36,988 nucleotides of DNA, from positions 1 through 36,988 of IMG/VR virus record IMGVR_UViG_3300042691_026848, one strand, 5' to 3'. The position numbers and the translations under genes are program-made. Below are positions 1 to 36,988 of the stretch, in pieces. The stretch's first letter is position 1. Each line of letters starts with the position of its first letter. This DNA comes from a virus. The notes beneath the pieces were generated by a model. That model saw only the letters and a program-made list of their open reading frames with translations, made no database searches and had not been told where the DNA came from.

Positions 1-90
1 CGCATTCGCGGGTTTGAGCACCGCGCGAACGGTGTTTGCTACGCTTGCGGCGGGAAGGGTGTTTGGCAGCCCCGGCGGCGCCGAGGCTGA
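1..90 (+). CDS. 3' part of a zinc-finger protein gene that begins at 36628 (circular join)
   Basis: The window opens inside a reading frame that ends with TGA at 88-90. The first 70 bases are identical to 36919-36988, and the frame started at ATG 36628 continues across the join without a shift, giving a 126-residue protein. This part holds the second CxxCxGxG motif (CYACGGKG) and a basic tail, PRRRRG. The entry at 36628 has the full description. The frame continuity is the best evidence that the contig is circular. Confidence 0.8.
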   Translation, partial: RIRGFEHRANGVCYACGGKGVWQPRRRRG

Positions 91-103
91 TGCGGAATGG
101 AAG

Positions 104-121
104 CCCGGGCTTAGGCCCGGG
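104..121 (+). other. GC-rich inverted repeat after the zinc-finger gene
   Basis: CCCGGGC (104-110), loop TTAG, GCCCGGG (115-121) form a perfect 7-bp stem 13 bases after the stop codon at 90. No T-run follows, so it is a poor intrinsic terminator. It may protect an mRNA end or separate the two genes. The next gene's AGGAGG ribosome-binding site begins 10 bases further on. Confidence 0.4.
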
Positions 122-144
122 TAGCGAGAGAGGAGGGTTGAGCG

Positions 145-360
145 ATGGGATACGTTGTCATCTATAACGCCCCCGCCGGTCACACGGTGCGCAGGTCGAT
201 GACGACCACGGTTCCGAATCTGCGCGCCGCCCGCGCGTATATCCGCGGACAGATCGGCGGCCGCAGTTTCGGCCGGTGGACGGATGAGGACGGTCGCGAG
301 TGCTGGCACGAGAGCCGCAAACCCGGTTGCGGCGGGTATTGCATCGAGCGGGATGCCTGA
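145..360 (+). CDS. hypothetical 71-residue protein
   Basis: The ATG at 145 follows a consensus Shine-Dalgarno AGGAGG (131-136) at 8 nt, which makes this start convincing. The 71-residue protein is basic, with no signal peptide or membrane segment. It has a short aromatic N-terminus (GYVVIYN) and a C-terminal stretch with two cysteines close together (PGCGGYC). I do not recognise a family. It stands first in a run of tightly packed small rightward genes (145-902) that ends just before the late promoter. The packing suggests co-transcription from the promoter before 36628. Confidence 0.6.
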   Translation: MGYVVIYNAPAGHTVRRSMTTTVPNLRAARAYIRGQIGGRSFGRWTDEDGRECWHESRKPGCGGYCIERDA

Positions 361-362
361 CC

Positions 363-503
363 ATGCGCATCTTAGGCAACCTCGCCTTTGCAATCGGTAT
401 CGCGTTCAGCGTGATCGCCGCCGGGTTCCTGTTCGGGCCGGGCGGCGTTTTCGCGGCGGCGGCGATTTGGCTGCTGTTGCTGGGTCTGGTATTGCTGACG
501 TGA
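363..503 (+). CDS. hypothetical 46-residue membrane protein
   Basis: The ATG at 363 lies 2 bases after the preceding stop, with GAGCGGGA just upstream. The frame is open further upstream, but the earlier ATG would overlap the 71-residue gene. The product is almost entirely hydrophobic: one segment (residues ~4-22) and a second (~27-45) separated by GPGG, so two transmembrane helices in a hairpin are likely. The next gene's ATG (503) overlaps its TGA, which supports translation as part of this gene string. The size and topology fit a small holin-like or inner-membrane accessory protein, but no family is recognised. Confidence 0.5.
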   Translation: MRILGNLAFAIGIAFSVIAAGFLFGPGGVFAAAAIWLLLLGLVLLT

Positions 504-655
504 TGCGTCCGTCCTTCATCGTCACCTATGTCGCCGGCGGCCGATACAGCACGAGCTACGACGGCCCGCTAGGCACCAGCCGTGGGCTATTCCCGTCGCT
601 GGCCGCCGCGATCGCAGCCGGGCGGCAATGGGCTGGTCTCGATGCCTGCCCGTAA
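503..655 (+). CDS. hypothetical 50-residue protein
   Basis: The ATG overlaps the preceding TGA (TGATG), a translational-coupling arrangement. The short protein has a beta-rich first half (SFIVTYVAGGRYSTSY) and an alanine-rich helical end with SLAAAIAAGRQWA. This layout recalls small phage proteins that pair a short beta sheet with one helix, but I do not recognise a family. The downstream gene starts 14 bases before its stop. Confidence 0.5.
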   Translation: MRPSFIVTYVAGGRYSTSYDGPLGTSRGLFPSLAAAIAAGRQWAGLDACP

Positions 656-902
656 CTCACCCGTCCCGCTCCAGCGCATCCTAGACCGGATCGGCTGGAC
701 CGTCGTGGAAGCGGCGGCCCGCGCCAACGTCTCACGCGCGACTATGACACGGTGGGCGAAGGGCCAAACGCGCGCTCCATGGGAAATTGCGCGATGGCTG
801 GTTGCCGTGGCGATTGCCATTGAGCGGTTGCCGCCGCCTGAGCACAACCCCGCGCCCCGGATGGGGAAGCCGCTTATGCGGTCTCGGACGGTGGGAAAAT
901 AA
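642..902 (+). CDS. small helix-turn-helix DNA-binding protein
   Basis: 86 residues from ATG 642, overlapping the previous gene by 14 bases. Residues ~10-45 (LDRIGWTVVEAAARANVSRATMTRWAKG) form a recognisable Cro/MerR-like helix-turn-helix: VVEAAARANVS as the first helix and turn, RATMTRWAKG as the recognition helix. The rest (IARWLVAVAIAIERL) is a hydrophobic helix that could dimerise. It is the last gene before the late control region (903-1300), so by position it could regulate the late promoter at 966-994. That role is inferred from position only; it could equally be another immunity regulator. Confidence 0.6.
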   Translation: MPARNSPVPLQRILDRIGWTVVEAAARANVSRATMTRWAKGQTRAPWEIARWLVAVAIAIERLPPPEHNPAPRMGKPLMRSRTVGK

Positions 903-928
903 TTCGCGGCAATTATTGTTCCGACGCG

Positions 929-956
929 CACAGCGCACGCGCACACGCACGCGCAC
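929..956. repeat. CAC hexamer repeats upstream of the late promoter
   Basis: CAC trinucleotides recur at 936, 942, 948 and 954 with a strict 6-base period (CACGCG/CACACG), plus one at 929. The stretch alternates purine and pyrimidine and ends 10 bases before the -35 hexamer at 966. It could be a multimeric activator site or Z-DNA-prone sequence. It is not part of a recognisable gene. Confidence 0.5.
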
Positions 957-965
957 GCGAACCTG

Positions 966-994
966 TTGCGACGCTCCTGCCCGCCGTCTATATT
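966..994 (+). promoter_or_regulatory. sigma70-type promoter for the late leader RNA
   Basis: TTGCGA (966-971) and TATATT (989-994) are separated by 17 bases, the best-matching promoter I see in the window. Transcription would start near 1000-1001 and read through the structured leader into the terminase genes if the terminators at 1093-1135 and 1202-1229 are bypassed. Confidence 0.7.
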
Positions 995-1000
995 GGCGTA

Positions 1001-1135
1001 CCCGCGCTGGTCCGATTGCCATTGGGGCAAGGGTGTGCATCCGCAGGTCCTTGCAAGCAGGACGATCCGCTCGGGCGTCGGTTGAGCCGCTTAGCCCCCG
1101 GCCGGGACCTAGGAAATCAAGGCCGGGGGCTTTTT
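1001..1135 (+). ncRNA. ~135-nt structured leader or small RNA upstream of terminase
   Basis: The segment is bounded by a promoter (966-994) and a strong intrinsic terminator (1093-1135) and has no convincing open frame. Predicted hairpins: TTGCC/GGCAA (1016-1020 / 1026-1030), GTCCT/AGGAC with a 7-nt loop (1047-1051 / 1059-1063), and the terminator stem. The layout (strong promoter, short terminated RNA, then the whole virion operon) matches the lambda pR'-tR' 6S RNA arrangement, where a Q-type antiterminator lets polymerase pass. A free regulatory small RNA is the alternative. It does not fit a tRNA, SRP RNA or tmRNA. Confidence 0.55.
1093..1135 (+). terminator. intrinsic terminator 1 upstream of terminase
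   Basis: AGCCCCCGGCC (1093-1103) pairs perfectly with GGCCGGGGGCT (1121-1131), an 11-bp stem with a 17-nt loop, followed by a run of five T (1131-1135). This is a textbook rho-independent terminator pointing rightward. Confidence 0.85.
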
Positions 1136-1201
1136 CTGTCTTGCCGACACGGCCGACACTTTGGCATACAGCGTCGTGACTCCTCCACAGGCTCCCAAAC
1201 T

Positions 1202-1229
1202 GGCCGCCCCGCAACGGGCGGCCTTTTTT
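1202..1229 (+). terminator. intrinsic terminator 2 upstream of terminase
   Basis: GGCCGCCC (1202-1209), a six-base loop, GGGCGGCC (1216-1223) and six T (1224-1229) form a second strong rightward terminator, 67 bases after the first. Between the two lie a weak promoter-like pair (TTGCCG 1141, CATACA 1165) and one GANTC site (1178-1182). Confidence 0.85.
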
Positions 1230-1300
1230 GTGCCGTACGTAACAATACGCTTGACGACGCGGAGGCGGTTTTGTCATCGGACCGTTATGGTGGGTGACGT
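1230..1300. other. spacer between terminator 2 and the terminase small-subunit gene
   Basis: This 71-bp spacer holds TTGACG (1251-1256), a good -35 match, but no good -10 at the right distance (TCATCG at 17 bases). If it is a promoter, it would need an activator or a non-consensus -10. GGTGGG (1289-1294) is the only ribosome-binding-like sequence before ATG 1301. Confidence 0.4.
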
Positions 1301-1720
1301 ATGACAGAACGCCTTCCAAACGGACGGTTCCCGAAGGGCAACGGCCCAGGCTGGGGCGGTCCCGCGAAAGGCAACGGCTCCGGCGGCAAACGCGCGCCGA
1401 TGCTGACCGGTGGCGCTCCGCCGCTGGCGCGGCGTATAGACAAGCTGATGACCGAAGCGGACCGGCAGATACAAGCCGAGGCGGTTAAGGACGAGATTTT
1501 TCGCATTGCTCTGGAATCTGCTGACGACGCCGTCCGCGTCAATGCCGGTAAGGCGTTCCTCGACCGCGTGGAAGGCACGCCGGTTGCGCGGCAACTGACG
1601 ATCTCGGTTGATGCGGACAAACAAGCCGTGATTGATCGCCCCCCGGCAGAAACGCGCGACGAATGGCTGCGACGGAAAGCAAGCGAGCGTGTGGTCACCG
1701 CAGCCCGGGCCGCAGGCTGA
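1301..1720 (+). CDS. terS: terminase small subunit (probable)
   Basis: 139 residues. The N-terminus is glycine- and lysine-rich (NGRFPKGNGPGWGGPAKGNGSGGKR), a feature common in phage small terminases and related DNA-binding packaging proteins. The middle (residues ~45-100) is helical and acidic, with the form (AxxxFLDRVEGTP) seen in oligomerising small terminases. The small subunit would bind the phage packaging site and load the large subunit. It stands first in the late operon, directly before a clear large terminase and overlapping its start. No classical helix-turn-helix is obvious, so the call rests mainly on position plus the N-terminal signature. Confidence 0.65.
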   Translation: MTERLPNGRFPKGNGPGWGGPAKGNGSGGKRAPMLTGGAPPLARRIDKLMTEADRQIQAEAVKDEIFRIALESADDAVRVNAGKAFLDRVEGTPVARQLTISVDADKQAVIDRPPAETRDEWLRRKASERVVTAARAAG

Positions 1721-3080
1721 CGCCATTGCCGCCGACTGGTGCCCCGAGCTTTTTTTCGGTGGCGCGCGCGGTGGTGGCAAGTCGGACTACCTTCTAGGCG
1801 ACTTCCTGCAAGACGTTCCGAAATACGGCGGGGCATGGCGTGGCATCTTGTTTCGCCGCACCTATGAGCCGGAGCTAAAGGAAATCCTGCTACGGTCGCA
1901 GGAACTGTATCCACAGACCGGGGCCACGTGGCACGAAAAGGACAAGACCTGGCGTTGGCCTAATGGTGCGTTCCTGCGGTTGCAATACCTTGAGCGTGAA
2001 CAGGATGCTTCGCGATATCAGGGGCAGCAATTCACGTGGATTGGCTGGGACGAACTGACGCAATGGCCTAGCGATGTCGCCTATCGGATGATGTTCGCGT
2101 GCCTCCGATCTGCTGCCGGGGTGGCAACGAAACGGGTCAGAGGCGCGGGAAACCCAGGCGGCCCGGGGCATCAGTGGGTCAAAGGGCGGTTCATCGATCC
2201 CGCCCCGCGTGGGTTCGAACTGATCAATGATGGCCCGTGGGAACGGATTTTCATCCCGTCCCGAGTGCAAGACAACGCGATCTTGATGGCGTCTGATCCA
2301 GACTATGCAGCCCGGTTGCAGGGCGCGGGATCGGCGGAATTGGTCAGGGCATGGCTTGAAGGTGATTGGTCGGTCGTTTCGGGTGCGTATTTCCCCGAGT
2401 GGTCGCCCGATCGTCACGTCGTCGAGCCGTTCGAGATTCCGCAGCACTGGGCGCGGTTCCGGTCGATGGATTGGGGTTCGGCGCGTCCGTTTAGCGTCGG
2501 CTGGCATGCGGTTTCGGATGGCAGCGACAGCCGGTTCCCGCGTGGCGCTCTGATCCGCTACCGCGAATGGTACGGCATGAAGCCCGGCAGCCCGAACGTC
2601 GGATTGAAGCTGACCGCTGAGGCCGTGGCGCAAGGCATTCGAGAGCGTGAGCCGGAGCGGGTGGGAATGGGCGTTGCTGATCCCGCGATCTTTGCGGAGG
2701 ACGGCGGCCCGTCAATAGCGCAACGGATGGCTGGGGCGGGCGTGTTGTGGCGTCGGGCGGATAACAAGCGGGTCCCAGGCGCCGGTGCAATGGGCGGGTG
2801 GGACGCGGTTCGGGCAAGGCTTGTCGGGGAAGATGGCAAGCCCATGCTTTATGTCTTTTCGACGTGCCGCGATCTGATCCGCACGCTTCCCGCACTGCAA
2901 CACGATACGTTGCGGCCCGAGGATGTCGATACAGACGGCGAAGACCATGCGGCTGACGAACTGCGTTACGCATGTATGTCTCGGCCTTGGGTGCCGGCGG
3001 TGAAAAAGGCGGATGTGGTGCAGATCAGCGACTATGGTCGGAACAAGCGAAAGGCGGGCGTAGATTGGCGAGTGGCGTGA
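1689..3080 (+). CDS. terL: terminase large subunit
   Basis: 463 residues if read from GTG 1689, which has GGAAAG about 10 bases upstream and overlaps the small subunit by 32 bases; the frame is open back to ATG 1632. The ATPase domain has Walker A GGARGGGKS (residues 24-32) and Walker B WIGWDE (117-122). The C-terminal nuclease has RNase H-like acidic positions (SMDWGS, VADPAIF, DELRYA). It would drive DNA into the prohead and cut at the end of a headful. The stop overlaps the portal start (GTGA). Confidence 0.93.
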   Translation: MWSPQPGPQADAIAADWCPELFFGGARGGGKSDYLLGDFLQDVPKYGGAWRGILFRRTYEPELKEILLRSQELYPQTGATWHEKDKTWRWPNGAFLRLQYLEREQDASRYQGQQFTWIGWDELTQWPSDVAYRMMFACLRSAAGVATKRVRGAGNPGGPGHQWVKGRFIDPAPRGFELINDGPWERIFIPSRVQDNAILMASDPDYAARLQGAGSAELVRAWLEGDWSVVSGAYFPEWSPDRHVVEPFEIPQHWARFRSMDWGSARPFSVGWHAVSDGSDSRFPRGALIRYREWYGMKPGSPNVGLKLTAEAVAQGIREREPERVGMGVADPAIFAEDGGPSIAQRMAGAGVLWRRADNKRVPGAGAMGGWDAVRARLVGEDGKPMLYVFSTCRDLIRTLPALQHDTLRPEDVDTDGEDHAADELRYACMSRPWVPAVKKADVVQISDYGRNKRKAGVDWRVA

Positions 3081-5044
3081 ACCCCGACGACCTGTTGCGG
3101 ATGTTGCGCGAGTGGTTCCGCGACGCGGAAGACACCAGCGCGACGGGCCGCGAAGAAAGCGAGCGGGCGCGCGATTATCTCGACGGGCGTCAGCTTACCG
3201 CCGCACAGGTCGCTACGTTGGAGGAACGCGGACAGCCGGCGGTCACCGACAACCGCGTCCGTCCCAAGATCAATTACATTCTCGGCGTGGAAAAGCGGAC
3301 GCGCACCGACCCGCGAGCGTATCCACGGACGCCAGACCACGAGCAGGACGCGAACGGCGCCACCGATGCGTTGCGGTATGCGTGCGACACCGCGCACGTT
3401 GAGGAAACCGCCCCGCTCGTGCTGGAAAACATGCTGGTCGAAGGCACCGGCGGTGTGGACGTGGTCTATAATGAGGCTACGGGCGGCATCGAAGTCATTC
3501 ACTACCCGTGGGACCGCCTGTTTTGGGACCCGCGTAGCCGCAATCTCGACTTTTCCGACGCCAAATACCTCGGCGGCGTGGCGTGGCAAGACGAAGATGA
3601 CGTGCTGGCCAAGTGGCCGGGGTCAGAGGATGCCATTTCCGGCGCACACGTGCTGGAAGCGTCCGATGCCACCACATACGGTGACCGTCCATCGGCCACG
3701 TGGGGCGATCGCAACCGCAAGCGGGTGCGGGTTATTCAATTGCATTGGGTGGACGGGGACGGATGGTGGTCCGCGACGTTCACGGGCGGCGGGTTTCTGT
3801 CTAAGCCGGCGCTATCGCCGTATGTGGATGAAGACGGCGTGCCCGTGTGTTCGATGGTCTTGCAATCGTCGCACATTGACCGCGAGAATATCCGTTACGG
3901 TATCGTCCGAGATATGTTCGACCTACAGGATGAGGTGAACAAGCGGCGATCCAAGGCTCTGCACCTGATGACGGTTCGCACGGTCATTGCCGAACAGGGC
4001 GCCGTGCAGGACGTCGACGAAGCGCGGGCGCAGGTTGCAAAGCCGGATGGGTTTGTTGAGATCGCCCCCGGCATGCGGTTTGAGATCGGCGACAATGTGA
4101 ACTTGGCCCAAGGTCATGTCCTGTTGCTCAACGAAGCCAAGACCGCGCTCGAAGGCCAAGGTCCTAATGCTTTCCTGATGGGCAAGCAGTCGCAAAGCGC
4201 GTCAGGCCGCGCGATCATGGCAAGCCAACAAGGCGGCGTCACCGAGATGGAAGGAACCGTCTTAGAGCGGTTCAAGAACTGGAAACGGCGTCTATACACG
4301 GCGATCTGGCTGCGCATCCGGCAATTCTGGGATGAGGAGCGTTGGGTCAGGGTCACCGACGACGAACGCAACGTGCGGTTTGTCGGGCTGAATCAGCCGC
4401 TGATCCTTGGCGATGCGCTGGCCGAAATGCAGCCGGAACAACAGGCTGCCATCGCCGCGCAGCTTGGCCTAGTGCCAGGCGATCCGCGTTTGTCGCAGCC
4501 TGTGATGGGCGACGACGGGCAACCCGTGCGGCGGAATGACGTGTCCCGCGTGATGGTTGACATTGTGATTGATCAGGCCCCGGACGTTGTCACGTTGCAG
4601 CAAGAGCAATTCGCGCTTCTGGCCGATCTGGCCAAAATTCCCGGCCTGATCCCGCCCGATGCGCTGATTGAAGCGTCGGCGCTGCGCAACAAGGATGCGC
4701 TGCTGAAGCGCATGCGCCCGCCGACCGGTCCTGATGGGCAGCCCGTTCCGCCCCCGCCGCCCCCTGAGGTGTTGCGGATGCAAGCGGAACTGGAAATGAA
4801 GCAACAATCCGCACAACTCGACGCACAGATGGAAGCCGCGAAGCTGCAAGCGCAGATCGCGGCGGACCAAGCGCGTCTACAAGCCGAAATAGAGGCGATG
4901 CAGACCCGTGCGGCGGCGGAAATCGAGATAGCCCGGCAGAAGGCCGAGGCGGACATACAGATCGCCAGGGCAAAAGCCATGGCGGATGCAGAGCTACGGG
5001 CGCAGTCGGCAATGGCTGCGGCTGAGACGGCTACGGTCCAGTAG
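3077..5044 (+). CDS. portal protein (P22-like)
   Basis: 655 residues from GTG 3077, overlapping the terL stop; TTG 3065 is an alternative. The N-terminal two thirds matches P22-type portals (RVRPKINYILGVEKRTRTDPRAY near residue 60, then DALRYACD and WDRLFWDPRSR). It would form the dodecameric ring at one capsid vertex through which DNA enters and leaves. The C-terminal ~110 residues are a long Ala/Gln/Glu coiled coil (QAELEMKQQSAQLDAQMEAA and onward) after a polyproline hinge (PPPPPPE), corresponding to the barrel of P22-family portals. Next in the operon are scaffold and coat. Confidence 0.9.
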   Translation: MNPDDLLRMLREWFRDAEDTSATGREESERARDYLDGRQLTAAQVATLEERGQPAVTDNRVRPKINYILGVEKRTRTDPRAYPRTPDHEQDANGATDALRYACDTAHVEETAPLVLENMLVEGTGGVDVVYNEATGGIEVIHYPWDRLFWDPRSRNLDFSDAKYLGGVAWQDEDDVLAKWPGSEDAISGAHVLEASDATTYGDRPSATWGDRNRKRVRVIQLHWVDGDGWWSATFTGGGFLSKPALSPYVDEDGVPVCSMVLQSSHIDRENIRYGIVRDMFDLQDEVNKRRSKALHLMTVRTVIAEQGAVQDVDEARAQVAKPDGFVEIAPGMRFEIGDNVNLAQGHVLLLNEAKTALEGQGPNAFLMGKQSQSASGRAIMASQQGGVTEMEGTVLERFKNWKRRLYTAIWLRIRQFWDEERWVRVTDDERNVRFVGLNQPLILGDALAEMQPEQQAAIAAQLGLVPGDPRLSQPVMGDDGQPVRRNDVSRVMVDIVIDQAPDVVTLQQEQFALLADLAKIPGLIPPDALIEASALRNKDALLKRMRPPTGPDGQPVPPPPPPEVLRMQAELEMKQQSAQLDAQMEAAKLQAQIAADQARLQAEIEAMQTRAAAEIEIARQKAEADIQIARAKAMADAELRAQSAMAAAETATVQ

Positions 5045-5106
5045 CCCCGTCGCCGGGGATCGGGCGGATAGCGTCGCCGGCTTACGGGCGCAGCAGCAGG
5101 ACACAA

Positions 5107-5916
5107 ATGAGAGAAACGACGGAAGGACAGGGCCGCGAGGCTCCAACACCGCTTGGCCATCTTCTAGGCATGGGCACGCGCCCGCCAGGCTCCGAAACGT
5201 CATACGGGCACGATGACGCGCAAGGGCAGCAGGCCGCACCCGTGACGGGCGATACTCCCGCCGAACCGCCCCCCGTGGCGGCGAAGCCGGAGGCTGCGAA
5301 GCCGGCAGACGAAGAAAAGGCAACCGTCCCACTTAAAGCCCTGCAGGCGGAACGAACCAAACGGCAAGAGCTTGAACAGCGTTTGAAGGAATTGGAGGAC
5401 CGCGCAAAGGCCCCAGAGCCGGAGCCGAAACCAATTCCAAACCCGGCCGTAGATCCGGCCGCGTATCATGCGCACATTCAAGAGCAGCAGGCCAACACGC
5501 TGCTAAACGTTTCCGAAATCCTGGCCCGCCAGAGATACGCCGATCTTGACGAAAAGATCGCGGCGTTTCGCGAGGAGGCGGACCGGAATCCCGCGCTTTA
5601 CCACGAGCTATTCCGCCAGAAAGACCCATACGACTGGGTCTACCAGCAAGGGAAAGCCCGTCTGGCACTGAAAGAGATCGGGACCGACCCGGAGGCGTAT
5701 CGCCAAAAGGTCATTCAGGAAACTGAGGCTTCACTGCGCGAAAAGCTCCGCGCGGAAGTCATGGCAGAGCTTGGCATCGTTCCGCAGTCCAATCAAGACG
5801 AGCGTCCCGCAGTGCCCGTGAGCATGGCATCGGCCCGCGCTGCCTCCCAGCGTTCGGAGGTTTATCGCGGCCCGGTCCCCCTTGGACAACTTTTAAAAAT
5901 GGGAACTAGGAAATGA
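5107..5916 (+). CDS. scaffolding protein (probable)
   Basis: 269 residues from ATG 5107 with AGGA 6 bases upstream. The composition is charged and low in hydrophobics: a Pro/Ala/Glu-rich N-terminal 70 residues, then a coiled coil (LKALQAERTKRQELEQRLKE), then helical segments. With its position between portal and coat, this is characteristic of internal scaffolds that direct prohead assembly. The motif PLGxLLxMGTR occurs at both ends, PLGHLLGMGTR near residue 15 and PLGQLLKMGTR in the last 14 residues. The stop overlaps the coat gene start (ATGA), so scaffold and coat translation are probably coupled. Confidence 0.75.
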   Translation: MRETTEGQGREAPTPLGHLLGMGTRPPGSETSYGHDDAQGQQAAPVTGDTPAEPPPVAAKPEAAKPADEEKATVPLKALQAERTKRQELEQRLKELEDRAKAPEPEPKPIPNPAVDPAAYHAHIQEQQANTLLNVSEILARQRYADLDEKIAAFREEADRNPALYHELFRQKDPYDWVYQQGKARLALKEIGTDPEAYRQKVIQETEASLREKLRAEVMAELGIVPQSNQDERPAVPVSMASARAASQRSEVYRGPVPLGQLLKMGTRK

Positions 5917-7004
5917 CCGTCACCACGGTTGCATCCGGTAATCGCGTCCAGCAGTGGAGCGATACCTTCTACAACGAATTCATTCGTGAGCATCGCTTCG
6001 CCACTTACATGGGCGACAGCGAAAACAGCCTGATCCACGTCAAGGAAGACCTTGCCAAGGGGGCGGGCGATAGCCTGACGTGGAGCACGGTTCGCAAGCT
6101 CTCGCAAAGTGCGACGCGCGGCGCCGTCACGCTGTCGGGCAACGAGGAAGCTCTCAACAACCGCTCGCTGCGGGTTTATGTCGAGCTTGTCCGCCATGGT
6201 GTTCAAATCGACACCAAAACCGAGCAGATCAAGACAGAGTTGGACCTGTTCGAGACCGCTCGATATGCCCTGAAAGAGTGGCATATGGAAACGCTCAAGA
6301 TGGACATTATCAATTATGGCCTGATGTCCATTGACGGGACCAAGTTTGCCGACGCGACTGCGTCGCAGAAGAACACTTGGGTGACCAACAACGAAGATCG
6401 CGTTTTGTTCGGCAAGTTGAAGTCGAACTACAGCACGACCTTCGCCACTGCGCTGGGCAACATCGACTCGACCAACGACACGCTGACTCCGGCGGCCGTG
6501 TCGCTGATGAAGCGCATCGCCCGCACTGCCAGCCCGGCCATTCGTCCGCTCCGCATTCGGAACGATGAGGAATGGTTCGTGCTGTTTGTCCCGACCTACT
6601 CTTTCCGCGATTTGGCGACGCACGCGGACATGCTGTCGGCGAACCGGGATGCCTGGGACCGTGGCCGGGACAACCCAATCTTCACCGGCGGCGACCTGAT
6701 TTGGGACGGCGTTATCATCAAGGAAATTCCGGAGATTCCCGTGCAAGCGGACCTTGGTGCGTCTTCCTGTGACGTTGCGCCGTCCTTCCTGTGCGGTCAG
6801 CAGGCCGTCGCCATGGCGCAAGTCCAGCGGGCCAAGGCCATCGAAGACACGCCGAAAGATTATCAGCGGTTCCGCATGCCGGGTGTCGAGATGATCAGGG
6901 GCATCACCAAAATGCGATTTGGCACGTCTGCCACAACCGACACCAGCACTCCCAAGGATCACGGCATGGTGACCGGCTGGTTCGCCGCTCAGCCTGATTC
7001 CTGA
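5913..7004 (+). CDS. major capsid protein (N4-gp56-like)
   Basis: 363 residues; the ATG overlaps the scaffold stop. Sequence features match the N4 gp56-type coat family: an early FYNEFIREHRFATYMG, a central helix segment (LVRHGVQIDTKTEQIKTEL), ALKEWHMETL and a late FLCGQQAVAMA. The length is usual for a HK97-fold coat. It would form the icosahedral shell. The probable decoration protein follows 24 bases downstream. The family name is from recognition of the pattern; fold confirmation would need a profile search. Confidence 0.85.
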   Translation: MTVTTVASGNRVQQWSDTFYNEFIREHRFATYMGDSENSLIHVKEDLAKGAGDSLTWSTVRKLSQSATRGAVTLSGNEEALNNRSLRVYVELVRHGVQIDTKTEQIKTELDLFETARYALKEWHMETLKMDIINYGLMSIDGTKFADATASQKNTWVTNNEDRVLFGKLKSNYSTTFATALGNIDSTNDTLTPAAVSLMKRIARTASPAIRPLRIRNDEEWFVLFVPTYSFRDLATHADMLSANRDAWDRGRDNPIFTGGDLIWDGVIIKEIPEIPVQADLGASSCDVAPSFLCGQQAVAMAQVQRAKAIEDTPKDYQRFRMPGVEMIRGITKMRFGTSATTDTSTPKDHGMVTGWFAAQPDS

Positions 7005-7028
7005 TCCTGACTGATACGGAGCACCGAA

Positions 7029-7490
7029 ATGACGATTTCCTATTCCAAGACCCTGGCCGCAACCGATCCGATCTTCTCCCCGAATGCGGGGCAGGTCGCG
7101 TCGGTGACGCAGATCATCACCGTGGGCACGGCTGACTTGACGCAGAACACTACGTTTGACATCTGCTATGTGCCGCCGAATGCCCGGGTACTGGATGGCT
7201 TTCTTGTCGCCACCGACATGGACAGCGGGTCGTCGCTGACCATTATCGTCGGCGACAGCGGCGACACCGATCGGTTCATCAATGCCGGGACGATCGGTCA
7301 GACAGCCATGCGTATGGACTTTGGCAACAACGCCACGGCGGCGGCGTCGCTGATCACGCATCAGGGCACGAATTACACGTCGGCGACCAAGATTTATGGG
7401 ACGTTCTCAAACGCCCCCGGAACGGCGGTCGCGGGCACCATCGCTGCCACGGTGTTCTATACGGTGGTGGAACCGCCGGGCACGATCTGA
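7029..7490 (+). CDS. head decoration or capsid-stabilising protein (probable)
   Basis: 153 residues, with GGAG 8 bases before ATG 7029. The protein is Thr/Ala/Gly-rich and predicted to be almost all beta (VTQIITVGTADLTQNTTFDI, SLTIIVGDSGDTDRFINAGT, GTIAATVFYTVVE). A small beta-rich protein directly after the coat gene is usually a decoration protein or head fibre base in this type of phage, and the sequence style (GDSGDTDRF) is seen in such proteins. No catalytic residues are visible. The downstream gene overlaps its stop by one base. Confidence 0.6.
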   Translation: MTISYSKTLAATDPIFSPNAGQVASVTQIITVGTADLTQNTTFDICYVPPNARVLDGFLVATDMDSGSSLTIIVGDSGDTDRFINAGTIGQTAMRMDFGNNATAAASLITHQGTNYTSATKIYGTFSNAPGTAVAGTIAATVFYTVVEPPGTI

Positions 7491-7801
7491 TGCCGCTGTT
7501 CCGTTGGATCGGCGGTGTTGAGTGTGGGGACGCGGCCGAAACGGTCGCGTTCCGCCTTACGTTCCCGCTGGGCGAGGTTGTCGAGGTAAACGACGCCACT
7601 GCCATCATCAAACTGCGCAACAACCGCTTTTTTGAGGAAGTGACGTATGGCGACAGTGGCGCAGTTGGGAGCGCGGGCGCTGCGGAAGCTGGGATTAGCC
7701 CCCGTCGCCGTGGCCGACCGCCCAAGCAGCGGCTCGACGGTGACGGTAGCGGTGATCGCCAATCGGACACTGCGGATTTTGGGGGCGAACCCGATTGCTG
7801 A
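7490..7801 (+). CDS. small head-completion-like protein with a GRPPK tail
   Basis: 103 residues; the ATG overlaps the previous TGA. The N-terminal 50 residues form a small beta domain (FRLTFPLGEVVEVNDATAII) followed by FFEEV, and RRGRPPKQR (residues ~72-80) is an AT-hook-like basic motif. Short proteins of this plan between coat and adaptor genes are common in tailed phages, though their function is unclear. The last ~50 codons are read in a second frame as the start of the adaptor gene at 7647, which has its own strong ribosome-binding site, so 155 bases appear to code twice. Confidence 0.5.
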   Translation: MPLFRWIGGVECGDAAETVAFRLTFPLGEVVEVNDATAIIKLRNNRFFEEVTYGDSGAVGSAGAAEAGISPRRRGRPPKQRLDGDGSGDRQSDTADFGGEPDC

Positions 7802-8918
7802 GGCGGATGCGGCCAGTAATTCGGGGACGGTAACTGTCGCGGTCGTTGCGGCTCAGGCGTTGCGGCGCTTGGGCTTCAACCCGCACGCTTATGCCGATGT
7901 GCCCGCGCAAACGGGCACGACGGACACGACCGACATCGCGACCCGTGCGCTTCGGATGCTGGGGATTGTCGCGGCGACGGAAACGCCCGCGACCGAGGAC
8001 CAGACCGAGGCCGAGACAAAGGCGATGGCGGCGCATCAGCACTTGTTGTCTGTTTGCTTCGTCCCATGGGGTGACGGGGAGGTCCCGGCGTCGTGCGCAG
8101 AGCATTACGTCATCATGACCGCGCACCTCCTGGCGCCATCGTTCGGGATCACGCCCAACCTACCTGCCAGTTTTGAAGGCGCGCGGGATGGCATTCGGGC
8201 GGTTGCGTGGTCGGGAACGTATGGACAGACGGCAGCAGAGGAACAGGTCACCTATGTTCATGAAATGCTGGCTGCCCTGAATTTCGTGTCGTGGGCATCG
8301 TCCGCAATCCCGACATGGGCCGCTGGTCATTATGCCGCGATGGCGTCCTATCTGTTGGCGCCCGGCAGCGGCGTCGCCGTGGATGGGGCTGTCTATGATC
8401 GTGCTCTAGACGTCATCCGCACCGCGTCTTTGACTGGTAGCGCGGGGCAGTCCAGGGCGGAAACCGAGGTCAACGCAGCGCATCAGACGCTCAACGCGAT
8501 GGGCTTTGTGACTTGGACCACCGCGGCAATTCCGGAAGGGGCGGCCGAGCATTACGCCATCATGGCGGCTGCGCAGCTTGCCCCGGTCTACGGTAAGCCC
8601 CGCGATGACGCGGCGTATGCCAGTGCCATCGCTATGGTACGGCGGTTCGTTTATTCCGGCGCCACGGGGCAGAGCATCGCAGAGGCGAAGGTGCGGGCCG
8701 CTTACGGCTCTCTCGCCGCGCGGGGCTTGTCGCGGTGGACGCTGGCCAGCATTCCAGAGGAGGCAGAGGAGCCGATTGTCATGATGGCAGCCGCTCTGCT
8801 GGCTCCTGACATTGGCGAACCCGTCCCCCCTGGCATGTATCAAGCGGGTGAGACCGAAATCCGCCGAATCACTGCGCTAGGAACCAGCCGCACGGCCGTT
8901 GTTCCGGAGTACTACTAA
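7647..8918 (+). CDS. head-tail adaptor (gp4-like) built from tandem repeats
   Basis: 423 residues from ATG 7647, preceded by GAGGAAG at 7 nt. It has two repeat systems. Residues 4-106 hold four copies of a ~13-residue helix (ARALRKLG, NRTLRILG, AQALRRLG, TRALRMLG) exactly 30 residues apart. Residues ~135-410 hold four copies of a ~74-residue unit with conserved IPxxAAEHYxIMAAxLLAP. The combination ALRMLGIVAATETP plus IP..AAEHY..LAP is the signature of P22 gp4-type adaptors that bind under the portal, which are usually about 160 residues with one unit. This gene is therefore an expanded form. The stop codon is one base before the next ATG. Confidence 0.7.
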   Translation: MATVAQLGARALRKLGLAPVAVADRPSSGSTVTVAVIANRTLRILGANPIAEADAASNSGTVTVAVVAAQALRRLGFNPHAYADVPAQTGTTDTTDIATRALRMLGIVAATETPATEDQTEAETKAMAAHQHLLSVCFVPWGDGEVPASCAEHYVIMTAHLLAPSFGITPNLPASFEGARDGIRAVAWSGTYGQTAAEEQVTYVHEMLAALNFVSWASSAIPTWAAGHYAAMASYLLAPGSGVAVDGAVYDRALDVIRTASLTGSAGQSRAETEVNAAHQTLNAMGFVTWTTAAIPEGAAEHYAIMAAAQLAPVYGKPRDDAAYASAIAMVRRFVYSGATGQSIAEAKVRAAYGSLAARGLSRWTLASIPEEAEEPIVMMAAALLAPDIGEPVPPGMYQAGETEIRRITALGTSRTAVVPEYY

Positions 8919-11900
8919 TGGCCGCATACGCTGTTCCGTTTGCTATCCCAAAGCAGCCGCGCAGCCTCTTGCAGCCGACGCGCCGCGACTTTGCGACGAC
9001 GGCACAAGACGACTTCACGATAGAGATTACGGTCTATCCGACTGATGTGGATACGTCACCGTATGACGTAACCGACGCCACGTCGGAATTTGTCATCTAT
9101 GACGATGCCGGCCGGGAAGCCCTGACGGTTGCGGGGTCGGTTGTGGATGCCAGCGCCGGGCGAATTGATATCGACGTTGACGGAGCGGACACGTCGGAAC
9201 TGGCCGGCCGCTATTCGTTTTCGGTGTCAATAGAATTCGCCGATGGGACATCGACCGTCATTCATGGCGCGGTCCATATTTCGTCGCGCTCCGGCGTTGA
9301 AGCTATTTCCGGGTCCGTAGCGACATCCGGAACAACGCCGATTGATCTGACAGAGGTGACGATTGCAACGGCGGTCATCACGACCGCCGAGATTGGCGAC
9401 CTGACGGTGACCGGCGCTTTTGCCGCGGAAGGCAATGGGACGTTTGCCGGTGACGTGACGATCGCCGGGACCTTGGGTGTGACCAAGGCTGCGACGTTTG
9501 GCGCGGGCGTTTCGATTACAGGCAACGCCAGCGCGACAGGGACGCTTGCCGTCACTGGTGCCGCGTCGTTTTCGTCTACGGTTTCAACCGGCGGTTCGGT
9601 GACCGTGACGGGCGATATCACGGCCAGCGAAGGCATGATTGCAGATCGCCTTTGGGTGCAGTACGGCTCAAAGCACGAAATGGTTGGGGCGTTTTCCAAC
9701 GCCACGGCTCCGTTTGTTGTCCAGGGTGGGCTTGCCCGTGTCACTGGGGAAGACGCGCCAGAGGGGCGGCGCATCCTTAACCGGATTTTGGTCAATCCCG
9801 ACTTGGCTGCGCCAGTGGCGTCCGAGAACCAAGGCGGATCAGTCACGGTCTTGGACGTTCTGACGAACCTCGGCACAGCCGGGGGTGTCGTCGCGGATAG
9901 CTGGGATGGGTCGCGAACCGGCCTTATCCGCGCCACGCTTAACCAAAAAAACGTGCCCGCGTCTAGTGCATCCCCTGTGCTGGGATCGACGCAACCGGCG
10001 CTTAACGTCGCGTGGACGACCATAACGGCAGACGCTGGGATGGGTGGCGAAGCCCCGGAATTGGGGCTTACGACCGGATCGCACCTGTTGGATTATGGTA
10101 ACATCACGCTCCGCGATGGTGCGGCCAATCTGACCAACGTCAGATTCCGCGAGTATGGTCTGTTCATGGCCGCCGGCGCGTCGTCTCGCGTTGTGTATGG
10201 GACCTTGCATAACGTCATTGCCATCGAAGGCGCGTTCCCCACCGAACAATTCGTTGCGTATTCTGGGTTCCGCAAAGGGCGCGCCTCGCCGGGGTGGCGG
10301 CGGTTCATTGCTGCGGGCGGACAGGGTTACGCGGGCGTTGACGCCATCAGCGGCCGGTTTCTGGCGTTTGAGGCGTCGCGGTCCGATCCCATTCCCACGG
10401 CAGAGATGGGGCTGGACGTCCGGGATGTCGCTTTCAGCAAGGCCGCGATTTCTTGGCCCAATGGCGAGGTGACCGGCGGCGAACTGGACGATATCGACAC
10501 CGGGGCGGTCCGCGTCGGCAGCGGATATTTCCGCAGATCGGCAACCGGCGCGACAATCGAGGCGCGGGGTTATGTCGGGCAGCCGTCCGGGTATGTGTTT
10601 GATCTCGGGTCCGATCTGGTTAACGGCGATCCCGTCGTCACAGCGCGGAATAACTGCCTGGGGGATGACGAGTACGGCGGGACGTATCGCTTCTATGGCG
10701 TGAACGGCTCAAACGAGTTTACGCGCGCCGAGGTTTTGAACCAACCAACAGCTTACGGGACTGCGCCAGTCGCGCCCATTTCCGTGCGGCTGCGTCAGGG
10801 CAGTCTGGGTAAGGCTGAATTTACTCAGACTGGAACCGCGACGACGACGTCGCATCCGTCGCCCATGACCGCTGTCGATACGGATTACTACGTCGGCCGG
10901 TATCTGGCCTATTACACCGGCGCGGCGGCTGGCGAGCGACAGCTTATCACGGCATACGACGCCACGACCGGCGTTCTGACAACCAACGCTTTTTCCACGT
11001 CCCCGACAGCGTCGGTCAACGTCGTGCAAAACGAGCGGTTCCAATCCGCGTTGCCGACCGTAGAGGATACAATTGTCAATTCGTGGCAGTTTACCAAAAA
11101 CGGCGGGACTGGCACGCTGTCGCGAAACACCAACCCGACCTATGCAATCATCACGGGCGACGGGACGAACGCGGTTTCTATCGACCAGGTGGTTACGCTA
11201 ACGGATGACACCGATTGCCGGGTGTATGTGCTGGCATCGGCGGGATACACCATCAAGGTCGGCACGAGCCGGGGCGATGACAGCCTGTTGTCAGTGGCGA
11301 TTGTCGCGGAACCGCCGGACGAGGACGGCAACTATGAATACGTTGCGGTAGATTACCCGTTCCGATCGTCTGGAACCTCGATCTGGATCAGGATTGAGAA
11401 TTCCAGCATCATTCCCGCGAACGTCAAATCGGTGCGCTGCGCCACTGACGCGGCGGGGTTGTCGCTGCTGCTAGGGGTGCGAGCGGGCATCGAAGCCGCG
11501 CCTTTGACGCTGGACCACGTATGGACGGCAGCAAATACGCTGTCCGTGCAGCCCGGGGGCGGCAAAACGGACGTCGGCGGGGCGTTGGCGGTAACGGGCG
11601 CCACGACAGCCGCAGCGGTCACGGCTAGCGGCGCGGTGACGGGCGCAACGTTCATCCCGACCAGCGCATCCGCTCCGACGAACGGCCTATACCTGCCCGC
11701 GACCAATACCTTGGGCTTTGCGGTCAATTCGGCGGCCGAGGTCCAATTGACCGCTTCCGCGCTGTCGCCCGCAGTCAGCGATGGCAACGCGCTTGGGACC
11801 AGTGCCTTGCCATGGGCCGACCTATTCTTGGCGTCTGGCGGAGTTATCGACTTCGCTGCTGGCAATGCCACGGTAACGCATTCGAGCGGCGCGTTGGCGT

Positions 11901-13396
11901 TTGGCGTGGCTGCGGCGAGCTTCACAGGCACGGTGGACGCGGCCGGGAACTTTTCCGTCGCCACGTCCAAATTCACGGTCGCGGCGGCGTCTGGCAACAC
12001 GGTTGTCGGCGGTACGCTAGGCGTCACCGGCGCAACGACGGTTGCCGCTCTGACCACTTCGGGTGATCTGACGGTCGGATCGTCCAAGGTGACAATGGCG
12101 GCCGCGACCGGCAATACAGCCATTGGCGGGACTCTGTCTGTAACGGGTACAACGACAGCCGCAGCCGTGACAACGTCGGGTGACGTCACTGTCGGGTCGT
12201 CGAAGGTCACCATGGCCGCGGCCACGGGGAATACGGCGATCGGTGGGACGCTCGCTATTACCGGGGCGACCACGGCGGCGGCTGTTACCGCATCTGGGAC
12301 CGTGACCGGCGCAACGTTTGTCCCGTCGTCCGCGTCTGTTCCGTCTAACGGAATGTATCTACCGTCAGCCAATACCCTGGGATGGGCGGTCAACTCGGCT
12401 GCGGAGTTGCAGCTAACGTCCACAGCCCTATCGCCGGCGGCCAGCGGGGGCAGCACGCTCGGGACGACAAGCCTACCTTGGGCTGGCCTCAATATCGGTT
12501 CCGGTGGCACAATCGACTTTGCCAACGGCGACCTTACCGTCACGCATTCAACGAACGCCCTAACTCTCACGGGCGGATCATGGTCCGTGCCGACGCTCTA
12601 CACGACCGGCGTCAGCTACTTGGGCGGCAATGCGACTGCGCCCACGGCCATTTCCGGCGGGCAACTCTATATCCACTCGACAGACAGCACGCTCACGGCG
12701 GCGGTTGTTGACGCTTACGCCAATTCAACCCGCCTTGTGTTCCGCCGCGCGAACACCAGCGCGGCGGCCCCTTCCGCGCTGTCGAGTGGCGACACGATTG
12801 GCGCGATTGAAGCCCGCGGCCATGATGGATCAGCATATACGACGTTGCGCGCCGGCATTTCGTTCCTTGCTGCCGAAACATGGACCGGGGCAGCCCAGGG
12901 CGGCTATATCGCATTCAATACAACGAAAATCGGCGCCATTACTGGGGCGACGGAGCGGGCGCGGATTTCGGCGAACGGTGCGCTACTGATTGGCGGAACA
13001 ACTGACGACGGGACGAACAAGCTACAGGTAACCGGCGCAGGCACGTTTTCCGGGAACGTCACGACCAGCGGCTACGTTATCAAGTCAGTTGGGCAGGGTC
13101 TTACCGCGACCGGCACGACGCGGACAGATGCGTTGCAGCTTGCCGCGCAGATCAATCATGTTGGGACTACTGCCAGCGGGACGGGCGTGAAACTGCCCAC
13201 GGGCGTTGCTGGGATGGATATTGTGATATTCAACGCAGGCGCCAATGCGCTCAAAGTCTATGCCTTGTCGTCGGAAACGATTGACGGGACGGCGGGAAGC
13301 ACGGGCGTCACACTGTCGGCGGGGGCGCGGTGTAGATACTTTTTCACGACGACAAACACGTGGATCAGTGCGCTGATGGGCGCAACGTCGGCATAG
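8918..13396 (+). CDS. long tail fibre or tailspike protein
   Basis: 1,492 residues, the largest gene here. The ATG overlaps the previous stop. The N-terminal ~120 residues form a compact beta domain (FAIPKQPRSLLQPTRRDF, then TIEITVYPTDVD) that likely anchors to the tail. Most of the rest is Gly/Thr/Ala/Ser-rich beta repeats typical of trimeric fibres. Around 11944-12294 there are three 39-residue repeats, and a ~104-residue block is duplicated at 11584-11895 and 12250-12561. The last 80 residues (VKLPTGVAGMDIVIFNAG, then LKVY, then TWISA) resemble C-terminal tips of phage fibres. It would bind the host surface. No peptidase-type chaperone motif or glycosidase residues are evident. Confidence 0.8.
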   Translation: MAAYAVPFAIPKQPRSLLQPTRRDFATTAQDDFTIEITVYPTDVDTSPYDVTDATSEFVIYDDAGREALTVAGSVVDASAGRIDIDVDGADTSELAGRYSFSVSIEFADGTSTVIHGAVHISSRSGVEAISGSVATSGTTPIDLTEVTIATAVITTAEIGDLTVTGAFAAEGNGTFAGDVTIAGTLGVTKAATFGAGVSITGNASATGTLAVTGAASFSSTVSTGGSVTVTGDITASEGMIADRLWVQYGSKHEMVGAFSNATAPFVVQGGLARVTGEDAPEGRRILNRILVNPDLAAPVASENQGGSVTVLDVLTNLGTAGGVVADSWDGSRTGLIRATLNQKNVPASSASPVLGSTQPALNVAWTTITADAGMGGEAPELGLTTGSHLLDYGNITLRDGAANLTNVRFREYGLFMAAGASSRVVYGTLHNVIAIEGAFPTEQFVAYSGFRKGRASPGWRRFIAAGGQGYAGVDAISGRFLAFEASRSDPIPTAEMGLDVRDVAFSKAAISWPNGEVTGGELDDIDTGAVRVGSGYFRRSATGATIEARGYVGQPSGYVFDLGSDLVNGDPVVTARNNCLGDDEYGGTYRFYGVNGSNEFTRAEVLNQPTAYGTAPVAPISVRLRQGSLGKAEFTQTGTATTTSHPSPMTAVDTDYYVGRYLAYYTGAAAGERQLITAYDATTGVLTTNAFSTSPTASVNVVQNERFQSALPTVEDTIVNSWQFTKNGGTGTLSRNTNPTYAIITGDGTNAVSIDQVVTLTDDTDCRVYVLASAGYTIKVGTSRGDDSLLSVAIVAEPPDEDGNYEYVAVDYPFRSSGTSIWIRIENSSIIPANVKSVRCATDAAGLSLLLGVRAGIEAAPLTLDHVWTAANTLSVQPGGGKTDVGGALAVTGATTAAAVTASGAVTGATFIPTSASAPTNGLYLPATNTLGFAVNSAAEVQLTASALSPAVSDGNALGTSALPWADLFLASGGVIDFAAGNATVTHSSGALAFGVAAASFTGTVDAAGNFSVATSKFTVAAASGNTVVGGTLGVTGATTVAALTTSGDLTVGSSKVTMAAATGNTAIGGTLSVTGTTTAAAVTTSGDVTVGSSKVTMAAATGNTAIGGTLAITGATTAAAVTASGTVTGATFVPSSASVPSNGMYLPSANTLGWAVNSAAELQLTSTALSPAASGGSTLGTTSLPWAGLNIGSGGTIDFANGDLTVTHSTNALTLTGGSWSVPTLYTTGVSYLGGNATAPTAISGGQLYIHSTDSTLTAAVVDAYANSTRLVFRRANTSAAAPSALSSGDTIGAIEARGHDGSAYTTLRAGISFLAAETWTGAAQGGYIAFNTTKIGAITGATERARISANGALLIGGTTDDGTNKLQVTGAGTFSGNVTTSGYVIKSVGQGLTATGTTRTDALQLAAQINHVGTTASGTGVKLPTGVAGMDIVIFNAGANALKVYALSSETIDGTAGSTGVTLSAGARCRYFFTTTNTWISALMGATSA

Positions 13397-13404
13397 GGTG
13401 GACA

Positions 13405-13698
13405 ATGGCACTCGCAATTGATCTCGAAATCGGTGACAGCGGGCTGACTGTCGGATATTGGCGGATTAGCCATATCGTCGCGGATTTCCCGGCCGGTGGC
13501 GGCGCAACGATCGAAGTGACGCTTGACGGGTGGCTGGACGCCAACGCCAGGGCAGCCGGCAAGCTGTCGGTTCCCGGGGCGCGGCGGTTTGTCACGGTCG
13601 GGATTGAAGACGCATCCGACGCGGACGGTATGAGTAAGGCCGCACTTTACGCCGCAGCCAAGGGGCACTCGATTTTCGAGGGGGCGGCGGACGTCTGA
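13405..13698 (+). CDS. hypothetical 97-residue protein between fibre and tail hub
   Basis: The ATG at 13405 has GGGTGGA just upstream and lies 8 bases after the fibre stop. The product is beta-rich (IDLEIGDSGLTVGYWRISHIVADF; GATIEVTLDGWLDANARAAG) with a helical end (SKAALYAAAKG). It resembles a small phage-tail immunoglobulin-like or accessory domain, but I do not recognise a family. The stop overlaps the ATG of the tail hub gene, so it is probably made with it as a virion or assembly protein. Confidence 0.6.
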   Translation: MALAIDLEIGDSGLTVGYWRISHIVADFPAGGGATIEVTLDGWLDANARAAGKLSVPGARRFVTVGIEDASDADGMSKAALYAAAKGHSIFEGAADV

Positions 13699-15161
13699 TG
13701 CCGCGCATCCCCTTCGCTGTCCATAACTACAAACTGGACAGCCTGCCGGCATCCGCGCAGGACTTAATCAACCTCTATGCCGAGGAACTGCCGGAGGGGT
13801 CGCGCTCGCCTGTCATGGTGCGCCACGTGCCAGGGTTTGAACTGTTCGCGACGGGCGGATCGTCCAAAGTCTGGGCCATGTGCGAGTTTCAGGGCGAAAT
13901 GTATTTCGTTACCGGGTTCAGCACGCTGGTCCTCTACAAAGCGACGACAGCGGGCGTTGTCACCAGCATCGGCACTCTGACAAGCGGCGGTTCGCCGGTT
14001 TCAATGGCGGCCAGTGCGTCACAGCTTGTGGTGGTCGCATCGCCTTATGCGTGGGTCGTGTCAGGTGGGACGGCCACGCTGATCAGCGATCCAGACTTTC
14101 CGTCGGTGCAGAATGTCACCTATTTGGGCGGGTATTTTGTATTTACGGAAACCGGGTCCGATCAATACGTCGTATCGGACTTGAACAACGCGGCATCGTA
14201 TTCCGCGCTGATGGTCGCCAGTGCTGAAAGCGTTCCCGATCAGGTGCGGCGGGTGATCGCCCGCAATAATGAGTTGTGGGTTTTCGGGTCACGGTCCATT
14301 GAAATCCACGTGCAGACAGGGGAAGCCGACTTTCCTTTCCAGAGGGCCAACGGCGGGACGGTGGACATCGGCACCCCGGCAGCCGCGTCTGTCGCCAACG
14401 TGGCGGACAGCATTTGTTGGCTGGGGTCGGATCGCATTGTCTACCGCGCCACGGGCTACCAGCCGCAGCGGATCAGCACGCACGCGATTGAGAAAGAGGT
14501 TGAGCCGTTTGTGCAACCAGAGTTGGCCACTGGGTTCGCCATCGTCTACCAAGGCCACCCGCAATACGTGCTTTCGTTCCCCTCGACGACGCAGGCCAAC
14601 ACGGGGCCGGGTCGGACTTTTGTTTATGACATCGCAACGGGCCTATGGCATCGGAGGGCTTCTACCATCACGTCAGGCGTTCCCGGCGGATGGGGCGTTG
14701 CATGTGCCGCGCGGTTCGGCGGCTCGACCTTGGCAGCGAAGATGTTGGTCGGGGGTGCGTCGGATGGCAATCTTTACACGCTCAAACAGTCGCTTGCGAC
14801 GGAAGCGGGGACTAGCCTGACGGCGATCGCGACCCTTCCCCCGCTTTGGGCACGAGGCGAGATTGCGCGGCTTGATAGCGTCGAACTCGAAATAGAAACC
14901 GGTGTGAATGCCAGCACGCTCGACGTCGCGTTGTCGTGGTCCGACGACGGCGGCCAGACATGGGCGACGGGTGTGGACAGGTCCATGGGCGCGTCTGGTG
15001 ACTATGGTATCCGCGTAATCTGGCGGCGGCTCGGGTCATTCCGAAACCGCATCCTGCGCTTTACGTTCGACGCCGGCGCGAAGATCGCAGCCTATGGCGC
15101 GGACGTGCGGATCAGCGGGACCAATATCCAAATGGGAGAGCAGCCGCGTGCCCCTGCTTGA
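13698..15161 (+). CDS. tail hub / packaged-DNA stabilisation protein (P22 gp10-like)
   Basis: 487 residues. It follows the pattern of P22 gp10: a short N-terminus (MPRIPFAVHNYKLDSLPASAQDLINLYAE), a region of repeated short beta strands (residues ~45-300) with SDLNNAASYSALMVASAESV and LWVFGSRSIEIHVQTGE, and a C-terminal beta domain (LDVALSWSDDGGQTW, then WRRLGSFRNRILRF). In P22, gp10 sits between gp4 and the tail needle and plugs the portal after packaging. Here it follows the gp4-like adaptor and fibre genes. The next gene begins before its end, at GTG 15148. Confidence 0.85.
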   Translation: MPRIPFAVHNYKLDSLPASAQDLINLYAEELPEGSRSPVMVRHVPGFELFATGGSSKVWAMCEFQGEMYFVTGFSTLVLYKATTAGVVTSIGTLTSGGSPVSMAASASQLVVVASPYAWVVSGGTATLISDPDFPSVQNVTYLGGYFVFTETGSDQYVVSDLNNAASYSALMVASAESVPDQVRRVIARNNELWVFGSRSIEIHVQTGEADFPFQRANGGTVDIGTPAAASVANVADSICWLGSDRIVYRATGYQPQRISTHAIEKEVEPFVQPELATGFAIVYQGHPQYVLSFPSTTQANTGPGRTFVYDIATGLWHRRASTITSGVPGGWGVACAARFGGSTLAAKMLVGGASDGNLYTLKQSLATEAGTSLTAIATLPPLWARGEIARLDSVELEIETGVNASTLDVALSWSDDGGQTWATGVDRSMGASGDYGIRVIWRRLGSFRNRILRFTFDAGAKIAAYGADVRISGTNIQMGEQPRAPA

Positions 15162-15423
15162 TTTGCCTCCGTCGCGGGCGACTGTTCTCGAAACCGGCGG
15201 CTGGTTTGCCTCGCCTTGGTCCACATGGCTTGCCGCATTGCGTCGCCAACTGACGGGCCAAGGGGCCATCATTCAGTTGCCCGGCTATACCGTTGCCACC
15301 TTACCAGATGCCGCGACAAACGTCCGGGGTTTGGTGTATGTATCGGACGGAACGAGCAACAAGCGTTTAGCCGTGTCGGACGGCACGAATTGGCGCTTCC
15401 CTGACGGAAATGTGGTTTCATGA
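15148..15423 (+). CDS. small tail-fibre-associated protein
   Basis: 91 residues from GTG 15148, chosen because GGGAGAG lies 7 bases upstream and no in-frame ATG fits. The second half (VATLPDAATNVRGLVYVSDG, then KRLAVSDGTNWRFPDG) is a module found in many phage tail fibres and spikes, usually near their C-termini. The first half (residues 1-40) carries LPPSRATVLETGGWFASPWSTWLAAL, a helical segment. It may be a detachable fibre cap or assembly protein. It overlaps the gp10-like gene by 14 bases and the next gene by 4. Confidence 0.6.
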   Translation: MPLLDLPPSRATVLETGGWFASPWSTWLAALRRQLTGQGAIIQLPGYTVATLPDAATNVRGLVYVSDGTSNKRLAVSDGTNWRFPDGNVVS

Positions 15424-15866
15424 TCCACGAAGTTGCATGGCCCGACGTAGCCGACACTCTGGAAGACATGGGCCGCGAGCATTGGGCCGAGGCGTCGGGC
15501 GGGGTGGTCGGGGAATACCGGCTTAACCGCAACCTTCTGGACCTGATGCACTCGGCCGGCATGTTGCGGACGATCGTTGCGCGCGATGATGATCGGATCA
15601 CCGGCTATCTAATCTGGACGCGCGATGTGTCGGTTGAATGCACCGACGCCAACGGCTGGGAGATGGGGCCGTGGTATGCGGCGCCAGGCGCGGCTTGCGG
15701 CGGGACGCTTTTGCGCTGGTGCATCGACCGGTTCCGCGAGGAAGGTGCGCAGCGGGTGCGGCTGCATCATACCGTGCATGGACGTGGCGCGAAGGCGGCG
15801 GTCTTGTTTCAACGGCTTGGAGCGAAACCGTATCAGACCGAATACCGGCTGAATTTGGGGGCGTGA
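15420..15866 (+). CDS. GNAT-fold protein (internal virion protein A-like)
   Basis: 148 residues; the ATG overlaps the previous TGA. It has a GNAT pattern: helix, beta (LRTIVARDDDRITGYLIWTRD), a central strand ending in WEMGPWYAAPG, then GGTLLRWCIDRFREEGAQRVRLHHTVHG with the acetyl-CoA-type GxxL turn, and a late FQRLGAKPYQTEYRLNL. In podoviruses a GNAT-like gene often precedes the ejection proteins, as T7 gp13 does, and may be structural rather than enzymatic. The pyrophosphate-binding loop is weak (AACGGTLL), so acetylation activity is uncertain. Confidence 0.7.
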   Translation: MIHEVAWPDVADTLEDMGREHWAEASGGVVGEYRLNRNLLDLMHSAGMLRTIVARDDDRITGYLIWTRDVSVECTDANGWEMGPWYAAPGAACGGTLLRWCIDRFREEGAQRVRLHHTVHGRGAKAAVLFQRLGAKPYQTEYRLNLGA

Positions 15867-15867
15867 A

Positions 15868-17079
15868 ATGGCGTTTTCGGCACTAGCGGCGGGCGTTGGC
15901 GCGATCGGCAGCATTGCCGGAGGCGCCATGGCGAGGAGCGGGGCGCAACAGGCGGCGGAAACCAGCGCGGCGGCTGCCGAACGGTCCGCACAGTTGCAGA
16001 TGCAGCAGTATCAGACGACGCGCGCCGACTTGGCGCCGTTTGCTGATGCGGGCCGGGCTGCAACGAACCAATTGATGCGGTATTTCAACCTCGCGGGCCA
16101 ACCCGTCGCGCCGGCGCAGGCCGCTATGACACCCGCGCCCGCGCCCGCCCCTGCGATGGCTGCGCCGGGTGCCGCGACTACAACACCGGGCGGCGTGCCA
16201 TCGGGCTACACCTATCTGCCGCCGCGTGCTGGATCAGGCGAGGGGGATTCCGGGTTCCCGGGGTTGCTGATTGATAACCTGGGCAACATTGTCGCGATGG
16301 CGGCGACGCGGGAGGAGGCCCTTGTTTCGGCCGGCCTGATTGCCAATCCAAATCAGAATATCATGCCGCAGCAGGCCGCACCGGTTGCGGCTCCGGCTCC
16401 GGTAGCGGCGGCTCCGGTCGCGCCCCCTGCCCTACCCGGCCCGGGTTCGCTGACCATGCCCTACGCGCCGCCCAACGGTGGCGTGTTCGCACCGGAAGGC
16501 GGTTCCGTCTTCCGTATGGACGAAGCGACGCTACGGGCGACGCCGGGCTACCAGTTCGCATTGCGGGAGGGGTTGCGCGCGGTTGACGCTGCCAACGCGG
16601 CCCGCGGCTCGATGTTCTCCGGCCGGGGGCTGCAAGAGGCGGCGCGGTATGCAACCGGGCTTGCGGATCAGACCTACGGGACACAGGCGGCGGTGTTCAA
16701 CGACAACTATAACCGTCAGGCCAATGTGTTCGGGACAAACCTCAACGCATCGGTTGCGCTCAACGACCAATTCTATGGGAAGAACATCAACCCGTTGTTC
16801 CAATTGGCCACGCTCGGCGCGAATGCCGCAGCACAGACCGGGCAGATTGGTCAGGCAGCGGCGACGACGGCGGGGCAGCAGATCGGCAACTCTGGTGTGA
16901 CATCCGCGCTGGCTGGCGTGGCCGGATCGCGGGCGTTGTCGTCGGGCATCAATCAGGGGGTGAATAATCTGCTGTATGCGGCTGGGCAAAATGGGTGGTT
17001 CGGCACAACGCCCGCCGCGCGTTCAACCGCCGACGCGGCGACGAACGCTTATAGTTCCGTGTGGCGCGATTACGCCTGA
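15868..17079 (+). CDS. DNA ejection / internal virion protein B-like
   Basis: 403 residues from ATG 15868, one base after the preceding stop. The N-terminus is a glycine/alanine helix (ALAAGVGAIGSIAGGAMA) that could insert in a membrane. It is followed by a coiled coil (residues ~25-75), a Pro/Ala linker (~80-195) and a conserved block (~210-300: RATPGYQFALREGLRAVDAA, RGSMFSGRGLQEAARYA, NDNYNRQANVFGTNLN). That block is typical of phage ejection proteins stored in the head and released into the cell envelope before the DNA. It is followed by two more ejection proteins. Confidence 0.75.
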   Translation: MAFSALAAGVGAIGSIAGGAMARSGAQQAAETSAAAAERSAQLQMQQYQTTRADLAPFADAGRAATNQLMRYFNLAGQPVAPAQAAMTPAPAPAPAMAAPGAATTTPGGVPSGYTYLPPRAGSGEGDSGFPGLLIDNLGNIVAMAATREEALVSAGLIANPNQNIMPQQAAPVAAPAPVAAAPVAPPALPGPGSLTMPYAPPNGGVFAPEGGSVFRMDEATLRATPGYQFALREGLRAVDAANAARGSMFSGRGLQEAARYATGLADQTYGTQAAVFNDNYNRQANVFGTNLNASVALNDQFYGKNINPLFQLATLGANAAAQTGQIGQAAATTAGQQIGNSGVTSALAGVAGSRALSSGINQGVNNLLYAAGQNGWFGTTPAARSTADAATNAYSSVWRDYA

Positions 17080-17093
17080 TCAGGGGGCACCTA

Positions 17094-18917
17094 ATGGAAT
17101 CCATTGGCTACGGCCGTTTCAGCGGCTCAGCGTTTGATCCCACGCCGAACGTTCTGATCGATCTGGCCAAGGCCAGCCAAGGGCAGCGCGATGCGTTGGC
17201 CTTGCAGCAGGCTGCGCAACAAAACGATTTGCTCCGGTTCAAGATGGAAGCGGAACAAGCCGCGCTGTCGCGGGATGCTTCGTTCCGTGCGTTGGCACCC
17301 AATCTGATGCAGGGCAATGCCGATGCGTATCAGTCGGCGCTAGGCATTGATCCAGAGCGGGCCGCGAAACTTCGGGCCGCGTTCGAGGGGTTCGGCGACG
17401 ATCAGCGTAAGCGGGCGTTGCAGAACCTCGAACTTATGGGCCAAGGGGCGGCGTCGCTTCTGGCGCTGACGGAGGATCAGGCGGCGGCGGGGTATGGCCC
17501 CATGCTGGAGAGGTTGAAAGCGGCCGGCATTGATACGTCTTCGTTGCCGACGGCGTATCCGGGGCCGGCTGCGCTTGAACAGTTCTCTCGCATGTTGGTC
17601 CCTGTGCAACAGACGCTTGCGCAGCTTGCCGCGCGACCGCGTGCGGCTGGGCAGAGTTGGCTAGATCGCATCAAGGCCGATGAATCCGGCGGCGATCCGA
17701 ACGCCCGCAATCCGCTTTCCTCGGCCGCCGGCGCGGGGCAGTTCATCAACTCGACGTGGCAGCAGTTCGCGCAGGCGAACCCGCAGTTGTTTCAAGGCAT
17801 GACGCCGGAGCAGGTGCTTGCGGCGCGATCCAACCCCGAACTTATGGATCGCGCGATCATGTGGTATCGCGGCGTGAACGAGCGGCAACTGTCGCAAGCC
17901 GGCATAGACCCGACTGACGCGAATCTGGCCTTGGCGCACCGGTTCGGCGGTGGTGGCGCGGCTGCGATCGTCCGCGCGAAGGAAGCCAATCCGGCAACGC
18001 CTATGTCCGCTGTTGTGACGCCCGAAGTCCTTCGCGCTAACCCTGACCTGGCATCTCGCACGGTCGGTGACGTCGTGGCGGCGACGGAACGGCGGTATCA
18101 GCCTCGGCCGATGACGGATGCGAACGGTATGCCGATCGTCAGAGGCGACCTTGTGCTAACGCAAGGCGCGGACGGGGCGCCCGTGTGGAAGGTTAACCAG
18201 GAAGCGATCAAGGCGCGGACTGACGTGCTAGACGAGCGGGCGCGGCTGGAAGCGGAGCGGCTGCGCCTAAAATCGGAGTTGGAGAAGGCGAAGCCGCTCC
18301 CGACCGCTATCGCGAAACTAGAAGACGAAGACGCGAACGCGCTTTCGACCGCGACAACGGCCCTTGCGCAGATCACCGAGTTGAACCGCCAGCTTCAAGA
18401 TGGCGGGTTCAAGACGGACCTTTTGAACCGTGGCATCTATGCGCTGGGCGCAGCGACGGGGCTATCAGGCCCGGAAGGGCGCAACCTTGCGTCGTTTGAA
18501 GCTGCCCGCGAAAACTTGGCGAATGCCATTCTGATGGCGAATAAGGGCGTCCAAACAGACAAAGACGCACAACGCGCGGTCAAAGAACTAAAGCTCGACG
18601 TGCCCGACGTTGAGACGATCAAAAAGCGGCTGACCGAACTGACAAGCATCACGGAAAAGGGCATCGAGGACCGCCTTAAGAAAATGAACGAGCGGCGTGT
18701 TCAATACGGGAAGGCCCCGCTTAAGCTGTCGGACCTTGTAGCCGAGCGGCCGATTACGCAAGACGCGCGCCAGCCGCCGGGTACCCCATCGGGTCCGTCT
18801 CAGCAGCCGGGCGCCCCTCGGGCATCGGTCCCGCAGCCCGGCGGCATCACCGCGAGGAACGAGAAGGGCGAGCGCATACGCTACAACCCACAGACCAGAC
18901 AGTGGGAGCCTATGTAA
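17094..18917 (+). CDS. ejection protein with lytic transglycosylase domain
   Basis: 607 residues from ATG 17094, with AGGGGG 6-7 bases upstream. A soluble lytic transglycosylase domain lies at residues ~187-340: catalytic Glu197 in ADESGGDPNARN, then AAGAGQF (211-217) and a late ALAHRFGGGGAA. It would cut peptidoglycan locally during DNA entry, like the N-terminal domain of T7 gp16, but here the domain sits internally after ~185 helical residues. Residues 380-540 are coiled coil (ERARLEAERLRLKSELEKAK), and the C-terminus is Pro-rich. The stop overlaps the ATG of the third ejection protein (TAATG). Confidence 0.82.
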   Translation: MESIGYGRFSGSAFDPTPNVLIDLAKASQGQRDALALQQAAQQNDLLRFKMEAEQAALSRDASFRALAPNLMQGNADAYQSALGIDPERAAKLRAAFEGFGDDQRKRALQNLELMGQGAASLLALTEDQAAAGYGPMLERLKAAGIDTSSLPTAYPGPAALEQFSRMLVPVQQTLAQLAARPRAAGQSWLDRIKADESGGDPNARNPLSSAAGAGQFINSTWQQFAQANPQLFQGMTPEQVLAARSNPELMDRAIMWYRGVNERQLSQAGIDPTDANLALAHRFGGGGAAAIVRAKEANPATPMSAVVTPEVLRANPDLASRTVGDVVAATERRYQPRPMTDANGMPIVRGDLVLTQGADGAPVWKVNQEAIKARTDVLDERARLEAERLRLKSELEKAKPLPTAIAKLEDEDANALSTATTALAQITELNRQLQDGGFKTDLLNRGIYALGAATGLSGPEGRNLASFEAARENLANAILMANKGVQTDKDAQRAVKELKLDVPDVETIKKRLTELTSITEKGIEDRLKKMNERRVQYGKAPLKLSDLVAERPITQDARQPPGTPSGPSQQPGAPRASVPQPGGITARNEKGERIRYNPQTRQWEPM

Positions 18918-20566
18918 TGGACATTCCTCCCCCGCCCCCGGGCTTTGTGCTGGAAACCGGCGGCGATATCCCGCCGCCCCCGCCGGGTTTTGTGCTGGAC
19001 GATCCGCGCGGGACCAATCTCGCGCGGACGGTCGGGCTTGTCGCCAAGGGCGCTAACACGGGGCTGATTGCTCAAGGCCTGGGTGCGCTGCCTGACCTGG
19101 TCGCATACGGCATGCGAACCGTCGGCGTGCCCAATAGCCCCCCCCCCGGTTTCTACACAGGCAAGGTGCAGCAAGGCCTAGACTACGTTACGACGCTTGG
19201 CGGCACGTTGCCGGACCTGCAATCCCGGACACAAGGCGAGCGTGTAGCGCAGGCGGTAGGCCAAGGCATGGGCCAAGCCGCGTCTATGATGATCCCGGCG
19301 CAGGGCGTGGCACAGGCGGCGCGGGCCGGATCAGTGACGCAAGGCGTCGCTCAGACGATGGCTTCCAACCCGGTGACGCAAATCCTGGCCGGTGGCGTAG
19401 CCGGTGGCGTCACCGAGATTACCGACAGCCCGACCGCTGGCCTTGTCGCGGGCCTTGCGGTTCCGGTTGCGGGCGCTGGCCTCGGTCTTGCCGCCCGGCC
19501 AATGCGTCATGCAGTAGACCCGGAACGGGCGCGGCTGGTGGCGATCGCGCAACAGGAGGGGATTCCGGTTCCGCTCGGCGCGCAATTGGGATCGCGCCCC
19601 CTGCAAACGGTCGAGTCCGTGTTCCGTGAACTGCCGTTCACTGCCGGTCCGGCGCAGGCCGCGCGCGATGAAACGTCGCGGGCTTTCACTCGTGCCGTTA
19701 TGGCGCGGACCGGAACCGCCGCCGATGATGCTTTGCCGGGGACGCTGCAAACCGCGCGGGATCGGCTGGGCCAAGCGTTCACCGATCTGACGGCGCGCAA
19801 CACTCTGGAGCTTACCCCAGCGGCGCAACAGCGCCTTGTCACGCTTCTCGACGACGTCAACCGAAACGCGACCACTGACACGGCGCGGATGGTCCGCAAC
19901 CGGATTGACGAGCTAATCGGGAAGATGCAAGGAACGCAGGTTTCGGGTTCAGCTTATCGGCAACTGGACAGCGCGATTGGTGCGCAGATCAGAGGCGCTG
20001 GATCTGGTGACGTGCGGAACTACCTCGGCCAATTGCGAGACATCATCCGCGAGGCAATGGACGATTCCATATCCGCAGCGGACCAAGCGGCATGGCGTGA
20101 AGCCCGTTCCCAGTATGGCGCCCTTATGGCGGTCACGCGCGCCATGAACGCCCCGGCCGCTCAATCGGCAACGGGGCAAATCCCGCCGTCCGCTCTGGCC
20201 AACGCAATTCGTGGCGGTCAGACCCAAGCCTATGCTCGTGGGTTTGGCCCGTTGAATGACCTGGCGCGCGCCGGCAAGGTCTTGGTGCAAGACCCGATCC
20301 CGAATTCGGGAACCGCGCAACGTACGATGATCACAAACCTGCTGACAGGCGGGGGCACGGCGGCAACCGCTTTCGTCAACCCCATGCTGACCGCGGCTTT
20401 GGCTGCAGGGCTGGCCACGCCACGGGCGGCGCAGGCACTCTACGGGACAAAGGCGATGCAAGCCTATCTGCGAAACGGCATGTTCCAAGGTGTCTTCCCC
20501 GAGTTGAACCGGGCCACGCTTGGCACGGCTGCGGCGCAGGATGCGCGTCGTCGGCTCGCTAATTGA
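18917..20566 (+). CDS. third ejection / internal virion protein
   Basis: 549 residues. The N-terminus has a doubled motif, DIPPPPPGFVLETGG followed by DIPPPPPGFVLDDP (residues 2-30), a proline tag seen in some phage virion proteins. Next comes a Gly/Ala-rich stretch that may cross membranes (MASNPVTQILAGGVAGGV, then AGLAVPVAGAGLGLA, residues ~150-200). The second half is helical with coiled-coil character (ARDRLGQAFTDLTARNTLEL; MVRNRIDELIGKMQG) and ends in small-residue helices (PMLTAALAAGLATPRAAQALYG). Its position and style make it part of the ejectosome. Its last 8 bases overlap a leftward gene. Confidence 0.7.
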   Translation: MDIPPPPPGFVLETGGDIPPPPPGFVLDDPRGTNLARTVGLVAKGANTGLIAQGLGALPDLVAYGMRTVGVPNSPPPGFYTGKVQQGLDYVTTLGGTLPDLQSRTQGERVAQAVGQGMGQAASMMIPAQGVAQAARAGSVTQGVAQTMASNPVTQILAGGVAGGVTEITDSPTAGLVAGLAVPVAGAGLGLAARPMRHAVDPERARLVAIAQQEGIPVPLGAQLGSRPLQTVESVFRELPFTAGPAQAARDETSRAFTRAVMARTGTAADDALPGTLQTARDRLGQAFTDLTARNTLELTPAAQQRLVTLLDDVNRNATTDTARMVRNRIDELIGKMQGTQVSGSAYRQLDSAIGAQIRGAGSGDVRNYLGQLRDIIREAMDDSISAADQAAWREARSQYGALMAVTRAMNAPAAQSATGQIPPSALANAIRGGQTQAYARGFGPLNDLARAGKVLVQDPIPNSGTAQRTMITNLLTGGGTAATAFVNPMLTAALAAGLATPRAAQALYGTKAMQAYLRNGMFQGVFPELNRATLGTAAAQDARRRLAN

Positions 20567-20789
20567 AGTCCATCCGCATGGACCGAGCCGCTCGCCAGCC
20601 CCACCGCAACCAGACGTATGCGAAGAACGTGGCGCGCATGCCGACGAAGCCGACAATGAGCGCGCCAATGTATGCCTCTCGGTCGCTTTGTGCCTCCGGC
20701 CTTGTCCAGACGAAGAACGCCCAGCCCCAAGCCACCGAAACGGCAAACTGGATCAGCAATAGCAGGCGTTCGCGCGTGCGTTCGGTCAT
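20559..20789 (-). CDS. leftward two-helix membrane protein
   Basis: 76 residues from ATG at 20789, with GAGGGGG ~9 bases upstream on this strand. There are two clear transmembrane segments, LLLLIQFAVSVAWGWAFFVW (residues ~9-28) and YIGALIVGFVGMRATFFAYVW (~40-60), short charged loops (RPEAQSDRE) and a basic end. The topology fits a holin, a lysis regulator or a superinfection-exclusion protein. It opposes the virion operon it sits in and overlaps the ejection gene end, so it probably has its own promoter and may be expressed from the prophage. The overlapping rightward frame looks non-coding. Confidence 0.6.
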   Translation of the reverse strand: MTERTRERLLLLIQFAVSVAWGWAFFVWTRPEAQSDREAYIGALIVGFVGMRATFFAYVWLRWGWRAARSMRMDFN

Positions 20790-20876
20790 AGGGGCATCCC
20801 CCTCGCATGTTTTCAGCGGCGCGTCAGTCATGCACGTCACTGGTATCGGCTGCAAGCGACACCGGGAGTAACGGCC

Positions 20877-21059
20877 ATGTGGCGATGGATGCTCGACCGC
20901 TTTAGCGAGCGAAGCACGTGGGGCGCGTTGCTCACCGCCGCCGGCACCCTCGGCGGGATGGCGGTTGAGCCAGAGAAGGCAGAGGCGATCGGCTTCCTCG
21001 GGACGCTTGTCGCCTCCGGCATTGCCGCCGCGACACGGGAACACAGGCGGGATGACTAA
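20877..21059 (+). CDS. holin-like protein
   Basis: 60 residues from ATG 20877, with GGGAG 9 bases upstream. The pattern LDRFSERSTWGALLTAAGTLGGMAVEPEKAEAIGFLGTLVASGIAAATREHRRDD matches a common class of small phage holins: SERSTWRG-like start, one hydrophobic helix, a PExAEAI hinge, a second helix and a charged tail. It would make membrane lesions that release endolysin at the end of infection. The nearest endolysin candidate lies in the leftward cluster (23601-24098), not adjacent. The next small gene follows after 29 bases. Confidence 0.65.
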   Translation: MWRWMLDRFSERSTWGALLTAAGTLGGMAVEPEKAEAIGFLGTLVASGIAAATREHRRDD

Positions 21060-21088
21060 TATGCTCTGGCCTGTGATCCGGCCCACAG

Positions 21089-21280
21089 ATGGCCCGTCGT
21101 GACCATGCTAAGCGGAAGTCCACCAACGCCCCAACTCGCCCGCAGCAATATCGTGAAACAATCGTTAACGATGCCGCACGATGGATAGCCACGGAACTAG
21201 TCAAGGCCACGCTCTCCAAGGCTGGGGCCATCATTGGCGGCGCTCTGGGGGCGTGGGCAGTGCGCTGGTTGTTTGGCTGA
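21089..21280 (+). CDS. small protein with C-terminal membrane helix
   Basis: 63 residues from ATG 21089. The first 25 residues are basic (ARRDHAKRKSTNAPTRPQQYR), followed by an amphipathic helix and a C-terminal hydrophobic segment AGAIIGGALGAWAVRWLFG. It could be a second lysis protein (antiholin or spanin-like) beside the holin candidate, or an accessory membrane protein. The ribosome-binding site is weak. A 13-codon frame upstream (ATG 21061) overlaps the start region and may be a leader. No family is recognised. Confidence 0.5.
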   Translation: MARRDHAKRKSTNAPTRPQQYRETIVNDAARWIATELVKATLSKAGAIIGGALGAWAVRWLFG

Positions 21281-21360
21281 TACGCCATTCCCGCGAGTGC
21301 AAATGGTGCGGGCTGTTCACCGCATCGTTTGCCGTCGTCTCTGCCCTTCTTTGGCTGTAG
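21181..21360 (+). CDS. possible overlapping small membrane protein
   Basis: A 59-codon frame (ATG 21181, or the better-placed GTG 21253) runs in a different frame from the preceding gene and ends at TAG 21358-21360. From GTG 21253 it encodes GSALVVWLIRHSRECKWCGL and then FTASFAVVSALLWL: two hydrophobic segments and a CKWC motif. Nested lysis genes of this kind (Rz/Rz1) are common, but there is no lipobox here. It overlaps the 63-residue gene by 28 to 100 bases depending on start. Support is limited to hydropathy and position. Confidence 0.3.
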   Translation: MDSHGTSQGHALQGWGHHWRRSGGVGSALVVWLIRHSRECKWCGLFTASFAVVSALLWL

Positions 21361-21361
21361 T

Positions 21362-21380
21362 CCGGCAAAATCCCGGCATC
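21362..21380. repeat. arm-type integrase site, left copy (P arm)
   Basis: CCGGCAAAATCCCGGCATC is repeated exactly at 21568-21586, on the other side of the attP core. Each copy contains the pair CCGGCA...CCGGCA spaced 11 bases. Paired direct repeats flanking a tRNA-derived core next to an integrase gene are the expected layout of arm-type binding sites for a tyrosine integrase. Confidence 0.65.
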
Positions 21381-21428
21381 CATTCCCCTCTCCCGTTGAT
21401 ATTATTGGTGTTTCTGTCCCAATCGCGG

Positions 21429-21476
21429 ACCTTGACATGGTAGGGGTCACAGGTTCAATCCCTGTTGCGCCCACCA
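21429..21476 (+). other. attP: attP core: 3' part of a tRNA-Val(GAC) gene
   Basis: The 48 bases from ACCTTGACATGGT through TGCGCCCACCA reproduce the 3' side of tRNA-Val(GAC): anticodon arm with TTGACAT loop (anticodon GAC), variable region, T arm (AGGTTCAATCCCT with T-loop TTCAATC) and acceptor end with CCA. The 5' half is absent, so this is not a functional tRNA but the identity segment that restores the host tRNA gene after integration. The acceptor end GCGCCCACCA implies a host gene starting GGGCGC. It lies 109 bases past the integrase gene's 3' end. Confidence 0.85.
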
Positions 21477-21567
21477 CTTTTCAAAGACTTAGCGGCTAGT
21501 TTTGAGAACGTGGCGGGAACGCTGCGGTCAGGTTGGGACAGATTTGCCGTTCGAATGCCGGCAAGCC

Positions 21568-21586
21568 CCGGCAAAATCCCGGCATC
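21568..21586. repeat. arm-type integrase site, right copy (P' arm)
   Basis: This is the exact copy of 21362-21380. It overlaps the integrase stop codon (21585-21587), and an additional CCGGCAA unit lies directly beside it at 21558-21564. The right arm therefore has three CCGGCA units and the left arm two, an asymmetry usual for attP. Confidence 0.65.
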
Positions 21587-22634
21587 ACGCCACCCGCGCC
21601 ATAGCCGCCGCCGCATGGTCTGGCGTGATCCACGCATAACGCTGCACCATCCGCAGCGACGACCAGCCACCCAAATCCATCAGCGTGCGCAGATCGCCCC
21701 CAGCCATGATGAACCGCGCGGCCCAATCGTGGCGCCAATCGTGCAGCCGGAACCCTGTCACGCCGGCCGCTCGGCAGGCGGTGTCGTGGGCTTGTGCCAG
21801 CGGATTGCCGCCCTGTCGGCCCCCGTCGCGCCCCCTTGTGTCGGCATAGGGACGGCCACGAGCGGACAGAAACACCGGGCCAGTCGTCGGGCGCCCGGCC
21901 GCGCACCACATACCGAACAGCAGAGCATCAACGCGCGGGTGAAGCGGGATCGTCCGGGCCTTGCTGGTTTTGGACTGATCCGCCGGGACGTGCGCCGTTC
22001 GGCGGGTCAGGTCCACATGCCTCCAGTCGAGTTGAAGTGCCTCTTGGCTGCGCATCCCCTGATAGGCCAGCAGCAAAACCGGACAACCGGCGTGCGGATT
22101 ATAGGCGGCCAGCAGTCGCCGGCGCTGATCGGGCGGGAGGTAGATCGCCCGCTCCGGTCCCTGCGCGCCCTTGACCGGCGGCAATCGAGGCTCGGGCAAT
22201 TGCAACGCCTGGGCGCCATGGGTCAGCGCCGCTTGGATCGTGGCGCGCATCCGGGCCACGCTTGGCGGTTGCAGCGATCGACCGCGTGTTGCCAGCCAAT
22301 CGGACCAAGCGGCGGGTGCATCGGATAGCGGTCTATGTCCGGCAAGGTCGTTGATTTCGGCAATTCGTGCGGCGTCATAGCTACGGATGCCACCGGGCCG
22401 CTGGACGTAGAGGATCAGCGCCTCGGCTATCGTGACCCGTCGCGACCGCCCTGCATCACCGTCAGCGAGGTCGCGCCGTGCCTCGGCGTCTGCGCGGGCC
22501 GCGATTTCTGCCGCAGCAGTTCGGCTAGTTGCGCCTGTGCTGAATTCGGGGACCGTCCGCGTTTCCCGGCCGACGCGGACTGACCCGCCGGCGTACCAGA
22601 CCTTGCCACGGCGGCGGGTGACGGCGACGGGCAC
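21585..22634 (-). CDS. int: tyrosine-family integrase
   Basis: 349 residues when read from GTG 22634, which follows GAGGAG at 8 nt; the frame is open further upstream, but no better start exists. Catalytic residues are all visible: Arg195 (YQGMRSQEAL), Lys222 (SKTSKAR), His298-x-x-Arg301 (LHDWRHDW), Trp324 in the usual His position (GGWSSLRMV) and nucleophile Tyr333 (QRYAW). The N-terminal part (~1-65) is the arm-binding region (TRRRGKVWYAGGSVRVGRET). It catalyses attP x attB recombination. It lies beside its attP core in tRNA-Val(GAC) and overlaps the excisionase gene by 208 bases. Confidence 0.92.
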   Translation of the reverse strand: MPVAVTRRRGKVWYAGGSVRVGRETRTVPEFSTGATSRTAAAEIAARADAEARRDLADGDAGRSRRVTIAEALILYVQRPGGIRSYDAARIAEINDLAGHRPLSDAPAAWSDWLATRGRSLQPPSVARMRATIQAALTHGAQALQLPEPRLPPVKGAQGPERAIYLPPDQRRRLLAAYNPHAGCPVLLLAYQGMRSQEALQLDWRHVDLTRRTAHVPADQSKTSKARTIPLHPRVDALLFGMWCAAGRPTTGPVFLSARGRPYADTRGRDGGRQGGNPLAQAHDTACRAAGVTGFRLHDWRHDWAARFIMAGGDLRTLMDLGGWSSLRMVQRYAWITPDHAAAAMARVA

Positions 22635-22798
22635 CGCGATTGCTCCTCGATCTGTCTCAGGTCCTCGGCGGTCAGTCTGATGCTCCCTGCGATGCGCAGC
22701 AACCCCACGCCCGGCACGGCGGCCAGATGGCGCCGCACCGTGCGCGGGCTGACCTGCCAGCGGCGGGCAACGTCCTGGATTGTCAGCAGTGCGTCCAT
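22427..22798 (-). CDS. xis: excisionase-like HTH protein
   Basis: 123 residues from ATG 22798. Residues 4-50 form a MerR-like winged helix-turn-helix (LLTIQDVARRWQVSPRTVRRHLAAVPGVGLLRIAGSIRLTAEDL) of the type used by phage excisionases (HTH_17). The rest (~55-123) is a long Ser/Ala/Arg-rich tail. Its coding sequence overlaps the integrase start by 208 bases, so the tail may owe its sequence to the other frame. It would bend DNA to direct integrase toward excision. The spacing and overlap indicate co-transcription and perhaps coupled translation with int. Confidence 0.7.
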   Translation of the reverse strand: MDALLTIQDVARRWQVSPRTVRRHLAAVPGVGLLRIAGSIRLTAEDLRQIEEQSRCPSPSPAAVARSGTPAGQSASAGKRGRSPNSAQAQLAELLRQKSRPAQTPRHGATSLTVMQGGRDGSR

Positions 22799-22982
22799 TC
22801 CGCATCCATGTAAAAGGCGCGTTGCCGTCCTTACCCCGTAAACACCCGGCATCCGCCGGTCACTGACTGGGTTTGCCCATGCCGCCCGCCAAATGTCTTG
22901 TGGGGGAGCAAGCGGTTAGGGAGGACGGCCGTCGAACCCGTGCGCGGGCGGGTTTGAAGGCGTCAGTGCCCCCTATCTCAAA
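22799..22982. other. intergenic region upstream of xis-int
   Basis: This 184-bp spacer separates the leftward accessory cluster from xis-int. It carries CCCGGCATC (22845-22853), a partial match to the arm-type repeats, and a 6-bp inverted repeat AACCCG/CGGGTT (22935-22940 / 22949-22954) with no T-run. I see no clear sigma70 promoter on the minus strand, so int may be read from further upstream or from a non-consensus promoter. Confidence 0.35.
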
Positions 22983-23261
22983 TCAATCTTGGGGCAGGTC
23001 GGGGAGGCGGCGCCAACCCACGCCGAATTCGTAAACCCATACCGTGCCATCGTTGGCCACTGCGCCCGTCGTCAGTCCCTCGCCATACCCACTAATCTGC
23101 ACCGGCACCCGTCGCGGCTTCTCGGTCTCGGCCGGGCGGTGCTTGGCGTCGTGAAGACGAACCATATCTAAAACGGCCCGCATGCGGAAATTAGGCTCCA
23201 AGTAATGTCTCTCTGTCTCGTATGCATTGAGCATTGCCGCGATCAACTCATCATCAGTCAT
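22983..23261 (-). CDS. hypothetical 92-residue protein
   Basis: This starts at ATG 23261, overlapping the stop of the upstream zinc-ribbon gene by 8 bases. The N-terminus is helical (MTDDELIAAMLNAYETERHYL), followed by beta-rich sequence (VPVQISGYGEGLTTGAVANDGTVWVYEFGVGWRRLPDLP). The second part resembles a one-domain phage accessory protein in which DGTVW and GWRRLPDLP form a short beta sheet. No family or function is recognised. It closes the tightly packed leftward cluster. Confidence 0.6.
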   Translation of the reverse strand: MTDDELIAAMLNAYETERHYLEPNFRMRAVLDMVRLHDAKHRPAETEKPRRVPVQISGYGEGLTTGAVANDGTVWVYEFGVGWRRLPDLPQD

Positions 23262-23604
23262 TCCCGTCCTCCTTCTCAGCCGGCGGTGCCGCGTCGCGGA
23301 TCATGCCCGCTGTAATTTTTTCTGATTTGATCGTGTACAAAACGCCACAATCGTTGCCATGTGGCCCTAACGCCTCCTCAACCTTTCGCAACCAATCATT
23401 CATCGCTTTGGCCAGCTTCAAGGCGGCGGCTAGGCGATTCCATGCGGCGAAGGCTTCGGCTTCGGTGTCCTTTGACGGCCCGACCGCGTCACAATCAAGG
23501 TTGTGACATCCGGCGTAAAAGCGGCCGGGTATAACATCCGTTCCGGATGCCCCACCACAAAACGGGCACGGTGCGATCTGTTCTGTCATCGGTGTGTTAG
23601 TCAT
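23254..23604 (-). CDS. Lar-like restriction-alleviation zinc ribbon protein
   Basis: 116 residues from ATG 23604 (AGGAAAACGGGA upstream), overlapping the preceding TGA; ATG 23589 is an alternative. Residues 12-20 hold CPFCGG, then GCHNLDCDAVGPSKDTEAEAFAAWNRL. This CPFCG...C..C.A.GP...EAxAAWN layout is that of the Lar family, which in Rac prophage modulates host type I restriction, and of many phage zinc ribbons of unknown role. The second half is helical and not part of the standard domain. Function is inferred from the family only. Confidence 0.65.
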   Translation of the reverse strand: MTNTPMTEQIAPCPFCGGASGTDVIPGRFYAGCHNLDCDAVGPSKDTEAEAFAAWNRLAAALKLAKAMNDWLRKVEEALGPHGNDCGVLYTIKSEKITAGMIRDAAPPAEKEDGND

Positions 23605-24098
23605 TCCCGTTTTCCTTCCCTGAGAGCACGCTGCGCCATGGTCCAGCGCACAAACCACGTTGCGGTGTGCGGCTTGCCGGGGCGCCAGTTCCGCAAATAA
23701 TAATCCCATCCGGCGGCTGCGTCGGACGGTAGCGGCGACCGATCCGTAAACAACAGCAGCCGGGCAAACCCAACGGCTAAAGCGTCGTTTGTTTCGATCG
23801 CTTCGTGGATGTCATCGGCGACAAACGGCACGCCCAAGTTTCCGCACAACGCCAAGGCCGGCCCCGCGCTGACGGGGTGGCGCATCACGCCCCGCACGCC
23901 GCCGGCCTCAAACTGCCAGAAGCCCCGAGCGGGGCCGTTGTGCAGTTGTCTTCGGTGCTTCCAGCCGCTTTCTTGTCCCGCAATCGTCATCAGCATCTGA
24001 TGCGCGGCTGGCGTCCACGATATCCGCGCCGGGAAAAACGGACGGACTTTCGCAAGGGCCGGGGTGTATACGTTTGCTGCAAATTCTGTCGGGGTCAT
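23601..24098 (-). CDS. lysozyme/transglycosylase-like protein (endolysin candidate)
   Basis: 165 residues. Residues 33-65 (HQMLMTIAGQESGWKHRRQL, then GPARGFWQFE) match the lysozyme-like fold: Glu43 in GQESGW as catalytic acid and GxxGFWQFE as the active-site strand. The rest (ARLLLFTDRSPLP, then WDYYLRNWRPGK) fits small phage lysozyme-like proteins. It has no signal peptide, so export would need a holin such as 20877-21059. It is unusual that it lies in the leftward early-type cluster, not after the tail genes. A role in DNA entry or lysogenic conversion is the alternative. Confidence 0.55.
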   Translation of the reverse strand: MTPTEFAANVYTPALAKVRPFFPARISWTPAAHQMLMTIAGQESGWKHRRQLHNGPARGFWQFEAGGVRGVMRHPVSAGPALALCGNLGVPFVADDIHEAIETNDALAVGFARLLLFTDRSPLPSDAAAGWDYYLRNWRPGKPHTATWFVRWTMAQRALREGKRE

Positions 24099-24110
24099 CC
24101 CTCTACCCTC

Positions 24111-24446
24111 TTAAACGTCGTCGCCACGACCCACGGGTTGTCGTCCCACGATGGGCCGGTCATGTCCAAGCTCCGTAACTGCCCCACCACGACCTCGACG
24201 CGCCAATTTCTGATCTTTGGCTGACGTGCTATTCCTCCCCGGGGTTGTCGCCCGCTGCAACAAATCGCTCAACAATTCATTTTTCGCCTTCAAGCGACGC
24301 ACCTCGTTGCGAAGATCACGGATCGTGTCCAACGCTTGCCCATACACAACGGGCGACACATAGCCTTTGCCTTCGCGCTCATATTTAACGCGCAGATGGC
24401 GCTCCTCAATTTCGGCGCGTAAAGCGTCGGTGTCTGACCTGTTCAT
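24111..24446 (-). CDS. hypothetical coiled-coil protein
   Basis: 111 residues; ATG 24446 overlaps the upstream stop (ATGA). Residues ~8-65 are strongly helical with heptad spacing (ALRAEIEERHLRVKYEREG; ALDTIRDLRNEVRRLKAKNELLSDLLQRA), a coiled coil that may oligomerise. The remainder is basic and disordered (ARRGRGGAVTELGHDRPIVGRQPVGRGDDV). No family is recognised. It is one of a coupled run of small leftward genes with 4-base overlaps. Confidence 0.55.
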   Translation of the reverse strand: MNRSDTDALRAEIEERHLRVKYEREGKGYVSPVVYGQALDTIRDLRNEVRRLKAKNELLSDLLQRATTPGRNSTSAKDQKLARRGRGGAVTELGHDRPIVGRQPVGRGDDV

Positions 24447-24790
24447 CCCTCAACCCTCCGAACCGGAACCCGGAACACATACAACCCGCCGCGATGCGTG
24501 CTTTCCCAAAAATACATCAGCCGCCAATTGCCCGTGATAGCGTCCATCAAGTCTTCCATTCCAGACCATCCGCCGGTTGCGATGCGCAGTTCATAAACCG
24601 AGTGTTCTGCCTGCGGGAAAAAGTCCATCGTGACGCGACCATACCCAACCTTGCTGACCAAATCGGGCAGCGTCTCGCGCATCCACTGCGCGGCATCGGC
24701 CATCGCTGGGCGCGCGTCTCGGATGCTGGCCAGCCATTCGTCATGCGGGTAGCCGTATTCGTCCAACTCTAGCGTTGTCGGTAGGGTCAT
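24443..24790 (-). CDS. hypothetical 115-residue protein
   Basis: The ATG overlaps the previous stop by 4 bases, and its own stop overlaps the next gene. It has mixed alpha/beta sequence: an acidic N-terminus with EYGYPHDEWLASIRDARPAM, a central VGYGRVTMDFFPQAEHSVYELRIATGGWSGMEDLMDAITG and a final LYVFRVPVRRVEG strand. The aromatic-rich second half suggests a compact domain. No recognised family. The tight coupling means it is expressed with its neighbours. Confidence 0.6.
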   Translation of the reverse strand: MTLPTTLELDEYGYPHDEWLASIRDARPAMADAAQWMRETLPDLVSKVGYGRVTMDFFPQAEHSVYELRIATGGWSGMEDLMDAITGNWRLMYFWESTHRGGLYVFRVPVRRVEG

Positions 24791-25020
24791 CGCTCAACCT
24801 CCGTCACATCCCCATCCACAAAATCCGCCAACTCCGCCGGCACCGGCAGCAAGCACTTGACGACAAAGAACCGCGCCGAGGGGTCGATGTCGTAGCCCCA
24901 AAGCGTGTTGATCTGTTCCTCTTGCCAACGACGGTTAGCGTCGTATGATACTTCGTCACCGACGAAGACGTGACCGTTGGAGTCGATGGCAAGCATTACG
25001 TGGGCGGTTTTTTGTGTCAT
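24787..25020 (-). CDS. hypothetical 77-residue protein
   Basis: ATG 25020 follows a strong AGGAGG (GCAGGAGG, ~8 nt away). The protein is beta-rich (AHVMLAIDSNGHVFVGDEVSYDANRRW; FFVVKCLLPVPAELADFVDG) and acidic at the end. No family is recognised. It sits between a 34-residue micro-gene upstream and a 115-residue gene downstream and overlaps the latter by 4 bases. Confidence 0.6.
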   Translation of the reverse strand: MTQKTAHVMLAIDSNGHVFVGDEVSYDANRRWQEEQINTLWGYDIDPSARFFVVKCLLPVPAELADFVDGDVTEVER

Positions 25021-25023
25021 GGC

Positions 25024-25128
25024 TTAACCTCCTGCCCCGGCAATGCGGGCATGGGTTGCCAGTGGGTCGGTTGCAAACCAATGCCACCCCGAAACGCTCG
25101 GGTCCGGCGGCAATACCTTCTGTATCAT
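25024..25128 (-). CDS. micro-protein of 34 residues
   Basis: This very short frame starts at ATG 25128, overlapping the preceding gene's TGA (ATGA) with GAGG/GAGGG just upstream, and ends 3 bases before the next gene's ATG. The sequence begins MIQKVLPPDPSVSGWHWF, with a PPDP-x-GWHW pattern seen in small phage proteins. Its exact fit between two coupled genes is the main evidence that it is translated. Confidence 0.5.
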   Translation of the reverse strand: MIQKVLPPDPSVSGWHWFATDPLATHARIAGAGG

Positions 25129-25415
25129 ACCCTCACATCCTCAAACCGAATGCCCAACCGCTCGATAGCTAGGCAATGATCATGATCGTTGTCCCGATGG
25201 TCCGGGGCAGCCGGTCGCGTGTCCACCTTGGGCGGAACGTAGCGGGTGCGTTTGATCCCCAATTCGGCGGCGTGCTTGCGGATTTGGCGCTCTTTGTAGT
25301 GAAGCCCGTGTTCCCGCAGGATTTCCGTGATCACGTTGATGCTCGTGGCCGGGTAGTGTTCGCGCAGGATGTCCGCGTAAACACCGGTCGGGACGAAGCG
25401 GGCGGGGCCGGGCAT
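25125..25415 (-). CDS. hypothetical HTH-like protein
   Basis: 96 residues from ATG 25415, which overlaps the stop of the methylase gene by one base; the longer upstream frame would overlap the methylase heavily. Residues ~18-55 (LREHYPATSINVITEILREHGLHYKERQIRKHAAELGIKRT) have three helices with the spacing of a small helix-turn-helix, in which ERQIRKHAAELGIK is the likely recognition helix. The C-terminus is acidic and His-rich (DHRDNDHDHC). A transcription-factor or DNA-binding role is possible; no family is certain. Confidence 0.6.
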   Translation of the reverse strand: MPGPARFVPTGVYADILREHYPATSINVITEILREHGLHYKERQIRKHAAELGIKRTRYVPPKVDTRPAAPDHRDNDHDHCLAIERLGIRFEDVRV

Positions 25416-26404
25416 TATTGGGCCTCCTCTGCTACAGCCACGTCGAACAAACCGGGCTGATCTGCTGCCAAGCAATGCGGGGAAAACCATATCACCTCCC
25501 GTCCCGCGTTTTCGCGGCCACGACCATCTGACTGAGAACCGTATCCGCCGTGTGCTTTCCAACGATGCACGGACCAATCGGCGGGGAAGTCGTGTTCCCC
25601 GTCGTAGCCACAGACCGCAATGCGCATCAGTGGGTTGCCGCCGTTGGCAATGGCCCAGCGGACAACGTCATGGGCGACGGTTAGGCTTTCTTGGTTATAG
25701 ACAGTTTCACTTCTATCCGCATTGGCGCTGTATGGCGGGTCAAGGAATACCCCGGTCAGACCGTGCTTGTGCGTGACTGAATCCCCACAAACCCGCGACC
25801 AGTCACCGCACGCAACACGGACACGCCGCAGCCTTGCCGCCAACGCTTGCAACCACGATGGGACGTCTGCCTTTCTGTGCACACCCTGGCCGGCATTCCC
25901 AAGGTGGGGCCGTTGACGCGAGACACCCCGCCCCGCCTCAGCCCCACGCATCCACCCACTTTCGCCCCACGTCCACCCACCGTTGCCCGAGCACCAGCCC
26001 GAGCCGATCCATGAACAGAGACCCCAGCACCACCACCCCGCGACCTGCGCGTCATAAAAGAACGGGTCGCCGTCGCACCGTTCGATGCGTCGCGCTCCTT
26101 CGTTGATCAGCCACAGATGCCGCGCGGTCAGGTCGGTTTCGTTCACCGGCCAATCGACATGGCGCGCGACTGCCTCGGGATCGGCTGCAACCGCTCGCCA
26201 GAAGTTGGCAACGTAACGGTCCTTGTCGTTGACCGTTTCCGTTCCCGGAACGCCGGGCCGCGCCAGCAATACCGCGCCAGAGCCGAAAAACGGCTCGACG
26301 TAGTTTGTCACGTTGCCAAATCGTTGCCAAACGTCAGCAGCGACGCGCGACTTGCCGCCAAACCATGGGAACGGGGCTTGCAGTGGGGTCGCGGATGTCG
26401 TCAT
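25415..26404 (-). CDS. dam: DNA adenine N6-methyltransferase (D12 class)
   Basis: 329 residues. It has the three diagnostic motifs of class D12 adenine methyltransferases: PFPWFGGKS (motif X, residues 11-19), YVEPFFGSGAVLL (motif I, SAM binding, 35-47) and FLDPPY (motif IV, catalytic, 220-225), in the alpha-class order. A Trp/Gly-rich insertion (residues ~123-170, including the WCWGLCSWIGSGW run) lies where the target-recognition domain is expected and is unusual. It would methylate adenines in phage or host DNA, protecting against restriction or altering gene control. The sequence does not show its target. Confidence 0.9.
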   Translation of the reverse strand: MTTSATPLQAPFPWFGGKSRVAADVWQRFGNVTNYVEPFFGSGAVLLARPGVPGTETVNDKDRYVANFWRAVAADPEAVARHVDWPVNETDLTARHLWLINEGARRIERCDGDPFFYDAQVAGWWCWGLCSWIGSGWCSGNGGWTWGESGWMRGAEAGRGVSRQRPHLGNAGQGVHRKADVPSWLQALAARLRRVRVACGDWSRVCGDSVTHKHGLTGVFLDPPYSANADRSETVYNQESLTVAHDVVRWAIANGGNPLMRIAVCGYDGEHDFPADWSVHRWKAHGGYGSQSDGRGRENAGREVIWFSPHCLAADQPGLFDVAVAEEAQ

Positions 26405-26406
26405 GA

Positions 26407-26898
26407 TTAAGCCTTAATACCCATGCGGGCCATAAACTGCCGCGCGGTGTCTGCCATCGTCGGCGGTGCGGCGCTGTCCGTCACTTGTGGCAATGCCTTG
26501 TCGCGCGCCAGATGGGACAGCAGCGATAGTGCGCCTTGTTCTTGCATCAGGCGGCGCCGCGTCGCGTCGGACAGATCATTTGCGCCCATGACACCGGCCT
26601 GTATAGCCTTTGCGCCTCGTGACGCAGTGCGGCGAATGCGCTTGCGGGCCGTCTCCCCAATCGTGGGGATTTCCTCGGCCGGCAGCCGGCGGTAGCCCTG
26701 GGATCGGACGCTAGAAAAGACAATGCCTTGTTCCGATTGCAACTGTCGGGTCGCGGCATAGAGCATCCAGCGGTTTCGATTGATCGGCAGCCCGATGGCG
26801 TCGCTTATCGCTTCAAGCGTCACAATCTCGCCAACTGGGGTGGCCTGTAGCATGGCCTTCAGCTTGATGACTTCCGCTCGGGTTTCGGTGGCGATCAT
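26407..26898 (-). CDS. winged-helix-like protein preceded by a pentamer leader
   Basis: 163 residues from ATG 26898 (AGGA ~9 bases upstream). Residues ~20-75 look like a winged helix (GEIVTLEAISDAIGLPINR, RWMLYAATRQLQSEQGIVFSSVRSQGYRRLPAEE), followed by a basic RKRIRRTASRGAKAIQ and a helical C-terminus. It belongs to a widespread group of uncharacterised phage proteins often near recombination genes. Its leader is element A (26911-27126), directly before the ribosome-binding site. The gene is 2 bases upstream of the methylase. Confidence 0.65.
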   Translation of the reverse strand: MIATETRAEVIKLKAMLQATPVGEIVTLEAISDAIGLPINRNRWMLYAATRQLQSEQGIVFSSVRSQGYRRLPAEEIPTIGETARKRIRRTASRGAKAIQAGVMGANDLSDATRRRLMQEQGALSLLSHLARDKALPQVTDSAAPPTMADTARQFMARMGIKA

Positions 26899-26910
26899 AG
26901 GCTTGATCCT

Positions 26911-27126
26911 GTGTTGTGGTATGTCGTGGGGTGTTGTGTCGTACGGTGCAGTGATGTGGGGCGTCGTGAGTTGTCGTGTCGTGCTGGGTCTCCCAGGCCA
27001 AGCCCGGAGTCGTACTCCGGGAAGGGTCCGAGGGACCTGTTGTGTTGTGGTGTGGAGTGCCGTGCGGTGTCGTGGTGTGTAGTGGGGTGCTGTGTTGTGA
27101 TGTGCGGTGCGGTGTCGTGGTGTGCT
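26911..27126 (-). repeat. pentamer-hairpin-pentamer leader element A
   Basis: Read on the plus strand: 15 pentamers GTGNN (26911-26985; 11 exact GTG), a 51-bp core (26987-27037), then 17 uninterrupted GTGNN (27042-27126). The core has three triloop hairpins in a row: 26987-26999 (5-bp, one G-T pair), 27003-27021 (8-bp CCCGGAGT/ACTCCGGG) and 27025-27037 (5-bp GGTCC/GGACC), joined by AAG and AAG. The period of 5 rules out coding. The element lies in the leftward 5' leader of the 163-residue gene, so the RNA form would be CACNN arrays. Confidence 0.85.
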
Positions 27127-27129
27127 GCA

Positions 27130-27717
27130 TCATCCGCCGGACGTGGCGTCTTGCCAGTCCAGGCGGACAATCCTGAAACGCCCGTTAGTCCCGCCGTTCT
27201 GAGGACGGAACTGTCCAAGCCCGATGAACAGGCCGGCCTTTTCGAGCATGTCCGTCATCACCTGCCGCGTGATGATCGGGTCTATGACGTAGATTTGGAA
27301 CTCGGATCGCCATCCCGTGGGGATGATCGGGAACCGGCGCGCGACGCGCTTCCCGCTTCCTCGCACGCCGTCGGAATTGGCACTGATGACGATATGCCCG
27401 ACTGACTCGGGATCAATGTTGAGGCGTGGCGATTCCATTAGCATGATCCCAGCTTGGAATTTGGCGGTCCACGTCGCCTTGCCTTGCCCCGGGATTTGCT
27501 GCTTGGAGTATTTCGCCGCCGACACCAAAGCCTGATGGACCGCAACGGCGGGGATCACGATACTCTTGCCGTCGTCGCTTGTGTTCAGCTTGCTGCGCCA
27601 CGTCCTCATGTCGTAGGCGTCGGCCAGTTCGCCGGCCAGCTTCGGGTCAGAGTGCATCTTGCTCTGCGTCATCGGGGAAATTCCCTCAATGGCAACGGTG
27701 GCAATGGTTACGTCCAT
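27130..27717 (-). CDS. RAMP-like (Cas7/Cas5-type) phage protein of unknown function
   Basis: 195 residues, bracketed by elements A and B. The pattern resembles the RAMP fold (RRM-like, RNA-binding, as in Cas5/6/7): an opening strand (VTIATVAIEGISPMTQSK), then IVIPAVAVHQALVSAAKY (residues 53-70, compare RAMP IPGSSLKGAL), then RVARRFPIIPTGW, and a glycine-rich loop AGLFIGLGQFRPQNGGTNGRF (161-181). This family is common in tailed phages, but its function is not established as far as I know. The RAMP link is my inference from the motif order. A ssDNA-annealing accessory protein near RecT is the main alternative. Confidence 0.55.
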   Translation of the reverse strand: MDVTIATVAIEGISPMTQSKMHSDPKLAGELADAYDMRTWRSKLNTSDDGKSIVIPAVAVHQALVSAAKYSKQQIPGQGKATWTAKFQAGIMLMESPRLNIDPESVGHIVISANSDGVRGSGKRVARRFPIIPTGWRSEFQIYVIDPIITRQVMTDMLEKAGLFIGLGQFRPQNGGTNGRFRIVRLDWQDATSGG

Positions 27718-27722
27718 GGTGT

Positions 27723-27936
27723 GTCCTGTGTTGTGTTGTGGATTGCGGTGTCTTGTTGTGGCGTGGGGTGTAGTGTTGTGAAGTGGCGTCTTCCCTGGTC
27801 TCCCAGGCCAAGCCCGGAGTCGTACTCCGGGAAGGGTCCGAGGGACCTGTTGTGTAGTGTTGTGGAGTGCCGTGCGGTGCCGTGATGTGTAGTGAGGTGC
27901 TGTGTCGTGTTGTGTTGTGTTGTGAAGTGCCGTGAC
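27723..27936 (-). repeat. pentamer-hairpin-pentamer leader element B
   Basis: This is the second copy of the element: about 14-15 pentamers GTGNN (27723-27796, several degenerate), an identical 51-bp core (27797-27847) and 17 uninterrupted GTGNN (27852-27936). It lies in the 5' leader of the RAMP-like gene, ending ~6 bases before its ATG (27717). Against element A the right arm has 0 of 51 GTG bases changed but 17 of 34 NN bases changed. Confidence 0.85.
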
Positions 27937-27948
27937 GGAAACTCTGTT

Positions 27949-28276
27949 CTATCCCGGCGGCATTGCCTCTCCCGTCACCTCCAGGATCGGCTCAGGCGGC
28001 GGGACGTAGGCGCGGATCAGGGTGAGCGGGCGTTGCCCGACACGTTTAGCCGTTTCCCCGCATTCCAAACGAAGCCGATACTTTCCCCAGGATATACTTC
28101 TTGCTCGTAAATCCCCCACGCGCCGCCGCGTGTAACCCAAGCCGTCGCGACAACCTCCACCCACCCATCCGGCGGGCGCCGCTCGCCACGAAGCCGCAGG
28201 ATTTCGGCCCGCAGGACAGCGGACACGCTGCCGGACGGGCGGTTTCGGCTGTTGTCAGTGCTTCGTCGATTGTCAC
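27949..28276 (-). pseudogene. small gene apparently broken by two frameshifts
   Basis: Translation can start at GTG 28276 (overlapping the RecT stop, with GGAG 7 bases upstream) as MTIDEALTTAETARP, but coding-like sequence continues in a second frame (VLRAEILRLRGERRPP, then GWVEVVATAWVTRGG and YEQEVYPGESIGFVWNAGKR) and then a third (LTLIRAYVPPPEPILEVTGEAMPPG, stop 27949). Each step is a -1 shift in the same direction. The likely explanation is two single-base deletions or sequencing errors; programmed frameshifting is less likely because no slippery heptamer is visible. No family is recognised. Confidence 0.5.
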
Positions 28277-29121
28277 GGCACATCTCCATCAGGCCCCGGC
28301 CAGCCGTCACCGGCCGGCGCGGTCCGCTCCATCGCGGCGTTAAGCATGTCTTGCAGTTGCCGCCGTGGCCCGTCAGGCCAGCCGTCGAGAGCTTTCTGGA
28401 CGCGCGCATGGGCAATGATCGCGTCCACGTCGTCGGCAGTCATAGCGGCGTCCAGCGCGGCTTGCGTGGCCGTCAGAAACTTCTTAACGGTGTCGGCATT
28501 GTCCATCGTCAACACCGGCTCAACCGGCGCGGCGGGCGCCTCGGCAGTCGCTTCGATCGTCGGGCCAGAAAATGCGTCGGGCGGCGTGCCGTCCTCGGCC
28601 ATTTCCTCGCGTGAATAGACGCCAAGCATGACGGATGGAACCCACAGACGCGCCCACACCCGCGCACCGTGATAGGCAAGCTGTTGGTCGGGTTGCTTGG
28701 TCCACAGCGGGTTATCAGTGCGAGCATCGGCCCACCGGACGCGCACTTCGCGCGGGCCGTCGTCACCGACACGGCGGGCTGAAACGATGACCATACGATC
28801 GGGGCCGGCACCCTCGAACTTGTAATCCAGGTGCCCAATAATCGCGCCAGATGTTTGGACAGCCGCCGCGACAAGCTTGCCCTCGAACATCAACTTGCCT
28901 TTGATGACGCTGGTGCATTGCGCCACAGCAAACGGCGACATACCCCAACGCATCGCCTGTTCGATCACAAGCAGGCAATCGGCCGGCGCGTTTTGCAGGT
29001 GGCTGGGGACAAGCCGCCCCTTGGCCATGATTCCCGCCAACGCCATCGCCTGATCGAGATTCGCTGGCATCAGCGAATTAAGCGCCGGCACCGCCGGCCG
29101 GCTTTCGGTTATCGCGTTCAT
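28273..29121 (-). CDS. recT: RecT-family single-strand annealing protein
   Basis: 282 residues. The core matches phage RecT proteins: LDQAMALAGIMAKGRLVPSHLQNAPADCLLVIEQAMRWGMSPFAVAQCTSVIKGKLMFEGKLVAAAVQTSG, then LDYKFEG, VRWADARTDNPLW, QLAYHGARVWARLWVPSVMLGVYSREEM. The length and the acidic C-terminal extension are normal. It would anneal complementary single strands in phage recombination and replication. No partner exonuclease is seen adjacent. It overlaps the Gp157-like gene (ATGA) and the next gene (GTGA). Confidence 0.85.
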   Translation of the reverse strand: MNAITESRPAVPALNSLMPANLDQAMALAGIMAKGRLVPSHLQNAPADCLLVIEQAMRWGMSPFAVAQCTSVIKGKLMFEGKLVAAAVQTSGAIIGHLDYKFEGAGPDRMVIVSARRVGDDGPREVRVRWADARTDNPLWTKQPDQQLAYHGARVWARLWVPSVMLGVYSREEMAEDGTPPDAFSGPTIEATAEAPAAPVEPVLTMDNADTVKKFLTATQAALDAAMTADDVDAIIAHARVQKALDGWPDGPRRQLQDMLNAAMERTAPAGDGWPGPDGDVP

Positions 29122-29627
29122 GACGTCCTCACAGTTAGTGTGTCGATACCGTTGTTGAGCGTTGCGCCGGGCACATCCTCCCCAGCCTGTAGCGCGGCCA
29201 GGATTTCGCGCAGCCTGGGCTTGCGCTCGACCGCAACGAACGCATCGGGCAGAGCGTCAACGTCCAGTACCACAGCGCGGGGTTGGCCCGGCCGGATGCT
29301 GACGGTTAGGTCGGGAAACTGCACCTTGCGCTCCCCGAGTGCGTCCATCACGGCGAACGCCGTGGCCCGCGCCTCCGACGCTTGGCGCTGGTAGCGGGCC
29401 TTGCGATCCGCCATGCGCTTCTGCAACTCCGTCATCGCGTCGGCCGTTGCCTCGGCCAGCACAGCGTGGCGCAGCAGCCGCGCCAGTGCGTCGCGCACGT
29501 CGCCATTTTCGGGGCCGACAGCCTCAGAGATGTCCTCGGGTGACAGGCCGGCTTCGGCCATGCGGGCGCGGGCGGCTTGCAGGGTGGCAACGGCTTGTTC
29601 AAGCCGGAAGGCGGATGGTGCGGTCAT
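29118..29627 (-). CDS. Gp157-like phage protein
   Basis: 169 residues; the ATG overlaps the previous stop and its stop overlaps the RecT start. The pattern matches the siphovirus Gp157 family: a long N-terminal helix region (ATADAMTELQKRMADRKARYQRQASEARATAFAVMDALGE) followed by VQFPDLTVSIRPGQPRAVVLDVDALPDAFVAVERKP. Members are usually beside recT/erf-type genes, as here. Their role is not well defined; some reports link the family to phage resistance. The ~169-residue length is typical. Confidence 0.75.
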   Translation of the reverse strand: MTAPSAFRLEQAVATLQAARARMAEAGLSPEDISEAVGPENGDVRDALARLLRHAVLAEATADAMTELQKRMADRKARYQRQASEARATAFAVMDALGERKVQFPDLTVSIRPGQPRAVVLDVDALPDAFVAVERKPRLREILAALQAGEDVPGATLNNGIDTLTVRTS

Positions 29628-29893
29628 GACAGCGCCGCCTCAATCAAAGCCACGCGAGCCAGTGCGTCGCGGTTATTTGCCCAGTGGTCCCGCGCCTCGG
29701 CGACGGTGAACCAGCGGCACCCGGCGGCAATGCGCGGGCCGTCAGGGTGCGCGATGCCAACAAATCGGTAGCCGCGAGGGTCGGTGCCCGCGCAAATGGC
29801 GCCGATGGCGCCGCTCAGGTTCGCGCCGCTCAGGTCCGCGCGCAACCACAACTCGTGCAGCCGCAGCGCCTCGTTCAATTCGTCCTGGGTCAT
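29624..29893 (-). CDS. first gene of the leftward operon, hypothetical
   Basis: 89 residues from ATG 29893, preceded by AAGGAGGCGGCG. The frame is open 18 codons further, but this site has the good Shine-Dalgarno. It contains a short pentapeptide-like stretch (LRADLSGANLSGAIG, residues ~15-29) then YRFVGIAHPDGPRIAAGCRWFTVAEARDHWA, a module seen in small phage proteins adjoining pentapeptide repeats. It is the first gene after the left operator, so it should be the first repressed by CI. Its role is unknown. Confidence 0.6.
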   Translation of the reverse strand: MTQDELNEALRLHELWLRADLSGANLSGAIGAICAGTDPRGYRFVGIAHPDGPRIAAGCRWFTVAEARDHWANNRDALARVALIEAALS

Positions 29894-29919
29894 CGCCGCC
29901 TCCTTCGTGGTAAAGGCAT

Positions 29920-29936
29920 GCTTACCATAGGTAAGC
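29920..29936. promoter_or_regulatory. left operator 1 (perfect)
   Basis: GCTTACC-ATA-GGTAAGC is a perfect 7-3-7 inverted repeat, 27 bases from the start of the leftward operon's first gene. It is identical in both arms to the operator at 30401-30417, so the same repressor should bind both. Confidence 0.8.
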
Positions 29937-29954
29937 GACGCAGGCAAGCGAAAA

Positions 29955-29971
29955 GTTTACTCTAGGTAAGC
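29955..29971. promoter_or_regulatory. left operator 2 (imperfect)
   Basis: GTTTACT-CTA-GGTAAGC matches the operator in one full half-site and 5 of 7 positions in the other. Its centre is 35 bases from operator 1's centre. A further half-site GCTTACC lies at 29977-29983. Multiple operators at this spacing allow cooperative repression of the leftward promoter. Confidence 0.65.
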
Positions 29972-30011
29972 AATACGCTTACCGTCCATTTAGGGGGGAT
30001 GGGGTGCGTGC

Positions 30012-30341
30012 TTAGTCGGGGAGCGTCGCGGTCAAGCCGACCAGATCTCGAATCCCGCGCTTTTGCCGGTCCGTCAACGTCCGATACCGGCGGATCAAGG
30101 CGGCCTCATCGGGATTGGAAATCACAAGGCTGCCATCTTGAATCCTCTCATCTCCTAAGAGAAAGCGGATTGAGACCGACGTGACCGCCGCGACCCGTTG
30201 CAGGACGTCTCGGCCCGGTTTTTTTGTGTGGTTTTCCCACTGGCCGACTAGGCCGCGAGAGACGCCCACCGCTTTGGCTAGCTCTGTTTGAGACATACCC
30301 GCAGCGATCCGGGCTTGGCAAATCCGGTGTCCGATATCCAT
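30012..30341 (-). CDS. CI-like repressor (short form)
   Basis: 109 residues from ATG 30341; the frame is open beyond, but this is the natural start (MDIGHRICQARIAAGMSQTELAKAVGVSRGLVGQWENHTKKPGRDVLQRVAAVTSVSIRFLL). Residues 4-58 form a clear Xre-type helix-turn-helix. A C-terminal region with SNPDEAALIRRYRTLTDRQKRGIRDLVGL replaces the usual self-cleaving peptidase domain, so RecA-driven cleavage is not expected. It lies between two operator clusters, as lambda cI lies between OL and OR, but here it is read in the same direction as the left operon. It is the likely immunity repressor. Confidence 0.75.
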   Translation of the reverse strand: MDIGHRICQARIAAGMSQTELAKAVGVSRGLVGQWENHTKKPGRDVLQRVAAVTSVSIRFLLGDERIQDGSLVISNPDEAALIRRYRTLTDRQKRGIRDLVGLTATLPD

Positions 30342-30374
30342 GGGGTATGAATGCCACCCCTGCAAATAGCCGTG

Positions 30375-30417
30375 GGTAAGCGATTCGCTTGACGGGGGTT
30401 GCTTACCTGGGGTAAGC
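30375..30417 (+). promoter_or_regulatory. right operator and early promoter region
   Basis: GCTTACC-TGG-GGTAAGC (30401-30417) is a perfect 7-3-7 operator, and a half-site GGTAAGC lies at 30375-30381. TTGACG (30389-30394) is a good -35; the best -10 (GTAAGC region, 30412-30417) is poor and overlaps the operator. A GANTC site (30382-30386) lies just before the -35 within the palindrome AAGCGA-T-TCGCTT, which makes methylation-dependent activation by a GcrA-like protein possible. Confidence 0.65.
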
Positions 30418-30425
30418 GAGAGTGC

Positions 30426-30626
30426 ATGGATCATGGCATGACCCGTTTACGATCGCAACGCGGGCTCCTGGCCCGGGTTGCCGCTGGCCTAAATCTAACA
30501 CGGGCGGCGGTCGGGAAATGGGACCGCATCCCCGCCGAGCGGGTGGTTGAGGTAGAGCGCATCACGGGCATTCCCCGGGAGGAGCTACGTCCCGACCTGT
30601 ATCGGCCGGCGGATGCGTCCGCATGA
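30426..30626 (+). CDS. Cro/YdaS-like antirepressor protein
   Basis: 66 residues from ATG 30426, 9 bases after the right operator; ATG 30438 is an alternative. The pattern SQRGLLARVAAGLNLTRAAVGKWDRIPAERVVEVERITGIPREELRPDLYRP is typical of the Cro/YdaS helix-turn-helix family, in which the WDRIPAERVxxVExxTGIxRExLRPDLY tail is diagnostic. Being divergent from the CI-like gene with shared operators, it would turn off the repressor and push toward lytic growth. It is the first gene of the rightward early operon. Confidence 0.8.
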   Translation: MDHGMTRLRSQRGLLARVAAGLNLTRAAVGKWDRIPAERVVEVERITGIPREELRPDLYRPADASA

Positions 30627-30952
30627 CCCAACCATACGCAACGGCGGCCGCGGTCTCCCCGGCGTTCGTCTCCGAGGGGGGCGGAGCGCCGTTGTGTCCC
30701 CCCACCCCATCCCCTGCGGGGGCTGTCCAGCCGGGGACGCAAAGCCCGGCCAGCGTGGCCCATGCAATCCCGCGCTGCTCCGGCTGGTATCGCCACACTC
30801 GTGCGAAATCGGGGCGAGCCAGCCGGCCGAATTTGCCGGGGGAGGGCTCTGGCAGCCTCCCGGTACACCTACCGGCCGGGTGCCCCCGGCAAAGGCCGGC
30901 TTTTCCGCTTTGCTTTTCCCAAATTTCCATTCCGACAACATGAGGCGACGCC
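30627..30952. other. mostly non-coding region after the Cro-like gene
   Basis: These 326 bases contain an open frame (ATG 30623, overlapping the Cro-like stop; 106 codons), but it is Pro/Ser/Cys-rich, lacks a recognisable domain and ends in low-complexity sequence, so I do not call it a gene. A hairpin CCGGCC/GGCCGG (30872-30877 / 30894-30899) followed by CTTTT could be a weak rightward terminator or attenuator. The region would be the leader between Cro and the next HTH gene. Confidence 0.35.
30872..30904 (+). terminator. possible weak terminator/attenuator in the early operon
   Basis: CCGGCC (30872-30877) pairs with GGCCGG (30894-30899) across a 16-nt loop, and CTTTT follows. An alternative stem using the inner CCCCCGGC is also possible. 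It may attenuate the early operon or be relieved by an antiterminator. Confidence 0.4.
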
Positions 30953-31393
30953 ATGCGGAACGCCACCAGCGAGAGTACGCACCCTGCGAGTAACTTAGTT
31001 CACTCGCTAGCCCGCGCGGTCCTCGACGGCATCACCGGCCGCCATCGCGCCAAACGGGTCGCCGCCGCGGCCGACGTATCCACACGCACCGCAGAGGGAT
31101 GGGTTTCCGGGGGGCATGCGCCGAGCCTGGATGCGGCCCTAGCTCTTGTCCTGTCCGATCCCGCCGCGTGGGCCACATGCCGCGCCGAGTTGGACCTTAT
31201 CCACCGGGCAGTAATGACAAAACGTCACGCAAAGGAAGTGCTGCATGCGGAAAGCGTACGTCACTCTAATCTATTGGACCGGCAGGCTATGGAGCGATGC
31301 CGGGATAGCCATGACCAACGCGGGGCTGCGGCTGATCATCGCGGCGCGGCGCTGGCCGGTTGCCCCGTGGTTCGCGCGGCGGCCCAATCATGA
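30953..31393 (+). CDS. HTH regulator (CII-like or Cro-like)
   Basis: 146 residues as read from ATG 30953 (GAGGCG 7-8 bases upstream). Residues ~17-70 hold a helix-turn-helix (LARAVLDGITGRHRAKRVAAAADVSTRTAEGWVSGGHAPSLDAALALV), a layout common in alphaproteobacterial phage regulators next to Cro. After residue ~95 the sequence becomes His/Arg-rich without pattern, and a separate 50-codon frame with good codon use overlaps this tail (31245-31397). The true protein may end in a disordered region. It could act in the lysis-lysogeny choice. Confidence 0.55.
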   Translation: MRNATSESTHPASNLVHSLARAVLDGITGRHRAKRVAAAADVSTRTAEGWVSGGHAPSLDAALALVLSDPAAWATCRAELDLIHRAVMTKRHAKEVLHAESVRHSNLLDRQAMERCRDSHDQRGAAADHRGAALAGCPVVRAAAQS

Positions 31394-31397
31394 CTGA
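31245..31397 (+). CDS. overlapping 50-residue protein
   Basis: ATG 31245 follows AGGAAG at 7-8 nt and opens a frame ending at TGA 31397, just past the start of the GcrA-like gene (31390). It is amphipathic and aromatic (MRKAYVTLIYWTGRLWSDAG, then LRLIIAARRWPVAPWFARR) with one hydrophobic segment. The 149-base overlap with the HTH gene's tail is in a different frame. The ribosome-binding site and its fit against the next gene make this frame the more natural one here. Confidence 0.45.
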   Translation: MRKAYVTLIYWTGRLWSDAGIAMTNAGLRLIIAARRWPVAPWFARRPNHD

Positions 31398-31938
31398 GTG
31401 GACCGACGACATGCTCACACGCGCCCGCGAGTTGTGGGATCAGGGATGGACACTAAACCGCCTCGGCCGCGAATTCGGCGTTTCACGCAATGCCATCGCG
31501 GGGATTGCGCGACGTCACGGGTTTGCGCGGCGGGCCAGCCCCATCAAGCGGTTCGCGCCGCTTCAAACCGCGCAGGCCAAGGCACTGCCTCGCCCGACGC
31601 TTCCGCCATTGCGGAGCTTGGCCCGGTGGACGCCATTGGACGACATTCCGCCGTTACCTCTGTCGCGAGTGTCCTACAGCGTGGACGATCCCCCACCGCT
31701 TGACGACAGTCCGCAGCCCCCACCGCGCCCATCCCCGAGCGTGTTCGATCCAAACGCCGAGCGACTAGCCGGTGTGCGGTTTCGCCCGCCCGCGTCAACT
31801 GAGTGTTGTTGGCCCTTCGGCACGCCGGGGACGAAAACGTTCCGCTTCTGCTGCGAAAAATCCAGGCCTGGGAAGCCGTATTGCCCCAAACACTACGATA
31901 TCGCTTACGTACGGAGGGCACAGCCCGATGCAGCGTGA
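31390..31938 (+). CDS. GcrA-family cell-cycle regulator homologue
   Basis: 182 residues from ATG 31390. The N-terminal GcrA helix-turn-helix is clear (MTEWTDDMLTRARELWDQGWTLNRLGREFGVSRNAIAGIARRHGFARR, residues 1-48), followed by a Pro-rich linker (~50-125) and the C-terminal CCWPFGTPGTKTFRFCCEKSRPGKPYCPKHYDIAY (~138-175), matching GcrA's cysteine-containing end. Host GcrA activates sigma70 promoters bearing methylated GANTC sites in alphaproteobacteria. A phage copy could redirect this toward early or late promoters. The linker is longer and more Pro-rich than usual. Confidence 0.8.
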   Translation: MTEWTDDMLTRARELWDQGWTLNRLGREFGVSRNAIAGIARRHGFARRASPIKRFAPLQTAQAKALPRPTLPPLRSLARWTPLDDIPPLPLSRVSYSVDDPPPLDDSPQPPPRPSPSVFDPNAERLAGVRFRPPASTECCWPFGTPGTKTFRFCCEKSRPGKPYCPKHYDIAYVRRAQPDAA

Positions 31939-32239
31939 CATTGTTGACGCTCTAGCGCGTCTGACAGAAGCCGTCGCAGAGCTTGGCCGGGTGATTGCGG
32001 AAGGCAACCAAAAGCCTGCCCATCGCGTGTTGATGCGCAACCCGGACCGCGAAAAGGAATTGCGTCGCCTGTGGGTTCTGCCCCGCGCGGAATGGCCACC
32101 GGAGCGGATTAGGAAAGCGATCGAAGATATCCACCCCGGAACGTCCGTATCACTGGCGGCAATCAACACATGGGCATCCGATCTGAAATTGCCCATCCGT
32201 GACGAACGGCGGCACGATTTTGGAAAGCCTCGGACGTGA
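31928..32239 (+). CDS. hypothetical 103-residue protein
   Basis: ATG 31928 has GGAGG ~12 bases upstream and overlaps the GcrA-like gene by 11 bases. The first ~30 residues are a coiled helix (MQRDIVDALARLTEAVAELGRVIAEGNQ); the rest is mixed (LRRLWVLPRAEWPPERIRKAIEDIHPGTSVSLAAINTWASDLKLPIRD) with a helix-turn-helix-like SLAAINTWASDLKL. It may be a small DNA-binding protein; no family is recognised. Its stop overlaps the next gene's GTG. Confidence 0.6.
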   Translation: MQRDIVDALARLTEAVAELGRVIAEGNQKPAHRVLMRNPDREKELRRLWVLPRAEWPPERIRKAIEDIHPGTSVSLAAINTWASDLKLPIRDERRHDFGKPRT

Positions 32240-32751
32240 TCCAGCGGGAGCACACGCTACAGGCATTTGCCGTCAAGTTTTTCCGGGCGGCAATTCCATT
32301 TGCGCACGAGTTTCTTTCGTTCGATCGCTCCAAGCCGCCGGGAAGATCACGCGAGGCACAGCTTGGGGCCATGGCCCGCCAGAAGGCGCGCGGGGTTAAG
32401 CGTGGGACGCCAGATTCGTTGCTGATTGTGAGCGGGTTGCCGCCGTTCTGGATTGAGTGGAAGGACAAAGGCAAGCGTCCCGACGCCGAACAGATCGCCA
32501 TGGGGCAACGGCTGCGGATACTGGGTTGCCGTTGGGAATGGTTCGACAACCTTCCCGACGCTTGGCGTTGGCTGGCCGACGAAGGGGTGATTTTTGCGCC
32601 CAACGCAAACGTATTGGCCTTGCAATATCAAGGCATGGTTGATGCGGCGATCGCACGAAAGGCGCCACGCGCCGCACCCAAGAAGCCCGCGCGCAAGGCA
32701 ATGTCGCGGGCTGCGATGGCGAGGCTGCAACGGGCGGGGCTGGTCGTATGA
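32236..32751 (+). CDS. VRR-NUC-type nuclease
   Basis: 171 residues from GTG 32236, overlapping the previous stop (GTGA). The PD-(D/E)xK pattern of VRR-NUC nucleases is visible: Glu5 in the first helix, GVKRGTPDSLLI (residues 53-64), WIEWKDKG (73-79, with E74 and K76) and Gln86 in EQIAMGQRL. VRR-NUC proteins are structure-selective or Holliday-junction nucleases, and in phage early regions a stand-alone domain is common. Its place just before the primase and helicase genes suggests a replication or recombination role. Confidence 0.85.
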   Translation: MIQREHTLQAFAVKFFRAAIPFAHEFLSFDRSKPPGRSREAQLGAMARQKARGVKRGTPDSLLIVSGLPPFWIEWKDKGKRPDAEQIAMGQRLRILGCRWEWFDNLPDAWRWLADEGVIFAPNANVLALQYQGMVDAAIARKAPRAAPKKPARKAMSRAAMARLQRAGLVV

Positions 32752-32978
32752 ACGTCTGCATCAAATGCATGACGTGGCACGATGGCGAGTGCAGCCACAA
32801 TGCCGATGCGCAATGCCCGACATGCAAGGACCGCATCGGCTACCGCTGGCGTAGTGACAGCGGCATAGTCGAGACTGGCGAATGCTGGTTCTGCTGGTCG
32901 GGCACGGCCCGGCCGGAACCTACGCCGCCGTATGTGCGGGAGCGGGACTGGTACGATGACATCGTGGAGGGGCGATGA
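32748..32978 (+). CDS. small cysteine-rich (zinc-binding) protein
   Basis: 76 residues; ATG 32748 overlaps the nuclease stop (ATGA). Three cysteine pairs, CIKC (residues 4-7), CPTC (23-26) and CWFC (46-49), with CSHN between, are spaced as in a zinc-ribbon-type protein. The C-terminus is acidic and aromatic (PYVRERDWYDDIVEGR). Likely metal-binding; function unknown. Its gene overlaps the next by 4 bases. Confidence 0.65.
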   Translation: MNVCIKCMTWHDGECSHNADAQCPTCKDRIGYRWRSDSGIVETGECWFCWSGTARPEPTPPYVRERDWYDDIVEGR

Positions 32979-33253
32979 CGTCTATATCTACAACCCTCCC
33001 AACGCGCGAAGGCACGATTCGCACCGGCTCTATCACGCTGGTGCCCGTTGTCGGGGAATATCCCGTTATTCTCGACCTGCCCAGCGTCAACGAAGAATAT
33101 CGCCCCACTCTGCGGCTTCGGATTGGCCCATTCGTCGGCGCCATCGCACAGCACAGCCCCGGCAAATGGTCCGGGTCCATCACAATCCACGGCTACGGAT
33201 GGGACGTTGAATACGTCGCCGATCCGCCGTTTACGCTCACGCTGAAAGGGTAA
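32975..33253 (+). CDS. hypothetical beta-rich protein
   Basis: 92 residues; the ATG overlaps the previous stop. Alternating strands (GTIRTGSITLVPVVGEYPVILDLPSV; TLRLRIGPFVGAIAQHSPGKWSGSITIHGYGWDVEYVADPPFTLTLKG) suggest a small beta-barrel. No family is recognised. It lies between two other early genes in a coupled series. Confidence 0.6.
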   Translation: MTSISTTLPTREGTIRTGSITLVPVVGEYPVILDLPSVNEEYRPTLRLRIGPFVGAIAQHSPGKWSGSITIHGYGWDVEYVADPPFTLTLKG

Positions 33254-33255
33254 CT

Positions 33256-33573
33256 ATGAGCGACAAGCCGATGCCTGTGACTATTCTCGAATGGCGCCCT
33301 TTCAATCGCGGCAAGATGCGCGGGTTTGCGAAAGTTGGCGTCGGATCGTTGCAAATCAACGACGTGACCATCTTGGTCATGGATGACGGGCGGGTTTGGG
33401 CCAAACTGCCAGACCGTCCGTTGCTCGACCGGGAAGGCCAGCCTATGCGGGACGAAAACAACAACCCGCGCCGCGCGCCGGTCATGCAATGGGCCTCCCG
33501 CGATGCAAGCGAACGGTTTTCCGCGGGCGTTACGATTGCCTTGAAGCAATTCGCACCTGACGTTGACTTGTGA
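33256..33573 (+). CDS. conserved early phage protein of SpoVG-like style
   Basis: 105 residues. The sequence MRGFAKVGVGSLQINDVTILVMDDGRVWAKLPDRPLLDREG, then APVMQWASRDASERFSAGV, is a type seen in many phage early regions; its arrangement (short beta strands, VWAKLPDRPxxD, terminal helix) resembles SpoVG-like single-domain proteins. Whether it binds nucleic acid is not known. Its stop overlaps the GTG of the primase gene. Confidence 0.6.
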   Translation: MSDKPMPVTILEWRPFNRGKMRGFAKVGVGSLQINDVTILVMDDGRVWAKLPDRPLLDREGQPMRDENNNPRRAPVMQWASRDASERFSAGVTIALKQFAPDVDL

Positions 33574-34622
33574 CGAACGCGGCGCGGATGGCGGATCGTC
33601 TGCCCGATTCTGGCGAGCTATCCGCGCGGCTGGCATCGCGCATTGACGATCTGTGCCGCCAGTTATTGACGGCAGGCCGCAGGAACGGCGCCTACTGGCA
33701 AGTCGGCGGCGTGGACAACGCCAAGGGCCAATCTATGTGGGTGCATCTGCATGGCGAAAAGCGGGGCCATTGGCAGGATGCCGCAACCGGGGAATGGGGC
33801 GATGCGCTCGATTTGGTTGCGGCTTGTCTCTATCACGGCAATTTGCATTCCGCGCGCGTTTGGTCGGCGAACTGGCTTGGCATAACGCGCACCCCAAGCC
33901 CGCAACCTGTGCAAGCGCGTGCGGTTGCACACACAGCGCCGGCGGTTGTTGAGGATGAGGAAGATAAGCGCCGTGCGGCTCATGCCATGTGGTTGCACGC
34001 CGAGGCTGATATCGGCGGTACGGCTGTCGAAAGTTATTTGCGCGGACGGGGCATCAATCTTCGGCAACTTGGGCGGTTCCCACGCGCGTTGCGCTTTCAT
34101 CGCGGGTTGTATCACCGACCGTCACGCTTGACGTTGCCGGCAATGGTCGCGGCTATTGCGGGGCCGGATGGGGCGCATATCGCTACGCACCGGATATGGC
34201 TGGATCAGGCGGCACCCGGTATGTGGGTCAAGGCGCGCGTCGATACGCCGAAAATGGCGTTTGGCCCTTTTGCAACCGGCTCGATCCGCCTGTGGCGCGG
34301 TGCATCGGGGAAGCCGCTGAAGGACGCATTGCCAGATGAAACGATCGTCATCGGGGAAGGCATAGAGACGTGCCTGTCGGTGGTTATTGCCTGTCCGGAA
34401 CTGCGGGTTTTGTCGGCGGTGTCGCTGGGCAACATGGGTTCCGTCTGGCTGCCAGAACAGGTGCGTCAGGTCATTCTTTGCGCCGATGCAGACGACAACG
34501 CCGCCGCCCGTGCCGCGTTTCAACGGGCGGTTGAGCGGCACATGGATGCGGGGCGGGACGTGCGTATCGCGCGCCCATCCTACGGAAAGGACTTCAACGA
34601 CATGCTTCAGGGGGCCGCATGA
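33570..34622 (+). CDS. Toprim-domain DNA primase
   Basis: 350 residues from GTG 33570. The N-terminal third contains the zinc-free DUF7146-type region (YWQVGGVDNAKGQSMWVHLHGEKRGHWQDAATGEWGDALDLVA). The Toprim core has Glu263 in IVIGEGIETCLSV and the DxD Asp306/308/309 in VILCADADDN, with a further RIARPSYGKDFNDML. It would make primers at the replication fork and works with the helicase encoded next, whose ATG overlaps its stop. The length is normal for small phage primases. Confidence 0.88.
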   Translation: MTNAARMADRLPDSGELSARLASRIDDLCRQLLTAGRRNGAYWQVGGVDNAKGQSMWVHLHGEKRGHWQDAATGEWGDALDLVAACLYHGNLHSARVWSANWLGITRTPSPQPVQARAVAHTAPAVVEDEEDKRRAAHAMWLHAEADIGGTAVESYLRGRGINLRQLGRFPRALRFHRGLYHRPSRLTLPAMVAAIAGPDGAHIATHRIWLDQAAPGMWVKARVDTPKMAFGPFATGSIRLWRGASGKPLKDALPDETIVIGEGIETCLSVVIACPELRVLSAVSLGNMGSVWLPEQVRQVILCADADDNAAARAAFQRAVERHMDAGRDVRIARPSYGKDFNDMLQGAA

Positions 34623-35779
34623 CCGATGCCATTGACGCAATCCGGGCCGCCGTTTTGAACGCAGAGCGCGCGTTCCGCGTGATCGACGGCGGCAAAGCGG
34701 AACCGCCGACGCCGCCGCAGCCCGAACCGCGCATCAAAATCACGCGCCTCGCTGACATCGAGCCGACGCTGGACACGATCGACCTGGTCGAGGATTTGTT
34801 GTCGCAGGGCAGCACGTCGGTGATTTACGGCCAATCGAACAGCGGTAAGACTTTCGTTGCGCTCGACCTTGCGATGCATATCGCCATGGGCAAGCCGTGG
34901 CGCGGACGCGAGGTCCAACAATGCGGCGTAATCTACTGCGCTCTTGAAGGCACGTTCGGCATTCGCAACCGCGTTGCGGCTTTCCGAAAAGAGCACAACG
35001 TTCCCGATGACACGCCATTTGGGATCGTCACCGTCTCGCTGGAAATGTTGCAGCCCGAGACCGCAGAGCAGCTAGCCGCCGCGATCGTCGCAGAGGCAGA
35101 GGCGATCGGCGTGCCTAGCGGGCTGATCGTGATGGACACGCTGTCCCGCGCCCTGGCCGGCGGCGACGAAAACAGCGCGGAGGCGATGGGCCGACTGGTC
35201 ACGCATTCGGACTACCTGCGGGGCGAGACGAAAGCCCACATCATGTGGGTGCATCACGCCGGCAAGGACGACTCGCGCGGGGCGCGAGGGCACTCGCTTT
35301 TGCGGGCGGCCATCGACACCGAGATCGAGGTCATCGACGACGACGGAACCCGCACGATCCGGGTGCGGAAGCAACGGGACCACGAGCTTGGCCGGGACAT
35401 GCCTTTCCGGCTCCGAGTCGTCGAGTTGGGCTCCAATCCTCGGGGCAAGATGATCACGACGTGCGTGGTGGATCACGACGACGAAGATGCACAAGCAGCC
35501 CCGGCCGGGAAGCGGCTCACGAACGATCGGGCACGGGCATACGAGGTTTTGACCGACCTCATAGCCGGATCTGGACAGACCGGACATCGGGGCGTGCCGC
35601 AGGATATCCCCTCGGTGCCTGAAGAATGGTGGCGGGATCGGTTTTACGAACGGGCCAAGCCAGGGGCAACGCAGGAAATCAAGCGCCAGGCGTTCACGCG
35701 GGCGGCCGATTATCTGATCAACGAACGCATGGTGGGGATGGCCAACAAGCGGGTTTGGGTGGTGGCCCGGCGGGAATGA
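34619..35779 (+). CDS. RepA-like replicative helicase (AAA_25)
   Basis: 386 residues. Walker A GQSNSGKTF (71-79), Walker B GLIVMDT (168-174) and a motif-3-type HIMWVHHAGKDDSRGARGHSLLRAAIDTEIEV (~205-240) match hexameric RepA/DnaB-like helicases. The C-terminal ~90 residues (YEVLTDLIAGSGQTG, then WWRDRFYERAKPGATQEIKRQAFTRAADYLI) look like a winged-helix domain. It would unwind DNA ahead of the primase encoded before it. Iteron-like repeats begin within 25 bases of its stop. Confidence 0.9.
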   Translation: MTDAIDAIRAAVLNAERAFRVIDGGKAEPPTPPQPEPRIKITRLADIEPTLDTIDLVEDLLSQGSTSVIYGQSNSGKTFVALDLAMHIAMGKPWRGREVQQCGVIYCALEGTFGIRNRVAAFRKEHNVPDDTPFGIVTVSLEMLQPETAEQLAAAIVAEAEAIGVPSGLIVMDTLSRALAGGDENSAEAMGRLVTHSDYLRGETKAHIMWVHHAGKDDSRGARGHSLLRAAIDTEIEVIDDDGTRTIRVRKQRDHELGRDMPFRLRVVELGSNPRGKMITTCVVDHDDEDAQAAPAGKRLTNDRARAYEVLTDLIAGSGQTGHRGVPQDIPSVPEEWWRDRFYERAKPGATQEIKRQAFTRAADYLINERMVGMANKRVWVVARRE

Positions 35780-35803
35780 AGGGGTGCCGGTGCCTTTTCA
35801 ACG

Positions 35804-35855
35804 CCCCTTCAACGCCCCTTCAGCCCCTTCAAAACCCCTTCAAAAACCCTTCAAG
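35804..35855 (+). repeat. iteron-like cluster 1 (CCCCTTCA repeats)
   Basis: Consecutive direct repeats CCCCTTCAACG (35804), CCCCTTCAG (35815), CCCCTTCAAAA (35824), CCCCTTCAAAAA (35835) and CCCTTCAAG (35847), mostly with an 11-base period. A partial unit precedes at 35792. They overlap the possible N-terminus of the 261-residue gene. Direct repeats of ~11 bp next to a replicative helicase are typical of replication origins bound by an initiator. Confidence 0.65.
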
Positions 35856-35870
35856 TCGTCAGGACTAACG

Positions 35871-36569
35871 ATGCCCAGTCCCAATGTTAGCGACAAACCC
35901 GTCAAACGTCCCACCGGACGGGATTTGCCCCTTCAAAACCCCTTCAAAACCCCTTCAAAAACCCTTCAAGTGCCCCCTTCACCGAACCCCCCGGCTCGGC
36001 ACTGTATCCCCCCCCTTATAGGGGGGGATACAGTGACCTCCCGGGTGCCGGCGCTAACGGTTGATCGGGTAGGGGGTGGGGTTAGTGCGACAGAGGCGGC
36101 AAACGGCGTGCGCGCGGGTTACGAACCGGCAGAGTGGATCGACCCCGAGGACGGAAACCCCAACCGCCGAACTGCCCGGCGCGTTCGTGGCGTGCGTCGG
36201 GTCGATCCAATAGCCGTCCTGGCCAGGAGCAACCCGGCCAAGTGGACGGCTGTCAGGGTCGGAGCGGCCCATCAGCTGGTGCGGCTGTGGTCCCTAGCCC
36301 AGCCCCCGGCCCGGTCGCTGGCCGGTGGATCGGGCGGCGGGAACGGCGATCGGGGAGCGGTGGCACGGCTGCATGCGTCTACGCGGCTTAGGATCGCGCT
36401 CCAGGCCGTTGGGGACCGGTGGTCCGGGGTTGTGGTGGGGGTCGCCATCGAAGGCCATTCCTTGGCCAACGTAGCGGATTCTATGCGTGTGCGAGAGGCG
36501 ACGGTGTCCGACATGCTGGCCGAGGGGCTGGATCGGGCGGCGGATTTTTTTGGTCGTGGGCGAAAATAG
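35871..36569 (+). CDS. origin-region protein with sigma4/HTH-like C-terminus
   Basis: 232 residues from ATG 35871, chosen because CAGGA lies 7 bases upstream; earlier in-frame GTGs at 35784 and 35790 would give 261 or 259 residues. The first ~60 codons contain the second iteron cluster and a large palindrome. The folded part (residues ~95-230) ends in LRIALQAVGDRWSGVVVGVAIEGHSLANVADSMRVREATVSDMLAEGLDRAADFF, a helix-turn-helix of sigma-region-4 style also found in DUF6456 proteins. By analogy with lambda O, an initiator whose gene contains its own origin, it could bind the repeats. Confidence 0.6.
   Translation: MPSPNVSDKPVKRPTGRDLPLQNPFKTPSKTLQVPPSPNPPARHCIPPLIGGDTVTSRVPALTVDRVGGGVSATEAANGVRAGYEPAEWIDPEDGNPNRRTARRVRGVRRVDPIAVLARSNPAKWTAVRVGAAHQLVRLWSLAQPPARSLAGGSGGGNGDRGAVARLHASTRLRIALQAVGDRWSGVVVGVAIEGHSLANVADSMRVREATVSDMLAEGLDRAADFFGRGRK
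35928..35970 (+). repeat. iteron-like cluster 2 (CCCCTTCA repeats)
   Basis: CCCCTTCAAAA (35928), CCCCTTCAAAA (35939), CCCCTTCAAAAA (35950), CCCTTCAAG (35962). Positions 35939-35970 are an exact 32-base copy of 35824-35855. It lies in the N-terminal coding part of the 232-residue gene, encoding PLQNPF/KTP-like peptides. It is the strongest marker of a candidate origin. Confidence 0.7.
36000..36035. repeat. 15-bp perfect palindrome with C/G tracts
   Basis: CACTGTATCCCCCCC (36000-36014), loop CTTATA, GGGGGGGATACAGTG (36021-36035): a perfect 15-bp inverted repeat lying inside the coding frame (HCIPPLIGGDTVT). Its length and proximity to the iterons suggest a cruciform or regulatory site at the origin. 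There is no T-run on either side, so it is not an intrinsic terminator. Confidence 0.7.
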
Positions 36570-36572
36570 GTG

Positions 36573-36601
36573 TCGACCTTGTAGCATATGTGGCGCATAG
36601 T
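36573..36601 (+). promoter_or_regulatory. promoter for the zinc-finger gene string
   Basis: TCGACC (36573-36578) and CATAGT (36596-36601) are separated by 17 bases. Both are 4/6 matches to the sigma70 consensus. The start would be near 36608, about 20 bases before ATG 36628, with AGGAG (36616-36620) between. Confidence 0.5.
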
Positions 36602-36627
36602 CTGGTCATAGAGAGAGGAGAGACGAC

Positions 36628-36988
36628 ATGAACACTGTGACCTCGATCATGAACGAAGTTGCTGCCGCCGCCGGCATCGCTTCTGCTGACCTGACGCGGC
36701 GTTTTACTCGGGACGGCTGGGACTTGGCGGTTATGGACGCTGCGATGGGTACCCACGGTGTGCCCGAGTTTGTGCGCAACACGGCTGCTAATTATGCCGC
36801 CGATATCGCAAAGGTGGCTGCGGTTAAGGCCCGCGCCGAAGCCAACCGCCGGACCAGCCAGACACCGGCCGCCCGCGCGAACCCGCAGATCGCTTGCACG
36901 CGGTGCGACGGCAAGGGCCGCATTCGCGGGTTTGAGCACCGCGCGAACGGTGTTTGCTACGCTTGCGGCGGGAAGGGTGTTTGGCAGC
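36628..36988 (+). CDS. DnaJ-type zinc-finger protein spanning the circular join (5' part)
   Basis: The gene starts at ATG 36628 (AGGAG 7 bases upstream), runs off the window end and finishes at 90; total 126 residues. The C-terminal third holds two CxxCxGxG motifs, CTRCDGKG (residues ~93-100) and CYACGGKG (~110-117), the unit of DnaJ-type zinc fingers. The N-terminus is helical (VTSIMNEVAAAAGIASADLTRRFTRDG, then AAMGTHGVPEFVRNTAANYAADIAKVAAVKARAEA). It could be a chaperone-like or nucleic-acid-binding protein; no specific family. It is the first of a rightward small-gene string reaching 902. Confidence 0.8.
   Translation, partial: MNTVTSIMNEVAAAAGIASADLTRRFTRDGWDLAVMDAAMGTHGVPEFVRNTAANYAADIAKVAAVKARAEANRRTSQTPAARANPQIACTRCDGKGRIRGFEHRANGVCYACGGKGVWQ
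36919..36988. repeat. 70-bp terminal copy of window start (1-70)
   Basis: Bases 36919-36988 are identical to 1-70. Removing one copy gives a 36,918-bp circle. The repeat lies within a gene and has no inverted or cohesive features, so it is probably an assembly overlap rather than a biological terminal repeat. Confidence 0.85.

Follow-up and report, generated by a model that had tools for sequence, protein, structure and literature searches.

A locus within a 36,988-nt stretch of viral DNA (IMG/VR record IMGVR_UViG_3300042691_026848, analysed here over its full length and referred to as the window) is very probably a VIPR: a leftward operon for the proteins Vipr and Vap and for at least two vrRNAs, in each of which 17 CACNN units precede a 3′ tail with two hairpins. 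VIPR (Viral Interference Programmable Repeat) is a phage RNA-guided DNA-recognition system presented in a 2026 preprint (PMC13142463). Its components, as given there, are Vipr, the accessory protein Vap and vrRNAs with 9–16 YNNGG repeats and a structured 3′ tail. Within the vrRNA a constant triplet, GGY (GGC or GGT) in the characterised types, alternates with a hypervariable NN. The NN pairs read dsDNA in a gapped code in which one base, mostly the codon wobble base, is skipped per step, and the system represses competing phages and satellites (PMC13142463). We regard the locus in the window as a CAC-triplet variant of this system, which had been described months earlier.

Other genes of the window include those for terminase, portal, head closure and DNA ejection proteins, an integrase, RecT, Gam-like and repressor-like proteins and primase/helicase. 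This gene set suggests a podovirus-like phage with a temperate lifestyle. Phages of Roseobacter, Rhizobium and Caulobacter are among the best-scoring helicase matches, and the phage of the window is probably one of Alphaproteobacteria. The leaders have no DNA match and the window Vipr no protein match in the GenBank phage collection. Two further repeats are present in the window: an 11-bp tandem repeat in two runs (TTCAAAGCCCC / CCCCTTCAAAA; 35797–35854 and 35928–35969) beside the primase-helicase genes, which is either iteron-like or a coding repeat, and an imperfect 21-bp tandem repeat at 25941–25988 in an adenine methyltransferase gene.

The locus was singled out by an original prediction of two leaders, each with 17 GTGNN units and a hairpin core, and this description holds. 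Exactly 17 uninterrupted GTGNN units occur on the plus strand at 27042–27126 and again at 27852–27936, and each array abuts a 55-nt core which is 100% identical (55/55) in the two copies. Counting overlaps, the window has 25 six-unit GTGNN runs compared to 0 in 100 dinucleotide-preserving shuffles. Past each core the 5-base register is kept by a degenerate array, which reaches the start of a leftward gene; the end of each leader is the Shine-Dalgarno region of that gene (ORFs of 163 and 195 aa). The features, in window coordinates and all on the minus strand, are:

27852..27936, minus: upstream of vipr, putative guide (NN) tract of vrRNA B (17 CACNN units, reading leftward)
27797..27851, minus: predicted structured 3′ tail of vrRNA B, 55 nt, same as tail A
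27728..27787, minus: degenerate CACNN array of 12 units with 10 triplets intact, from tail B to the vipr ribosome-binding site
27130..27717, minus: vipr, encoding a 195-aa RAMP protein, between the two leaders
27042..27126, minus: directly past the vipr stop codon, putative guide tract of vrRNA A (17 CACNN units, reading leftward)
26987..27041, minus: predicted structured 3′ tail of vrRNA A, 55 nt, same as tail B
26911..26985, minus: degenerate CACNN array of 15 units with 11 triplets intact, from tail A to the vap start
26407..26898, minus: vap, encoding a 163-aa homologue of the SUSP1 vipr-accessory protein

Only 3 bases separate the end of the leader A array from the vipr stop codon. Tail B is predicted to form two hairpins, GGUCC/GGACC and CCCGGAGU/ACUCCGGG. 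The NN bases do vary, as had been noted: between leaders A and B all triplet positions are identical (51/51) compared to half of the NN positions (17/34; Fisher p 7e-13), so that the NN change between the copies while the triplets and the core stay fixed. Since the tail-proximal units of guides A and B are recognisably homologous, the two leaders would probably have arisen by duplication, followed by divergence at NN. No match at or above the gathering score was obtained in the window with Rfam 15, and a lax Rfam search of 26890–27970 gave sub-threshold matches only. No sigma-70-like promoter was detected in 26300–28400.

The gene between the leaders is a vipr, as indicated by its profile match to SUSP1 Vipr, its RAMP-fold model and the presence of a SUSP1 vap homologue as the next gene. 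The 195-aa protein matches no Pfam or PADLOC family and its sole PHROG match is PHROG 4652, a family of unknown function. As a single sequence it has a weak match to the solved "SUSP1 Vipr protein" (E 0.13). A profile of 34 related Viprs retrieves PDB 36pp_D, "SUSP1 Vipr", with E 5e-7, and hhalign places this profile against SUSP1 ALH47069 with 96% probability and 23% identity over the aligned part. The AlphaFold model (pLDDT 95) has a predicted Cas7/Csm3 RAMP fold, and the best structural matches are with Cas7/Csm3 chains of types VII and III (Foldseek E 1.7e-8; Z 13.7). The earlier suggestion that a RAMP-like protein lies next to the arrays is upheld. A conserved stretch, GLGQFRPQNGG, looks like the RAMP glycine-rich loop. 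The Vap profile matches the gene directly after vipr in SUSP1 with 93% probability.

The closest published counterpart is the type II VIPR of Escherichia phage SUSP1 (PMC13142463, PDB 36pp). Both loci include a Vipr RAMP homologue directly followed by Vap, vrRNAs flanking vipr, pentamers composed of a fixed triplet and a variable NN, and a structured 3′ tail on the vipr strand. Direct reading of the SUSP1 locus shows its GGY arrays on the strand that encodes vipr, with the tail following them on the 3′ side. The window differs in having CAC instead of GGY as its triplet, 17 repeats instead of the 9–16 reported, a different two-hairpin tail and, between tail and start codon, a second, degenerate array not seen in SUSP1; sequence identity between the two Vipr proteins is also low. 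For the triplets of other types the preprint allows "a related consensus", and it puts VIPR forward as a possible ancestor of CRISPR RAMPs (PMC13142463). The window protein shares its fold with the Cas7/Csm3 RAMPs of class 1 CRISPR systems (Z up to 13.7 with type VII/III Cas7-like chains), but the guide is a pentamer array rather than repeats and spacers. There is no CRISPR repeat-spacer array in the locus and no Cas family was recognised by sequence among the neighbouring proteins scanned.

A scan for at least 8 GTGNN units returned 115 pieces of viral contigs. Vipr or Vap is encoded in 43 of the 48 contigs with variable GTGNN arrays compared to 7 of the 63 with near-constant arrays, which are ordinary tandem repeats. 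The original prediction would have been refuted by homologous phages lacking the array, and these counts show the reverse. Five contigs with variable arrays (L009, L010, L042, L044 and L091) have no recognised Vipr or Vap in the piece covered and are possibly other Vipr types or truncated loci. Profile scanning identified 354 Vipr relatives in viral contigs (80 of which were kept) and 14 in genomes, the nearest of the latter being in Alphaproteobacteria. An unbiased period-5 scan of the relatives revealed arrays of CGC, CAC, CTC or GAC, always on the vipr-sense strand, and some loci include up to a dozen arrays each (L159). The array triplet tracks the Vipr tree, with 7 changes compared to 22.4 in shuffles (0 of 200 shuffles were as low). 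Such agreement is expected if Vipr reads the triplet, although relatedness alone also contributes to it. Tiny sense-strand ORFs with a Shine-Dalgarno-like stretch occur in the inter-array linkers of several relatives (L158:3647-3857, L170:266-322, L125:3837-3897 and L050), encoding MSRPRPP*, MPRPRPP*, MPRSPPL* and MPEPTPP* (7 codons) or MNSG* and MDSS*. Their translation may help define guide ends.

One guide from a relative could be decoded. Guide 3 of the Paracoccus litorisediminis locus (L125:4568-4642), written as an NNx pattern without the tail-proximal AA units, which are apparently constant between guides, matches 26 sites when up to 3 mismatches are allowed, and these are spread over 23 of the 125 Paracoccus genomes searched. 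These sites fall in one gene family and are homologous copies, so that the count overstates their independence and is statistically close to one event; we estimate that about two independent matches at 3 mismatches are expected by chance in that much DNA. The reversed pattern has 0 sites in the 125 genomes, and of the other skips, 0 nt gives 1 site, 2 nt gives 0 and 3 nt gives the array itself only. The sequence is the same at nearly all sites and translates as IYTRKSSEEGL from the opposite strand. At the one site examined, this stretch opens the resolvase domain of a serine recombinase gene and the skipped base is the third (wobble) codon position. For this decoding, the contrast between skips and the phase relative to codons weigh more than the number of sites. 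In this wider clade, the resolvase domain of serine recombinases is likely a natural target. For guides A and B of the window, skips of 0–4 gave no excess over shuffled guides in 1.1–1.6 Mb of collected loci; exact 8–10-unit patterns occurred in 0, 6, 3 and 76 IMG/VR contigs, none extending beyond chance; and matches were at chance level or absent in 385 genomes from the class to which the relatives' hosts belong and in 397 from their order. The peptide decoded from the part shared by the two guides, [DE]PR[SP][VIM]Y[GSR]L, or its complement, was found in the collected loci only in short, probably non-coding ORFs. Such a negative outcome would be expected should the host and its phages not have been sequenced.

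The leaders had initially been compared to the RNA target of TRAP, and proposed to be a control element of an undescribed kind. TRAP recognises (N)AGNN, a triplet plus 2-nt spacer. The window RNA shares this format, for which an oligomerising RNA-binding protein is the probable reader, and this part of the comparison stands. TRAP itself does not: the triplet is CAC/GTG and not NAG, the two copies differ in their NN, the adjacent gene encodes a RAMP, and no TRAP family match was found among the neighbouring proteins scanned. A broader version is a cis-acting mRNA element: the CACNN leader would be bound by a protein that forms a ring or filament, which might be Vipr itself, and vipr and vap translation would be under the control of this protein, a function that could coexist with a guide role. 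The arrays do lie in 5′ leaders running into the Shine-Dalgarno region, in many relatives the arrays directly before genes carry no tail after them, and a triplet-binding RAMP would coat its own leader. Yet the dozen arrays that some relatives have in one locus exceed the needs of a leader switch, the decoded guide of the Paracoccus relative matches a mobile-element gene, and the NN diverge next to frozen triplets and a frozen core. We consider such an element unlikely. TRAP-like control as the best reading was set aside on the Vipr RAMP and Vap neighbours together with this pattern of divergence. An undescribed kind of control element is not supported either, given the vipr and vap genes, the diverging NN and a layout which is that of published VIPR guides. 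The 17-unit arrays are most likely two guide RNAs rather than a control switch.

Which strand constitutes the RNA was addressed with the linker hairpins of four relatives (L159, L161, L169 and L180), since the two cores of the window are identical and hence offer no variation between them. All 19 pairs are formed (100%) in eight sequences, four pairs with two-sided changes. The same-strand test on these tails gives 8 G-U and 0 A-C cells on the vipr-sense strand, and therefore the sense strand is the RNA in those loci. MFE comparison of the strands over all linkers is uninformative, because most unstructured linkers fold better as GU-rich antisense, and the strand call uses covarying stems only. 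It is very unlikely that the vrRNA is instead a GTGNN transcript of the opposite strand, in which the degenerate array would come first and the core would follow at its 3′ end. GTG is closer to GGY in composition, the core folds well on that strand too (-33.1 compared to -29.9 kcal/mol on the vipr-sense strand) and a weak terminator-like site, not above chance, is present on the plus strand. However, SUSP1 vrRNAs are on the vipr strand (PMC13142463), the G-U pairs of the relatives fit the sense strand only, the published order of perfect array then tail appears on the sense strand, and the arrays fall between the stop and start codons of the sense operon. Given the covariation in relatives and the SUSP1 layout, the window vrRNA is most likely on the vipr strand, as predicted for leaders of the leftward genes, with CACNN as its repeat; it should be 5′-(CACNN)17-hairpin-hairpin. 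A simple pentanucleotide tandem repeat, or an element acting at the DNA level (origin, packaging or recombination site), can practically be dismissed: about half of the viral contigs with at least 8 GTGNN units have near-constant arrays without Vipr, but in the window the NN are highly varied within each array and a vipr gene lies between the arrays.

As a VIPR, the leftward operon would produce Vipr, Vap and at least two vrRNAs. Vipr subunits would polymerise along the vrRNA, presumably one per CAC triplet, leaving the NN exposed. Each NN would then pair with two bases of target DNA and skip the third, such that a guide reads positions 1 and 2 of successive codons, and the bound complex would act as a repressor of genes in competing phages or prophages. 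What the present data contribute to this scheme are the anatomy of the locus, the homology of Vipr and Vap, the RAMP fold predicted by the model, NN that are hypervariable where triplet and tail stay fixed, and the decoding rule for one guide of a relative. Of the VIPR hallmarks, the window has a Vipr homologue, triplet/NN pentamers, a structured 3′ tail and an adjacent Vap, with CAC where characterised types have GGY.

The downstream degenerate arrays are not accounted for by the published VIPR architecture. Each may be a guide that has decayed, a guide that lacks a tail or a site where Vipr coats its own message; the last would keep part of the TRAP-like idea alive, at low probability. It is conceivable, though doubtful, that the triplet is an interchangeable code switched several times across Vipr lineages (CAC, CGC, CTC, GAC and GGY) and that the tail-less array, being fused to the vipr/vap mRNA, allows Vipr to coat that mRNA, the same repeat then serving as an autoregulatory leader as well as a guide.

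The constant triplet differs between Vipr clades and is not fixed at the GGY of the characterised types. With clade-specific triplets one can examine which residues of Vipr recognise the triplet, and whether the guides of different clades are orthogonal. The Paracoccus guide, which follows the same gapped code and points to a serine recombinase gene, supports a role in mobile-element warfare beyond the phages tested so far.
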